In this document: positions 1-64,000 of the stretch, in pieces | Layout of the letters: each line of letters starts with the position of its first letter | How positions within the stretch are numbered: the first letter of the stretch is position 1 | From: Porphyra umbilicalis | Taxonomy: Eukaryota > Rhodophyta > Bangiophyceae > Bangiales > Bangiaceae | Reading direction: 5' to 3' | Length of the DNA stretch: 64,000 nucleotides | NCBI GenBank assembly: GCA_002049455.2 | Contig: KV918767.1 | Coordinates: forward strand, 180,256 to 244,255 | Notes under the pieces: generated by a model | What the model saw: the letters and a program-made list of their open reading frames with translations, nothing else | Database searches by the model: none | What the model was told of the DNA's origin: nothing | Position numbers and translations under genes: made by a program

Positions 1-22
1 CCGTTCACCCTTCAGTTCGGGG

Positions 23-833
23 GCGTTGCCCCGAGCGGGAGTTTCTCCCGTTCTAGACGAGTTCGGGGTAGCCGAGGTCCCGGTCACGAGGGTCTATAGC
101 ATCAACTTACATTTTCGCGTAGGAAGCGTGTCAAATCTACCAGTTCTGGACCAGAAGTATCGTTGGATCTTCAAGTACACTTCGAGCGCTGAGGTGCGAC
201 GTCTCCTTCGACCCTCGATCATCTGACGATGCTGCGCGGCGGTTCCTACCCGTGGGGCGACGACGAGGAAACAGATGGGGTGCAACGTGAAGCACACTCT
301 GCTGCCCACAGATGTATTGACTACAAATTGAACGGTTTTTCGGGATGCTCTTAGCCCTGAATCCTTCGGCAGGGAAGGTACGGCTTTTGGTGTGGTGATG
401 GGCTGTCGCGCCTGTTGAGACCAAGTCCGTGCCCGACGCAATCGGATCGCACGAAGAAGATGAGTCGCACCTGTGGTCGCGACGACGGCGAGTCGGAGAA
501 ATTGCAATGTCAACCGAGCTGTAAATGTACTGATCTAGATGAAACTCCGAGCCCCGGGTGATAAGATCCAGTTGTAGACCTCGCAGAAGCATGGCGATGT
601 CCATCCTACACGACGAAGCCATCCTATTGGCCTGCATGAGCTGAGATTTCGAAAATATCATCGAGACTGTCTCGCGACTGCAAGCGTTTTAGTCACAGCC
701 TGGCATCGATTGTCCCGAACGGGAGTTTTCCCCGTTCTTGCTTCCGCGTGCGAACAGGAGGGAGAACGGGAGTTGCTCCCGTTCGGACTGCCTCCGAACG
801 GGACCCCCGTTCGGCCTCCCGTTCTAGATGCAG
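23..833. repeat. Palindromic GAACGGGAG repeat cluster
   Basis: Short palindromic units built on CGAACGGGAG / CTCCCGTTCG occur at 31-56 and again several times at 714-833. The copies at 51-57 and 825-831 both end in GTTCTAGA-like sequence. The spacer of about 650 bases has no convincing gene. The arrangement could be the ends of a small mobile element or a local satellite; no terminal inverted repeat or target duplication was found. Confidence 0.4.
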
Positions 834-835
834 TC

Positions 836-2235
836 TTTGTGACGACAGGTTGCAGAACCCGCCGTGTGGGGGGAGTGTGGGAACCCTTCGACCCGGTTTC
901 TCAGCCTGACCGTTTGTACTCGCGCACTTGGGCCGCCTTTGTAGCCGCGTGGCAGTTGTACGAGGCGTGTGAGGGGGGGGTGGGGCGGCGGAAGCGGAGC
1001 GGTGACACGAGTGCCGCCCCGTTCGACCCCGCGCCGGCCCGTATCAACGGCATCGTTGCGGCAGCGGCAGCCGTGGCGGCGGAGCTGCACATGTTGCGCA
1101 GCCGTGCCAGCCGCCTCCGCTGCCGCGACCGCCACCCGTGTCGCCCGTATCCGCCTCCTTGATGGGTCCCAAAGACCATCCTTGCTGTGTCGCCAATCGT
1201 TCGTCGCTGGGGATGAGGGGGGGGACGAGGGGTCACGAAAGGCGAAACGACCAACGGGGGGGCTGGAAGACCGCAGTGGGAGGGGAGCGCCAGCGAGTGA
1301 AAGCTGAGGATCGGCAGATGCGCGCGCGTGCGGCGCTCTGGTGTTCCACTCGTTTACCCCACTCGCTCCCCATCGCCATCGCCTCCGTATCTGAACCAAG
1401 ACGCGGCGGGGAACTGGAGCACCTGTATGCGGTGGCGCCACCTGCTGCGTCGGCACTGTTGGCGCCGGCCGTCCGCGGGACCGGCGACGGGACTCCCACC
1501 CCCTCCCCTTCCCCCGCGGCGCACAGGTCCTGTGCGACCACTCTGCCGCAATGACGCGGCCCACGGCCGGATGTTGTCCAAGCAACGCCAGCAGCGGCCA
1601 TCCTACCCTGGGTCGGGGCTCGCGCCAGACCGGGCCGTCCGCCAGCCTGGCTGGCTCGCCGCGCCGCGGCGTACGTGTGCCCAAGCGTGTGCACGGCGCG
1701 CGCCGTCCAACCACCCCGGGCGGCGGAGAGACGGCAGCCGCGCGGGACCAAGGGGAGGGCGGGGAGCACACAATCCGGGCCGCAGTGTCTCGAGCGGGAG
1801 GCGGCGGGGCCGCCCGGCCACCAAACGGGCACCCCCCGAGCGGGTGTGCCGTGCGGCCCCCGCGGGGGGCGCGGTAGGGGCGGGCTTGGCGGGAGCCACG
1901 GCATAGGAAGGGGGGGGGAGGGAAAGAGGCGGGGAGGGCACGGTGAGGGGTATCCGCCGATAAGCGCACAGGGGAAGTGGGCTTCCGAGGCCGCGGCCGA
2001 GCGTGCAGGGGGCGGAAGGGGGGGACGAGGAGGGGCACCTTGTGGTGCCCCACCGTGCCGACCGTCCCAGGACGACACGGCCGAGTCACCTAGTTCCGCC
2101 GCCGACTGCGGTGCCGCCGTTCCCTGCCACCGCCACCGGCCTTCGTCAGCAGCCGGTGCCGCCGTGGACGGCAGGCCGACGCGCCGCGGGGTGACGTTGC
2201 TGCCCAGCGTTGCGCGGCGTTGTCGGTAAGGGCCA
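836..2235. other. No gene recognised (GC-rich leader region)
   Basis: This stretch is extremely GC-rich and open in several frames on both strands, but none of the translations shows a domain or a balanced amino-acid composition. It probably holds the promoter and 5' leader of the MYB gene that follows. No TATA-like element was seen. Confidence 0.4.
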
Positions 2236-2355
2236 GTGAGTACCGGACCGCACGTTGTCGTCACCAGTGTCACGGGTCGCCCGAGGGTTCATGCGGCCGG
2301 CATCACCACCGCCGTCGCCGCCGAAACAACGCCCGGCTTGCCCGTCAGAGCCTCA

Positions 2356-5300
2356 ATGGATCCACCGCCGGGCGCGGTGCCGAGCACCAACGACGACCAA
2401 GCGGCAGGCGGAGCGAGGCGGGGCGGCCGCATGTCCATCGCGGCGTTGCTCAACGGCGGCCGTGGCGGCGGCAGGAGAGAACGGGAAGCGGGCGAGGTGG
2501 ATGAAGAGGCGGCAGGTCCGGCGTCCACCCGCCGACGAACGGAAGCCGGTTGGACGCCGGGGGGTGAGAGACCACACGACCAAGGCGGTGGCGTCCACGT
2601 TGCCGGCCGAGACGCTGATATAGTTCCTGGCAGGGAGGGTGGAGGCGATGGACGTGCCGCCCTGGCTGTGGCGCGGAGTATCCAGCAGCTTCGAACCGCA
2701 GCGACATCCCCCCCGCCATCTTCCGGGCGGTCGTCTAAGAGCGCTGCCGCCAATGCAGCTGCGCTCCATGGCGGCCACACGCCAAGGCGGCCACGTGGTG
2801 GCGGCCGGGAGAGTGGGGGTAGTAGCAGCGGAAGCGGTGGGGGAGGCAGTCGTGGCGGCGGAGGCGGTGGAGGAGGCGGTGGCGGTGGCGGCGGCAGCGG
2901 TACGAGCCGAGGTACGAGTGAGATAGCAGGGTCCCCACCCTTTCCGGTCGCCTCCGCCGGCAGCTACCACGCGGAGCAAAGTGCCAGCCCCGACGCCCAC
3001 CGGTGGTCGCCCGGACACCTCCCACCGCGGCCACCGGCCGACGACATGTTTGGCGGCAGGGGGGAGGCGCGGGTGACACCTTGGGCGGCGGCCGTCGACG
3101 CGGCCTCGCGGACGCCGGGGGCGGGGAGCGCCGCTGGTCGGTGGGGGGGAGAGGAGAGCAGCGGCAGCGCGGCCGCGGCGGCACGGCCGGGCGGCTCACG
3201 TGACGTACGGGACACCTCAAAGGTGCCCACGAGCTCCCCAACTGGGAGCGGCTTGGTGATGCACGACCGCTCCGGACGTTCCCCAGCGTCGTCTATGGCG
3301 GCGCGTCGGCCGGGGTGTGGCCGTGCCGCATCTGCAGGCACGCAGGTAGGAGGCGGTCGTGCCACCAGAGACCGGGGCGCCTTTTCGTCAGCCCCGCCGT
3401 TCTTGCCGCCGTTGCTACCGCAGCTGCGCCGTGCCGGCCGCGACAGGTCATCCTCTCCACCTCCCACAGCAGCGGTGGTCGCTGGTGCGCCCCCCCCCAT
3501 GCGGTTGCCCCCGCCTGTCACCTCCGGCGTGCACGGCTTGCCGCCATTGGGTCGCCTACCGCCGTTGCGGTCGCTGCCGCCCCTGCGACCATTGCTCGGG
3601 CAGCCACCGACTTATCGATTGCCGCCGCTGAGCGGCTCCGCCGCAACTGGGGGAGGGGGGTGTGGTGGCACCGCCGCGTGGCCGCAACCTCTCTTGCCAC
3701 CCTTCGTGGAGACGTCGTTCCGGCCAGGAGCTCTGTCGACGCTGCGACCACCGTTAACAGCTGCGGCAGGTTTGCCGTCAAGGGTGCATCTGCCACTGGC
3801 ACGAACCGGGACGGCAAGTACCATTGACCGCGAAGGTGAACCTGACAATGGTCTCGGCCTGCTATGCATGGCGGCGGGGATGGCCTCGCCAGGTGCAGCG
3901 GCAGACGAGAGCGACTACCTGTCGCCCCTGGGGAGTGGCAATGACGTTCGTGTCGCAGCGGCCGCACCATCCAAATTCGCCCAAACGCCCGCCGGTTCCG
4001 CCGCTCTGCCGCCCCTCGACAGGACGGTCGGTTTGGGGGGTGGCGGTGCCGCCGCCGGGGCGATGTGGCCAGACCCCCGGGTGGGCGGGCCGTGGTCACC
4101 AAGCGCTGCCGGTCGCATTGGAACTCACCCACGAGCGCCGCTGCCCGCCTTGTGCATGCTGCCCGCGTCGGCGGCGCAGCTACCCACGAGAGGTTCAGCG
4201 ACCATGCCGACGGCGCCAGCAGCGGCAGCACTGCCGCTGAATCCTCGCTGGATGGCTCCCGGCGCCGGCATGGCGGCAACCGGCTATCTCCCTTTCGTAG
4301 GTCCCACCGGGCACTTTCCGCCCACCTCGATGACTCCCGCCAATCCCACTCCCGCCATGACAGCGGCGGTACCGGCAGCGGCGCCCCCGCCCCCCCCTCA
4401 CTGGCCGGCGCCAACCCGCGCAGCCGTGGCGGCCGGTGCGCTGCACCCGTCTGGGCCGACGGCCCACTTTGCGTCACCAGCCACGGCCGCCGGCTCTGCT
4501 TCCATCGCCCATCCACCCGGAAGCACTTCCGGCTTCGTATCGCCCACTGACGCGGCGGCCGCCGCCGTGGCGGCGGGCCACGCGCCACTCTCAGGGAGCA
4601 GCCGGGACGCCCCGCCGGCTCCGGCGCCAATGCCGCTTATCCCGACTGCCGCCGCCGCCGTTGTGGCCGGGCCACGGACCAGTGGCGGTGGTGGTGGCGT
4701 TGGTGGCGGCGGTGCCCCTCGTGTCCAACGCCCGTGGACCCGCGCCGAAGACGAGGCGCTGACTGCTGCGGTCGTCGTGCACGGCGCCGCCGCGTGGACG
4801 ACGCTCGCAGCGGCGGCGGTGCCGACACGAAGTGGCAAGCAGGCGCGGGAGCGGTGGACGCACCAGTTGGCGCCGGTACACCAGCCGGTGAGGGCGTCGG
4901 CAACGGCAGCGGCGGCCGCGTCGGCGGCAGGCGCTGGCGGCAAGATGGACGGCAGCGGCGTCAGCGGCATGGGCGGTGGTGCCAGCGGGACGGCTGCCGC
5001 TGGGGGAAGCAGGTCTGGCGTCACCACCAAGCACAAACTCGAAGGCGGAGATGGGGGGAGCAACGCCCCCCCCCCCAAAGCCGCCGCCCCCATCGGACCC
5101 GGGCGCCGCCGCCCGTGGACGGTCGCCGAAGACACGCTTATTCTCCAAATGCATCGGCAGCTCGGCAACCGGTGGGCGGCCATCGCCGCCAAACTCGATG
5201 GCCGCACGGACAACCACGTAAAGAACCACTTCAACGCCAGTCTCCGCATTGGGGGGGGCATGCGCCACTCCCAGAAAGCGGGGACAGCGCCCCCGGGGGG

Positions 5301-5841
5301 GGCGCCCGCGGCCAAGCGGGGCGCGCGAGCTCCCACCGACCCGCCCGCCGTCGGGCGCGGAGCGAGAGGACGGGGCGGGGACTCCCGGCCCCGGCGCACG
5401 TTTCCGGCCACCGCAGCGGCGGCAGCGGCGGCAGCGGCGGCGGCGGGCGGTGTGCCACCTGAGGTGGTCGCGTGCCAGCACCCCAACCCGTCGCCGTTAC
5501 CGCCAGGGTGGACGCCCCCGCCGCGCAGCGGAGGCAGTGCGGCGGCGGGCGCCGCCGTTGCCGGCATGCCACTCGTCGAAGGACGTGCGGACGTGCCCAC
5601 CGGCGCGTGGGTGCACCGCGTCACCGGGCACGGGGAGGGCACTCCCCCATCCGCCCTTTATGGCCAGCCGAGCGGAGCGGGGGGGTGGGACGACGGCAGC
5701 GGTCCGTCGGCTGCGGCGCCCGCGTCGCCGCTGACGCCGTACCCCCCGCCTGCGGCGGTCCGAGGCAGGGCCCCGGCGCCGCCCATCCGAACACCTCGAG
5801 CGCTGCCACCTCTGGGGCCGCCGCCACCACCGCGGTCGTAA
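2356..5841 (+). CDS. MYB-domain transcription factor with two separated MYB repeats
   Basis: Single-exon frame of 1161 residues from the first ATG after the in-frame upstream region; a later ATG at 2431 is possible. Two MYB DNA-binding repeats lie near the C-terminus. Repeat 1 (about residues 791-838) has the RPWTRAEDEAL start, AAW in the middle and RERW at the end. Repeat 2 (about 917-966) reads RPWTVAEDTLILQMH, NRWAAIAAKL and GRTDNHVKNHFN, a good match to the third repeat of R2R3 proteins. About 75 residues of Ala/Gly/Ser-rich linker separate them, whereas R2R3 repeats are normally adjacent. The rest is Gly, Ala and Pro-rich low complexity, including a Gly run near residues 165-185, typical of disordered regions. 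Nuclear DNA binding is inferred from the repeats; targets are unknown. Confidence 0.85.
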   Translation: MDPPPGAVPSTNDDQAAGGARRGGRMSIAALLNGGRGGGRREREAGEVDEEAAGPASTRRRTEAGWTPGGERPHDQGGGVHVAGRDADIVPGREGGGDGRAALAVARSIQQLRTAATSPPPSSGRSSKSAAANAAALHGGHTPRRPRGGGRESGGSSSGSGGGGSRGGGGGGGGGGGGGGSGTSRGTSEIAGSPPFPVASAGSYHAEQSASPDAHRWSPGHLPPRPPADDMFGGRGEARVTPWAAAVDAASRTPGAGSAAGRWGGEESSGSAAAAARPGGSRDVRDTSKVPTSSPTGSGLVMHDRSGRSPASSMAARRPGCGRAASAGTQVGGGRATRDRGAFSSAPPFLPPLLPQLRRAGRDRSSSPPPTAAVVAGAPPPMRLPPPVTSGVHGLPPLGRLPPLRSLPPLRPLLGQPPTYRLPPLSGSAATGGGGCGGTAAWPQPLLPPFVETSFRPGALSTLRPPLTAAAGLPSRVHLPLARTGTASTIDREGEPDNGLGLLCMAAGMASPGAAADESDYLSPLGSGNDVRVAAAAPSKFAQTPAGSAALPPLDRTVGLGGGGAAAGAMWPDPRVGGPWSPSAAGRIGTHPRAPLPALCMLPASAAQLPTRGSATMPTAPAAAALPLNPRWMAPGAGMAATGYLPFVGPTGHFPPTSMTPANPTPAMTAAVPAAAPPPPPHWPAPTRAAVAAGALHPSGPTAHFASPATAAGSASIAHPPGSTSGFVSPTDAAAAAVAAGHAPLSGSSRDAPPAPAPMPLIPTAAAAVVAGPRTSGGGGGVGGGGAPRVQRPWTRAEDEALTAAVVVHGAAAWTTLAAAAVPTRSGKQARERWTHQLAPVHQPVRASATAAAAASAAGAGGKMDGSGVSGMGGGASGTAAAGGSRSGVTTKHKLEGGDGGSNAPPPKAAAPIGPGRRRPWTVAEDTLILQMHRQLGNRWAAIAAKLDGRTDNHVKNHFNASLRIGGGMRHSQKAGTAPPGGAPAAKRGARAPTDPPAVGRGARGRGGDSRPRRTFPATAAAAAAAAAAAGGVPPEVVACQHPNPSPLPPGWTPPPRSGGSAAAGAAVAGMPLVEGRADVPTGAWVHRVTGHGEGTPPSALYGQPSGAGGWDDGSGPSAAAPASPLTPYPPPAAVRGRAPAPPIRTPRALPPLGPPPPPRS

Positions 5842-6003
5842 TGGAAGGAGGACAGGGGAAAGCACAGGGGGGGTCGAGGTAGTTGCGACATGGCGACCAC
5901 GTGGTCCTTGTACAGGAGAGAAGAGAGGGAGCGTGCATGCAAGCGGGAATGCAATTTTGGTCACATCCAATAGTAGGGAGTTGCCCCATCCACCGCTCAC
6001 CGG

Positions 6004-6954
6004 CTACCGGCGGCGCCCACCCAGTGGGAGGACGTGCGGCCGGCGGCCAACCAGCACGACGACAGAGCGCACCTCCCAGGTCGGCATGGCGCCCGACCTC
6101 TCTTCAGAAGAGCCAGCGTCGGCGGCTGCTACGACGTTCGCGGCAGCAACGACGGCTTCCTCCACAGCAAAGGCATTTGCATCCGCAGCGGGTCGTTCAA
6201 CCTCCTCGTCAGCCGTGCTCGTAGGAGCTGTCGACCACGCGATGCTCACGTGCGGCAGGGGAGAGGCAAAAAAAGTGCCGCCCCCCACCACTGCCAGCCC
6301 AGCGTCCACCGCCCGCACGGCGACCGCGTATCCCCCCTGAGGCACGTCCGAGAGCACTCCCCCGCCCCAGACACGCCCTCCCCCGCGAAGTACCACCGGC
6401 ACGCCCGTCCAAACCAAGGTAAACGGCGGCACGGACGCCAGGCGGGACCGCAGGGCGGCGACCGCCGCGTCTCGGTCGCGGCCCGGCAAGCCGTGCGTGT
6501 GCGACAGACTTAAATGGTAGGGCGAGGGCAGGGGCGTCCACGGTGGGTGTCGCAGGGGAGGCGCGCGGAGGCGCTCGTGGAGGGCAGCGACCAGGGCGGG
6601 AAGGGGAGTCAGCATAAAACGCACATGCGTCGGATACACACCGGCGGTGGGTGGGAAAGCTGGGGGTGGAAGGAGGGGCCCCGACGCGGAGGGGGGTGGA
6701 GCGGCCCACCGGCAGCCACCGGGATCCCCAAGGGGGTCTCCGCCGATAAAAGAGGGGGGCGGAGGAGCGGGGCGCCGCCGCTTCGCGGACCGCAGCTCGG
6801 ATGCGGTACGCACACAGGCGGTGGGCGCGGCCGCCGTCGCAGGGGCAGTGCGCTGTGGGAGTGGAGAAGAGGAGGGGGTAGTTGCGCCAGACAACGGAGA
6901 AGAAGAGGAGGAAGAAGAGGAGGATACCGAGCCGTAGTCAGCCAGGGCGTCCAT
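6004..6954 (-). CDS. USB1: U6 snRNA phosphodiesterase, USB1/MPN1 family
   Basis: A 316-residue protein of the 2H phosphoesterase family. USB1 trims the 3' end of U6 snRNA in the nucleus, leaving a cyclic phosphate that stabilises it for the spliceosome. Both catalytic HxS motifs are visible: HLSLSHTHGL with His147/Ser149 and HVSIAW with His235/Ser237, flanked by the family's FTLVWTG-like strand. The first ~75 residues are Ser/Pro-rich with a KRRR basic patch, and the family usually is about 265 residues in animals. The ATG at 6954 was chosen because the upstream in-frame codons run straight into the mobile element at 7020. The stop is at 6004, in the gap behind the MYB gene, so the two genes converge. 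Confidence 0.82.
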   Translation of the reverse strand: MDALADYGSVSSSSSSSSSPLSGATTPSSSPLPQRTAPATAAAPTACVRTASELRSAKRRRPAPPPPSFIGGDPLGDPGGCRWAAPPPSASGPLLPPPAFPPTAGVYPTHVRFMLTPLPALVAALHERLRAPPLRHPPWTPLPSPYHLSLSHTHGLPGRDRDAAVAALRSRLASVPPFTLVWTGVPVVLRGGGRVWGGGVLSDVPQGGYAVAVRAVDAGLAVVGGGTFFASPLPHVSIAWSTAPTSTADEEVERPAADANAFAVEEAVVAAANVVAAADAGSSEERSGAMPTWEVRSVVVLVGRRPHVLPLGGRRR

Positions 6955-7019
6955 AGTGCCGTCGCACCGCGAAGAGAGTGGCGGCGGCACGCCTCGGAGG
7001 GGTCGGGCATGGCCAACAG

Positions 7020-7931
7020 TAGGGTTGTGCATCACGCCCCTTTTTGGGTGGCGGGGTGGGCGATGCACGCCTAATCACGCCCTTCTGCACGCCCCCAACA
7101 TTGGCACGCCCCTCTTCACGCCCCTAATGTAGCCCCCATGTTTTGGCACTTACTTGATAAGCGATTCAAAGTACCCAATATTCTTGCAATTTGGATGGTT
7201 CAAAGGACCACAAAAATGCCAGAGAACATGAAGGAAACAGCTGCATGCGATACACTCTCTTGGCCTCTGCCACTCTGCGTCAAAGATGCTTTGCAGCATC
7301 ACGGGACGTCGGCTCGCATAGCCTCCACCGGCCGCCCCACCGCCCGCTGTCCCACCCATCTCACCGCGCACAAAGCCAGAGCAGATGGTCATCAAATCAT
7401 TCTCGGTCGTGGCCGCGGGGGCGTCCTCGTCGCCGGGACGACCTCCATCACTGCCGTCGGCCTGGCCGTTGCCGGCGCGCGATGCGTTGCATTCAACGTC
7501 CTCATTGGCGCCCGTGTCAAGGAGCCCCTCTGCGTCCTCCCTGGCTGATGACAGCAGGTGGCCGTTGCTGTGCCATTCCGCACAGATGGCGTCTGCGCAT
7601 CATGGCGTCGAGCACCTTGTTTGTGGGCGCACGACGGAAAAATGGTTCCAACTCCTCATAGCGTCGAGCACCTTGTTTGTGGACGCTCGGGCGGAGCAGG
7701 AAGACACCGCGCCCTGAAAAAGTAACGAAGGTGGCACGGAACTGCACCGAAAAATATTCGGTGGACTGGCGCCCCAAGAGCGCATTTGAAATGATGTACT
7801 TTTTTTATCAAGCACGCCCCAATCACGCCCCTAAAATTCTGGGCGTGCAGGGCGTGACACGCCCAAAACACGTGAAATTGCACGCCCCAGGCGTGCAATT
7901 TAGCACGCCCCGGGCGTGTTGCACAACCCTA
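7020..7931. mobile_element. Non-autonomous hAT-like DNA transposon, 912 bp
   Basis: The ends are inverted copies of TAGGGTTGTGCA (start at 7020; inverse TGCACAACCCTA ending at 7931), followed by more loosely inverted CACGCCC-rich subterminal sequence. The element is flanked by a perfect 8-base target duplication GCCAACAG (7012-7019 and 7932-7939). TAG...CTA ends with an 8-base duplication are diagnostic of the hAT superfamily. Inside are repeated CACGCCC motifs and a direct repeat GCGTCGAGCACCTTGTTTGT (about 7604 and 7662), but no transposase. It sits 66 bases upstream of the USB1 start codon, so it probably lies in that gene's leader or promoter. Confidence 0.88.
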
Positions 7932-7939
7932 GCCAACAG

Positions 7940-8925
7940 GACTGCGAGACGGACCACGGTAGGTCGTAGTTGGATGGCAATGCTTCGATGATCGGCCACG
8001 TCGAAAGTCACGGTTGGTAAGTACGCACACGACGGGCACACAATTCCGGTGTTGCGATTGTGTTCGTTTTCTTTTTTACCTCGAGCGCCTGTTCCGTCGG
8101 TGCCGTCGCTCATGCTGTGTCCCTGTCCAGTCCCAGTCAGCATGCTCCTTGATGTCGCAGCCATTCTGTGACACATGGAATCATGCGCATAGGCAAAAAC
8201 CAAAGGCATTGCTTCATCTTCACAAACCATACACGTCCTGCCAGGGCGCGCGGCTCTTGCCGTACCCGCTAGTAGGCGCGTGTTGCGCCACTTTCGTGCT
8301 CCTCACAAGAAGAAATAGACGTTCTTGCACCTGTACCCTGATGTCAATAGCACGGTGCAAGCCCCGTTCATGGCCAGCTGCAGCACCCAACAAAGAGTCA
8401 ATAAGGCGATCACGACAATGACGGGCCATTTCAGAACTGACAGGCACAAGCTCGCCAGGGCCTCGAGAGTGGACATCTACAACAGGGCCTATTGAAGCGA
8501 CGGGCAACAGGTGCTGAAGAACGAACATGAATTGTTCACCACGCATACCACACACTTGCCAACCTCAGCACCACCCTTGACGCAGCGCACACCACAGTTG
8601 CCCGTCACAAAAGGAAGCCACACTCCGCACACCAACACCTCACAGGCACAGGCCACGCAACGCTGCCCATACTGTTGCACATCACAGAGCACCACGCGCC
8701 GACAAGCGGGCACGAGTGCATCACACGGCATGTGCAATGCCACAAATTCGACGTATGCCCGCCTAACGGACAGTCAAACGATAGCATCAATACCAGCAAG
8801 TGCAGCGGTATTTATCCTTTTCTCTAGCACCCGCCGCCAGCGACAAGGGACGCGAGGGCAAGCACGAAACCGACCACACTCATCGACACCGCCAGCACCG
8901 CGGCTGTTCGTGAATATCAGCCGCT
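7940..8925 (-). other. Unassigned region with coding-like minus-strand frames
   Basis: Base composition drops to about 50-55% GC here. The minus strand holds a 111-residue frame (8555 down to 8220) of balanced composition, a Cys-rich frame upstream (about 8743-8489) with several CxxC pairs, and a third frame (8230 down to the transposon) ending in CPSCAYLPTVTFDVADHR. A GTATGC at the end of the Cys-rich frame could be a splice donor. These may be exons of one gene read towards USB1, but no family was recognised and no single splice path is forced. Confidence 0.25.
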
Positions 8926-9639
8926 TTACACAGTCGCCACCTGGGGAGGTGCGACCATCGGGGTCGCGGGCACGGGCAGAATGACGTCCTCCTTGGGCTG
9001 CAGCACGGTGATAACATCGGGGAGGGGCTTCTTGGGGCCAGTCCGGCCGGTCGGGTCCCACGGCAGCATGATCTTCACCTTGATGCCGAGGACGCCCTGG
9101 CGGAGCATCACATGACGGTAAGCATAGTCGACGTACTCCTTCACAGGGTGCCCCGAGGAGATCATGTAGCCGTCCACAAACTTCATCGTCTTGGCGCGCT
9201 GCGCGCGGAGCTTACCCGACACGGAGACCTCGCAGCCCTTGGCGCCCGACTCCATCACAAACCGGAGCACGCCATAGCACGCGCGGCGGACGGCGAGCCC
9301 ACCCACGAGCTTGTAGCGCAGCGACTCGGCCTGAGCAATGGCGCACAGGCCGCGGTTGTTGACCTTCTCCACGTACAGCTCGACCGAGCCCTCGGCAAAC
9401 TTGAACCGCTTCTGCACGACGGCGGTCAGCTCGCGGATCCGGCGGCCCTTCTCACCCAATACCGACTGCGTCCGCGTCGCGCGGATGACAATCTCGGTAC
9501 GGACGGGGGTGACGCGCACCTCCACGCCCGAGTAGCCCTCCTCGGCCAGCTCGCGCGTCAGCAGCTCGTTGAGCTCGGCGTACAGGACGCCATCCGCCAC
9601 GAACTTGCGCTTCTTCGAAATAGCCACAGCAGCCGCCAT
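8926..9639 (-). CDS. RPS3: 40S ribosomal protein S3 (uS3)
   Basis: A 237-residue protein starting [17 protein letters not shown], nearly full length for the eukaryotic family (about 240). uS3 sits at the mRNA entry channel of the small cytosolic ribosomal subunit. The type II KH domain is clear, with the GxxG loop in [20 protein letters not shown], followed by the conserved [19 protein letters not shown] and [19 protein letters not shown] blocks and the [12 protein letters not shown] stretch. The tail is Pro/Val-rich. No intron is needed. The ATG at 9639 matches the family start; upstream in-frame codons are low complexity. MED8 starts 540 bases away in the opposite direction, so the two share an intergenic promoter region. 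Confidence 0.97.
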
Positions 9640-10181
9640 GATGGCCACCAGGAGAGCTGGTGGACGAGGGGAGGGGAGAGAGGGGGGAGGGAGGTAGACG
9701 GGACGTTGATGAAAAGCCCGACGATGGTGGTGGGCGCGACGACGGTATCCTCGGCGGTCGTGGCTGGAGGTAGGGTCGGGCTGCGACGTGACGCCATTGG
9801 CAACAGTAGCCTTCCCCACATCCGTACCGAAGGATCTGATTTCGAGATGAAACACAGAAACGTGACGACTTCAAGATCGTTACATTATTCGCCAGCTGTC
9901 CAACCGAAACGAACGTCAAGTAAGGACAATCACTGACTGAAAGTAGTACGCCAATGTAATAAATATTATGCAACTACTTGACGAGCACGTACATCGCTCG
10001 AAAAACGAGCGCCTTCTTCATGGTCTGTCTGGTACACACAGTGCACACGACCATCTTGACTGCGACAGGACCAGCTTCCTGGCTTTGACTGATTCCAAAG
10101 CGACTCTTTGCTCCCACGCTTTCCCACTGCTGACTTACCCAAGAACGCACCACCGCCGCGCCTCCCTGGTGTTTCCCCGCC
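9640..10181. promoter_or_regulatory. Divergent intergenic region between uS3 and MED8
   Basis: A 542-base spacer between two genes read outwards, with lower GC than the genes. It must hold both promoters and leaders. No TATA box or repeated motif stood out. Confidence 0.4.
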
Positions 10182-11151
10182 ATGCCTCCTTTTCCACCCG
10201 GACCCGCTGGCGTTGCCCCCCTGGGTGGTGCCCTTCCCGGTGCCGCCCCCGGGCCGGCGCGGCCCCCGTCGACCGCCGTCTTTGGCTCTAAAGTCGACTC
10301 TGCACTCGTGTCGCTGCGGCTGCGCGCGCTGGAATTGAACGGGCGGCTGGTCGAGCTGCTCAACAGTGTTGTCGCACTCCGGGATGGAGTCGGCACTGGG
10401 CGTGACGATGCTTGGTACGTTGGTTGTTCATGTTTTTGTGGGCGGGACCGCCTGGGTATTGCTAGCTGTCGCTCCTAGCAGCCGCACACTGGCGTGACTG
10501 TTTTACGGCATGGGCTGTTGCGGAGTTGCGCTGGAAGGATAGTGCGTGCCTCGGGCGTTCGTACAGCATTCCAACGTGCTCACCGCGAGCCCGTGCTCAC
10601 TCGTCGAGCCCGTCGTGGCGCCGTACTCGCGTGTCTCCCCTCCCACCTCTTTTTTTTCATTCTTCCCCCGTCTTTCCTCTCCCTTCCCTCCCCCCAGGCC
10701 TGCCTTCCTCGCCGCCTTTGACACCATTGCCAAACTCTTCACCGCCCTCACCGCGGACCTCTCCCGCGCGTCGACGGAAGCGGGCCTCGCGCACTATGTG
10801 CTCCTCCCCGCCCCCGCGTCGTGCGAGGCGACCTCGGAGACGCCCATGGCGAGCCTCGCGCGCACCAAGCTGCCCCCCGACGTGGAGGACGACGCGGCCG
10901 CCCTCGCCGCCGCGGCGGCGCGCGAGATGGGGGCCGCCGGCACCCGCGGCGCGGCGGCGCAGGCGCGCGCCCTCGCCGCCCACGTGGCCGTGTACAACAC
11001 CTTTGTCGAGGGGGCCGTCGACCGCTTTGCGGCGGCGCGGGAGGACCTGTCCGTGCCCCGCGCGCCGCCGCCGCCCGACCGGCGGGGGGGGGGGGGGGGG
11101 GGGGGGGGGGAAGCGGTGCTCCTCGCCGTCGAGCGGGGGATTGGGCTTTGA
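10182..11151 (+). CDS. MED8: Mediator complex subunit 8
   Basis: Two exons: 10182-10414 and 10698-11151, joined in frame to give 228 residues. The donor is GTACGT and the acceptor follows a CT-rich tract ending CCCCCCAG. The splice completes a Trp codon, giving the continuous block DDAWPAFLAAFDTIAKLF. Family features in order: a first helix (SALVSLRLRALELNGRLVEL), the conserved W..FL..F stretch after the splice, AHYVLLPAP, and ASLARTKLPPDVEDD, which matches the RTKP.PEVE signature of MED8. MED8 is a head-module subunit of Mediator, linking activators to RNA polymerase II. The C-terminus after a G run of about 28 bases (around 11084-11110) is uncertain, because a change in run length would alter the last residues. 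Confidence 0.82.
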
Positions 11152-11493
11152 GGTGTGCCGCACATGCGTGGGGGGCGGCGGGGGGTGGGGCGGCGCTTTG
11201 TGTCGATGGGTGCGCGGGGTGCTGGGGTGCCACCGGCGGGCGGTTTTGGCGTGGTGGGTGGGTCAGTTTGTACAGGGTGCGCCGCGCTGGTGGACGGCGG
11301 CGGTCGGGTGGGGGAGCCCGATGGGGTCGACGCGTTGGAAGAGCGCCAGCGGGGTTCGTCCCATTGACGCCGCTGCGAGGACGCGGTGCTTGGCCCAGGA
11401 TGCGACCACCGTCGCGGCCGCCCGCCCGGGGGCGCACACGCTGTGTACCACGCCCCCCACGTCGGTCGCCCAAGTGCACGAAAAGAAAAACAC

Positions 11494-13996
11494 TCACACG
11501 CAGACCCGCACACCGTTTCCACGCCCACACGCCCCACCCGCCCCGCCGTCACCCCACACCACGCCACGGGGGTCTCGCGCCGTCCAGCCCCCTCGCCCCC
11601 CCCCCCCTTCACACGCCCTTCCCCCCCCCCCCCCCTTGCCACTCGCCGCCGCCCCCGCCGCCGCCGCGCGCGCGGCGGCTTCCAACACGTCGCGGACGGC
11701 CCCCCCCCCGTCCCGCGTCGCCGCCGCCGTATCCGCCACCTGCTTGCCGAGCAGGTACGCGGGCACCGCCTCGGCCAACCACCCACCCCGGTAATAGTCG
11801 GCGCGGCGCGCCGCTTCCGGGGACGGCTCTGAGGCGGCGCCGCCGCCGCCGCCGCCCCCCCCCCCCCCCCCCACCGGCACTCCCACCCCCCCCGCCCCCC
11901 CCCCCACCCGCCACCCCCGCGTCGCGCCCCGCCGCGTGGACGACGGACGCCAAAAAGGAGGAGGGGTCCGCCGCAAAGGCGGCGAAAAAGGCGCGGCGGC
12001 GGCGCGCCGAGGCCGTTGCCGCGAGCGCCCGCTCCACCCGCGCCGACGCGGCGGGGAGGGCGCCGCCGAGCGGCGGCGGCGGCGGCGCACGCGCCGCCGC
12101 CGTGGCCGACACGTCCGTCACGCGGACGCGGAGGTCCACAGCGACCGCCGGCGGGGGGGCGGGGGGGGGGCGGCGGTAGCGGCGGCGGCGGCGGCGGCGG
12201 CGGCAGGAGAGGCGGCGGGGAGCGCCCCCCCCCCCCCCGGCCCCCGCCACGGGCACGCGGAGGAGCACCGGCTCGTCCGCGTGGAGGTGCGAGCGGAGCA
12301 CGTCGGCAAAGAATTGGAGTTTGAGCACCTCGGTCGCCTTGCGCTCCGCGCTCGGCGGCGGGAAGAGCGCCTGCAGCGACTCGTCGAGGCGCACCACCGT
12401 CTGGTCGTCGGTGCAGTGGAGGCCCCGCCGCGCCACGTAATCCCACACGCGCTCGTGGACGGCCGCGACGGTGCCGCGGCGCATGGCAAGGACGTCGCCG
12501 AGGGCGCGGGACAAGCCGTACGTCGGGGGCGTTTCGGTGAGGTAGAGGAAGACGCGCACGTCGGGGGGGGGGGGGGTGGCCCCGCCGCCGCCGCCGCCGC
12601 TGATGCCGCCGTCGCCATTGCCGTCGGCGCCACCGCCGCCGCCGCCGCCGCCCGACGGCGGGGCGGCGACGAGCCCCGGGATGGACAACTCGACGCCGTC
12701 GAGCGGCGCCTCCCCCGCCGCCCGCCGCCAGTCCACCACCTGCCCGTCGGGGCACACGACGAGCACGCGGCGCACAAGGTCGGTGAAGCGGGCGGTGGTG
12801 GTGCTGCCCCACGCGCGCCCCGCGTCGACGGTGGGCACCGACGCGGTCGCCGCCGCCGCCGTCGCGTCGGCGGTCGGCGGCAGCAGGGGGGGGGGGGCGG
12901 CAGCGCTGACGCTCCCGTGCCACCCCCCGCCGCCGCATCGGCCATGGCCACATCCTCCCCGCCGCCGCCGCCGCCGTCACCGCCGTCGCCGCCGCCGTTA
13001 CCGCCGTCGCCGCCGCCACCGCCGCCGCCGCCACCGACCAGCGGCGCGTTACCCCCCCACTCCCCCAGCACCCCGTCCCCCGCCGCATCCGGCAACACCC
13101 ACCCGACGAGGCGCAGGCACCCCCCCCCCCCCCCCCCCCCGTCGCCGACGCGTGGACGCGGAGGGAGCGGACGACCCCCCCCCCTCCACCCCGAGGGCGG
13201 CGCCGAGCTCCGCCGCCCCCGCGCGGCGACCGTATCCAACCGCCGCCCGACGGCGAGCGCGCGGGCGTAGCGGGGGTCCGCCGCCGCCGCCGCCGCCGCC
13301 GCGCCGGCGAGCAGCGCGGGGGGGTCGACGCCGGCGGCGGCGGCGGCGGCGGCCGTGTCGGCCGCTGCCACCGCCGCCGCCGCCGCCGCCGCACCTGCCG
13401 GCGGTCGGCGCGGCGGTGCCGCCGCCGCCGCCGCCGCCGCCGCCCCTGCCCCAGGGGGGGGAGGGGGGGGACGACAGCAGCGCCGCTGCCGCACCGGCAA
13501 TCGCCGCCCCGTCGAGGCGGCGGGGGACGTGGGGGGGGGGGGGGGGGGGGGGGGGAGGGGGAAACACCACGCCCGCGCTTGAGCGGCGGCCGGGGCGGGA
13601 GCGCCCGGGACGGCACCGTGGGCGCCGGCGGGGGGGGGGCGGGACCCGCCACCGCCGCCGCCGCCGCAGCGACGCCCGGCGGTGAGGGGCGGGGGCGGGG
13701 GGGGTGGCCCCGCCGCCACCGCCGCCGCCGCGCCGCCCGGCGGTGCCGGGAGGGGGGGTGCGGGGGGGGCGGCGGCGACCGCGCCGCGGTCGCCATCCCC
13801 GGCGGCAACGCTGCCGCCGCCGCCGCCGCCGCCGGCGGGCGGCTCCACGTCCATGGCCGCCGCCGGCTCGGCGGGCGACGCGACGGCGGCCGCCACCCCC
13901 CCGTCGGGCGGCAGCCGCAACGGCGGGGCCGGCGGCGGCGGCGGCTCTGCCGGCGGCGCGGCGGCCGTCGCGCCCGGCCCGCGCGCGGCCGGCACG

Positions 13997-14027
<31 letters not shown>

Positions 14028-14393
14028 GATCGGCAGACGCGGCGGGCACGCCGCCCGACGCCCCCGCGTCGGGCGGCGGCGGCAGCGGCGGGGCAGACGG
14101 CGGCACGTCGGCGGGCGGCACGGCGGCGGCGGTGGCGGCGGCGGCGGGCGGCAACGGCGCGGTCGGCACCGGCCGTGCGGGCGGGGGCGGATTGGCGGCG
14201 GGCAGCGGCGGCGCGAGCGGCGGGGGCGGGGCGGGCAGAGATCCTGGCGCCAATCCCGCCGCCGCCGCGGGGGGCGGCGCCGCCAAATCCGACCCGCCGG
14301 CCGCGGGGGCTGGGGGAACGGGCGCGCCCGCCGCCCCCGCCGCCCCCGCCCCCGCCGCCCCCGCCGCCCCCGCCGCCGCCGCCCCCGCTGCCC

Positions 14394-14433
<40 letters not shown>

Positions 14434-15296
14434 GCCCACCGCGGGGGGGGAGGCGACGGCGGCACCCCCGTCGCCGTGCCCGCCGCCGGCGGCGCGGCGC
14501 CCGCCGCCGGCGGCGGGTCCCCACCCCCGTCGGCGCGCGCGGCCGCCGCCGCACCGGGCGGCGGCGAGCCGCCGCCACCGCCGCCACCGCCGCCGCCGCC
14601 GCCGCCGCCATTGTCACTGCCAACGGTGCGGTGCGGGGGGGCGTCTGCGGCGGCGCCGACCGCGACGGCGGCGGCAGCGGCGGGGACCCCCGGCGGGCCG
14701 CCGGCCACAGACGGCGGCGGCGCGCCGACGGGTGCGCCGGCGGCGGCGGGAGGTGCGGCGGCGGGTGCGGCCGGGGGGGTGACGCCCGTCGCAGAGGGGG
14801 GGGGGCGCCGCCCCCGTCGGCCGCCGGTGGGGGGGGCGGGGGGACGCCCCGGCCGCCGCCCCGGCCGCCGGACCGCCGTTGCCCCCCGCGGCGGGGACGG
14901 GGGGGCCCCCGCCCTCGCCGCCGTTGCCACCGTTGCCGCCAGTGGCGCCGCCGCCGCGTCCACCCCCGCCGTCGGCGCTGCGGGCACGCGCGTCGTCCAC
15001 GCCCGTGGCGCACGCAGCAACGCGAGCGGCGGCGGCGGCGGCGGGGGCGCCGGGGGCGCCGGCGGCGGGGGGCCCGCGGGCGCGCGCGGCACCCCGCCGC
15101 CGGTGGGGGGCGTGCCCCCCCCCGCTGGGAGGGCGCCCGCCCCCCCGTCGGGCGCCCCCAGTGGCGACGCGTCGGCAGACGCTGGCCCGGCGGGGCCCCC
15201 CGCCGCACCGTCGGCGGCGGCCGCGCCGCCCGCCCCGGGACCGTCGTCGGGCGGCGGCGGCGCCCGGCCGCCCGCCGTCGTGTCCGCGTCCGCCAT
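11494..15296 (-). CDS. SWI/SNF complex subunit SNF12/BAF60 (SWIB domain)
   Basis: Read from 15296 (MADADTTAGG) down to about 11494. The N-terminal half is Pro/Ala/Gly low complexity. The conserved part begins at YARALAVGRRLDTVAARGRR (near 13260), equivalent to the FERKLD..I.R helix of BAF60, then LRLVGWVL. Next come FTDLVRRVLVVCPDG and DGVELSIPG, and the SWIB domain: YGLSRALGDVLAMRRGT, VWDYVARRGLHC, VVRLDESLQALF. After FFADVLRSHLHADEPVLLRV the C-terminal part reads FFAAFAADPSSFLASVV and ARRADYYRGGWLAEAVPAYL, matching the ERRAEYY..PW..EAV end of the family. The pieces lie in different frames, switching at C/G runs (for example near 11860, 12870 and 13130). BAF60 proteins bridge the remodelling ATPase complex to transcription factors. 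Exact start and low-complexity course are uncertain. Confidence 0.75.
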
Positions 15297-17109
15297 GGGG
15301 GGACACACCGCCGCGGAAAGTCGGGGCGGGAGACAAGGGCGGTGGGACGGACGCACGTGCACCAAGAATGGTGGGGGGGGGGGGGGACAGGGGGAGGTGG
15401 GGGGGGGAGGGGGAGACTGGCACGGAACAAAACGGTCCCGGCGCGTGGCAGACGCCGGGGACGGCGACGGGCGTGGGGGGGGGGGGGGGGGGGCAGAGGA
15501 CAGGGGATGGCGGCGCGGCGACGCCACACGCCGGGGAGGGAGAATGCGCGGGGGCGCTCCGACAGAGGGCTGCGTCCGCCCGTGCGGCGCGGGCGCAGAC
15601 GCGAGACGCCGCGCAGCCACGGGCCTCTGGGCGTGGCGGCGACCGACGACGCGGATGCGGCGAAAGGGCGGGAAAGGGGCGCAGCCGTCGAGCGCGCCGC
15701 TGCACGCGCTGCCAGCCTCTCAAAGCAAACCAAGAAGGGGACTACTTTATGAATCGACCGACAGCCAGTCCGGCATCGCTCCCTCAGGCAATTGAATTCA
15801 TATTGTGCTGACTTGATGGTCACAAGTGCGTAATTGTCAGGCACACCTTTCATTCGTTGATCCTCCTAGAAGATTGATCGCCTCGGCCAGTGACAGCGTT
15901 CCATGCCCTCGTTTGCGGGGCCCACTCAACACGCAGATGTGGTCGCAGCTCGACGACGCTGGTCGGCTTCAACCACTTCGGGCCGCCTCCCACCCTCACT
16001 GGCGCCCGCGAGGGGTTCCAATCGAAAAATATCTGAGCTCCATCCGGGCCAGCTGGTGTGGAGGCCCGCATGCTGCTACCGCCACCCCCTCTGGAGCGCC
16101 CGCGCATTGATTCGACGGCGTCAGCCACTCGCAGGGCAATGTGCGGAGGAACCAATGGGCATCCTTGCGTGAAGCACAGCGGACCCCGGCCCCTCCACTC
16201 AGCGCTCATGCTTGGACCGAGGGGCACTAGGCACCTCGTTTGGGTCCGTTGGGTACGACGCACGGTTGGTTGGTCGCCGGTCGGGCCCGCCGACCTCCTC
16301 GCTAGCCAAGGGACTCCCCCTTTTCCGCCCGCGAGGGGGGCCCGGATCACTGTCCTTGGCGGAAAGCAAACGCAACGTGCTGCGGCAGCCATATTGGCGG
16401 CGAACCACCACCGCCGCAGATGATGCTGTCAGAGGTCCTACAGGCGTTGGAGGCCCGACGGTAGCCCAGTTCGGGCCCGGCCGAGGAGGCGCTTCCATCG
16501 ACGGATGCAGCAGGGTCGTAGGTCTAACAAACGCCGGTGTTGGTGCAGGTTGCGCCCGTCAATGCCCGCTTGCCGCCGCGCCTGGGGTTGCAAGCTTCCA
16601 GGGTCGCCTACTACGCCCGCGCGGTGGACCCGCTCCCAACCGACACGACCGACACGCCCACCGTGCAACACTGCCCCCGCTGTCGTCACGATTGACGGGC
16701 ACGTTCCCGTTGCTTCCACCCTTCAACGTACCATCTCCCTCCTTGCGCTCGTCCACCCCGGAACCTTGTGCGCCCCCTCGGGGAGGCCGAGCTTCCCTCT
16801 CTTGGCGTATCCACACTTGTCCACCCCCGTCACACCATGGTGTCCGCGGCACCCCCCACTGCCCGGCGGCGGCGGCAACGGCGGCGTTCCTCCCCCCTCC
16901 GCTGGCTTCCCCCCTCCGCGCCCCGTGGCCCGGCCGGCTGTTGGCGGGCACGCCCGTCCGCCCGCCGCTGCCGCCGCCACCACCGCCGGCGCGGCTCGTC
17001 GCCGTCGCCTCCCCGCGCGTGCATGGCCGCCGCCGCGCCGCGCCGCCGTCGCGCCGGGGCGCCGTTTCGCCCGGCGGCGGCGGCCCCGCCGCGGCCGGCG
17101 GCAGCGGCA

Positions 17110-17141
<32 letters not shown>

Positions 17142-17345
17142 TGTGGCGGCGGCGGCACGTCGGGGGCCGACACACCGGCGCTGCCGTCGCGGTCGCTGTT
17201 TGGGACGCCCGCCCGGCGGCCAGCGTCGTCGCGCCGCACGGCGGTGGTGGCCGCGCCGCAGCCGGCGCGGCGGCCGCCGCCGGCACCGCCGGCGCCGCCG
17301 GCCGAGCCCGACGCAGCGCCTGCCGAGGCGGCCGCGGCGGCGCCA
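15297..17345. other. No gene recognised
   Basis: About 2 kb of GC-rich sequence, slightly less biased at 15,740-16,700. Open frames exist on both strands but show no domain. The right part probably contains the leader and possible N-terminal exon of the following gene. Confidence 0.35.
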
Positions 17346-19546
17346 ATGGCGGCGGCCGCCGCAGCGGCGGAGGCGGCACTCTCGTCACAGCCCGTTGGGG
17401 GTGATGAGGCCGACGCGCTGCCGCGGGGCGGCACGGCCGCGTCAGCCGACGCCGGCAGCTCCCACGGCGCGGCGGGGAGGAGGTCCCCGACGACCGCCGT
17501 CGTGGCACCGCCCGACGCGGTGGTCGAGGCGCCGGCCGCGCCGGTGCCGGTGCCGGCGCCTGCGCCGACCAAGCGCATTGGCCACCCGCCCGCGGCGGTG
17601 CCACCCGCGACAGCGTCGGCGGCCGACGCTGCCGACTCCCCCCCGCCCCCGACGCGGCCGTTGTGTCCCCGCACCGGCGGCCGCGGGCGGATGTGGCGCC
17701 CTCTACCGAGACTGTGCCCCCGCCGGCGGCGGCGGCGGCGGCCACCGACGCGGCCCCCTCGTGCCCCCTGCCGCACGCCCCTCCCCACCCCCCCCCCTCC
17801 CACGGGGAGCCGTCGACGTGGGACCACCGGTACCACCAGCTCGTCCACCACCAGCGGGTATCCAACGTAGGGCGGGGGGCGCCGCCCCCCCTCCCCCCCG
17901 CGGACCTGGCGCGGTGGGTGCAAGCGCAGTCCGCCGCGTACCGCCGCGGGCGCCTCGGCGCGGCGCGATCGGCGGCGCTCGAGGCGCTCGGCTTCCCCTG
18001 GGCCACGGAGGTTCCCATGTGGGCGCGCTACGTCAGTGAGCTCGCCGCCTTCAAGGCCACCCACGGGCACTTGCGGGTGCCCCAAGAGACCAAACTCGGC
18101 GCCTGGCTGTGCGCCCAGCGCTCGTCGGCACGGCGGGGGCGGCTCGGCGGACAGCGCATCGCGGCGCTCGACCGCATTGACCGCCAATGGGCGGGGGAGC
18201 CGGCCGGCTGGGACGCCCGCGCCGTCCGGTGGGAGGCGTATGTCGCCCGCACGGGCGACGTGGAGGTGCGCCAGGCGGGCATCCAAGCGGCGGAGGCGGC
18301 CGAGGAGGCGGCGGCCGCCACCGCGGCGGCGGCTGCGGCCACGGCGGCGCGGCCACGGTCCCGCAGGGCGGCCGCCGCCGCGTCGGTGACGACCACGTCA
18401 GAGGCGCCGTCGGCCGTCGCTGCCGCTGCAGACGCTGCGTCCCGCCCGGCGGTGCGGGCGCAGGCCGACGCGGCCGCCGCCGCGCCGGCGACCGCGGGCG
18501 GCGACGCCGCACCCGCCACAGCGGCGGCGGTGGCGGGCGGCGGCGCCCGCCGAGCCACCCGCACCCGTCCCGGCGCCAACAGCGGCCGCCGCCGCGACGA
18601 TGGCGGCGGCCCCACCTCGACCATCTTTGCGCCGTCACCACTCCCCTTCTCCCTTGTCGGGGACCCCGACCCCGAAGCGTTTGACCTCCCCCGCCTGTAC
18701 AACTGGGTCGTCTCGCAGCGCCTGCACCGGCGGACGGGGCGCCTCAACGCGGCGCGCGTCGCCCGCCTCGACGCGTCGGGCTTTGTGTGGGACGTCCACG
18801 AGACGGCCTGGCGGTCGCGCCTGCTGCGCTACGTGGCGACGCGCGACGCGGCGCTGCGCGTGCGCGCGGCGGCCTTGCCGGGCGGCGGACCGCCGGCCGC
18901 GTCGCTGCCGCCGCCGCCGGCCAACAGCGCCGTGCCGGGCCTCGACGTGCTGACGCCCGCCGTCTTGTCCATCGGCGCGGGCGACGCGACGCAGGCGGCA
19001 CTCGCGCGGCTCACCCCCCGCCAGTGGGCGCAGCTCCTAACCCCCATCCCGCTGCCGCCCGTGCCGATTGCGCCATCGCCGTCGCTCTCGTCACCGCCCC
19101 TCCGCCAACCCCTCCGCGCGTCGCTCCTGCCCGTTGAAGCAGAGGCGGCGCTCCTCCCCGCCACCCTGCCGCCGCCGCTGTCGTCGGTGCCCCTGTGGGT
19201 GGCTGCGCAGCGGCGGCGCCTCGCGGCGGGCTCCATGCCCCGCGCGCGCCTCGTCATCCTCTTGGCGGTTGGGTTCCCCTTTGAGCCCCTCGACGTGCTC
19301 TGGGAGGCCCACGCCGACGCGCTCGTGGCGGCGGTCGGCCGCCCGCGGGTGGGCGAGCGCGAGCGCGTCCGCGCGGCGCGCGTGGCCGCCGCATGCGCGG
19401 CCGACGCGCGCCTGTTTTTCTGGGTGCGCTCCCAACGGGCGGCGGCGGCGGGGGGGGCGCTCCTGCCCACGCGCATCGCGCGGCTGCGGGAGCTCGGCGC
19501 GCTGACGGGGCGATCGCCGGTGCGGCGGGGGGGGCGCGACGCATGA
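17346..19546 (+). CDS. Helicase-associated (HA) domain repeat protein
   Basis: The stretch to 19546 encodes a protein with several helicase-associated domain units, recognised by W..ql..L..F...hGH..VP, LG.WV..QR and L...GF.W. The best unit reads MWARYVSELAAFKATHGHLR, then VPQETKLGAWLCAQRSSARR. Related half-units are LARWVQAQSAAYRRGRL, LYNWVVSQRLHRRTGRL, LWVAAQRRRLAAGSM and FFWVRSQRAAAAGG. No helicase motor was seen; proteins of this domain without a helicase are common in algae and of unknown function. The frame open from 17663 has no ATG until inside the domain, so the N-terminus must come from upstream. The Ala/Pro-rich frame with an ATG at 17346 is a candidate, with a change of frame near the C run at 17635-17650. 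An upstream exon is the alternative. Confidence 0.6.
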
Positions 19547-20238
19547 GGGCGCCGCGAGGTATTTTTGCTTGATCCCTCGTGGGGGGGGGGGGGGGGGGCG
19601 ACGGTAGTGGCTTGTGCATAGGAGAGTGGGCGTGGACGAGCCGCGCGTCGAGGCGTGGAACCGCGGCGCGCCGAGCAAAGAGACGAGGGAAAGGTGTTGA
19701 GCACGGGTTGCGCCTGCGCCACGTGCCTTTTTTTTATCCTTTAAAATTCGTCCACGCGCGGGAAACAGCCTCGTCCCATCGATCGTGCCACTTCCTCATT
19801 TCGACGCGGTTTCGTAACCACTGTTGCACATGGCAACAAGTGTCACAGTTGATGGGTCCAGGGTGTCTGTCGTTAGAGGGAGGGATGTTCGCGCCGTGGT
19901 GGGGGCGCTGTGCGTAGTGTTCTCGCCACAGCGTCGGCACGTCCTACGGCGGCGCTCACAGCATGACGGATACGGGCGACTGTTGTCGGCAGCTGCGTGA
20001 CCGGTTGTCAACCAAACGGGGCCGTGAAGTCTGTGTTTGGAGGGAAAACCAATCACTGAATGCTGCATATGTATTTACCTTTTGTTTTTTATTCCTTTTG
20101 TGCTTGATCCGGGAACCCAGCGCGGTAAAGACGGCGTGCCGTGTTCCTCCCCAGACGCGTCGTCGCCGTTGCCGCCGCCATCCTGGTGTCCCCGGTGCGG
20201 GCACCGCTCGTCCACGACGTGTGCTTGCTCTTCCAACC
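19547..20238. other. No gene recognised; intergenic
   Basis: Contains a run of about 18 G (19580-19597) and a lower-GC stretch with TTTTTTTATCCTTTAAAATT (19729-19748), which could serve as 3' end or promoter sequence. No coding signal was found. Confidence 0.4.
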
Positions 20239-21679
20239 ATGAGCGCCCTCTGTCGCGCGGGGAGGTCCACCATCGGCCAGTGGCGGTCCTTGCTCGCCGC
20301 CGCCGCCCCGTCCACCACCCCCCGGGCGGCGGCCTGCCCCGCCGCCGCCGCCTTGCCCCGCGTCGCCGCCGGCGGCTGGCGGTCCGCGAGTGACGCCGCC
20401 GCACCGTCCACAGCGGCTGCCTCTCCCCCCCCCCCCCCCCCCCCTCCCCCTCCCCCCCCTCTGTACGGACCGACGGTGGCGATCACGGGGGCGGCGGCGC
20501 CGCAGGGGCGCCCCCGGCGCCCCCCCCCCGCCGCCCGCCGCCGCTGCCGCCGACGTGGAGGCTGCCGCCGACATTGGGTCTCTCCTCGCCCTCGCCACCT
20601 GCCTGCGCTCTGCCGTCGCAGCAGCGGCGGCGCGCGGCGCCTTTACGCCCGACCTCCTCGTCGACGTGGAGGCCGACGCGGACGCGGCGACGGCGCTCGC
20701 CGCCCGCGCGCTCGCCGCACTCGACCCCCCCGTGTCCCTCGACTCGGTCCTTGCCGCGTGGGGGGGTGGGGGCCTCGAAGGCAATGGCGACGGCGGCGAC
20801 GGGGGCGTCGGCACGGGCGGCGACGGCACGCGGCCGCCGCTGCCGCCGCTGCCGCCGTCGGCGCTGCCCTACACCGACCTCCTCCGCGCGTACACGCTGC
20901 GGGATTCCATGGAAGACGCGCTCGTGCAGATGAATGTGGCGCCGCCGACGGCGTCGGCGGTGGCGGGCTCCACCCGCCCCTTTGGCCGCCCGACGCCCGC
21001 GGAGCGCGTCGTCGCGGGGCTCGCCGCCATGGACGCGGCGGCGGCCGGCGGTGGGCGGGCGGCCACGGGCGGCGGTCGCGGCGGCGGCGGCGGCGGCAGC
21101 GGCGATGGACAGACCGTGGCCGCCGACGCTGTCGGCGTGGCCATCCAGCGGGCGGCGCTCGAGGTGGCCACCTCCCTCCCCGCCCTCCTCCGCGGCTTTG
21201 ACACGGCGCTCCTCCACACGTGCCGCGTGCACAAGGTCACCCGCGGCGGCACCGCCTTTTCCCTCAAGGCGCTCGTCGGCGTCGGCAACCGCGCCGGCGC
21301 GGTCGGCGTTGGGGAGGGCAAAGCCGACACGGCCGCCGCCGCCGTTGAGCGCGCCTGCCGCGCGGCGGTGCGGGACTTGCTGCCGCTACCGCGGGTGCGG
21401 GGGGGCACCCTCCCCCACGCCTCCACCGGCGTGTACGTGCGCACCGAGGTGCGGGTGTGGCCGGCGCCGCGGGGCTCGGGCGTCGCCGCCAACAATGTGT
21501 TTGCGGCGGTGCTCGCGCTGGGGGGGGTGACCGACGTGGGCGCCAAGGTGCTCCACGGGCGGGGGGTGGCCAACTCGTGCAAGGCGCTGATGCGGGCGCT
21601 GGGGGGGGTGCGGTCCGCAGAGGAGGTCGCCCGCACCCGGGGGGTCGGCGTCGCCGAAGTGGGGGGGGGGCGCCGTTGA
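20239..21679 (+). CDS. MRPS5: Mitochondrial-type ribosomal protein uS5
   Basis: The C-terminal ~150 residues are a bacterial-type uS5: VHKVTRGGTAFSLKALVGVG, then GVGEGKADTAAAAVERACR, TEVRVWPAPRGSGVAANN and VGAKVLHGRGVANSCKALMRAL. uS5 lies in the small ribosomal subunit near the decoding site. The start MSALCRAGRSTIGQWRSLL at 20239 is Arg/Ser/Ala-rich with no acids, as expected of a mitochondrial presequence; a plastid destination is less likely but not excluded. Between them lies a non-conserved Ala-rich domain. The presequence and the body are in different frames, separated by C runs at about 20425-20444 and 20519-20529, so one base-count error or variation there is likely. The body alone (frame open from 20390 to 21679) is secure. 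Confidence 0.8.
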
Positions 21680-22483
21680 GGCCCGCGGGGGGGGGGGGGG
21701 TCGGCGGCGAAGCGGGCGTGGGGGGGGGGGGGGCTTGTGAGAGGAACCGGCGGCGTGGTGACAAAGGCTGGGCGCCACACCTCAGAGCTGTGCTCTGGCG
21801 GTGGCCGCGGCCGGCGGGGTGAGCGGCTGGGAGCGCCGTCCGACGAGGCGCTGTTGCCGCTGGGGCAAGCCATCGACCACATTGGCTCCTGCCGGCTCCC
21901 AAAGACGTGCTACACGCCAGTCCGTCGTACACTTGACTTTTTTCTGGTCCTGCTCTCCCGCACTTGCACTATTGTTCGTCCGGCTCTTGTGATCGGTGTT
22001 GATGAAAACAGTGTTGTTCCTACCAAAGACCAAGGATGTGCAGCACAGGGCGGTACGTGTGGTACACGCACGGCAATCAGAGCCGATAAGAAGACTCTTA
22101 GAAGGCTGGTGGAAAACTCTGCGTCTTGTAGCTCTTCTCAGTCGGAGCAGATCCTGCTGGGGCTACAGACACCAGCACGCCAGGTGCTCGCGTGTGCTCG
22201 GAGCTTGTCTTCGCTGTGCTCCTGTTTACTACTTTCGGACTGTGCTTCTTTGGAAACGAGGCCAACTAGACCTAAATCAACCGTATGATTTATGTTTTTG
22301 AGCTGACACTATTCTGGCTCACGATGCCCAGTGGCTCCTTTGACTTCACCGTCGCACCATCGACGAGAACCTGTTTACTCGTCCCTCCCCCCTCTCACAC
22401 GTCCCTCGCCTTTTCCGTACATCTCTCCCTTGCCTCTTCCCCTGCAGCCCCTCGTTTCTGCCTCCCTCTTCCTCTTGCCCACC
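21680..22483. other. Intergenic region and OST4 leader
   Basis: Begins with long G runs (about 21690, 21720), then drops in GC. Small frames exist but none is convincing. The CT-rich stretch at 22375-22480 directly before OST4 looks like its leader. Confidence 0.35.
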
Positions 22484-22624
22484 ATGATTGATGATGCGCA
22501 GCTGGCGGTGCTGGTAACGTGGGGCGGCTACACGATTGTCGGCCTCGTGCTCGTCTACCACTGGGTTGTGGCGCCGACCGATGGGGCGATGCCCCGCCCT
22601 TCCATTCACCGGAAGAGCGCCTAG
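22484..22624 (+). CDS. OST4: Oligosaccharyltransferase subunit OST4
   Basis: A 46-residue mini-protein beginning MIDDAQLAVLVTWGGYTIVG with a single hydrophobic segment (about residues 7-27) ending LVLVYHWV. OST4 proteins of yeast and animals are 36-40 residues, start MI.D.QL and have the same ..VIYH end to the membrane helix, so the match is strong for such a short gene. OST4 stabilises the catalytic STT3 subunit with its partner in the ER membrane complex that N-glycosylates proteins. The tail here is slightly longer and ends in basic residues (RPSIHRKSA). The ATG is in a good ACCATG context. Confidence 0.85.
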   Translation: MIDDAQLAVLVTWGGYTIVGLVLVYHWVVAPTDGAMPRPSIHRKSA

Positions 22625-23910
22625 AAGATTCCGCTCTACCGAGCTGCTGTGGAGGGGCAGCAGAGCGCGTCGACTCGTCGGGACGTTCCGTCGGCCACTT
22701 CGCAATGATGGGCGCTGCTGTGGTTAGCCGAGGCCCGCCTCGTATCGGACTACCTTGGCTGATGCCTCTATGTGCACTGCTTTTGGCTTGCCACGCTATG
22801 CAAGCCGTGGTGTACGCTCTGTGTTGGACGTGCAGCTGGTTGTTGGTCGGTGGCGGCTGCGGGTGTTTGCGTGTTGGCAGCGTCGGCTCTGCCGGTGCGG
22901 TGCAAGCTGCGGCGGTGGTCTGGTATGAATGCGCTGGGTGTTTGGGCGCTGCCCTTGGTGCCACTTGCGTGGTGACGGGTGCCGCTTCCGCTGCCTGGGG
23001 GGAGCATGCTTGTCTGACTGCATTTTCCGCGGTTGGTCACCCCGCAGTCGGACCTGGGCTTCCTGCGTTTGAGTGTTCCAGCAAGCGGTGTGGGGTATGC
23101 TGGCCTGTGGCGGATGAAATAGATACAAGCTGCGAGGTCTGTCGGTGGGCACTGGCAATTCATGCAAGGTGCGTCTTGTTGTACAAAGTTTTGTAGGATG
23201 GCGTTCATGTCGCCGCGGCGCGCGTGCCCAAGCTGTTGCCGCGTTTCCTTCGCCCTCCCGAAAAGTGCAGCAGACACATACGTCGTCCACCAATTTGGTC
23301 GCGGGGACGACACAGGTGCCGTCGCCACCACTCACCCGCGGGGCAGACGTACACTCGCAAGCGACGCGACCGCCGCAGGGGAAGCGTGCCGAGGACGGCT
23401 GAGCACTGGGACCCAAGACGAGACGTCGGTGGTGCGTTTCTCGGACGAGCAAGCGCGACGGTGGGTTGACGCGCATGGCGCAGAGTGACATCACTTGCTT
23501 CGACAGGACCGAGGCGATCCAGACCAAGCTGGGCAGCACAAGGCCGAAACGAACACACACCACAATGGCACACCAGTGATGCGCGCCCCGTGCGCACCAA
23601 AACGAAAGTGTGTAGAGCAACCTTGGAGAGTTGCGGCCGTTGTCGACCGACTCGTTTGTTTGTTCGCACACACCCGCACCCGATCACTCCTAGACACACC
23701 CAGCCCGCAGCCAAAGCCCCGTGTCGGCCCCATCACCGACAAAGCCCCCACGTACATCCACCCCCCCAAGCGCCCCCCCACAACTGCCCCCACCGCCCAT
23801 AGCGTGACAAAGACGGAACAGACCACCTTGCCACGCGCAGCGACGTTGCGCACCTTCGCATGGATCCGCAACCCGCGACCCACAGCCGCTGCCGCCGCCG
23901 CCGGCGCGAC
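22625..23910. other. No gene recognised
   Basis: Moderate-GC region between OST4 and P2. A plus-strand frame (22705-23196) gives a Cys- and Val-rich hydrophobic translation with no family match and unusual composition, so it is not called. The rest may be 3' flanks of both neighbours. Confidence 0.3.
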
Positions 23911-24237
23911 TTAGTCAAACAGCCCAAAGCCCATGTCGTCATCTTCCTCCTCCTCCTCTTCCTCCTCCTCCTTCTTCTCCTCCTCGGCCGGGGCGTCACC
24001 ACCGGCAGCAGCGCCGCCCGCCGCCGCGCCGCCGCCCGACGGGACTGCAGAAAACTTGGTCATGCCCTCGGCAATGACCTCGTTGATGTCCTTCCCGGAG
24101 AGCTCCGACATGAGCTTTTCGAGGATGGAGTCGTCGACCTCGGCGCCGACCGCGGAGAGGATGCCCTTCACATCGTCCGCAGATGGCGAGGCGTTGCCGC
24201 CCATCACTGCCAGCATGTAGGCGCTCAGGTACTTCAT
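23911..24237 (-). CDS. RPLP2: 60S acidic ribosomal protein P2
   Basis: A 108-residue protein starting [20 protein letters not shown], followed by [20 protein letters not shown], the standard P2 N-terminal dimerisation domain. A Gly/Ala hinge leads to an acidic Glu/Lys block and the invariant C-terminus [10 protein letters not shown], which recruits elongation factors to the ribosomal stalk. Length is normal for the family (about 110). The ATG at 24237 gives the family start; a few extra in-frame codons lie upstream. An untranslated first exon cannot be excluded. Confidence 0.96.
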
Positions 24238-25239
24238 GATGCCAAAGGGTGGGGGGGGAAGGGGGTCACTCACAAGGTTGATGCGAGGAAAGGGGGGGTT
24301 GATTGGGGGTGACGATGGTTGGTGTGGTCGGGGGGTGCATCTGAGGCCGTTGAGGGGGACGAGCCCACGACGGCCAGCGCATCCCCAGCAACCGCGGCGC
24401 TACCCGCCAATTTGTGTGTATCCGGCAACTGTCGTCGTCGAGTCGATTTGCCGGATGTGGAGGGTGTCCAGCTGTCCCCCACTCCCGTGACATATTTACA
24501 TCAAGCGATACTTTGAAAACAGTTTGAACTTGTTGCACGTTCCGCATCAATTGATCGCCCAGGAATTTGCCACTACCGTTTGCCCCCTCTGATCCATTGA
24601 CCGGAATTCTCCGCCGCCGTCACGCTCGTGGCGCCTGCCAGCGTGGCGCGTCGCGACCTGCCCAGGCGACCGCCGTCGGCCATATCTGGTACGCTCGTGT
24701 CCAGTACCGCGTGGGCACGACCACGCTCTTGCCGTCCCCTTTGCTCCCCCCCCCCCCCACACTGGGGCATGTGCACAACAGTCGTCCCGGCACCCGCCTA
24801 CAAGGGCGCCTCCAGCGCTGCGGCGTCGCGGCTGCTTGCATTTTCCTCCCCTGGTCCTCTCCCCCACGCCCCCCGACGGGCCGTTGGATCAGTAACCGCC
24901 ATGAGACAGTAAGCAAGATATCCCCTATCGACGTGACGACCCCTGCAGGCCGCGCGTGGCGCACAATTCAACGGCTACAGCGTGTGCGCACCTCTCCCCC
25001 CCGTCTCTGTCTACCTTGCGTGTCCCGGCCAGCCATCCGGCCAGCCCGCACGCGGGTACTCGCTACTTCATACTTGTGAGCAGGACGTCCCCGACGCGCC
25101 TGACACGCCAAGACGGGTACAACAGCTCCGTGGCTCCTGCGCCCGTCTGGGAGTCGGCGCCAAGGCTCTCGAGTACTCGTTGGCTCCCACGCCCCCACCT
25201 TCCACTCTCCCTTGAGCCCCACGCCGGGTCGGTGGTCAC
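24238..25239. other. No gene recognised; upstream of P2 and downstream of tyrosinase 1
   Basis: One kilobase that must include the P2 promoter (transcribed leftwards) and the 3' end of the tyrosinase-like gene. No repeat, RNA gene or domain was recognised. Confidence 0.35.
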
Positions 25240-26678
25240 CTACAGGCGGCCAACAACGGCAGCTGACCTCGGCGCCGCCCCCGTTGTGCGCCCCTGCGCA
25301 CGGTACGCTTCCGTGGTGTCCACCGACTGGGCGGCGTCCGCCTCGGCCACGTCCGTCTCTGCGCGCGCCGTCACAGCCAGTGGAGCCACCGCCGCCGTGG
25401 CAGCTGCCTCGGCACGCGGCGACCAGGCAGCACGGCCGTCGAGCGTCACATTTTCGGGCGTACCTGGCCCACCGACGTACAGCACACACGGTAGCGCAAG
25501 AGCGGTGGCGACGGAGACGCCAAACGGGCTGAGCTCATCGTCAACCGACACGTTGCGCCCGCCGTGGGCCCCATTGTACTCGGCCGCGCCGGCAAACGCT
25601 TGGCGGCTTACCCACAGCCGATCGAGGTACGCGTGGTGCAGATAAAACGCCGGGTCGTTTGGGCTCGACGGCGCGTCGGCCATGTCGCCACCGTCGCCGC
25701 CAATGGCGAGGCGCTGGAGCTGTTGGCGGAGCTCGAGGTCGGCGGAAAAGTCGGCAAACGTCGCGCTCTCTGTAATGAGCGCGATAAGCTCATCGGTCGA
25801 CGGCCACGGCTCCCTGGCGCCCATGCTGCCCGCCTCCCCAGACGTGAAGCCGCGGCTGACGCAGTGGGGGTTGGGCAGGTCCGACTCGATGCCCTCAAAG
25901 GGGCCGTCAGGGATGCACCCGCCGGGGGTGGCGCCGCCAAGGAGGTCTGTGCCCCACACCTGCGAGGTGGGCGGTGACGCCGCGTCGAGAGACCAGTCCC
26001 CTGTGCAGCGAAAACGCCAGTCTCGTGTCGCGCGTCGATGCGACGCCAGGAAACACCAAGGGGGAAAAGGAGACGAGCAACGGTGGAAAAGAGGTCAGCT
26101 CCGTGCCCAGTACACGTGGGTCCCAAACGCGCGTGGGTGCCCCACCGCAATCACACAGCGCACGCCGGGTAGCTTGCTCTCGCGAGGCTCTTGCTTGCCT
26201 CTCCCCCCGAACCAACAAAATGCTAGCCAACCCCCAACGTACACCATGGCAGCGCGACGGTCGGGTCGATTGTCCGCAGCGCGCCCTCCAACTCGACCAA
26301 GAACAGGCGGTGCCAGGGAAGGAACTGGGCGCCTCCAAGCGCAGCTTGCAAGTGCGCGATGTATTCAGCCACGAAAAGCTGGTACACGTCGCTGTCAATC
26401 AGGGCCCGCATGGCGGTCGTAAAGCGCGTCCGACCGGCGGCGGACAGCGACCGCACCTCGACGCGCGTGCGGTTATTGTCGGGCGTGCACCCACGCACAC
26501 CGTCGCCAAACGAATACGCCGGCGGAGTTGCTTGACGGAACACCTCAGCCAGCAGCGGGTAGGAGGTAGGCGCGCTCGGCGCCGACGCGATGGGTGCCGC
26601 CGAGAGTATCGCCGCGGTGGAGATGACGGTGACGACCGCCAAGCACGCGGCGGCCACCACACGACGAATGAGGGCCAT
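25240..26678 (-). CDS. Tyrosinase-family protein with degenerate copper sites (tyrosinase 1)
   Basis: Two exons, 26678-26243 and 26000-25240, giving 398 residues. The donor is GTACGT and the acceptor GCACAG; the splice rebuilds Trp in LPWWDW, the site used in tyrosinase 2. Residues 1-27 (MALIRRVVAAACLAVVTVIS) form a signal peptide, so the protein is probably secreted or sent to the endomembranes. Tyrosinase landmarks kept: QFLPWHRLFLVELE with His123, VWGTDLLGG, PHCVSRGFTSG and SPNDPAFYLHHAYLDRLW with His267/His268. Compared with tyrosinase 2, the second CuA His is Leu (AALGGAQF against AAHFGAQF), the first is Tyr with a stray His three residues on, and the two early CuB His are Gln and Arg. 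Normal di-copper chemistry is therefore unlikely; it may be a pseudoenzyme. It is divergent to tyrosinase 2. Confidence 0.85.
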
Positions 26679-27402
26679 GATCGGTGGATACAGCGGGCTG
26701 CACGACGGACAGGCGGGCGCCGCGGTCGCCACAAGCGGTCGGGGGGGGGGTGGCGCACGTCGTGGTTCCGTCCCTGTCGGGTGAGCGTGGTGGGCAGAAA
26801 CACTCGCGCGGAGGGTCGGAGGGCGGGCGGCGTGGCTGGGGTGGGTGCGCTCCGCCCCCGGACGCGGCGCGTTGGTGGCCGCTTAAACGTCGATCTGGCG
26901 ACACTCAACCCTGCCAACCGCGCCCCCAGTCCGCGTCCCCTCTCGGCATCGATCCTCGAGCGGCGCGCTCACTCCTAACCTTCTACAGCGACGCCACGAG
27001 GCTCTGGTGAGATCTCCCGCGCCGGCGCTCCTCACAACCTGTGCCTCGCTTCTGTGAGACGCACCTGAGGAAAGGAATACAGTGTACTCGCTTGGACCAC
27101 ACACTGATTCCACTTGCAGAAATTGGGGGGCTCCTTGCTCGGGGGGCGGCAGGAGGCCTCTGTCCCAGGCCCGTGTACGCGCCAGCCTGGATTGCCAGGT
27201 GGCAAGGGGCTGGAGCGGTCGCCTGTCCAAGCCCGAACAACTTTGGAAGTGCTGCGCAAGCAAAGGCCGTGCCCGGCCGCAAACCAACGTTGAACAGAGC
27301 CCCCGGGGTGGAGCCTCTGGCATCGAGTGAGGTGGCGGCGGCGGGCAACAGGGTCCGAAGCGGTAGCCAGGGCAGGGTCGGTCGCCGTATCACGGTCCGA
27401 AG
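26679..27402. promoter_or_regulatory. Upstream region of tyrosinase 1
   Basis: About 720 bases between the tyrosinase 1 start codon and the hAT-like element. It should hold the promoter of the leftward gene. No defined box was recognised; frames here are non-coding in appearance. Confidence 0.3.
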
Positions 27403-28538
27403 TAGGGTTGCCCAACTGGTTTATCGTAATTGGTTAAAACTGGTTTACATTGGGTAAAAATCGGACATCGCTTGCAAACTAGTTTCGGATGCAAAATATT
27501 GGTTAAACTGGTTGTTTTTTAAATACGGAACAGTTGCGGTCACGTGACCGGAATTGTCCCAGTTCTTTGGCGTTAAGTGCGTGACGAGTCCCAACTTGAT
27601 GACGCGTGCACGACCAGATCCGACGACTCGTGTCTTCGTCTCTCACACCAGCCCCGTCGCCGGCGCTTCCCGTACTGCGAGCCCACCATGGCTCCCGCAC
27701 ACAAGTCGGGCAACCACACCCCACGCGCCCGCACAGGAAAAGGACCGCCACGCACGCATCACGCCGCCGTGCGGGAAGAGTGAAGGTGCATGTACCTAGC
27801 AGCCTCGCGTAGATCTGAGAAAGAAAAGAAACAAGGAGGACCAATGCGCATGCCAAGAACACATCATGCACACAGAAGCAAAAGAGAAGGGAGCGCCGCG
27901 CAGAGGAGACAGATGCTCGTGTCAGACGCGCTGCACGCAGACAGCATCACATGTACTGGCAGCTCGAGCGACGTCCACATATCACCTACAAACGTATCAC
28001 CCACAAACACACGCGAGCACAATTCCATGTATCATACCATGCGGCTGGACGTGATGATGAGGGATGATGCCACAACCCTATGCGGTGCAGTAGACGGATG
28101 CCTACAACAAGTCAAAGACCAGCGTGGGTACAGCACATGGCACCAATGACCAACCGACGACAGAGCGTTGGGCGGGGGCGCGAGGACGGAGGTAGACTTG
28201 CAACGGGCTCGTTAGGCGTGGCACCGAGAGCAACAGAGACAACGGAACAGGATAGGGTGGGGGGGGGGACGAGTGTGGCGCTTGGGTCGGCGTGGCCTGG
28301 GAGAGTGGATTGCCCATGCCCGGGATGGGCCAACACGGCTGAAATTGCCGTGCGGACTGTCCGTGCACCTGTCACCTCTTGGGTGGCTGCGACCCACTCG
28401 CTGCGGAGCCACAGACACCCAGTCTCATTTGTGGCTGGTGCTCGCCCTTGTCCAACTAACTAGTTTAAAAACTGGTTATTGGCTACCGAACACATCGGAT
28501 GAACTGGTTCGGCCGCGCGAACCAATTGGGCAACCCTA
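27403..28538. mobile_element. Non-autonomous hAT-like DNA transposon, 1136 bp
   Basis: The left end TAGGGTTGCCCAACTGGTTT (27403) is inverted at the right end as AACCAATTGGGCAACCCTA (28538), differing by one base over 19. Flanks are GTCCGAAG (27395-27402) and GTTCGAAG (28539-28546), an 8-base duplication with one difference, so the insertion is not very recent. Subterminal ACTGGTT motifs repeat near both ends, as expected of transposase binding sites in hAT elements. No transposase is encoded. It lies between the two divergent tyrosinase genes. Confidence 0.85.
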
Positions 28539-28546
28539 GTTCGAAG

Positions 28547-30333
28547 TGGACCGGGGTGACGAGGCGCAAAGACAACCATGAGGATCCGCGGCACCATAGA
28601 AGATACTCTTGGATACCTTTCCAGTACAAGGGGCGGCAACAGCGTTGAGGGAAACCAGTCCACGGTCGGGCCGCGCGGGTACACCTGGAGCTGGAGGGCC
28701 GCAGACCTGTCCGACAGCACACAGCATTGGGAGATGCTCGGTGCCAGTGGGTTGCGGTCCGTCAAATCGACGGAGCGCAACGCAGTCGGGCCGCTGGTAC
28801 ACTCGGCACCCAGACGGTGCGCGTCTGCGCGCATTGGGCACGGATCTGGCGTCGAGACGCGGTCGAGAAGCTGTTGCTGTCTGCGTGCTGTACTCCTGTG
28901 GGCAGAGATCACGACAACCTGCTGGCCAAGATTGACATTGGTTTCGATTCCGGGTGCTGTGCGAAATCTTGCCGGCTGCGCGGATGTACTGCTTCCGCAG
29001 TTCCAGCTCAGCTCCATTTTTCCCCATTCCTCACAAATCTCGTCCTCCGCATGCGCGTCTGAGCGCCGCGCCGTACAGTTGTACGAGCCCCCTTCCGGGG
29101 GGGCCCGCCAAGATCAGGAAACAGGGCTCCACCCCATTGGCGCTGCTGGCGGCCAGCGTGGCCGCCCGGCGTCCAAGCCACCCGCCCCACTTGGTGCGAC
29201 CTTGACACGGCGTCTGCGGCGCACACTCCTCCTTTGGCCGCCCGGCAGGGTCGGGTCGCCGCCCGCCCCAGCGGGACGCGCCGCGTTGGCAGTGTCACAC
29301 GCCGCCCACGGGGCGCGCTCCGTGCCGAGGGGGAGATCCCCCTCAAGCGCTGCGTTGCAGGTGGCGTGCCCCCCAGCCCGGACCCCCTCGTGTCGGCCAC
29401 CGTGTGCCAAGGCGGGCGCACTATCTGCCGCTCGCCGTCTGACAGACCCACGCACAGCGGTGCGCAGATGCCCTTGCTTCCCCCCCCGGTTCGCCCCCCA
29501 TCCCTTGATCGACTTGAAGGACACGCCGTGGCCAGGGTTCCAACCAACAGCCAGCGGACCTTGGCACCAGTACCTTTCAAAGCAGCCGTCGCAAAAGGGT
29601 CGCCGCTCGCCGCGGCCGGCCCCAACGGGCGCCTGCTGCCGTGCCTCGCTTGCGTGCAGCAGCGCAGTGGATCGCCGCGGCTGCTACCCCGAACCGCTGC
29701 TGCGCCATCCCCGAGGCACTGTCTTTTGACCGGCGGGGCGCGCAGGACACCCCCTCCCGAGGGTCCGCCCCCCCCTGACACCAAACAAGCGTAGCGGCCC
29801 GCCGACGGCGCCGCCGCCGCCGCTGTCAGGGCCACGGCTGCGTCGGCGCGCCGGTCCCCCGCGTGGCCACCGCGGCGGGCCCCTGCCGCGTTTGTCATGC
29901 GCCCGCGGGGCGGCGCCCCCGGGCGCCAATGGAGAGATTGGCGCCGCTGCCGAGCCCGCGCGACGAGGTCGCTGCTGTCGCACCCGGCACCACGTCAGCG
30001 GGCGGATGGAAGGGCGCGGCTCCCTGCAACGTGCTAGCGGTGGGGGGGGGGGGGGGCTCTGAGCGGCTCCCGCGCGCAGGGGGGGGGGGGCGGACCCCCC
30101 GCGCACGCCCGCGGGGGCGTTGCGTGCCCTTCGCACGCGGGCGTCTGGGGTGCGATCGCCGCCCGGCGAGGGCGGCCGCAACCGTGCGTTCGACGGTTTA
30201 AGAGGCAGCGGCGGTCTGGTGGTGGGCTCGGACGCTTGTGTGGCCACTTGCATCGCCACCCCCACCGGCATTGGCTCTTCCATCCGCCAGGGGACGGCGA
30301 GCATCCTCACCCCCGCACGCCTCCCCCCTCAGC
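28547..30333. other. No gene recognised; upstream of tyrosinase 2
   Basis: A 1.8 kb stretch with several overlapping open frames of biased composition and G runs near 30040 and 30080. A plus-strand frame from 28578 to 29729 was considered but shows no domain. The promoter of tyrosinase 2 must lie in the right part. Confidence 0.3.
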
Positions 30334-32957
30334 ATGGCGCCCCTTCGACGGGTGCGCGCGAGCCTCCTGGCCGTCACCGCCGTTGCCGCCACGCTCCTGG
30401 CGGCGGCGCCCGCCCCGTCGACAGCCACCGTCTCTGTGGCGCCGCCCGAGGTGTCGCCCGGCGCCGAGGCCGTCGCCGCCACCCCAGAGCCGTCCCCCCT
30501 GCCACACGTGCGCCGCACCGGGGCGCCGCCGCTGGGCGCGTCACCCGGCGCCGAGGCCGATGCCGCCCGTGTGGGGCGGAGCTTGGAGGCAAATGACATG
30601 CTGTCGCTCGCCGTGTCGCCCGGCGCCGAAGCCGTCCCCGCGCCGGTCGTGCAAAGCGCTGAGCGCACCGACACGGCGCCGCCCGACGTGTCGCCCGGCG
30701 TGGAGGCGGTCGCGCCGACGCCCGGGGCGTCGCCCCGGCCCGACGTGCGCCGCGTCGAGGCGCCCCCGCCCGCCGCGTCGGCCGGCGTCGAGGCCGTGGC
30801 GGGCGCCCCCCCCTGCCGGCGGTCGTCCGCGCGCGCGCCGAGGCGGCCGCCGGCGGCTGCTGGCACCGCGGCGGCGGCGCCGACCGGGTGCGCTGCTGCC
30901 TGCGCCCGCGACCGTGTGGCCGCCGCACGTGCACGTGGCGCCGCGCCCCCGACGGCCGCTGGGTGCGCCGCTGCGGGCGCCCCACCTGCCCCCACCGCGT
31001 GTGCGTCAAGGTGCGCGCCTTGGACCAAGACGCCACCGAGCGGCAGGGTGACGACGACGGCGACGGCGACGGCGACGGCGGCGGCGGCGGCGGCGGCAGC
31101 CGCGGCGGCGACGGCGACGATCGCCGCACGGAGCGGTGCTGGTGGACGGGGCACGGGTGGGGCGACGTGCACCGCCGCCGCCGCTGCTGCGTGCTGACGT
31201 TTCCCTGCCCGGGCGGCGGCGGCGGTGGTGGGGGGGGGGGGGTGACTGCCGCTGGCGCCGCGAGTGGGTCGGCTTCCGCTACGAGTGGCGGCGGGTGTGC
31301 CGCCCCCACCGGCCGCGCCGGTGCCGCAAAACGGTGTGCGGGCCGCCGGGCGGCGGGGATCCGACCGTCGCGCCGACGCTGCCGCCGACGGTCCCGCCGA
31401 CACTGCCGCCGACGGTCGCGCCGACGTTGCCACCGCCGACGGTGCTGCCGACGCTGCCACCGACGCTGCCGCCGACGGTGGCGCCGACGTTGCCACCGCC
31501 GACGGTGCTGCCGACGCTGCCGCCGACACTACCGCCGACGGTGGCGCCGACGCTGCCGCCTCCGACGGTGCTGCCGACGCTGCCGCCGACGGCGCCGCCA
31601 ACGTCGACTCCGACGGCCCCCCCCACGCCCCCCCCAACGCCGTGGACGTTTGGTGACGGCCTCCGGTCGTGCACCGCCGCCAACGTGCGCACGCGGGTGG
31701 AGGTGCGGTCGCTGTCGGCGGCGGCGCGGTCCCGCTTCACAACCGCCTTCCGCACGCTCATCGACCGCGGGGAGTACAACCCGTTTGTGCCCTTCCACTC
31801 GGGCAACACGGACGCGGCGCACTTTGGGGCGCAGTTCCTCCCGTGGCACCGGCTGTACATCCTCGAGTTGGAGGACGCGCTGCGGGCCATCGACCCGCTG
31901 GTGGTGCTGCCGTACTGTACGTTGGGGGGGTGGGGTTGGGGACGATTGGGCGGGCACGCCGGGGTGCCGGGGCATGGACAAAAAGCGGGGGACCGGGAAG
32001 AGCATGGCGATGGACGGGGGCGCGATTCTAACCACTCTGTTTGCTCTGCGCTTGCGCTCCAGGCTCTGCTCTGTTTCTTTTCCTCACGCAGGGGACTGGT
32101 CCGTGGATGCGCTCTCGCCGGCAACGTCGCCCGTGTGGGGCACGGACCTCCTGGGCGGCTCCCTGCCCGGCCAGTGCATCCCTAACGGCCCCTTTCAAAA
32201 CATGCAAGCGACCAACCCGTCGCCCCACTGCGTGACGCGCGGCTTCACGTCGGGCCCCGGGGGCAGCATGGCCGGCATGACCTTTGAGGAGGCGGCCGTC
32301 CTCGCCGGCGTTGTCGAAGCGGGCACCCCCTACTCGACCTTTGCCGACGCGATTGAGCTCGCGCACAACCGCCCGCACGAGGCCATCGGCGCCGCGCAGC
32401 TGCTCGATGCGCAGGGCCAGCCAACGTCCCCGCCCGGCGACATGTGGTCCCTCGGGGTGAGCCCCAACGACCCCGCCTTTTTCCTCCACCACGCCTTTGT
32501 CGACAAGCTGTGGGCGGACCGCCAGGCGCGCGCCGACCCGACCGAGTACAATGGGCAGCACGGGGGGGTGGCCGCCTCTGCGTCGGCGGTGCTCGCCCCG
32601 TTTGGCGCCCCCGTGTCGACCGCCTTTCAACTCCCGTGCGTGCGCTACGGGGGGGGCCCCGTCGGCGCCCGCCGCCGCCGCCGCCCCCGGGTGCCGCGGC
32701 GGGACGGGCGCCCCGTCCCCCGCGCCGACGCGGCGCGGGCAGTGGCGGGCGCGCGGGCGGGCGCCGACGCTGCCGAGGCGGCGTTTGCGCGCCGCTCGGG
32801 CGCCTCTGAGGCGCAGATTGCGCGGGGGCGCGCCGCGCTGACGGCGGCGGCGACAGACGCGTTTTTGGCGGGCACGCTCGTGGCCGAGGTGGCGCTGCCG
32901 CCGGCAGAGGTGGGTGGGCCGGTGGAGGAGGCGGCGGTGGCGGTGGGGGGGGGGTAG
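30334..32957 (+). CDS. Secreted tyrosinase with Cys-rich N-terminal region (tyrosinase 2)
   Basis: Exon 1 runs from the ATG at 30334 to 31916 and exon 2 from 32092 to 32957; the splice (GTACGT donor, CACGCAG acceptor) gives LPYWDWSVDALSP. The start MAPLRRVRASLLAVTAVAAT is a signal peptide. Next come imperfect SPGAEAV repeats, then a Cys/Arg/Trp-rich region (about 30850-31360) with roughly 15-20 Cys, then a Thr/Pro linker (31366-31640) and the tyrosinase domain. All six copper His are present: CuA codons 31796, 31820 and 31847 (FH, AH, PWH), CuB 32364 and 32376 (AHNRPHEAIG) and the HH pair at 32487. It should oxidise phenols or o-diphenols outside the cytosol. Frame changes fall at a C run (about 30805) and a G run (about 31230), so exon 1 is approximate there. 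Confidence 0.82.
31366..31640 (+). repeat. Thr/Pro-rich coding minisatellite in tyrosinase 2
   Basis: Tandem units such as PTVAPTLPPTVPPTLPP and PTVLPTLPPTLPPTVAP are encoded by a repeated GCCGACGCTGCCGCC pattern, with a larger unit of about 63 bases recurring three times. In the protein this is an extended, probably O-glycosylated linker between the Cys-rich region and the tyrosinase domain. Copy number is likely to vary between individuals. Confidence 0.75.
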
Positions 32958-33045
32958 AGGTGGGGGGGGGGTAGAGGAGGCGGCGGTGCCGGTGGGGGGG
33001 GGGTAGAGGTGGGGGGGGGAGGCGCGAGGGGGGGGGGGGGTGTCG
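32925..33045. repeat. G-rich minisatellite
   Basis: Imperfect tandem units of GGTAGAGGTGGGGGG and GGAGGCGGCGGTG lie across the stop codon of tyrosinase 2 and just after it. It is likely to expand and contract, and may form G-quadruplexes. Confidence 0.6.
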
Positions 33046-34331
33046 GACGGGCAGGGGGTGGACGTGCGCCTTTGACGTGGGGGGCCCTGTGCGGCGGCCG
33101 CCCAGACCCGTACGGTGCGCCCGTCAATAGAAAATCGAGACGCCCATCGAGCGTGGCCACGGGCGCGCGTCGGGGCGGCGACCGTCCCGGCCGTGCAACG
33201 CCGTCGGCCGCGGGGGGAGCCGCACCGCCGCGGTGCCCCACGCCGCGCGCCGCAGCAGCGCGCCAAAAATGGGCGAGCGCCCGGACAATGACGTGGCCGT
33301 TGCGCCGGCCGCCGGCGGTCGGCCCGCGGCAGTCGGCGCCGCCGCGGGGGAGGTCGATGGCCGGCGCACGGCCGGCACCGTCAGACGCTTGCCCCGTCGA
33401 GGCGGGTGCGCGCTGCCGATCCAGGTCGAGAGCCCCGCTGATCCACGTGCCGGTCGCGCGGGGCCCCGCCGCCGGATCCGCCGGATGCGCGCCCGCCGTG
33501 GTGCCGCGTCCGCCGTGGCTGGCCCCGCGCGCCACCGCGCGTGGCGGCAGCCGATGGCGCCTCTCCCACACCGTCGTGCCCGCCGTCGGGCGCGCCGACG
33601 GTTGTGCGACGGCGGCCGCAAGCGCCCACCCCACCTCCGCAGTCGCGCGTCTGCCGGCGCGCGGTGCCGCCGCCGCGGCGGCGAGCGGCGCGCGGCCCGC
33701 TCTGCCGCCACGGGCCCGCTGCCGCCGCCACGCCTTGGCCCCCCCTCCTCAAAGCGGGCCACCCCCCACGCAACAGCGTCAAAGACGGACGCGGTGGCGG
33801 CGGCGGCCGACACTGCCGCAACCGCCACCGCGTGGTCGGGCGGCGCCGCCGACGCGATGAGCGCGGGCGCTCGCGCCGCTGGTGGCGGTGGCCCGCCGCG
33901 CGGGAACCGCCCCGCCGCGTCGCGTGGGGGGGATTGCCCGTGGCGGCCGTCGCGGTGGCGGCCGCAAAGCGCCACGGGGCCGTGCGCCGTCACTCGGTCG
34001 CCGCCGCCGCCCGCGGCGGCAGCGACGGCAGCGGCGGCAGTGCGGGCGGCGATGGCAACGGGTTTTGGCGGGGTGGCACGGGCCGCCGGCCGCCGGCCGA
34101 TGGGGCGGTCGCGGCCGCGGTCGCCGTCAGCGGCGCCGTCCCCGGGGGGGGGGCGGCCGCCCAAGCGGTCGCGCGTCGACGAGCAGGGCGCCGCGCGGCG
34201 GGCGCGGCGACGGGTGCGCGGCCGGCGTCGGCCGCGGCTGTCGCGGGGGGGACGCCGGCCCGGCTTGGAGCGGCCACCAAACTATCACGCTTGGAAAGGA
34301 TTGGTCCGGGCTTGTCCACCGTTTATTCGCC
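33046..34331. other. No gene recognised between convergent genes
   Basis: Arg/Ala/Pro-rich open frames on both strands without domains. The region separates the 3' ends of tyrosinase 2 and the trypsin-like protease; nothing else was recognised. Confidence 0.3.
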
Positions 34332-36467
34332 TCAGTCGTCGACCCCCCCCACCGCCGCCGCGCGCTTGCCGCGCAGCGCAAACACGGCGACGGCCGTGAG
34401 GAGCACACACGCAACGGCAATGCCGACCCCCCCCACGACCAAGATGGTCATGGAGAGGGGCGGCGCCGCCTTTTGCTCCACCACCCGCCCGTCGTGGATC
34501 CACTCGGTGTACGCGGCGACGGACGTGTACACGCCCGGCATGCCCGACCGCGCGCAGCCGAGGCCAAACGACACGACGCCGACCTGCACCCACCGCCCCG
34601 CCGCCGCGTCCGCCGCCTTGGCCGCGTCGCTCCCATTGGCCGCCGCCGCGGGCGTCGCCCACACGTACGCGGGCCCGCCCGAGTCGCCCTGGCAGCTGTC
34701 GCAGCCGCCCCCGCGGTTGCCCGCACACAGCTGCCGCGTGCCGTCGACGCTGTTGGGGTAGACGGCGACGCACGCCGACGCGCCGACAACGTCGAGTTCG
34801 ACCGACTGGAGGGTGTTGCCGGCGGCGGGGAGCCACGCAAAATTCTCCCGCCGCGCGCCCCAGCCCGCCGTGCGGAGCGTGTCACCCACGCCAATGACGC
34901 CGCCGTGGGTGGCGAGGGGGATAACCGCCGCGCGGAGGCGCGGCGCCATTTCCGGAATGTCCACGTCGTGCAGCTGCAGCAGCGCGATATCATTCTTGAG
35001 CGACACCGTATCCCACAGGGGGTGCAAGTAGACGGCGGCGACGGTGTAGCGGCCGCCCGAGTAGGGGGTCGCCCCCGACTGGACGCCCCCGCCGGCGGCC
35101 GCCTTGTTGCCCCCCGCCGCGGGCGGCGCGAGCGCCGCCAGCCGCACGTACGCCGGGTGCACTTCGGCACAGTGGGCGGCGGTGAGGACCATGAGCGTGC
35201 CGCGGGCGTCGACGAGGGAGCCCCCACAAAAAAAGTTGTTGGCCACGTCAAAGAGCGCCACCATAAACGTCGCCTCGGCGACCGACGCGTCCAAGCCGCC
35301 GACGATGCGCGGGGTGGCGGCGCCGCCCGGCGCCCCCGCCCGCGCGTGCACGCCGCCCGCACCGGGCGCTGCCGCCGCGGGGGGGACCACCGCCGCCTTG
35401 AGCTGCGGCGTCGACCGCACCGGGCACGGCGTCGGCACCGGCTCAAAGACGTAGGAGGCGGAAAAGAGGCACGCGCGGTTGGTCACGTCCGCCACCTCCC
35501 CCGCCCGCGCAAAGAGGAGGTGAAAGTCGCCCGACGCGTCGACGCGCAAGTCGTTGCGCGGGAGCTCCCCACTGAGCGGCACCGCCGCCGAGTAGGTGCT
35601 GACCGACGCGGGGAGGACGCCCGCCGCCGGGCCCGACGCCCGCCACGCCTGGTAGGCCCCGTCCGTGACGAGGAGCACGTGCCAGCCGGGCGTGTAGCCG
35701 GCGACGGGCGTGCCCGAGCGGCTCGGCGGCACGACCGACCGGTCGTTGGCGGTAAAGGTGAGGTAACAGGGGCACGTTGCGGTCGCCGACGCGAGCACCG
35801 TTTGGCGCGCCGACGCGCACAGGGTGGTCACGTCCGTGACCGGCTCAAACGCGCGGGCGAGGCGGTGAAAGTGCAGGTGCGCCGCGTCGATGGGTGTCAA
35901 GGTGCCTGGAGGGAAGGGGTTGTCGAGGGCGACCGAGTCGTTGGGCGCCACGACAGCCGCCGGGGCCACGGCAGGGGACAGGGCAACGGTGGGCGCCGGG
36001 GAAACGGCGGCAGCCTCCGTGGCTGCGGCCAACAGAGGGGGGGAAGCCGTCGGGGGGGGCGGTGGCGGCGACGGGGAGCCGCTCGACGACGCGGCAGTCC
36101 CGGTGGACGGGGACGAGGGGTCTATTGATGGTGCCCCCACGGTGGCGGACGCGGACGCGGTGGCAGAGGTGGGCAACGTGGGGGAAGCGGCAACGAGCAC
36201 CGGCCCGCCGCCGGCTAGGGGCCCCACAACAAGCACAAAGAGCACCAGCAGGCACACGCCGCCGGCCGACAGCGGCCGCGAGCGCTCCCCCCGCCACCTC
36301 CGCGCGGCAGTGCGGCGTGCGCGCCGTCGTGCGCGGAGGCCATCGACGCTCCCCGCCGCCCCGGGCGGCGCGCCCACCCCCTCCCCGACCTCACCGCCCT
36401 GCCGGCGGGCGCAGCCGCTGCACCCGCCCGCGCCCGCCGTTGTCCACCTTTGACGCGTGGCGGCCAT
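34332..36467 (-). CDS. Membrane-anchored trypsin-like serine protease (S1 family)
   Basis: A single-exon 711-residue protein. Residues ~66-92 (GGVCLLVLFVLVVGPLAGGG) form an N-terminal signal-anchor or signal peptide after an Arg-rich head. A Ser/Pro/Ala-rich stretch and a ~170-residue Cys-containing extracellular segment follow. The protease domain starts at RIVGGLDAS (about 390), the usual zymogen cleavage site. The triad is complete: His432 in TAAHC, Asp493 in NDIALLQL, Ser596 in CQGDSGGP. A Gly near the pocket (SFGLGCARSGMPGVYTSV) is in place, but the residue six before Ser596, which sets specificity, is Cys or Asp in GGGCDSCQGDSGG; Asp there would give trypsin-like cleavage. A second membrane helix (MTILVVGGVGIAVACVLLTA) ends the protein, so it is tethered to the membrane. 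Confidence 0.88.
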   Translation of the reverse strand: MAATRQRWTTAGAGGCSGCARRQGGEVGEGVGAPPGAAGSVDGLRARRRARRTAARRWRGERSRPLSAGGVCLLVLFVLVVGPLAGGGPVLVAASPTLPTSATASASATVGAPSIDPSSPSTGTAASSSGSPSPPPPPPTASPPLLAAATEAAAVSPAPTVALSPAVAPAAVVAPNDSVALDNPFPPGTLTPIDAAHLHFHRLARAFEPVTDVTTLCASARQTVLASATATCPCYLTFTANDRSVVPPSRSGTPVAGYTPGWHVLLVTDGAYQAWRASGPAAGVLPASVSTYSAAVPLSGELPRNDLRVDASGDFHLLFARAGEVADVTNRACLFSASYVFEPVPTPCPVRSTPQLKAAVVPPAAAAPGAGGVHARAGAPGGAATPRIVGGLDASVAEATFMVALFDVANNFFCGGSLVDARGTLMVLTAAHCAEVHPAYVRLAALAPPAAGGNKAAAGGGVQSGATPYSGGRYTVAAVYLHPLWDTVSLKNDIALLQLHDVDIPEMAPRLRAAVIPLATHGGVIGVGDTLRTAGWGARRENFAWLPAAGNTLQSVELDVVGASACVAVYPNSVDGTRQLCAGNRGGGCDSCQGDSGGPAYVWATPAAAANGSDAAKAADAAAGRWVQVGVVSFGLGCARSGMPGVYTSVAAYTEWIHDGRVVEQKAAPPLSMTILVVGGVGIAVACVLLTAVAVFALRGKRAAAVGGVDD

Positions 36468-38116
36468 GGTCGGGCAACAGCGTCAGGCCGACGCGGCCCC
36501 GCCCGACGCCCGTGCGCGCCCGCCGACGCGCGCCCGACGCTGCCGGATTCGCCCGCCTCGCCAGTCGACGGGCCGCGCGGGGGGTTGCGACGGCGCGCCG
36601 TCGGCGGCTCGCGGCGGGCGCGCGTCGCCGGCTCTTGACGCAACGTCGGTGGCCGGGGCGGCGCCGGTGCGGCGCCGCCGGTCGGCGGCAAGGGGGTGCG
36701 CGTGCCGCTCCGCTTACCCCCCGCCGTCGCTCTCGTCCGCCAGCCGGCCCGCGTAGCTGGTCGTCACCCCCCCCCCCCCCTACCTCGCCCGCCCCTCACC
36801 GGGCGGGGAGGCAGGGAGCCCCACCGTCGAGCCACCCCCACGCCGAGCCCGCCGCCGCCCGCCCGACCCCCACCGTCGGCCGCTGGCGTGGCGCGCGGCG
36901 CCCCGCCCACGACACCCCGCCACCCGCCACCCGCCACCCGCCGTCCCGACGCAACGGGCGCGCCGGCCACACGCGGCCGGCCTGACGCGGCACGCCGAGG
37001 TTGGGGAGGGTGCATGGGGGGGGGGGGGGGGGGGGTGGGGGGGAGCGGCTCCCCCGCCACCAACCCGCCGCGGGCCCGCAGGCCCGCGCACGGGAAAGCA
37101 CCGGCGCACGTGGTAGGTTGGCACGGCGACCGCGCGGCCGCCGACGCGGCCACGTGCGGCGGCAGGCGGCGCACGGGGGCGCGCCGGCCGCGGCCGCGTG
37201 CCGCGGCGGCGGGCGCACCCCCCCACACGCGGGCGGCGGCGGCCGTCGAGCCACCCCCCCCCCCCCCCCCCCGCGCCGCCATCCCCACGTGGCCGACCGG
37301 GCGCGGCGGGCCGTCGGGGGCGCCGCGGCGCGGCAGCGTCGCCGGCGAAATTGGACGGCAGCACCGGGACGGCGGGGCGGCCGACGGCGCGCCGCCGCGG
37401 CGGCGGCGGCGGCGCGACCGGGGGGGGGGTGGGCCGCGCGACGCCGCGTGGCGGCGGGGGGGGGCGCCGCGCCGCCGCCGACCGCCCCCCGCCGCTGATC
37501 CCCCCCCCGCCCGCCCCCCGCGGGGCGCGCGCGCGGGGGGCACGCAAGCCGCCGGCAACGTCACTGCGACGGCAAGGCGTGCGAGGCGCGGCGGCGCCGC
37601 GGGGACCAAGGGGGGGGGCGGGGGGGGGAGGGCGCCCGCCGTGGGCGCGCCGTCGGCCGCCGGCGCGGCCGGCGTCACCCACCGCGCGCCCAAATTATTC
37701 GGGCGTGGCGCGGCCGTCACGGGGCGACCGACCGCCGCCGACGCGGCGCAGGGGGAGCAAGGGGCGCCGCCGCCGCGGGGGGGCGTTGGGGCGGGGGACG
37801 GTCGGGGCGTGCGCCGCCGGGGCGCGCCGCGCGGGCGGCACAGTGCGGCTGCTGATGAGCGGCCGTACCGCGGTCGGGACGGCGGGCGTGGGCCGCTTCT
37901 GGAGTGAGGATGGAGCAGAGGGCTCGTCCCCACGAGCCGGGGCCGTGGGGCACGCGTCGCCCACTGGTTAGCGAAAGAGGTTTAGTGTACTGCGCTCACC
38001 CGCCCCGTCTCGGACGGCACAGACGGGGCAGCAGAAATGCACAACAGTCCTGTACTTTTCATGTGAAGAAAAAACAAGTTCTGCCCTGCAAACCCGTGTG
38101 CAAGCGCCGCCTCGGG
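36468..38116. other. No gene recognised
   Basis: A highly GC-rich 1.6 kb region with several runs of 12-18 G or C (for example 36770, 37017-37035, 37254-37272). Open frames on both strands are Arg/Pro/Ala-rich shadows. It contains the upstream region of the protease. Confidence 0.35.
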
Positions 38117-39047
38117 TAGGGTTTTCAGTAGCGCCCCCATGTGAGGGGCGTGGGGCGTCACAGCGCCCTAATTTCGGCCTATTGCTGTCTTCCCAAATTC
38201 GGCCGATGTGGTCGATGTCAAGACAGAGTCTGGGTCAACCGCCCATTGGCCGATCCGTTTTATCCGGCTGAATGGATGGCTGAGACACAGTTTTGTACAG
38301 TTGATCACCCTTCTTGACATCGACGGGATCGGCCAACATTGGGAAGACAGCAATAACAGAGCCCTTCTAAAGGCGAAAGACGCCCCCAAAATGCCCCAAG
38401 TAACACCCATAAATACATGTTTCTGACAGGTAGTACCCCATGGTTTCGTGCTGATTCTGTAATCGAAGCCGCCAGTTGATCCAATTGTCTATCTAATGAT
38501 GACAGTCTGGGGTGGCTCCTGCTGAGTCTGGGTCAGTCTTTGTTTCCTTCACAATCAAGCCCAACCACCACTACGCCTGCAACATCACCCTTCACCGTAC
38601 AGGCGCTCTGCTGCCGCAAGGTATCACACCACGTCAAAGATGTCACCCAGCCCCACGGCCTTGCGCTGCGAGACGCGACGGTAGCGGTGGGCACCCCCAT
38701 CCCCCGTTGGATCCCCTGCAGAGGCTGTGGCCCCTTGTCAATGCGTTCCACTCCCAGCTCCATCACCTGGAGCTGTGTTGGGCGCAGAGGCAGCACCAGA
38801 CCCTTGTTTGAACCGTACAAACAAGGCAAACATGTCAGTGTCCGCGGTGACATGGCGACCTTGGTCGACCGGAGCGGCTGCTGACGCCGTGCTGGGCACC
38901 AGGCAATCATGAACTTGAAGTAGTGGAATTATCCATGCGCTCTGCGCGCTCCTCGGCGTCGAGGGGCGCGGGGCGTTAACAGCGCCCTAACAGCTCCTTA
39001 AAAACGCCCCGCAATAGCGCCCCGAGCGCTCTTCCCAACCTTAGCTA
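38117..39047. mobile_element. Probable hAT-like non-autonomous element, 931 bp
   Basis: Left end TAGGGTTTTCAGTAGCGCCC; right end, read on the other strand, TAGCTAAGGTTGGGAAGAGC followed by GCTCGGGGCGC. The TAGGGTT core and GCGCCCC subterminal motifs are shared with the other hAT-like elements in the window. Flanks are GCCTCGGG (38109-38116) and GCCCCGGG (39048-39055), an 8-base duplication with one difference. Inversion between the ends is weaker than in the other two copies, so the exact right boundary is less sure. No transposase is inside. Confidence 0.6.
38180..38355. repeat. Internal 45-base inverted repeat (possible nested miniature element)
   Basis: The arm at 38180-38224 starts TATTGCTGTCTTCCCAA and returns inverted at 38312-38355, ending TTGGGAAGACAGCAATA; about 38 of 45 positions match. 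The loop is about 87 bases. It may be a small nested transposon with long terminal inverted repeats or a hairpin of the host element. Confidence 0.7.
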
Positions 39048-39384
39048 GCCCCGGGCCACTCTCCTCCGAGCACCCGACAAGGGGCAGGACGACTCGCGGA
39101 CGGGCTCGCTGCGCCGGCCCGCCCGTCCGACGCCGAGCGACACCCGTGAGGCGGCCGGCGACGCGGCGCCGTGCCGACTGACTGCGGCGCGCTGCGCCGC
39201 CCCCCCGCTGTCTGCGGCGGCGGCTGCTCGCGCGTCGGCCCCCAGCGGCGACCGCGCCGCGGCGCCGTTCACCCCCCCCGCGGCTGCGCGTCTCCCCGCC
39301 ACCCCCGCTGCCCGCCGTGCCTGCTGTCGCTGCACGCTGTGCCGTCGTTGCTGCCGCTCCCCCCGTCCCCCCCACCGGGCCACC

Positions 39385-40835
39385 ATGTTCAAGGGCCCCA
39401 CCGCCGCCGCCGTCGGCGTTGCGTCCACGGCCGCGGCGGCGGCGCGCGGCGGCGGCGACGGGGCCGCCCCCCACAACCCCGTCGCGTCGGCGGCGGCCGC
39501 CACGGCCGTGGCCGCGAGCGCCGCGGCGCCCGACGGGCGCCCCCGCAACGCGCCGGCGGCCGCGTCGGCGCCGGGGGTGGCCCCCCCCCCCACCCGCCAC
39601 CCCCCCGGCGGCGGCCGGCCCGACGCGGCGGCCCCCCCCCCCCCCCCCGCCCCCGCTCTGGGGCGGCGCTCCCCCCCTCCCTCTCCGCGGCGGTGCCCGA
39701 AGCGCCCGTCGCGACGCCGACCGGCATCACCGTCGACGCGGCGGCCGACCACGTTGTCCTCATCGTGCACGGGATTGGGGATCAGTCGGTGGACAACCCG
39801 CCGTTTATCATGTCCCTCGCGCGCGCGTCGCGGCACATGGCGACGCTGGTCGGGGAGGTGCTCGGCGCCACGCGGGACGTGCACGCGCCGGCGCACGTGG
39901 CGTTCCACCCCGTCGAGTGGCACTCCAAGCTCCACGGCGGCGACGCGGGCTGGCGCCGCGCCGTCGACGCGATTACGCCCGACGCGGTGAAGCAGCTACG
40001 GTGGGCCATTTTGTCGTCGGCGGGGGACGTGGCGCTCTTCATGTCCCCCCGCTGGCACGACTTTATCCTCGAGGAGGTGCTCCGCCAGATCAACGCGGTG
40101 TACGCGGCGTACGCGTGCGAGGGGGGGGGGGGGACCGGCGGCGCGTCCGACGCGACGCCGGCCAGCCCGACGGCGGGCGCCGCCGCCGCCACCACCCCCA
40201 CCTCTGCGACCGCCGCCAATGGGCATGGCGCCGCGGCCGGCGGCGGACCGCCGCCGACGCGCCCGCCCGTGCGCTTCTCCATCTTTGCCCACTCCCTCGG
40301 CTCGGTCATTATGTTTTGCCTCTTTTGGAAGCACCGCCACCGGCTCGCGCCGGGCCTCGTCATTGACCACGTGTTTTGTGCGGGCTCCCCGCTCGGCAGC
40401 TACCTGACGCTGCAGTTTGAGGATGGGGAGGTGGCGTCTGAGGTGCTCCTCGCCGACGACACGCCGACCTTTTATAACCTGTACGCGCCGCTCGACCCGC
40501 TCGCCTTTAAGATTGAGCCGTGGCTCCGCCCCGACTTTTGCGCCGAGCCCCCCGCCGTGCGCCTGCCCGTGTACAAGAGTTGGGTCAAGGCCGGGGGGGG
40601 GGGGCGGGCGGGGCGGGCGCCGACGATGGCGGCAGCGGTGGCGGCAAGGGGGGGCTGTCGGCCGCCGCCGCCGCGGCGGCTGCGGCGTTTGGGGGCGCCG
40701 GCGGCAAGGGCGGCTCCTTCCCCGGTGAAGCCGCCTGGGCCGGCACCATCAACAAGCTCGGCAAGCTCTTTAGCCGCACCCCGTCGGTCGAGGACGTGCC
40801 GGCGGTCGGGGTGGCCACGTCGCCGTCGCCCCCCC

Positions 40836-40870
<35 letters not shown>

Positions 40871-41598
40871 AGCCGCGGCCGCACGCCGGCCGCGGGCGTC
40901 GGCCGCGGCAGCGACGCAGACGCGGCGGGCGCGCCCGCTGCCACCCCCCCCGGCGTCCGCGCGCGCCGCGGCTGGCCGGCGCCGCCTCGGCGCCGCCGCT
41001 GCCCCCGTCGTTGTGCACGCCGCCGCCCCCGTCGCTTGCGGCGGTGCCCGTGGCGGAGCCGGCACCGCCGGCGCGCGCGGCGCTCGGCACGCCCCCCGTG
41101 GCGCGGCACGATGCGGACGCGGAGGATTTGCGGATGGGCGCCGACGGCGTCGGCGCGGGCGCCGATGCCGCCGGCGGCGGCGGTGGCGGCGGCGGCGGCG
41201 GCGGCGGCGCGGGCGCCGGGGGGGGCGTGGGGCCCGACGGCGGCGTGGGGAGCGCCGCCGGCGGTGCTGGCGGCGGCGGCGGCGGTGCCGGCGGCGGCGG
41301 CGGCGGTGGCGCGGCGGCGGCAACGTCCGACGGCAGCCGCGCGTTTGCGCCCGCCCCGCTGCACTCGGCCAATGGCGCGGACGACGACTCGTGGGTCGTC
41401 CCCGGGCGCGTGGATTACGAGCTCCCCACTGGCGGCGACGCGTCGTATGATGCGATCAAGATGTGGCTCGCGCTGACGAGCCACACGAGCTACTGGACGA
41501 GCAACGAGGTGGCCAAGGTGATGGTCGACGCCGTGCGGCTGACGCGGCGGCAGGTGGAGGCAAAGAAGCGCGCCGAGGCGATTGCACAGCTGGACTGA
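39385..41598 (+). CDS. DDHD-domain phospholipase (PA-PLA1 type)
   Basis: Starts MFKGPTAAAVGV at 39385 after a CACCATG context, with an Ala/Pro-rich N-terminus. The lipase core follows: DHVVLIVHGIGDQ, FHPVEWHSKLHGG, DVALFMSPRWHDFILEEVLR with INAVYAAYA, then the nucleophile motif FAHSLGSVIMFCLF (Ser in H-S-L-G-S). The DDHD segment has FYNLYAPLDPLAFKIEPWL and, after a low-complexity insert, RVDYELPTGG and LTSHTSYWTSNEVAKVMVDA, which match the end of DDHD1/DDHD2 enzymes. These enzymes remove the sn-1 acyl chain of phosphatidic acid and related lipids at ER/Golgi membranes. The order is complete but the frame changes at a C run (about 39635), a G run (about 40600) and near 41010-41090; introns or run-length errors would both explain it. 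Confidence 0.8.
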
Positions 41599-42670
41599 GG
41601 GGGGGGGAGCGCGGCGTCGAGTACCTCTTTCTTTTTTTTTTTTTGGTAGCGTAGGCAAGGGAGCTGACTGATGAGGAGCGCACGCGCGTGTCGTGGTCTG
41701 TGGGGGTTGGTTTTTGGCAGAGAGCGCAGCGATAGAGTCGCCAGGGGGGGGGGGACGGGGAGGCTTTTTGCTTGAGGGTTGCATTGGTGCTGGGATATGC
41801 CCCACGGGCCTAGGGTTCCACATCGACTATCTATTTTTCTGACGTGCCGGTGGGGCGGTGTGGGCGCGGCTGCGCTGACACGGCGGGGTGGGAGACGCAC
41901 GCGTCCCCGCCCGCCGCTCGGTCGTCGACGCTGCCGCCGCTGGTGGTGGGGGCGCCCTCGGCGGTCGCGCGACGGCGGCGGCCGCGTCGCACTCTGCAGG
42001 GGTGGGTGCCGCGACCGGCGGTCCCCGGGGAGAGTGGGGCGCGTGCGGGCCGCCGACCCCCCCCCTGGCGGCTGCCCGCCGCTGCCGGCCGCCGCCCCCG
42101 TGGACGGCGCGCCGGCGGCGGCGCGGCCGCGGCTGCCGCGCCCAGCCGCGCAGCCCGCCGGCGGGGAGGCCCGCCGGCCCCGCACCTCGCCGCCGACGCG
42201 TGCGCGGTCGCCCACGGTGGGCGGGGGGACGGCGGCGGCGGCGCCGCCACCGCCGCCGCCGGCCCGTGTCCCTCCCGCCCGCGCTCCGCGCAGGCCCCGC
42301 GCACGGGGCGGGGGGCGCCTGCGCCGGGCGCCCACACCCGCGGCGCCCCCCCCCGCACGCGCGTCGGGGGCGGCCGCCGGCGCGGCGCACCCCCCGCGGC
42401 GGGTGCGTCAAGTCAATTGCATCTGGCAGACAAGCAACGGGTCTTGGGACCACCGGCCGCCGCGGCGGTCTCGCGCCCCGCCCCCCCACCCCGCCGCGCG
42501 TCGCACGGCGCGTGGGCCGGCCCCCCCCCCAGACGCGCCGCGCAGACGGCGGTCACCTACCCCCCCCCCCCCCCCCCCCCCCCCCAGCGAGCGTCGCCGA
42601 CGCGTGGCGCCACGCGGCGGCGCCCCCGGCGCCACCGACGGCGGCGCCACGGTGCCGCGCGCGAGTACGC
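41599..42670. other. No gene recognised between convergent genes
   Basis: Begins with a T run (41630-41644) that may belong to the 3' end of the DDHD gene. The rest is very GC-rich with open Arg/Pro-rich shadows and a run of about 25 C (42562-42585). No domain recognised. Confidence 0.35.
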
Positions 42671-44549
42671 CTAGGCGCCACGGCCGGGGGCGCGCTTCAC
42701 CTTGAGCAGCTCCACGTCAAAGACGATGGTCGCGTCGCGGGACGTTTCCAACACTGACCGCAGCCGCCGCATGGAGGGGAACTGCGGGGGGGGGGGGGGG
42801 GGGGGAGGGAGGGGGGGGGGGGGGTGTGCGCCCCGTGGATGGAAAAAGGGTCCGTGGGGCGCGACGCAAGCACACGGGCGGGGAGCGAGGGCGGGCGGCG
42901 CACGCGCGGGGCGTCAGTCAACCGCCCCACGCCGTCGCACGGCGGGGCGGTGGCCACCCGTCGCGCCCGCCGCGGGGGGGGGGGTGGTGGTGGGGTGCGC
43001 GCGCGCCGCGCGCGCGGGGGGGGGGGCGGGGCGGGGGGGGGGGCGGAGCAACGCACCGAGGCGGCGGAGAAGGGGCCGACCAAGCCGGGGGGCAAACGTA
43101 CGTCCACGGGCGTCGGCTTCATCGTGGCGGTTTGGTAGCCGATCGACGGCGGGAGCACCGCGCGGCGCTTGCCGCCGACGCGCATCGTGCGGATCATTTC
43201 TTGGAGGCCGGGGACGACCGCTGGAGGGGGGGGGGGGGGGGACGCCGCAATCAGCGCGACCGTGGGGGGGGGGGCGGGCCACACCACGGGAGCGGAGCAA
43301 GCGCGGGGCGGGGGGGTTTGGATAGCGCAGGCGTCAGTATGAGAGTCCGAGGGTTGCCCGCGCCCCTGGCGCACGCCACCCACGTCCCCGTGTGCACCGC
43401 AAAAGATACAGGCGCCCGGCAGGCACCAAGGTACGCTGGCAGACTGGCGGGAATCCACCACGCCCGTGGCGATGAGAGGGCGTCGGCAGGTGACGGCGGC
43501 CGACACGTACCTGCGTCGCCCATGGTAAAGACAAACGGCTCCGCGAGGCCATCCCGCTTGTGGTCATTGGTAGAGTCGAGCACAATGCCTGTTGTCGCCC
43601 CCGCCGACGCGGCCAAACAGGTGTGCCGCGTCGCACGAGCGGAACGCGCAACCGTACAAAAAATAAACGACGGACCAGCGACGAGCGCAAATGGTCAGTC
43701 TCCCACCGCCAGCCCGCGTCCGCGCGCTCCCCAAAACAAACCCCGCCGCGTCGTCCCACACGCCAGCCACCCGCCTTTCCACAGCACCCCCTCCCCCCCG
43801 CCCCGCAGCGCACCCCGCCGCCACCCGTACCGTTGTAGCCCCAGAGGCGGGACGTAAAGTAGATGGTGACCCGGTCCCCATCGACGAGCGGCAGCAACTC
43901 TTCGTCGGCGCCCTCGCCGAGGGACAAGTCGAGATACCGCATGCCCGACTCGGTCTTGACCTCCTTGGAGCCGTCATACCTGCGGGCACCGCAGTGTCGA
44001 CAGCGGGGGGTGTGGGGGGCGCAACCGACACCACAAAAGGAGCGTCACCGACCGTCTGCGCTTGTCAGGACCCACAGATACCATAGCGCCGTGGTCTCCC
44101 GTCGGTGGCGTGAGGATTTTCCATGGCAGCGACACTCGGCATGCCACAACCCGCCACGGCTCGCCCGCGTCCACAAGCCCCGCGGGGCGGCTGGACGCGG
44201 TCCGCGCGGCCCCGCGCAGCGCCCTCGACGGTCCACGTCGGCTTCTGGCGCCCCCCGTCAACACCAACGTGTCAACCCCCCCCTCACACAATGCCAGCGA
44301 CACGTACCTCGTCGGCGACGCGTTGCTCAAGTCGTTTTGGGTGCGCGACGAGTAGGCGGCCGCCGGCCGCGGCGCGGCCGCCGCGCCGACCGCCACCAGC
44401 CCGGCGGCGGCCACGGAGAGGGCGGCGCGGCGGGTGAGTGGCGCCCCTTGCGGGGGTGGCGCCGCGCAAGTGGACGTCGTCCGTCCGCTTTGGGCGGGGG
44501 TGAGGGCGCGGCGGCCGCGCAGGGGGGGGGGGCAGGACGCAAACGCCAT
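42671..44549 (-). CDS. Thylakoid-lumen FKBP-type peptidyl-prolyl isomerase
   Basis: Five exons: 44549-44308, 43979-43831, 43588-43511, 43220-43102 and 42781-42671; the total of 699 bases stays in frame and gives 232 residues. Donors are GTACGT, GTACGG, GTACGT and GTACGT; all acceptors end CAG. The N-terminus is a Ser/Arg-rich transit peptide followed by LTRRAALSVAAAGLVAVGAA and AxA before YSSRTQ, a twin-arginine signal for import into the thylakoid lumen. The FKBP fold has VDGDRVTIYFTSRLWGYNG, then PFVFTMGDAAVVPGLQEMIR, then MRVGGKRRAVLPPSIGY, and ends TIVFDVELLKV. It should catalyse proline isomerisation during folding or assembly of photosynthetic proteins. The GGKRR..PPS.GY..ATMKP.P block resembles the plant FKBP16/17/18 lumenal group. 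Confidence 0.9.
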
Positions 44550-46338
44550 GGCCAATCGCTCAGGGGCGCGTCGCGCAAGCAAGCGTGACAGCGTGGGTGG
44601 GACCAAGCACGCCGACGAGGGAGTCGCAGGCACAAGAAACTCGGGGAGAACCACAGTGCGGACCGGCATCGTTGCCCGCGGGGACGGGGGTGATGAAGAA
44701 GGTGGCGCACCCACGGTCGGTGCGGGGACGCCCGCGGCCGGATGCGGACACCGATGGTCGACCGCTCTGTGGTTGGGGAGGCGGCAGAGTCCGCCCGAGA
44801 TTCCATCTGGCCGCCCACGAGCCGCCGCCCCACCGGTCAGCGGTCGCGGTGCGCAACGTGTCACGCAACCGCCTCGAGCCGCCTCCGACGGAGCCTTACA
44901 GGAAAGAAGCACCCGCGCTTCGCGGGGCAGGAATTGGCGCATCCAGTCCCCTGCGGTGACCCGTTTTGCGCACGCAGGCGTGCGCGCGCGCGCGCAATGG
45001 GGCACGCCCACGTGCCGCGCGTCGGCCGCCGCGGCGTGGCGGGCGCCCCGCGTGACGCCCACGGCGGCGTGCCCCGCTGGGTGCCGCGGAGCACCGACGG
45101 GGGCGTGGTGCGCGCCCAGACACCCCCCGCCCGACGCGGTGTCCCGTTGTCCAGCGGGGAAAAAAAAACAAGAAAAAATGCAAAGGCAGGTCAGGGAGGA
45201 GCCAGATGCGCGGCACCGCCGCGGGCCGTCACAAGCCGGCCGTGGCAGCCGCCGCGACGGGTGGCCCGCGGTTCGGGGCCACCCCCGCTCCGCGGGTGCT
45301 GCGTCAGCAGGCCCCCGCGCGCCTTTGCCGCGGTGCGTTGGAAGGGTTTGCGGTTCGCACCCGTCGCCCGGGCAGACGGCGGCGGCGGTGGCGGGGCGCG
45401 TGACAAAATCTGGCCAAAGACCGCAGGCGCCGCCCGGTGCGCGGCCCACCGGGGCCGTCACTGCCTCGGCAGCGCAGCCGGGGCACAAGACTGCCTGTTG
45501 GGGTCCTGCCGGTCCGCCCAGGGGCAGCTCTGTGTACACCTCTAACAATGACGCCAGTGGCGCTGCTCCTGTTGGTCGACAGGGGGTGCGCCAGTGTCCT
45601 GTGAGCTGTGCCGTGCGCGTTCAAACACCTTTCCCGGCCGCCAGACAGCAGCCGAATCGAGGCACGGCAGGTTGGGTGACGGGGCGGCCACCGCCGCCCG
45701 CTAGTGTCGGCGTCACGACCCCCCCGCGCCGCAGAGACCTGCGGTGCGGTGCGGTCACGGCAGGCAAGGCACGCCCAGCCGTCCCCGCGAGTGGTCTGAT
45801 ATGGACCGCCCGCGCCTCGTCCCGCTTCCCACGGGCGTCCTGCGGGGGTGGGGCTGACGCCCCGTCCGCCCTCTGCCCGTCGGGACGCGGCGGCCAAGCG
45901 CCCGCCACTGTCTCCCCCAGCCCGGTCGGTCGCGGCGTGGCGCGCACATCCGTTTCGGCAGCGGCGCGCTCGCGCCAAACGCTGGTGGACTGAGCGCCGG
46001 CGGTGGGCGTGGACGCAGCACGCACGCGGTGCGGGGGGGGGCGCGACGGTGTCGAAGCACCGCCCGTCGGTGCCTTTGCATACCTCGGCGGCACCTCGAG
46101 CGGCGGGCGCACCCCCCACGGCGGGGGGCGTGGATCTCGCTCGCCCGCCGCCCGCGCGCGGCGAGCCATGCCCGACCCGCCCCGCCCCCGACACGCAGCC
46201 GATCTGGCCGCTGCGTACAAGAGCGGCGGCCGCGGCCGTGGCGCGCCCCAAGCGGCTGGCCCCCACCCACGGGCGCCCGTACACCGCGCGCGCGGCCGAC
46301 GCGGACGGGCGCGCGCTCCACGGATTGTGTGTGCCGGC
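44550..46338. other. No gene recognised; divergent intergenic region
   Basis: 1.8 kb between the starts of the FKBP gene and the next gene. Open frames overlap on both strands but carry no domain. Both promoters lie here. Confidence 0.3.
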
Positions 46339-48019
46339 ATGGCCGCCGTTGCCCCTGCAGTCCCAGCCACCCCGCCGCTCGCGGCGGTGGGCCCCTACCC
46401 GCCCCTCGGGCCTACGCACGCCCCCACCGGCGTGGCGGCGGCCGCCGTGTCGGCCGGCGTGGCCGCCGCCCCCACCGCCCGCGTGCCGCATGTGACCATC
46501 CTGGCGGCGCCGCCCAAGGCACCCACCGCCGTCGGCGGCGGCGGCCCGCCCCCCACCCCCCCTTCGCCGTTGGCGCAGACGCTAACCAACTTTCGGGTGT
46601 GGGTGTTGTGCGACGGCCCCGTGCCGGCGGTGGCCCGGTTTGTGCTCGCCGCCTTTGAGGTGCCCCCCGACGGCGGCGTCGACGCGGTGCGGCGGGCGCT
46701 GCGCGGCTCGGCACTCGCGGCGCCCCCGTACAATGTGTTTGTGCGCCCGTGGGCGCGCGTCGCCTACGTCAAGGCGTCGGAGATTGGGGAGGGCATCCGG
46801 CGGCTTGACAATAAGCAATCGGACACGATGCGGGCGTTGTTGGCAGAGGAGGCGCGCTCCCCGGGCGGCCTGGTGTTGTGCGTCGAGCAAACGCGCAACC
46901 CAAAGTACAAAGAGAGTGGGGGGGAGCCATCCGGCAAAGCCGAAGACAAGGTATGGGGATGAGACGCGGCAACGTGCTGGTGCTTGAATGTCCGTCTGGA
47001 GAGAACTGCGTTGCACCCACCTGCTTCCTTTGATGGTCATTGCGAGCCGATTGATTCTGTTTCCAGATTCTGACGGTGCGCTCTGTGCTGCGTCTCGTTG
47101 CCCTCCGTGCCCCTGTCTGTGGTTTTGCTCTGCTTCGTTGTATTTGCACTCGGCTTGCGTCCTCAACGTGTGGCCACAGATGCTGCCCATTGACCCCATT
47201 GACGTCAGTTCCGATCTCCCCGCGGACGGCCGCTTGCCGTCACTGGTGCGGATCGAGCCACCCCCTCCTGCACCCAAGCTCGGCATCACCCCCGACAAGG
47301 ACTGCATCGCGGGCCTGACCATCTCTGACGACCTCTTCTCGCAGTGGTACGCGCTCGCAGCGGCGCCGCGGCGCGCCAAGCCCACGCCTGCGCCGCTGCC
47401 CTACACACTCCCTGCCCCGTCGTTGGCGCCACCATCGCTGGCGCCGCCATCGTCCCCTGCGTGGAACGTTGTATCTCAGCACGAGGGGACGGTGCACTCC
47501 GGCCTCGCGGCTCCGCCTTCCATCGGCCTGCCAACGTGTGGGCGGGTTCCCATCAAAGGCGTGACATGGCCGCGCCGCGGCACACTGCCGCCGCCACCCC
47601 CGCCGCCGCCGCCGCAGTGTGTGCCGCCGCCGCAGCTTATGGGTGCCGGCACCCCGGACGGGAGTTCTGGGTGTCGGGGCTTGGGCCTTTCCGCCGCCAC
47701 GTCGTGGCACAGCACCAGCAGCGGTACGTCGTGGAGTTGGGGGCAGGGCGGTCCCAAATCATGGCCGGGCACCGCCGAGACGGGCATGCTGCTGCCCGAC
47801 CGTTTTGACGGGGGTGGGGAGGCCGACTGGGGCTTTCCAGGCTACCCCTCACCCCCGTCGCCCTGCTCCGTGCCGGGCGGCACAACGGTGCCGGGCATGT
47901 GCATCGGGCAGTCTGCGTATGGGGCCAGTGCGGCGACGTGCGCAGTCGGCTGGTTTGTGTGGTACCCCTACACGTCGTATGGCCAGCGTGGGTATCCCTA
48001 CTACACGTACATCAGCTGA
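46339..48019 (+). CDS. Unrecognised two-exon protein, 483 residues
   Basis: Exons 46339-46950 and 47180-48019 join in phase 0 with a GTATGG donor and GTGGCCACAG acceptor; the splice gives KAEDKMLPIDPIDVSS. The N-terminal ~80 residues are Ala/Pro-rich. A folded-looking domain follows (about residues 85-210): LTNFRVWVLCDGPVPAVARF, VDAVRRALRGSALAAPPYNV, WARVAYVKASEIGEGIRRLD and GGLVLCVEQTRNPKY. Exon 2 adds PKLGITPDKDCIAGLTISDD and LFSQWYALAA, then a Pro/Gly/Ser-rich tail with YTSYGQRGYPYYTYIS at the very end. Balanced composition and the clean intron support a real gene. I do not recognise the family. A start further upstream is possible, because the frame is open back to 46003. Confidence 0.6.
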
Positions 48020-48373
48020 GATTGGGGGCCCGTGGCTTTGCGGGTAGCCTCGCGAAACGGTGCCGAGGGCGATGGCGAGGAAACTTCGTTGAGGGGCACG
48101 GCAGTGTGTCTTGTGGTGCTCTGCGTGCGAGCGGCGCCCATGCGACCGCACATGCACACGATCACGAGTGGAGTAGGGGACAATCGTAGCTGGTACGACT
48201 CGAGTGGGCTTTGAAAGGCCGTTCTGGTACGCTTTCATGTTCGTCATTCTAGGTTGGAAAAAAAGTGGGTTCGTAGTGAGCCTTTGAATCCGTCGTCGCG
48301 GTGTGCCAAGGGGCTTTCTAGCAAAGAAAAAAAACAGGACACGCCGGCGTTGTGTCCGCAAGAGAGACTGTAG

Positions 48374-48434
48374 TAGGGTTGCACACGACGCCCCTATTTT
48401 GGGGGCGTCAGGGGCGCGCGACGGATAAGACGCC
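48374..48434. mobile_element. Isolated hAT-like terminal sequence
   Basis: TAGGGTTGCACACGACGCCC followed by ATTTTGGGGGCGTC matches the ends of the hAT-like elements in this window. A Harbinger-type miniature element starts three bases later, so the hAT-like copy appears interrupted. No matching right end was found downstream, and the rest may be deleted or diverged. Confidence 0.5.
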
Positions 48435-48437
48435 TTA

Positions 48438-49177
48438 GAGCATTGCCAACAACTCAGGCTATCGCTATCGGCTATTCCATTCTAGAACCAAGTCCGCGTC
48501 CTTAGACAGCCACATGTACGTCAGCGGTTGGCTGCTGTGCTGTCATGAGCCTAAGTACCTGCAGGTTTCCTTACACCAGGCCTTGTCTGGGCCCGATCAA
48601 GACGATATTTTCTGCCAGGACTTGATTCACTGCAGCGGCAGATGACAACTGTGGTGAGCAGCCGTATCAACCATAACGAAGGCGCAGAGAACGCTCGTCG
48701 GCAGACGGACAAAGAAACAGGTCAAAATGTGCAGCGCTTGATGACGACCACGCCTAGAAGGACGTCACTGTAGGACCATTGCCATGCACGACAGCTCTTG
48801 CGGACGTTCCCACCACCTCTGCCCAGAAGAAACTGGCAGACAATCTTGCAGACGTGGCGCACACGTTGCAGCCACGTGCTACTATTTGCTGTGAAACGGG
48901 TCGTTGATCCATCACATGGGCCAATCAGAGGCCCCCGTGAGATAGCCTCGGCTATCCTAAAAGCTATTCCGACTCGAAATAGAAAAGCGATAGCCGCACA
49001 GCTATTCTTGGTCAGCGGAAGCCAGAATCAAGTAGGTAGTTCGATTTCCATGGCCCGAACAAAAAAAGGGCTTCTTCGTCTAAAAAGTGGTGTTACGTCG
49101 GTCTTCAGGTGCTTAATGGGACACGTTGTGCAACGTGGCTTGAATATGGGGATAGCATCTCATTGTTAACAATGCTC
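48438..49177. mobile_element. PIF/Harbinger-type non-autonomous element, 740 bp
   Basis: Ends GAGCATTGCCAACAA (48438) and TTGTTAACAATGCTC (49177) are imperfect inverted repeats that extend to GCTATC at about 27 bases. The flanks are TTA on both sides (48435-48437 and 49178-49180), the 3-base TWA duplication typical of PIF/Harbinger. The GAGCATNNCCAACA type of end is widespread in plant and algal Harbinger elements. The inside is AT-richer than the host with ATAGCCG/CGGCTAT motifs in both orientations. No transposase; it would have to be moved in trans. Confidence 0.82.
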
Positions 49178-49180
49178 TTA

Positions 49181-50390
49181 GAGCAAAGCCAGCAATGTCG
49201 GGACTATATTGTTAAATTCTCAATTGGGCATGCGACGTGGCGCCCTCCCAGAGGTCGCCTAACTGCGAGGCCCGAAATGGACAATATGTGCAATAGAGTT
49301 ATTCGGGAGCAGGCTACCTTTCCATCGATAGTCCGGTGTATCGGTGGGACGTCGGTGGCCATGTAGTAATCCAAGGAATCGACAGACTAGCGAATTTTCG
49401 CTGGTGATCACGGCTGAGGCTGCACGAGGCTCCTCGGATGCTCCGCAGCCGCAGGCCCTCCGCTGTCGAGCTGGGCGCCACGTCGCATCTCACCGGGATT
49501 TAGATCGGCGGTATGCACTCCTCTTCGAATAACTAGGCGATCTCCCGTCCATGCCGTCACGGCGGACGATCGATCATGATCCTTTTGAGCGCTCGTGTCC
49601 ACCGTCCCACGTACACATTAAACGAGCGACCGCCTTATGCCGCGAGGCATACGAGCACGTCCGTTATCTCCCGCCATCAGACCCCGCCACCTGGCGCGGG
49701 CGCGCGCGCGCCCCGGCGCGCCGCCCGGCTGCGCGAGGCTCGCCCCCGCCACTCCGCCCACGGCTGCTGGCTGCTGCCACCGACGTGGCCACTGCCACCG
49801 CCGCCGCCACCACCACCACCGCCGCGGCCGCTGGCAGCTGCCGCTCCTCGGCACCCCCCGCGGCCGCGGCGCCTGCCGCCCACGGCTGCTGGCGGCTGCC
49901 GTCCCCCCCCCCCTCCGCCGCGGTGTGTGCCACCCGTGGCTGCTGGCGGCTGTAACCGCCCCCGCTGCCGCCACCGCCCCCGCTGCCGCCACCGCCCCCG
50001 TTGCAGCCACCGCCCCCGCCGCCCCCGCCGCCCGCTGCGGCGCGTGCCGCCCGCGGCTGCTGGGGGCTACGCCCGCCGCCGCCGCCGCCACCGCCGTCAC
50101 CGTGCCCGTCGCCTCCGTCTCCATGCCCGTCGCCGCTGTCTTGGCCATCCTTGTCGTCGCCTTTCCTGGCGACTTGCCCGTCGCCTTGCCCGTTGTTGCT
50201 ATGGCCATTGCCGTCGCGCAGTAATGGCACCGCCCCTCCGGTGGATTCAACGCCAACGCAGGGTGCACGAGCAGCCCCCTCGCCACCCGCAGCCGCGCCT
50301 GCTGCTCCACTGGGCGCCGCCGTTGCAGGCGGTGCTCACGGCAGATGCGCCGCGCGTCAGTGCAGTGCGGTCGGTTACGTGCTGTTGGAA
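49181..50390. repeat. Non-coding region with CGGCTGCTGGC repeats
   Basis: From 49755 to 50075 units containing ACGGCTGCTGGC recur at about 49758, 49882, 49938 and 50055 with CCGCCACCGCC spacers, forming an imperfect tandem array. Before it, 49181-49700 has lower GC and no recognised feature, though GAGCAAAGCCAGCAATG right after the Harbinger element resembles another Harbinger-type end without a partner. Confidence 0.45.
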
Positions 50391-51053
50391 CTACTCGAAG
50401 ACCCGGACCACGATCTCACGGCACTGCACGGCCGGGTTCTCCGACGCGGCGACGAGGTCAACAACGGTCTTGACAACACCAACGAAAGAGGGGGGGGGCT
50501 CACACAGAGGGGGGCGTGTTGAGGAGATAGTCGGTGTGGACGCGTCCACGACTTTCAAAGGGGGCAGTGCGCTCGATCCTGGCAGGCCACTGTCTTCTAT
50601 GCTCCCCGCACCGCCGTCGTTGCTGCCAGTACCCGCACCTTCAACACAGCCGTCCCCGACGTACCCACCACTGGCACGCAACGCTCGCAGTGCATCTCGC
50701 ACCACAAGCAAACGATCAGCTGCTCCCCCAGTCGCCGCAATCATTGCATCCGCCTCCTCCTTCCGCCATACGTACCGGAGGGCGGCGTCAATGTGGCGGG
50801 AAACGTGGTCGTCCTCCACGTTGAAGAGACCGACACGGTCGTAGATGGAGATCCACTGGATCAGGGTGGTGGCCGAGTCGTTCTGCTGCGTGATTATGCG
50901 GCTCACGCCTGCGTGCACGCTGCCGTTGAGGGGTAACAGGTGCCGCTGCAGCTCTTTTGCGGCTTCCAGAAAGCCCTTGACAGCAGGGGCAATCGTCTCC
51001 CGCGCAGGCCCGTCGATGGAGAGGTGCCCCAGCACATCCGCGTAGCGCCCCAT
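50391..51053 (-). CDS. Unrecognised protein, 220 residues
   Basis: Frame from the ATG at 51053 (MGRYADVLGHLSIDGPARET) to 50391. The first ~130 residues have a balanced, helix-rich composition: AVKGFLEAAKELQRHLLPLN, VSRIITQQNDSATTLIQWIS, IYDRVGLFNVEDDHVSRHID, AALRYVWRKEEADAMIAATG. This is unlike the Arg/Ala/Pro shadows of the window. The rest is Gly/Ser/Pro-rich, then FVGVVKTVVDLVAASENPAV and REIVVRVFE at the end. A GTAGTT at the stop could be a splice donor, so more exons may follow. I do not recognise the family. Confidence 0.5.
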   Translation of the reverse strand: MGRYADVLGHLSIDGPARETIAPAVKGFLEAAKELQRHLLPLNGSVHAGVSRIITQQNDSATTLIQWISIYDRVGLFNVEDDHVSRHIDAALRYVWRKEEADAMIAATGGAADRLLVVRDALRALRASGGYVGDGCVEGAGTGSNDGGAGSIEDSGLPGSSALPPLKVVDASTPTISSTRPPLCEPPPSFVGVVKTVVDLVAASENPAVQCREIVVRVFE

Positions 51054-53560
51054 CACCGTGTTGTGGCGTGGTGGCGTGGTGGGGGGCGGGCGAGGGAGGA
51101 GGCAAGGAGAATGACATAGAGGAAGAGGGAGACCTGTGGTACGGAGGGGGGGATTTGGGGAAGCGGGGGGAGGATGGGCGAGGGAGGGTCGGATGAGGAC
51201 AGGCGAGGGAGGGTCGGGGGAGGATGGGTCTGGACAGATCCAGGAATTTGATCACGCGTGATCCGCTGTTGGTGCATCCCGCCACTGGCGTTCCCAGCCC
51301 ATCGCGCTCCCGCGTACACGCTCACGACAAGCCAATGCACCCGGTGAGGCGTCACCTACCGACACCGTGAGCCAACAGCGACGCTCCCGCGCAAAAAGCG
51401 CTCGCACAGTGACCGCACAATGAGCACTCGCACAATGAGCACTCGCACAATGACGGCGCAAAGAGCGCGCGATCAGTGACCGCGCGAAGTGCACGCGCAT
51501 CATGTCGACGGCGCCCGATCTGGCTGCGGCTGGGTAGGGTGGCTGGCGTTTCGGTTCCATGGGTCGATTGATGAAGGTGGTCAATGGTCATGGCGGGGAA
51601 CAGATCGTCACGGCGTGAGATTGGCGTCGGAACAAGTATTGCAAGTACGCGAATCAGACGTAAACCCCCCACCCTAGAACCTCCCCAGCGAGCCCCCCCC
51701 AATTCGGGCGGCCGCCGCATCCCCCCCCACGTGGCGCGCCCGGAACCCTCCCCACCCTTCCCCCCCCCACGAGCGAAATATCACTAGTCCATCGAGAATC
51801 ACAATTACTGCCTCTCGGTGGCCCATTCCGATGGACTAAAGCTTCAGCGGAATCGGCACGGCACGAGCGAGGCGAGATCGACGTGATCCGCGGCAGATTG
51901 CGGCCGACAGGCACAATGAAAGCAGCGATCGTTTGACACGACGCAGACACGAAGCACATGCAGGGCGCGAAGTGGGCGATCGTCCTGATAAACGTCGATC
52001 ATGTGACACATGGCGGCACCACAAACTGCCACCGAGGCGCCACGCGATATCCGTTGAGCCAATGATACTTGAGATCGAATGAGACTCGACAGCAGGACAG
52101 AGAAGCGCGCTACGTGTCCCTTGCGTCGTTTGCTCCACGGCAATGTCTGAGCGAGAGAAGCTGGCAGAAGGCGTGAGAGATTGTCAGAGGGCCACATGGC
52201 CTGTGACGTGTGTGGCCCTGTGTTGGTGTGGCCACGGGCCCTCCAGCAGACAGCCGCACGGCGGGGCATGGCACCCACGCACTCGCTGTCGGAGTCAGAG
52301 GGTGACAACGACACGCGCGCGCCGTTGAGCGATCAGTCACGTGGGCCTCGAAGGCGAGACAAGAGGGCCAGCAAACAGAAGGATGCGCGGTCGAACGTCA
52401 CCCTGTGCAGGACAAGGCGTGGACATCAGCCGCCCGTGATTTGGCAGAACTGACGAGTGACTACAAGAAAAACGAGTGGACTGGAGCCATCGACGAAAAC
52501 CTGGCAGCCCGTGACACCCAGCGTCAGGTGCGAAGAGAGCAGCCAATGAAACTATAGTCTTGCACGAGCGATCAGAGGCCGCATTTCTACGCTGATTTTG
52601 GCCTCTAATGGAGCTTCCCGTCCACCAATGACATGCGGCCCTGCTGCTGACTGTGCCTTGGCTGTTGCCACGCATCCTTGGCCCGGGAGAGCCTGCCGTT
52701 CCCTCACCGCCTGCGCAAATGAGGCGCCGCGGCACGCACTCTCACCGCGAAGCGGTGACACAGCACGTCGGGCGAGCACTTGGCCAAGAGGCTTTCGCAG
52801 CGTGGGGGTGACGCAGCCTCCCGCCGGGCCGAACAGGCGCACGACCCGGAACGGCCCCGTATGCCGGCTGAGGCGTGCCGTGCATCGTCGCCCTGCCTTG
52901 CCTCGCGCCTGCCGAGGCCCCTGCCGAGTACCTTACGCTGCCTGCGTGCTGCTTGGGGGGGGCTGGGGGGTGGGTGGGACCATCTCGTGTCTGTGCTGTC
53001 AGAGCCGGCGACGCTCCAGTGCTGCGCAATCGATGCTGTGGGGGGCGTGCGGCGCCGTATACGCTTTCGAACCCTCGTTCGGGCCCGTGGGGCGACAACC
53101 GCACGCGGGGGACACCCACACGCGCAGGGCCCTCCGTGAGGGCGGCACGACCGTGGACGCGCTTCTGCAATCTGTCTGGGACCGAGGCACCCTTCCCGCT
53201 CCTGCTACGATTCGCCGGCCTACTCTGTCCTCGCCCGCGACCTTTGCGCGCACTTTTTTCGAGCTTGGACTTTGGGCGCGCGCTTTTTTCCTGCCCTCTT
53301 CGTCGGTGTTTGAGTTGGCATCCTGGAGTGACCGCCCGTGTCGATTGGTGAGTGACCGCGCTTTTCCTGTGTGCGTTTTTCTGCCCACCACGCCACTCTC
53401 CCCTCTTTCCCCCCCTTGCCGTGGCGGCAGCCGCGTCGTTGTCGGCCGCCGCCGCCAGATTCCTGGTGCAGGCCGTCGGACCGACAGCACCCGCGGGTGC
53501 CGTTCGTGGGGCGAGTGCCCGCGCTTTTTCCCTCGGCGGCCGACGCGGCGGTCCACCCAG
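51054..53560. other. No gene recognised
   Basis: Left part has short repeats such as GCACTCGCACAATGA (51424-51455) and GGGAGGATGG. A perfect 10-base inverted repeat TAGTCCATCG/CGATGGACTA lies at 51785-51838. From 51.8 to 52.6 kb GC is lower. Frames on both strands are unconvincing. The left end of the large Harbinger element probably lies in this region but was not located. Confidence 0.35.
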
Positions 53561-53591
53561 CCGCGACCGCTCGGCCAGTCGCCGGAGGCGG

Positions 53592-53735
53592 GTGTTCTGG
53601 CGGCTGCCGGCCGCGATTGCCGATGGCCGCCGGCGGTGGGTGTTCTGGCGGCTTCCGGCCGCGATTGCCGGCTGCCGCTGGCGGCAAGTGTTCTGGCGGC
53701 TGCCGGCCGCGATTGCCGGCAGCCGCCGGCGGCTG
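53592..53735. repeat. Three copies of a 48-49 base tandem repeat
   Basis: TGTTCTGGCGGCTGCCGGCC recurs at 53592, 53641 and 53689, each followed by GCGATTGCCG. It lies at the left of the Harbinger element's internal repeats and has the same period as the next array. Confidence 0.75.
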
Positions 53736-53764
53736 CGACGGACCATCTGGGGCTGCCCACGGCC

Positions 53765-53772
53765 TATAAAAG
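53765..53772 (+). promoter_or_regulatory. TATA-like box
   Basis: TATAAAAG stands out in GC-rich sequence, and an ATG follows 41 bases later (53806). It is a candidate promoter for the plus-strand genes of the Harbinger element, but transcription was not tested. Confidence 0.45.
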
Positions 53773-53921
53773 GGGCGGCGGCGGCAGCCCACGGGACCGC
53801 AAGAAATGACCGGCATGCGGTGGACGAGCAAGACCGAGCGTCGAAGGGGGCAGCGGAAGCGGAATCGGGAACGCGTCTCGCAGTGGGTGGCGGCGGTCGC
53901 CCCCCACCTTGAGCACTGCCA

Positions 53922-55328
53922 GTGCCAGTGCTGCTGCCCACCACCGCCACCAAGACCGTGACAACCGCCCCGGGGCCGGCGGCCGGTGCCGGACGGCCGG
54001 CAGCCAAGCCCGCCGAGGTGGGCGGGCGGGCCTCCGCCCGGCCGCGGGCAGCCAAGCCCGCCGAGGTGGACCGGCGGGCGGCCGCCAGACCGCCGCTCGT
54101 CAAGCCCACCGAGGTGGGGAGGCGGGCCGCCGCCCGACCGCCGACAGCCGAGCCCGCCGAGGTGGACGGGCGGGCGGCCGCCGGACCATTGCTCGTCAAG
54201 CCCACCAAGGTGGGGAGGCGGGCCGCCGCCCGACCGCCGACAGCCGAGCCCGCCAAGGTGGACGGGCGGGCGGCCGCCGGACCATTGCTCGTCAAGCCCA
54301 CCAAGGTGGGGAGGCGGGCCGCCGCCCGAACGCCGGCAAGGGAGCCCGCCGAGGTGGACGGGCGGGCCGCCGCCCGACCGCCGGCAGCCGAGCCCGCCAA
54401 GGTGGACGGGCGGGCGGCCGCCGGACCACCGCGCGTCAAGCCCGCCGAGGTGGGGAGGCGCGCCGCCGCCCGACCGCCCGCCAGGCAGCCCGCCGAGGTG
54501 GACGGGCGGGCCCCCGCCCGACCACAGACCGCCGAGCCCATCGAGGTGGACGGGCGGGCCTCCGCCGGGCTGCCGACCGCCGATCCCGCAGTGGTGGGGG
54601 GGCGGGCCGCCGCCCGACCGCCGCACGCCGAGCCCTCCGAGGTGGGGAAGCGCGTAGCGGCCCGACCCCTGACCAACGAGGCCGCCAGCGTTGTCGGGCG
54701 GCCTCCTGACCGACTGTGGACCGCAGCCGCGCCGGCCGAGACTACCGCGCGTCGCGAGTGCGACAGAGCTGCTGTTGGTTCTGGTGGGTCGGCCGCCGGG
54801 CTGCCAGACGAGGCAAGCCCGGCGGCCTCCTCCTTTTGCCTGTTCGGTGTGTGGACCCCGCGTAAGCAGTGGGCCCAACTAGCAGTGCGCAAGCGGAGGA
54901 TCCAGCGCCCTCCAAGCCCGGAGCGCGTCGTCGCCAGCCGGCAGGCCGCAGCAGCAGAGGCTACTGCGGCGGCGGTTACCGCAGCTGCTAAGGCGGCCGC
55001 TGCCGCCGCCACTGCGGCAGCCGAGTCGGCGACCGCCCTGGCGGCGTACCGGGAGTCGGCGGCGGTCACCGCGTTGGCAAAGCGCGTGGCCAAGAGAGCG
55101 CAGGCTACCGCGGCACGAGCGGCTGTGGCATCGAAGACCGCCGCGGCGGCCGTGTCTTACCTTACCGGGAGGCACGTGCTGCCGCAGTTGGCGTCGGCCG
55201 CCGGCGCCCCCGCTGCTGGCGTCGCAGCCGAGCGGCCGACGTCCAAGCGGCTGAGAGTAGGCTGCAGCGGCAGCCGACCCCCCCTCCATCCATCGTCTCG
55301 ACGCCGACGTGGCGGCGCCTCCAAGTAG
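53922..55328 (+). CDS. Possible repeat-bearing protein of the Harbinger element
   Basis: A long plus-strand frame without an internal ATG; a nearby ATG at 53806 is in another frame and would need splicing. The first part is the 48-base array (16-residue units such as EPAEVDGRAAAR). The latter part has FCLFGVWTPRKQWAQLAVRK and an Ala-rich helical stretch of about 120 residues. The minus strand of the same region is also open because the array has no stops in any frame, so coding status and strand are uncertain. Confidence 0.3.
   Translation: MPVLLPTTATKTVTTAPGPAAGAGRPAAKPAEVGGRASARPRAAKPAEVDRRAAARPPLVKPTEVGRRAAARPPTAEPAEVDGRAAAGPLLVKPTKVGRRAAARPPTAEPAKVDGRAAAGPLLVKPTKVGRRAAARTPAREPAEVDGRAAARPPAAEPAKVDGRAAAGPPRVKPAEVGRRAAARPPARQPAEVDGRAPARPQTAEPIEVDGRASAGLPTADPAVVGGRAAARPPHAEPSEVGKRVAARPLTNEAASVVGRPPDRLWTAAAPAETTARRECDRAAVGSGGSAAGLPDEASPAASSFCLFGVWTPRKQWAQLAVRKRRIQRPPSPERVVASRQAAAAEATAAAVTAAAKAAAAAATAAAESATALAAYRESAAVTALAKRVAKRAQATAARAAVASKTAAAAVSYLTGRHVLPQLASAAGAPAAGVAAERPTSKRLRVGCSGSRPPLHPSSRRRRGGASK
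53999..54690. repeat. 48-base tandem array, about 14 copies
   Basis: CCGAGGTGG or its variant CCAAGGTGG recurs every 48 bases from 54013 to 54637 (for example 54061 and 54109), with GGGCGG and GCCGCC blocks between. The unit is a multiple of three, so it stays open in all frames. Copies differ by a few bases, with an alternating two-unit pattern (GGTGGGGAGG and GGTGGACGGG), indicating higher-order duplication. Confidence 0.88.
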
Positions 55329-55362
55329 GTCGTCGACGTGTAAGGCGACGCTGTAGGCAACA

Positions 55363-57093
55363 ATGGGGCGTGGTGCCGCTTGGCTGGTGGCCGAGAACAT
55401 GGCTCTTATTAAGGCGTGGCTCATTGAGTCCAACAACCCAATCCGGGGGACGGACCAGTCGGGCAAGGAGTTTTGGGGCCGAGTGCTCAAGAGCTGGCAG
55501 CACATCCTGCAGGGCGAGGCGGAAGCGCGGGTCAAGGCGGCGCGGGACCAGCGCGGCTTTGAGGCGCTGCGCAAGCAGTGGGCCAAGATGGTCGCTGGGG
55601 TGATGGAGTTTTCAAGCTGCATCGTGCAAGCGAAGCTGGCCAAGCCGACCGGCATCGCTACACACGCTGATCTTGTGAACTGTGCTGAGGGGATTTTCTG
55701 CGGGACAAGCGTGTACGGCCGCATCCGCGGTGACCATGCCGACGACGTGGCCAAGGGGAAAAAGACCAAGCGCCGTAAGAAGCAAGTGTCGTGCCCGTGG
55801 GCGCAGTATTGGGAGCAGCTGAAGGACCAGGACCGATTCAAGTCGGCGGCCGCCGCGTTTTCGGCCCTCCAGAAGAAGGCGGCGACCGCGCAGGCTCGTG
55901 CCGCGGCGAGGGCGGCGGCGGCTGCCGCGTCGGGCGACGGTGGACCAGCAGCTGAGCAAGCGGCTGCCGGGGCGGACCCCGCTCCGGCGGCCGCTGCAAA
56001 CGCGGCGGCCGCCAGCAACGATGAGGGCAACACGGCGGCCGCCGACAAGGTTGAGAGCGACGAAGACGAGCAGGGCCCGTGGGCGGGCCGCCCCATTGGC
56101 AGCAAGGCGGCCAAGCGCGCCCGTGCAGACAGCATTGCCGACGACCGCACCATCGGCCGCATCGCGAGCGCCGTCGAGAAGCTGGGCGACGCGACGACAC
56201 AGAGGACGGCAATGATGGCCTTCAGTCTTCCCTTTATGCGCACAACACCTGAGGGTGCTGGATTTTGGGCTCACCAGGCCAAGAAAATACTCGCGACGGA
56301 AGGCATCAAGGTCAAGGCGCCCGAGAAGGCGGGCGACGCGTCGGCTGCCGCTGAAGGAGACGCACAAGACACGAGCAAGAACAAGGTCGTCGCGCCATCC
56401 CCGTTGGGGGACGTGGCGGACTTATCCGCCATTGACGACGTCTCCGCAACGGGGAACGCGGCCGCGGAGGAGGACGTGACGGTTGTGGCGGACACCAGGT
56501 CGTCGGTGTCGCCACCGGTGGCGCCGCCGGCGTTGGTGGAGGAGACAGCGGACGCGTCCACGAGGCCGACGTCTGCGGCAGCACCAGCAGCGACGGCGGC
56601 AGCAGCGACGGCCGCCGCTGGGTCTGTGCCGACACTAGCGGCGGCATCGTCAACGCCGACGTCCGGAGCGGCACCGGCGGCGAAAGTGCCTTCGTCGTCG
56701 CCCGCACCGTCGACCGCTAACAAGCAGCGCGGCCGCCGAGCGCTGGCGACGAAGCGCAAGCAGGCAGCCTGGTCCATGAACAAGCAGATGCAGACGACAG
56801 TCGACCTGACTTCACCTCCGCCAGCGGCGCCTGCGGCGTCCGCGGCGCGTGCGGCGCAATCTTCATTGGCGGCGGCCGCGGCGGCGGCCGCAGCGGCAGT
56901 GGCGGCGTCAAATGACGCGCGCCGCACGCCGCCGCCGGCCAGCCGGCAGCGGCCGCCGCCGCCGCCGCCCGGGTCTTCCTCTGACGAATCCCTATCTGAC
57001 GGCGGCGGCTTTGACGGCTTTGACAGCGATCTGATTGCAGCGTTTGAGCGCAACGGTGGGCGTTCATCCAGTGAGTCCGAACACGGCGAGTAG
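55363..57093 (+). CDS. MYB/NAM-like accessory protein of a PIF/Harbinger transposon
   Basis: A 576-residue single-exon protein. The N-terminal domain reads WLVAENMALIKAWLIESNNP, then GTDQSGKEFWGRVLKSW, FEALRKQWAKMVAGVMEF and CPWAQYWEQLKDQDRFKSA. This W..EE..LI.AWL..S.D...G..Q....FW pattern is that of the MYB-like/NAM-associated proteins encoded as the second gene of PIF/Harbinger elements. In studied elements this partner binds the transposon ends and brings the transposase into the nucleus. A basic KGKKTKRRKK patch suggests a nuclear signal. The rest is Ala-rich with an acidic block (KVESDEDEQ) and a C-terminal DSDLIAAFERN. It faces the transposase across about 4.2 kb, and its intact frame suggests a fairly young copy. 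Confidence 0.75.
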   Translation: MGRGAAWLVAENMALIKAWLIESNNPIRGTDQSGKEFWGRVLKSWQHILQGEAEARVKAARDQRGFEALRKQWAKMVAGVMEFSSCIVQAKLAKPTGIATHADLVNCAEGIFCGTSVYGRIRGDHADDVAKGKKTKRRKKQVSCPWAQYWEQLKDQDRFKSAAAAFSALQKKAATAQARAAARAAAAAASGDGGPAAEQAAAGADPAPAAAANAAAASNDEGNTAAADKVESDEDEQGPWAGRPIGSKAAKRARADSIADDRTIGRIASAVEKLGDATTQRTAMMAFSLPFMRTTPEGAGFWAHQAKKILATEGIKVKAPEKAGDASAAAEGDAQDTSKNKVVAPSPLGDVADLSAIDDVSATGNAAAEEDVTVVADTRSSVSPPVAPPALVEETADASTRPTSAAAPAATAAAATAAAGSVPTLAAASSTPTSGAAPAAKVPSSSPAPSTANKQRGRRALATKRKQAAWSMNKQMQTTVDLTSPPPAAPAASAARAAQSSLAAAAAAAAAAVAASNDARRTPPPASRQRPPPPPPGSSSDESLSDGGGFDGFDSDLIAAFERNGGRSSSESEHGE

Positions 57094-57469
57094 ACCGACA
57101 TGCCTATGCCCACTGTCTTGTTTGTTTTGTCATGCTTGCTGCTTCCCAGTGCACCCTGCGTGTGGCGGTGCAGCTTTGTAGGGGATTGTGCTTTCTGCCT
57201 CGTGTTGCTGTGTCACTGTGGTGCCTCGGAGAGCTGTACGGGGGGCCATCGTAGCAACACATGGTCTTTTTTTTCCCCGTTGGGCAGCTTTTTTTTTTTC
57301 CTACGCAACTTGTCTGTGTGCTCGTATCATGCACCGCGCGATGCCACCGCCTCCCAACCCACACACCCCTCAGGCCCCTTCTCATCTCAACCCTCGCCTT
57401 GTCCACTGGCGCACAACGCGCGCTCGCCCCTGCGGGCCACAAGGCCGCCGCACCAGGACAGAGCATGGC

Positions 57470-58600
57470 CGCACCAGCGGCCGCCGCCGCCGCCCTGCCA
57501 GCGCTCAGCAGCTGCGCGCGTGCGCCCAAGGCGGGGGCGGCGGCCGCGGACTTGGTGCACGCAGGCGTGCCGCTTGCTCGCCTGCGGCCGCCGCCACCCC
57601 GCCAGCGTTCAGCAGCTCAGGGCGTGCGCACAAGGCGGGGGCGGCGGCCGCGGCCTTGATGCACGCAGGCGTGGGGGTCTCTCGCCTGCGGCCACCGCCG
57701 CCCCGCCAGCGCTCAGGAGCAACGCGCGTGCGCCCGATGCGGGGGCGGTGGCCGTGGCCTTGGTGCGCACAGGCGGGCCGGTTGCTCGCCTGCGGCCGCC
57801 GCCGCCCCGCCAGCTCTCGGCAGCCCAAGTCGGGGGCGGCGGCCGTGGCCTTGGTGCGCACAGGCGGGCCGGTTGCTCGCCTGCGGCCGCCGCCGCCCCG
57901 CCAGCTCTCAGCAGCCCAAGGCGGGGGCGGCGGCCGCGGCCTTGGTGCGCACAGGCGGGCCGGTTGCTCGCCTGCGGCCGCCGCCGCCCCGCCAGCGCTC
58001 AGCAGCTACGCGCGTGCGCCCAAGGCGGGGGCAGCGGCCGCGGGATTGGTGCACGTAGCAGGCGTGCGGGCTGCTCGCCTGCGGCCGCCGGCGCCGCGCC
58101 AGAACTGGGCAGCTCCGTGCGTGCGCCCAAGGCAGGGGCGGCGGCCGCGGGATTGGTGCGCGTGGGCGTGCTGTCGGTGCGCCAGTGGCCGCCGCCGCCT
58201 CGCCGTCGCATGGCAGCCCCGAGGGGGGGCCCGAGGCGCGGGTGGTGGCCGCATGCCTGGTCCACGCGGCCGCACCGTCGGTTCGCCAGCGGCCGCCGCT
58301 GCCCTACCAGCGCTGCGGAGCTCGGAGAATGCGCGAAAACGGTGTGGCGGCCGCAGGGTTGGTGCACGCGGTCGTGGGGGCAACGTACTCGCCTGCGGCG
58401 GCCGCTGCAGCTCTAGCGCCGGGCAGCCCCGAGCGGGCGCCCGAGGCGGGGGTGGCGGCCGCCGGCTGCGTGCGGGGGGGCGTGCGGTTGTTTCGCCTGC
58501 GGCCGCCGCTGCCGCGCCAGCGCTGGGAAGCTCTGGGCGTGCTCCAAAGGCGGGGGCGGCGGCCGCGGGATTGGTTCGTGCGGGCCTGCGGTCGTTTCTT
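57470..58600. repeat. Tandem array of 90-114 base GCGGCCGC-containing units
   Basis: Units with GCTCGCCTGCGGCCGCCG and AGGCGGGGGCGGCGGCCGCG recur about ten times (for example 57573, 57786, 57877, 57967, 58077). Spacing is about 90 bases in the middle, 106-114 elsewhere. Copies decay to the right. The array lies just after the accessory gene. Confidence 0.85.
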
Positions 58601-59239
58601 TTGCTTCTCGCCTCCTGGTTGGCTGATTTTCTAGCGCCGAGAACGATCTGAATTCTCATTGGTCCGTAATAAGCCTAATTCTGCTTGCTGACATAGCCCC
58701 TCTCCGAGACGACGTCAAACCGGCGGCTGATGCGGCATAAATGCACCAAAGGTCTCTCCTCGCGGCGAGGCCTCCTCCCCACCGCTATTTGACAGGAATG
58801 AAGGGTGGTGTGCAAAACACAGTGGCGCTCGTGATTGGCTCACACTAGTCCAGCCCTCTCACTCTCACGCTGAATGCAGACCCGCCCATACCTGCGGCTG
58901 TCGGCTGTCTCCCGCGTGTGCTCGTGCAGAGGCCGATGGGGATGTGCGAGTGGGGGGGGGAGGGACGCTGGCGGTGGTCTCGCGAGGGGAGCGGCGGCAG
59001 CCGCTGCCGTGGCCGCTGAGCGGGCGCTTTCACTCCGCCGCCGCTGTTCTTGGCGGCGCACTGTGAAGGCCGCACAATGGGGGCTCTACACAGCTTGGCC
59101 GCGGCCAAGCACCCACGAGATTGGCAGCCCCTGCCCGGTGGGCCGGGCTCGGCGGCGCTCAGCCGCCGCCACCGCCCAGCCACGATGTGAGCGACAGCGC
59201 ACGGCGGCGGCCGCCGCGCGTTAACGGCCGGAGCTGCGG
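58601..59239. other. No gene recognised between two arrays
   Basis: Lower-GC spacer inside the Harbinger element. Short frames only; nothing recognised. Confidence 0.35.
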
Positions 59240-61100
59240 CCGGCGGCCGCCACACGTAATGTCACGTACGGCGGCCGCCACGGCGTACTCGTGCCCACGA
59301 CGGCGGCCGCCGCCCAACAACCACCAGCTCGTTTGCCGTCGTCTGGAGTCGCGGTGATCGGCGGCCGCCGCCACCCAACAACGGCGTGCGCGACGGCTCA
59401 CGCCAGCGGCCGCCCCGCATCATTGACTGCAGCTGTGGCCGGCGGCCGCCGCGCATCAGGTTGAGTGCGGCGGCTGCCGCGGGGGACCAGTTTCCACAAC
59501 GGCGGGCGCCGCCCACCAACCACGAGCTCGTCTGCCAATGTCGAGTGCGCTGGTGCTCGGCGGCGGCCGCCACCCAACAATGGCGTGCGCAACGGCACCT
59601 GTCGGCGGCCGCCGCAAGATTCTGACGAGTGCTGCGGCTGCTGCGTCGTCCAAGAGTTCACGACGGCGGCCGCCATCGACCAGCCACACCCTCGGCTGCC
59701 GTCGGCGAGCGCGGTGGTGCTCGGCGGCGGCCGCCGCACATCAAATTCCAGTGCGGCGGCCGCCGCGTCGTGCAAGAGTCCACGACGGCCGTCGCCGCCC
59801 ACCAACCACAAGCTCGTCTGCCGTTGTCGAGTGCGCTTGTGCTCGGCGGCGGCCGCCACCCAACAATGGCGTGCGCAACGGCACCTGTCGGCGGCCGCCG
59901 TACAATTCTGACGAGTGCTGCGGCCGCTGCGTCGTCCAAGAGTTCACGACGGCGGCCGCCACCGACCAGCCGCATCCTCGGCTGCCGTCGGCGAGCGCGA
60001 AGGTGCTCGGTGGCGGCCGCCGCACGTCATGGTCCAGTGCGGCGGCCGCCGCGTCGTGCAAGAGTCCGCGACGGCCGTCGCCGCCCACCAACCACAATCT
60101 CGTTTGCAGCTGGTCGGTGCGCCGGTGCTCGGCGGCGGCCGCCGCCTAACAACGGCGTGCGCGACGATACCTGTTCGCGGCCGCTGCGTCGTCGACAAGC
60201 TCACGACGGCTGCCGCCGCCGACCAGCCACACCCTCGGCTTCCATCGGCGAGCGCAGAGGTGCTCGGCGGCGGCCGCCGCACATCAAGTTCCAGTGCGGC
60301 GGCCACCGCGTCGTGCCAGAGTCCACGACGTCGGTCGCCGCCAACCAACCACAAGCTCGTCTGCCGTTGTCGAGTTCGGCGGTACTCGGCGGCGGCCGCC
60401 ACCCAACAGCGGCGTGCGCGACGGCACATGTTAGCGGCCGCCGCACAATTCTGACTAGTGCGGCGGCCGCTGCGTCGTCGAAGAGTTCGCGACGGCGGCC
60501 GCCGACGACCAACCACACCCTCGGCTGCCGTCGGCGAGCGCGGTGGTGCTCGGCGGCGGCCGCCGCACATCAAGTTCGAGTGCGGCGGCCGCCGCGTCGT
60601 GCAAGAGTCCACGATGGCGGTCGCCGCCCACCAACCACAAGCTCGTCTGCCGTTGTCGGGTGCGCCGGTGCTCGGCGGCCGCCGCCACCCAACAGCGGCG
60701 TGCGCAACGGCACCTGTCGGCGGCCGCCGCACAATTCTGACGAGTGCGGCGGCCGCTGCGTCGTCGAAGAGTTCACGTCGGCGGCCACCGCCGACCAGCC
60801 ACATCCTCGGCTGCCTTCGGCGAGCGCGGAGGTGCTGGGCGGCGGCCGCCGCACATCAAGTTCCAGTGCGGCGGCCGCCGCGTCGTGCAAAAGTCCACGG
60901 CGGTGGCCGCCGCTGGCGAACGACAGGCTGTTTTGCGGCTGTAGGGTGCGCCGGTGCTCGGCGGCGGCCGCCACTCAACAAAGGCATGCGCGACGGCGCC
61001 TGTCGGCGGCCGCCGCATAATTCTGACCAGTGCGGCGGCCGCTGCGTCGTCCAAGAGCGCACGACGGCGGCTGCCGGGCGGCGGCCGTCGCACGTCAAAG
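59240..61100. repeat. 286-base satellite array with GGCGGCCGCC cores
   Basis: The landmark CTCGGCGGCGGCCGCCACCC lies at about 59556, 59842, 60128, 60385, 60671 and 60957; spacing is 286 bases except one 257-base copy. Each unit carries about six GCGGCCGC cores at roughly 45-50 base intervals, in an order that repeats between units. It stays open in several frames because of composition and has no Met-led coding signal. It lies between the convergent Harbinger genes. Confidence 0.9.
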
Positions 61101-61298
61101 TCAAAAGCGGCGGTCGCCGCTGCCGCCCAAGCACGTCACCTGTGACATGCTGTCGTGGTAAATATGATGAGACGTAGGTTAACACGTAGGAACAAAACAT
61201 TTAACGACCACACCCCATCGTCACAGGCAACTGTCACACACAGCATCTCACGGCGCGCAAAAGTAGTACGGAACGATAACAGTACAGACAGAAAATCA

Positions 61299-63056
61299 TC
61301 AATCAACATACGGACTCAGCAAGTCACCGCGCTGCGCAAAAACGTGCGCGCATAGATCCTCGCGAAGCGCTTCATGCTCCTCCCGGCACTTGGCCTCACC
61401 GGTGGCCACCAGAATGCGCATAAATTCGCTCATGGGCGCCACACCAGCGGCTCCGACTGCAGGTGGTGGATAGCCAGGTGCACCGCCCAGGTCTGCCAGC
61501 CCCCCCGCGGCAGCACCGGCTCCGCCTCCATCCGCGGCCCCTCCTGCCCCGGCACCCCCCGCCTGATCCCCTCCCTCTCCGGCGTTTCCGGGCCCAACGC
61601 CGCCGACGGCGGAGCCAGTGCCCGCGCCGGCCCCGCCCGCCTCTCCCGCCGCCCCAAGAGCCGCTTCGCCACCGTCCCCTGCAGGGCCCCCGCCGGCGCC
61701 CGCGCCATCTGCGGCTCCAGCGCCCAGGCCGGCCCCGCCCACCGCGTCCGCCGCACCAACCCCAACAGCCGCACCGCCGCCTCCTCCCGCGGGGGCCCCG
61801 CCGACGCCCGCTCCGTCGGCGGCGTCAGGGCCCACTCCACCCCCACCCGCCCCGTCTGCTCCGCCCGCACCACCCGCCCCGTAGTGGGTGGATCGCGACC
61901 GAGACAAAAAGTTGTCTCGGCTTGCCTCCACCACCATGTTGTGGAGTATCGCGACCGTCTGGGTTGTAAGCACCATACGGGGCACTGTCCACATCCGGCA
62001 GGGGTGAAGCATGACATGAAAACGTGAAGTAAGGATGCCGAAAAGCCGCTCAACGTCCTTCTGCAGAGCCTCCTGCAGGCGATTGAACGTGCGCTGCTCA
62101 GGCGTCTGGGGGTTGGGGTACGGGGCCACGAAAAACGCAAAACGGGGGTAAATTCCGTCCACAAGGTGATACAGCAAGGTGCGGGTATTCCCATTGACAG
62201 TAAACGAAAAGTCACGCGGTGGCCACTTCCCAGTGACGACATCCATGTACATAGGCGATTGGTACAGGACGTTAATATCATTGAGACTCCCAGGACTCCC
62301 CGCAAAAATGTGGTAGATCCACATGTCTTCATCACAGATAGCCTCAATGACGATGGATCGTCGCCCGTCCCGACCCTGGTACGTGCCCGCACGCGCCTTG
62401 GGGCACGACGACCACTCCCAATGCGAACAATCAAGCGACCCAAGACACCCAGGTAACCCCCGCTCAGCATTGCGCGCCAGGATGCTCTCAATCTCGCGTC
62501 TCGTGGGGGGTCGTAGGTAAAGTGGGCCGAAGTCATCCACCATGAACTCAGTGAAGAGCTTGACCGCGGTCGCAATGGTCGATCGGGACAACCGCACATA
62601 CTCGTCCGCGCGGTCATATGACTCGCCATAGGCGAGTACGCGGAGCACGGCCTCCAGCTTCTGCAGGGAATGAGCCTGCGGCTGCCCAGTCGCATTGACG
62701 CGTTGCACCCAAAAAGGGCGGTCCTTGATCGCCCGGTAGATCCGAAGGAAGACCGACATTGGAACGCGAAAGCGCCGCTCAAACTGCTCTCGACCGAAAA
62801 CCGGGGGCAGGCCGTCCACGCCAAAGTAATCGCGTAGAATACACTGCAACCCAAGCGCAAAGTTGCGTGGCCGGTTAGGGATCCGACCGGGTACGGAGCC
62901 CCGGTACCGCGGCCGATGGATTTGCGCTGCGGCAAGTGCCCGCCGTCGCGCCTCCAGCAATGTAGCGACACGAGCGGCCACTACGACCGACGTCGTAACG
63001 TCGTCGTTAGCCCCCTCGTCCTCCTCCCACCCGCTCAGAGCCATCGCGCCGTCCAT
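61299..63056 (-). CDS. PIF/Harbinger DDE transposase (HARBI1-like)
   Basis: A 585-residue protein from the ATG at 63056 (MDGAMALSGWEEDEGANDD); the frame is open further up to 63389 through a repeat-rich segment that is less likely to be translated. The nuclease domain (DDE_Tnp_4 type) is intact: Asp209 in GSLDCSHWEW, Asp260 in SPGSLNDINVL and Glu336 in DVERLFGIL. Other landmarks are VLRVLAYGESYDRADEYVRL, FVAPYPNPQTPEQRTFNRLQ and TVAILHNMVVEASRDNF. Enzymes of this family cut out DNA and insert it at TWA sites. After the nuclease comes a Gly/Ala-rich tail of about 150 residues, unusual for the family, then a short charged end (EEHEALREDLCAHVFAQRGD). It converges on the accessory gene. Confidence 0.9.
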   Translation of the reverse strand: MDGAMALSGWEEDEGANDDVTTSVVVAARVATLLEARRRALAAAQIHRPRYRGSVPGRIPNRPRNFALGLQCILRDYFGVDGLPPVFGREQFERRFRVPMSVFLRIYRAIKDRPFWVQRVNATGQPQAHSLQKLEAVLRVLAYGESYDRADEYVRLSRSTIATAVKLFTEFMVDDFGPLYLRPPTRREIESILARNAERGLPGCLGSLDCSHWEWSSCPKARAGTYQGRDGRRSIVIEAICDEDMWIYHIFAGSPGSLNDINVLYQSPMYMDVVTGKWPPRDFSFTVNGNTRTLLYHLVDGIYPRFAFFVAPYPNPQTPEQRTFNRLQEALQKDVERLFGILTSRFHVMLHPCRMWTVPRMVLTTQTVAILHNMVVEASRDNFLSRSRSTHYGAGGAGGADGAGGGGVGPDAADGAGVGGAPAGGGGGAAVGVGAADAVGGAGLGAGAADGAGAGGGPAGDGGEAALGAAGEAGGAGAGTGSAVGGVGPGNAGEGGDQAGGAGAGGAADGGGAGAAAGGLADLGGAPGYPPPAVGAAGVAPMSEFMRILVATGEAKCREEHEALREDLCAHVFAQRGDLLSPYVD

Positions 63057-63109
63057 AGCGCCGGCACCACGTAGTGTGCGCGAGACCGTCTGTGGCGCGC
63101 GCGGATGTA

Positions 63110-63255
63110 GGGAGCACAACGATCGCGAGCACGACGGTGACGCGCACGGCGGTAACGCGCACGGCAGTAGCGAGCACGACGATGGCGAGCACGACGGTGA
63201 CGCTCGCGGCGGTAACGCACACGGCGGTAGCGAGCACGACGATGGCGAGCGCGGT
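63110..63255. repeat. Tandem repeat upstream of the transposase
   Basis: Units of GCGAGCACGACGGTGACGC, GGCGGTAACGC and CACGGCAGTA recur about every 60 bases just before the transposase start. It may be part of the promoter or of a longer N-terminus. Confidence 0.7.
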
Positions 63256-64000
63256 CGTCGACGGCGCACGTCGACGACAGGGGCGCGCCTGGGCCTGGGA
63301 TACAGGATTCCCCCCCTCCCATCAGTTGGGACCCAGCTGGCCGCCCCAAGAATAGTTTCTCGGACGTACCGGAACCTGCTATCCGGCACACCCTTGCAAT
63401 CGTGCTGTTTGTTCCTGTCGCATGACCAATCGTACGCGAGGATCCTTCCGACTCACTAATACGTATGAGATACTTCGACCTTCGAGTGGCACATACGTAC
63501 CGACTGGTTGTCATGACGGGCTGTCACCCGCGAGAGACGGTTACGCAGCGTCCTTCATGTCCAGGAGCCTGACGCTGGTACCACCGTATCGGCTAGGTCA
63601 GGAGAGTTTCTCTCTTGAGCATCAGCGTATCATGCATGACGCCCCGCCCGTGACACAGAATGAATGGACGGTCCGGATTCCTAGAACTCATAGGACACTT
63701 GACCGAGCCAGGCGCTGACAATCTCAATGTTGCTACGTCGTTGGCCTGGGCGTCTTCCAAAACACACAGTCACATTGATCATGGCGCCCGAGTCTGACAA
63801 AGCGGCCCGAAGACCAACTCGAGTGCTGTCTGCCACCCTCCTCGATCCTGGGGCGCGGTCGCAAAGATCCTGGCCGCATGCCACGGATCTCTGTCGCCCT
63901 CATACGTCGCGACCTCTCACGCAGTTCGCGTCTTTGTCTCCAGTGTTGGGGTGAATCGATGCGTCGGTCACGCGTCAGAATCTGATCAGTGCATTGCGCC
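63256..64000. other. No gene recognised; probable right flank of the Harbinger element
   Basis: Lower-GC sequence upstream of the transposase. It should contain the transposase promoter and perhaps the right terminal repeat, but no inverted match to the left side was found by eye. No gene seen. Confidence 0.3.

Follow-up and report, generated by a model that had tools for sequence, protein, structure and literature searches.

Type-3 copper proteins are textbook metalloenzymes, and pseudoenzymes are an already known kind of protein. A tyrosinase-like gene of Porphyra umbilicalis, contained in a stretch of 64,000 nucleotides that was analysed as a whole (the window), brings the two together and raises the question whether a gene of this family whose copper ligands are largely gone is on its way to decay or is kept as a protein, and in which role.

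Structure and Product of the Focal Gene

The focal gene encodes 398 amino acids in two exons on the minus strand. Its copper ligands are named A1-A3 for CuA and B1-B3 for CuB, the columns being set by 11 six-His paralogues and 80 bacterial relatives.

26243..26678, minus strand: exon 1, likely signal peptide and CuA half (Y106 at A1, L114 at A2, H123 at A3)
26001..26242, minus strand: intron, GT-AG, 242 bases, at W/DW
25240..26000, minus strand: exon 2 including the stop, CuB half (Q238 at B1, R242 at B2, H267-H268, with H268 = B3) and C-terminal tail

The original prediction, made from the sequence letters, was that the frame is intact over both exons and that the intron site is kept. Both points were borne out: the 398 codons contain no stop, the intron is bounded by GT-AG, and the W/DW site lies at the same codon position as in the neighbouring paralogue C7b. 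The site is also common to the paralogues C53, C347, C162, and C24. An assembly or frame artefact at A1-A2 and B1-B2 was rejected, as the other frames contain neither HxxxH nor AHGG there, and a homopolymer-caused artefact was rejected as well, as the focal exons contain no G/C run of 7 or more and no A/T run of 6 or more. The base composition of the window ranged from 66 to 76% GC in 8 kb steps; an excerpt of PMC7423979 gives 64-68% GC for Bangiales/Bangiophyceae vs 37-57% for other red algae, which makes an origin in the Bangiales likely.

The focal protein matched Pfam family PF00264 with an E-value of 2.2e-27 and 97.3 bits (whole-protein score; curated cut-off 22.6). This was its sole family match at the reported thresholds; E-values up to 1 added only AAA_19 at 0.17, which is a chance match. 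Among solved structures, its matches were mollusc hemocyanins and bacterial tyrosinases, and four mature cysteines are retained. The N-terminus is hydrophobic over residues 7-21, where the Kyte-Doolittle mean over 15 residues peaks at 2.45; by this measure of hydropathy it fits a signal peptide. The architecture consists of the likely signal peptide and the tyrosinase domain only, with neither a cysteine-rich module nor a stalk.

Four of the Six Copper Ligands Are Lost

Two of the six copper ligands, H123 (A3) and H268 (B3), are kept in the focal protein, and four are lost. The residues at the ligand columns are encoded as follows:

26361..26363, minus strand: Tyr106, codon TAC, A1 column
26337..26339, minus strand: Leu114, codon CTT, A2 column
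26310..26312, minus strand: His123, codon CAC, A3 ligand kept (PWHR)
25723..25725, minus strand: Gln238, codon CAA, B1 column
25711..25713, minus strand: Arg242, codon CGC, B2 column
25633..25635, minus strand: His268, codon CAC, B3 ligand kept, second H of HH

These columns agree with what had been claimed from the letters, namely that most copper histidines are lost (four of six columns are non-His), that the second CuA His is replaced by Leu (L114), that both early CuB His are replaced by Gln and Arg (Q238 and R242), and that the PWH and HH motifs remain (H123 and H268). The first CuA His had been described as displaced; the A1 column holds Y106, and the displaced H109 falls in neither ligand column. 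It is located 14 residues before A3, whereas A1 is located 17 and A2 9 residues before it, which places H109 outside both columns. H109 was accordingly rejected as A1 or A2, and CuB would in either case still hold one His.

An alignment-free count over the protein found six histidines (109, 123, 191, 267, 268, and 291). None was present between residues 191 and 267 when the whole protein was scanned without alignment, so a usual CuB site is impossible under any alignment, and B1 and B2 have no nearby stand-in. We also checked for other histidines at the copper sites, and none falls there. In the printed hemocyanin alignments of the solved-structure matches, Q238 and R242 stand opposite the two early CuB histidines. 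The bacterial control had six His in 80/80 aligned loci (best 80 of 552 relatives); as it was found by patterns containing PWHR and ranked by likeness to six-His sequences, A3 was partly preselected, and the control therefore places the ligand columns but does not say how rare loss is.

Type-3 copper motifs are given as H1(n)H2(8)H3 for CuA and H1(3)H2(n)H3 for CuB, with a conserved Phe four residues before each H3 and an Asp four after the CuB H3 (excerpt of PMC3658974). The six-His paralogues match both motifs as stated there, while the focal protein matches neither the CuA motif (Y106, L114, H123) nor the CuB motif (Q238, R242, H268). The flanking Phe and Asp residues are present in FLPWH, FYLHH, and HAYLD. 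With the alpha-subclass of type-3 copper proteins (PF00264 tyrosinases, catechol oxidases, and mollusc hemocyanins) the focal protein shares the Pfam domain and the conserved flanks described in that excerpt, and its hydrophobic N-terminus would fit the signal peptide of this secreted subclass; it differs in having the copper motifs broken to Y, L, H and Q, R, H. Judged by sequence, it is a member of PF00264 that fails the ligand test defining a type-3 copper protein.

The Tyrosinase Family in the Genome

Profile and sequence searches of 665 contigs (83.8 Mb) were performed with PF00264, the focal protein, and the domain of paralogue C396. All three queries returned the same 18 tyrosinase places, so that at least 18 are present and all counts are lower bounds. 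A complete domain was found in 14 of the 18. The domain of C654 was interrupted by the contig end, and C575 (L009; a shifted near-copy of C93), C339 (L015), and C110 (L046) were broken by stops or shifts, C339 and C110 being relics with stops; these three show the appearance of decay in this genome.

All six ligands were present in 11 of the 14 complete paralogues, and three were His-poor: the focal gene, C3, and C396. C3 (L023) has lost five of the six ligands (to L, F, A, N, and Q) and keeps A3, and C396 (L022) has lost four (to L, S, F, and Q) and keeps A2 and A3. Both genes are intact and sit on contigs other than that of the focal gene, and the ligand-site codons of the His-poor copies are plain substitutions. 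The focal gene is therefore not the single case that had been assumed. Beyond the first observation, there are three such genes and probably two losses.

C3 and C396 have no intron at W/DW and carry an N-terminal cysteine-rich module that is absent from the focal gene. This CW...CC module precedes the tyrosinase domain in C93, C3, and C396, and the stalk of C3 contains 36 KAPT units; from their sequence, module and stalk look like wall or matrix protein architecture. Over the family, the W/DW intron was present in six of the 14 complete paralogues and missing in eight. The split with the best support has both states on each of its sides (C53 with, C471 and C10 without the intron), which indicates repeated intron loss or gene conversion. 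The CuB HH motif was altered in two six-His paralogues, to AVHA with one residue inserted in C35 (L018) and to SLHA in C347 (L012); in both, the B3 His is kept and the His preceding it is lost.

The tyrosinase contig C44 also bears a phycobilisome-linker gene, which counts against contamination as the source of the tyrosinases. Linker matches numbered 12 in the genome, four on contig C665 and eight on other contigs. Phycobilisome proteins were found mostly on C665, which looks like the plastid, and one C665 protein aligned end to end with phycoerythrin beta chains; these findings identify a red alga. Two scans of viral contigs found no relatives, and a genome-contig scan returned, among the matches listed (best 80 of 552), bacterial tyrosinases only. 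In Pyropia, tyrosinase genes are reported to be expanded and transcribed in a stage-specific manner (excerpt of PMC7423979).

The Neighbouring Tyrosinase and the Rest of the Window

The closest paralogue of the focal gene, identical in 148 of 268 columns, is its neighbour C7b, which is located about 5 kb away in divergent orientation.

31640..32957, plus strand: C7b, six-His tyrosinase domain and tail (core exons 31640-31916 and 32092-32957; intron 31917-32091)

The tyrosinase core of C7b is uninterrupted. Its upstream part (30202-31916) uses three reading frames and contains a start that resembles a signal peptide (from about 30334), a CW...CC module rich in cysteine, and a PT-rich stalk, followed by the domain. 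Stretches of 8 C (30806) and 13 G (31230) lie close to the frame changes, which points to assembly errors or a damaged N-terminus.

Between both tyrosinase genes lies a transposon-like element (27403-28538), which we take to be hAT-like. Its terminal inverted repeats begin TAGGGTTGCCCAA, and its 24-base arms (27398-27421 and 28520-28543, part of the flank included) are 92% complementary. The element is flanked by near-identical 8-base duplications (GTCCGAAG / GTTCGAAG) and is likely a non-autonomous hAT-like transposon. Three further features were observed in the window:

20243-21679, plus strand: long ORF with ribosomal protein S5 domains (PF00333, PF03719), probably organellar
22484-22624, plus strand: 46-residue single-helix ORF, Pfam Ost4 (a small oligosaccharyltransferase subunit), 25.8 bits and thus just above the cut-off of 25
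23911-24237, minus strand: 60S acidic ribosomal protein (PF00428)

Conservation and Selection

Thirty-four columns never varied in the 11 six-His copies, six of them ligands and 28 others. The non-ligand columns were kept in 28/28 cases in the focal protein, 27/28 in C3, and 26/28 in C396, and the comparison of lost ligands with the other invariant columns gave Fisher p-values of 0.00032, 0.00013, and 0.0043, respectively; ligand loss is targeted rather than random. In a leave-one-out over the six-His copies, the omitted copy kept between 28/28 and 28/35 columns, so the focal gene is no less conservative than the copies with six His. Out of 73 non-ligand columns common to at least 9 of the 11 six-His copies, the focal protein keeps 67 and the 11 copies keep 55-73, and its six departures are all more than four columns away from any ligand. 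In contrast, the surroundings of B1 and B2 were strongly changed, with consensus matches of 6/16 in the focal protein and 5/18 in both C3 and C396; the six-His copies matched at 8-16 of 19.

A codon model was fitted to 264 codon columns, excluding the ligand columns, and gave a one-ratio omega of 0.130; omega values are rough here because synonymous sites are near saturation (branch of 4.6 in neutral units; GC3 0.79-0.93 across the family). On the focal branch, which covers the time before and after ligand loss, its own omega was 0.138 vs 0.129 for the rest, with no difference between them (2dlnL 0.03). Omega = 1 was rejected on this branch (2dlnL 24.7, p = 6.6e-7), and 40 simulations with omega = 1 yielded a 2dlnL of at most 3.33. 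A neutral tail on the focal branch never improved the fit; a tail of 0.2 cost 1.4 and one of 0.3 cost 2.5 log units, so that a neutral tail of up to roughly 0.2-0.3 substitutions per codon is compatible with the fit.

For the tip branches of C3 and C396, omega was 0.074 and omega = 1 was rejected (2dlnL 148). The simplest account of the A1, B1, B2, and B3 losses of these two copies is inheritance from a shared ancestor, and the tips then postdate the losses. For C3, omega (0.040) was significantly below that of the rest (2dlnL 13.1). Among the six-His copies, the tips of C162 and C24 taken singly did not reject omega = 1 (2dlnL 0.0 and 0.1) because these branches are very short; taken together, they gave an omega of 0.31 and rejected omega = 1 (2dlnL 14.3).

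The codon analysis supports purifying selection on the focal gene. Relaxed selection on this copy, which would have spoken against the original prediction, was tested within the genome and not detected. The earlier claim that the gene is kept as a protein rather than decaying is thereby supported within one genome, both by the 28/28 columns and by the rejection of omega = 1.

Number of Copper Losses

The family tree was built without the ligand columns. C3 and C396 were sisters (support 100/98), and the focal gene was grouped with C7b (79/85). The best tree needs two changes, and a single change suffices on none of the 200 bootstrap trees (0%); taken by themselves, the branches with full support are compatible with fewer than two changes. 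A single origin of the three His-poor copies is less likely, as the best tree joining them was 22.5 log units worse (AU p = 0.017) and appeared in 0/200 bootstrap trees. No residue among the aligned columns was shared only by the focal protein, C3, and C396, which gives no sign of a convergent new site. The old W/DW intron is retained in the focal gene and missing from C3 and C396. Since the focal gene and C3/C396 fall in separate clades, ligand loss most likely, though not provably, happened twice in this genome.

A Probable Secreted Pseudoenzyme and Its Alternatives

The type-3 dicopper site of the focal protein, as far as sequence can tell, is dismantled, and the rest of the domain is conserved and selected. 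The gene is an enzyme homologue with catalytic residues lost and under purifying selection, as expected of a pseudoenzyme, and has neither the broken frame nor the neutral evolution of a pseudogene. We consider it fairly probable that its product is a secreted tyrosinase-fold pseudoenzyme that is kept as a binding or scaffold protein. The gene would have been duplicated from a six-His ancestor, and after duplication the oxygen and phenol oxidation chemistry would have been lost. The folded domain may have been kept for its binding partners in the wall or in the space outside the cell, with phenolics, wall polymers, or other tyrosinases as candidates. We infer the non-catalytic state, and with it the loss of phenol oxidation, from the missing ligands; secretion and an extracellular binding or scaffold role are likewise inferred. 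That C3 and C396 reached the same state suggests repeated use of a copper-free fold in the alga.

Against a pseudoenzyme counts that two of the six ligands and the HH motif remain. Human tyrosinase with a single CuA His mutated still has about half its hydroxylase activity and oxidises dopa normally, so some activity may persist when only CuA is lost, whereas CuB loss lowers both activities (excerpt of PMC7144311), and CuB is lost in the focal protein too. CuA His mutants of a plant polyphenol oxidase hold one copper, and all CuA-site mutants are without diphenolase activity (excerpt of PMC4364613). The four ligand losses over both sites are far beyond these human and plant mutant cases.

In the main rival reading, the protein would serve an active tyrosinase, such as the neighbour, as a dedicated partner or regulator without catalysis of its own, acting through heteromers, chaperone titration, or substrate masking; a storage role, leftover metal chemistry, and recent inactivation are less probable. 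The kept fold and the six-His C7b, the closest paralogue, divergent and only about 5 kb away, would fit such a role. However, C3 and C396 on other contigs show that adjacency is not general, and the branch joining the focal gene to C7b is supported by only 79/85; we regard a partner role as unlikely.

The gene might also have been inactivated recently and be on its way to a pseudogene, its intact frame being a leftover. Broken family members (C575, C339, and C110) do exist in the genome, the focal GC3 of 0.81 is among the lowest in the family, and the short neutral tail described above is compatible with the fit. Nevertheless, the likelihood was best with zero neutral tail, and evenly spread neutral change would not hit 4/6 ligands and 0/28 other invariant columns (Fisher p = 0.00032). 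Stops arise from about 2.5% of single changes (89/3582); a neutral tail of that length would give about 2-3 by our estimate, and none was seen. Recent inactivation is therefore improbable.

Slightly less probable than recent inactivation is another enzyme or metal protein with a single metal at H123, H268, or H109 plus other residues. A3 and B3 are kept, H109 is near the CuA region, and the plant CuA His mutants kept one copper; yet the same source describes all CuA-site mutants of the plant enzyme as lacking diphenolase activity (excerpt of PMC4364613). Moreover, the CuB helix of the focal protein has Q and R with no His nearby, and since only A3 is left in C3 and only A2 and A3 in C396, the copies have no residual site in common.

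Storage proteins are aromatic-rich in some cases. A nutrient-storage protein, made by the same evolutionary move as the hemocyanin-derived arthropod hexamerins and cryptocyanins (excerpt of PMC6850205), is highly improbable, as the focal core contains 9.7% F+Y+W vs 9.8-13.3% and 5.2% N+Q vs 2.5-8.8% in the 11 six-His copies.

Comparison with Known Systems

Arthropod hexamerins come closest as a parallel to the proposed secreted pseudoenzyme with its binding or scaffold role, though they are not of the same family or composition. In hexamerins and cryptocyanins the six copper histidines are mutated, and these storage proteins are under strong purifying selection (excerpt of PMC6850205); like the focal protein, they have, on that account, a type-3 copper ancestor, lost copper histidines, and a fold kept by selection. 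They belong to a different sequence family, whereas the focal protein is a red algal PF00264 member without storage-like composition. Vertebrate tyrosinase-related proteins are likewise paralogues that share the tyrosinase fold and have altered metal chemistry. In tyrosinase-related protein 2 the metal is zinc, bound by the conserved histidines (excerpt of PMC3658974); the focal protein has lost four of these. Within the genome, C3 and C396 resemble the focal gene in being intact, in having lost five and four of the six ligands, respectively, and in keeping most of the remaining invariant columns; they differ in their separate clade (100/98), the missing shared-site intron, and the N-terminal cysteine-rich module. 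Our search of the open-access literature found nothing on copper-ligand loss in red algal tyrosinases and nothing on tyrosinase pseudoenzymes as such.

Meaning for the Tyrosinase Family

A broader reading, which we put forward tentatively and with about as much doubt as confidence, or slightly more, is that in this red algal lineage the tyrosinase fold lost its copper on at least two occasions and was recruited for extracellular copper-free scaffold or binding proteins, beside expanded active tyrosinases and in parallel to the hexamerins. The well-known case of copper loss with retention of the protein is the arthropod hemocyanin line; the genes described here would, if this is true, be a second one, belonging to PF00264 and to a red alga, with two separate paralogue lineages in a single genome. 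The four-helix dicopper fold would then be useful without copper. Intact paralogues with and without copper ligands in one genome also offer a target for work at the bench. Tyrosinase genes of Pyropia are counted as antioxidant or tyrosine-metabolism enzymes (excerpt of PMC7423979); counts of this kind may include probable non-oxidisers, which here make up three of 14 complete domains.
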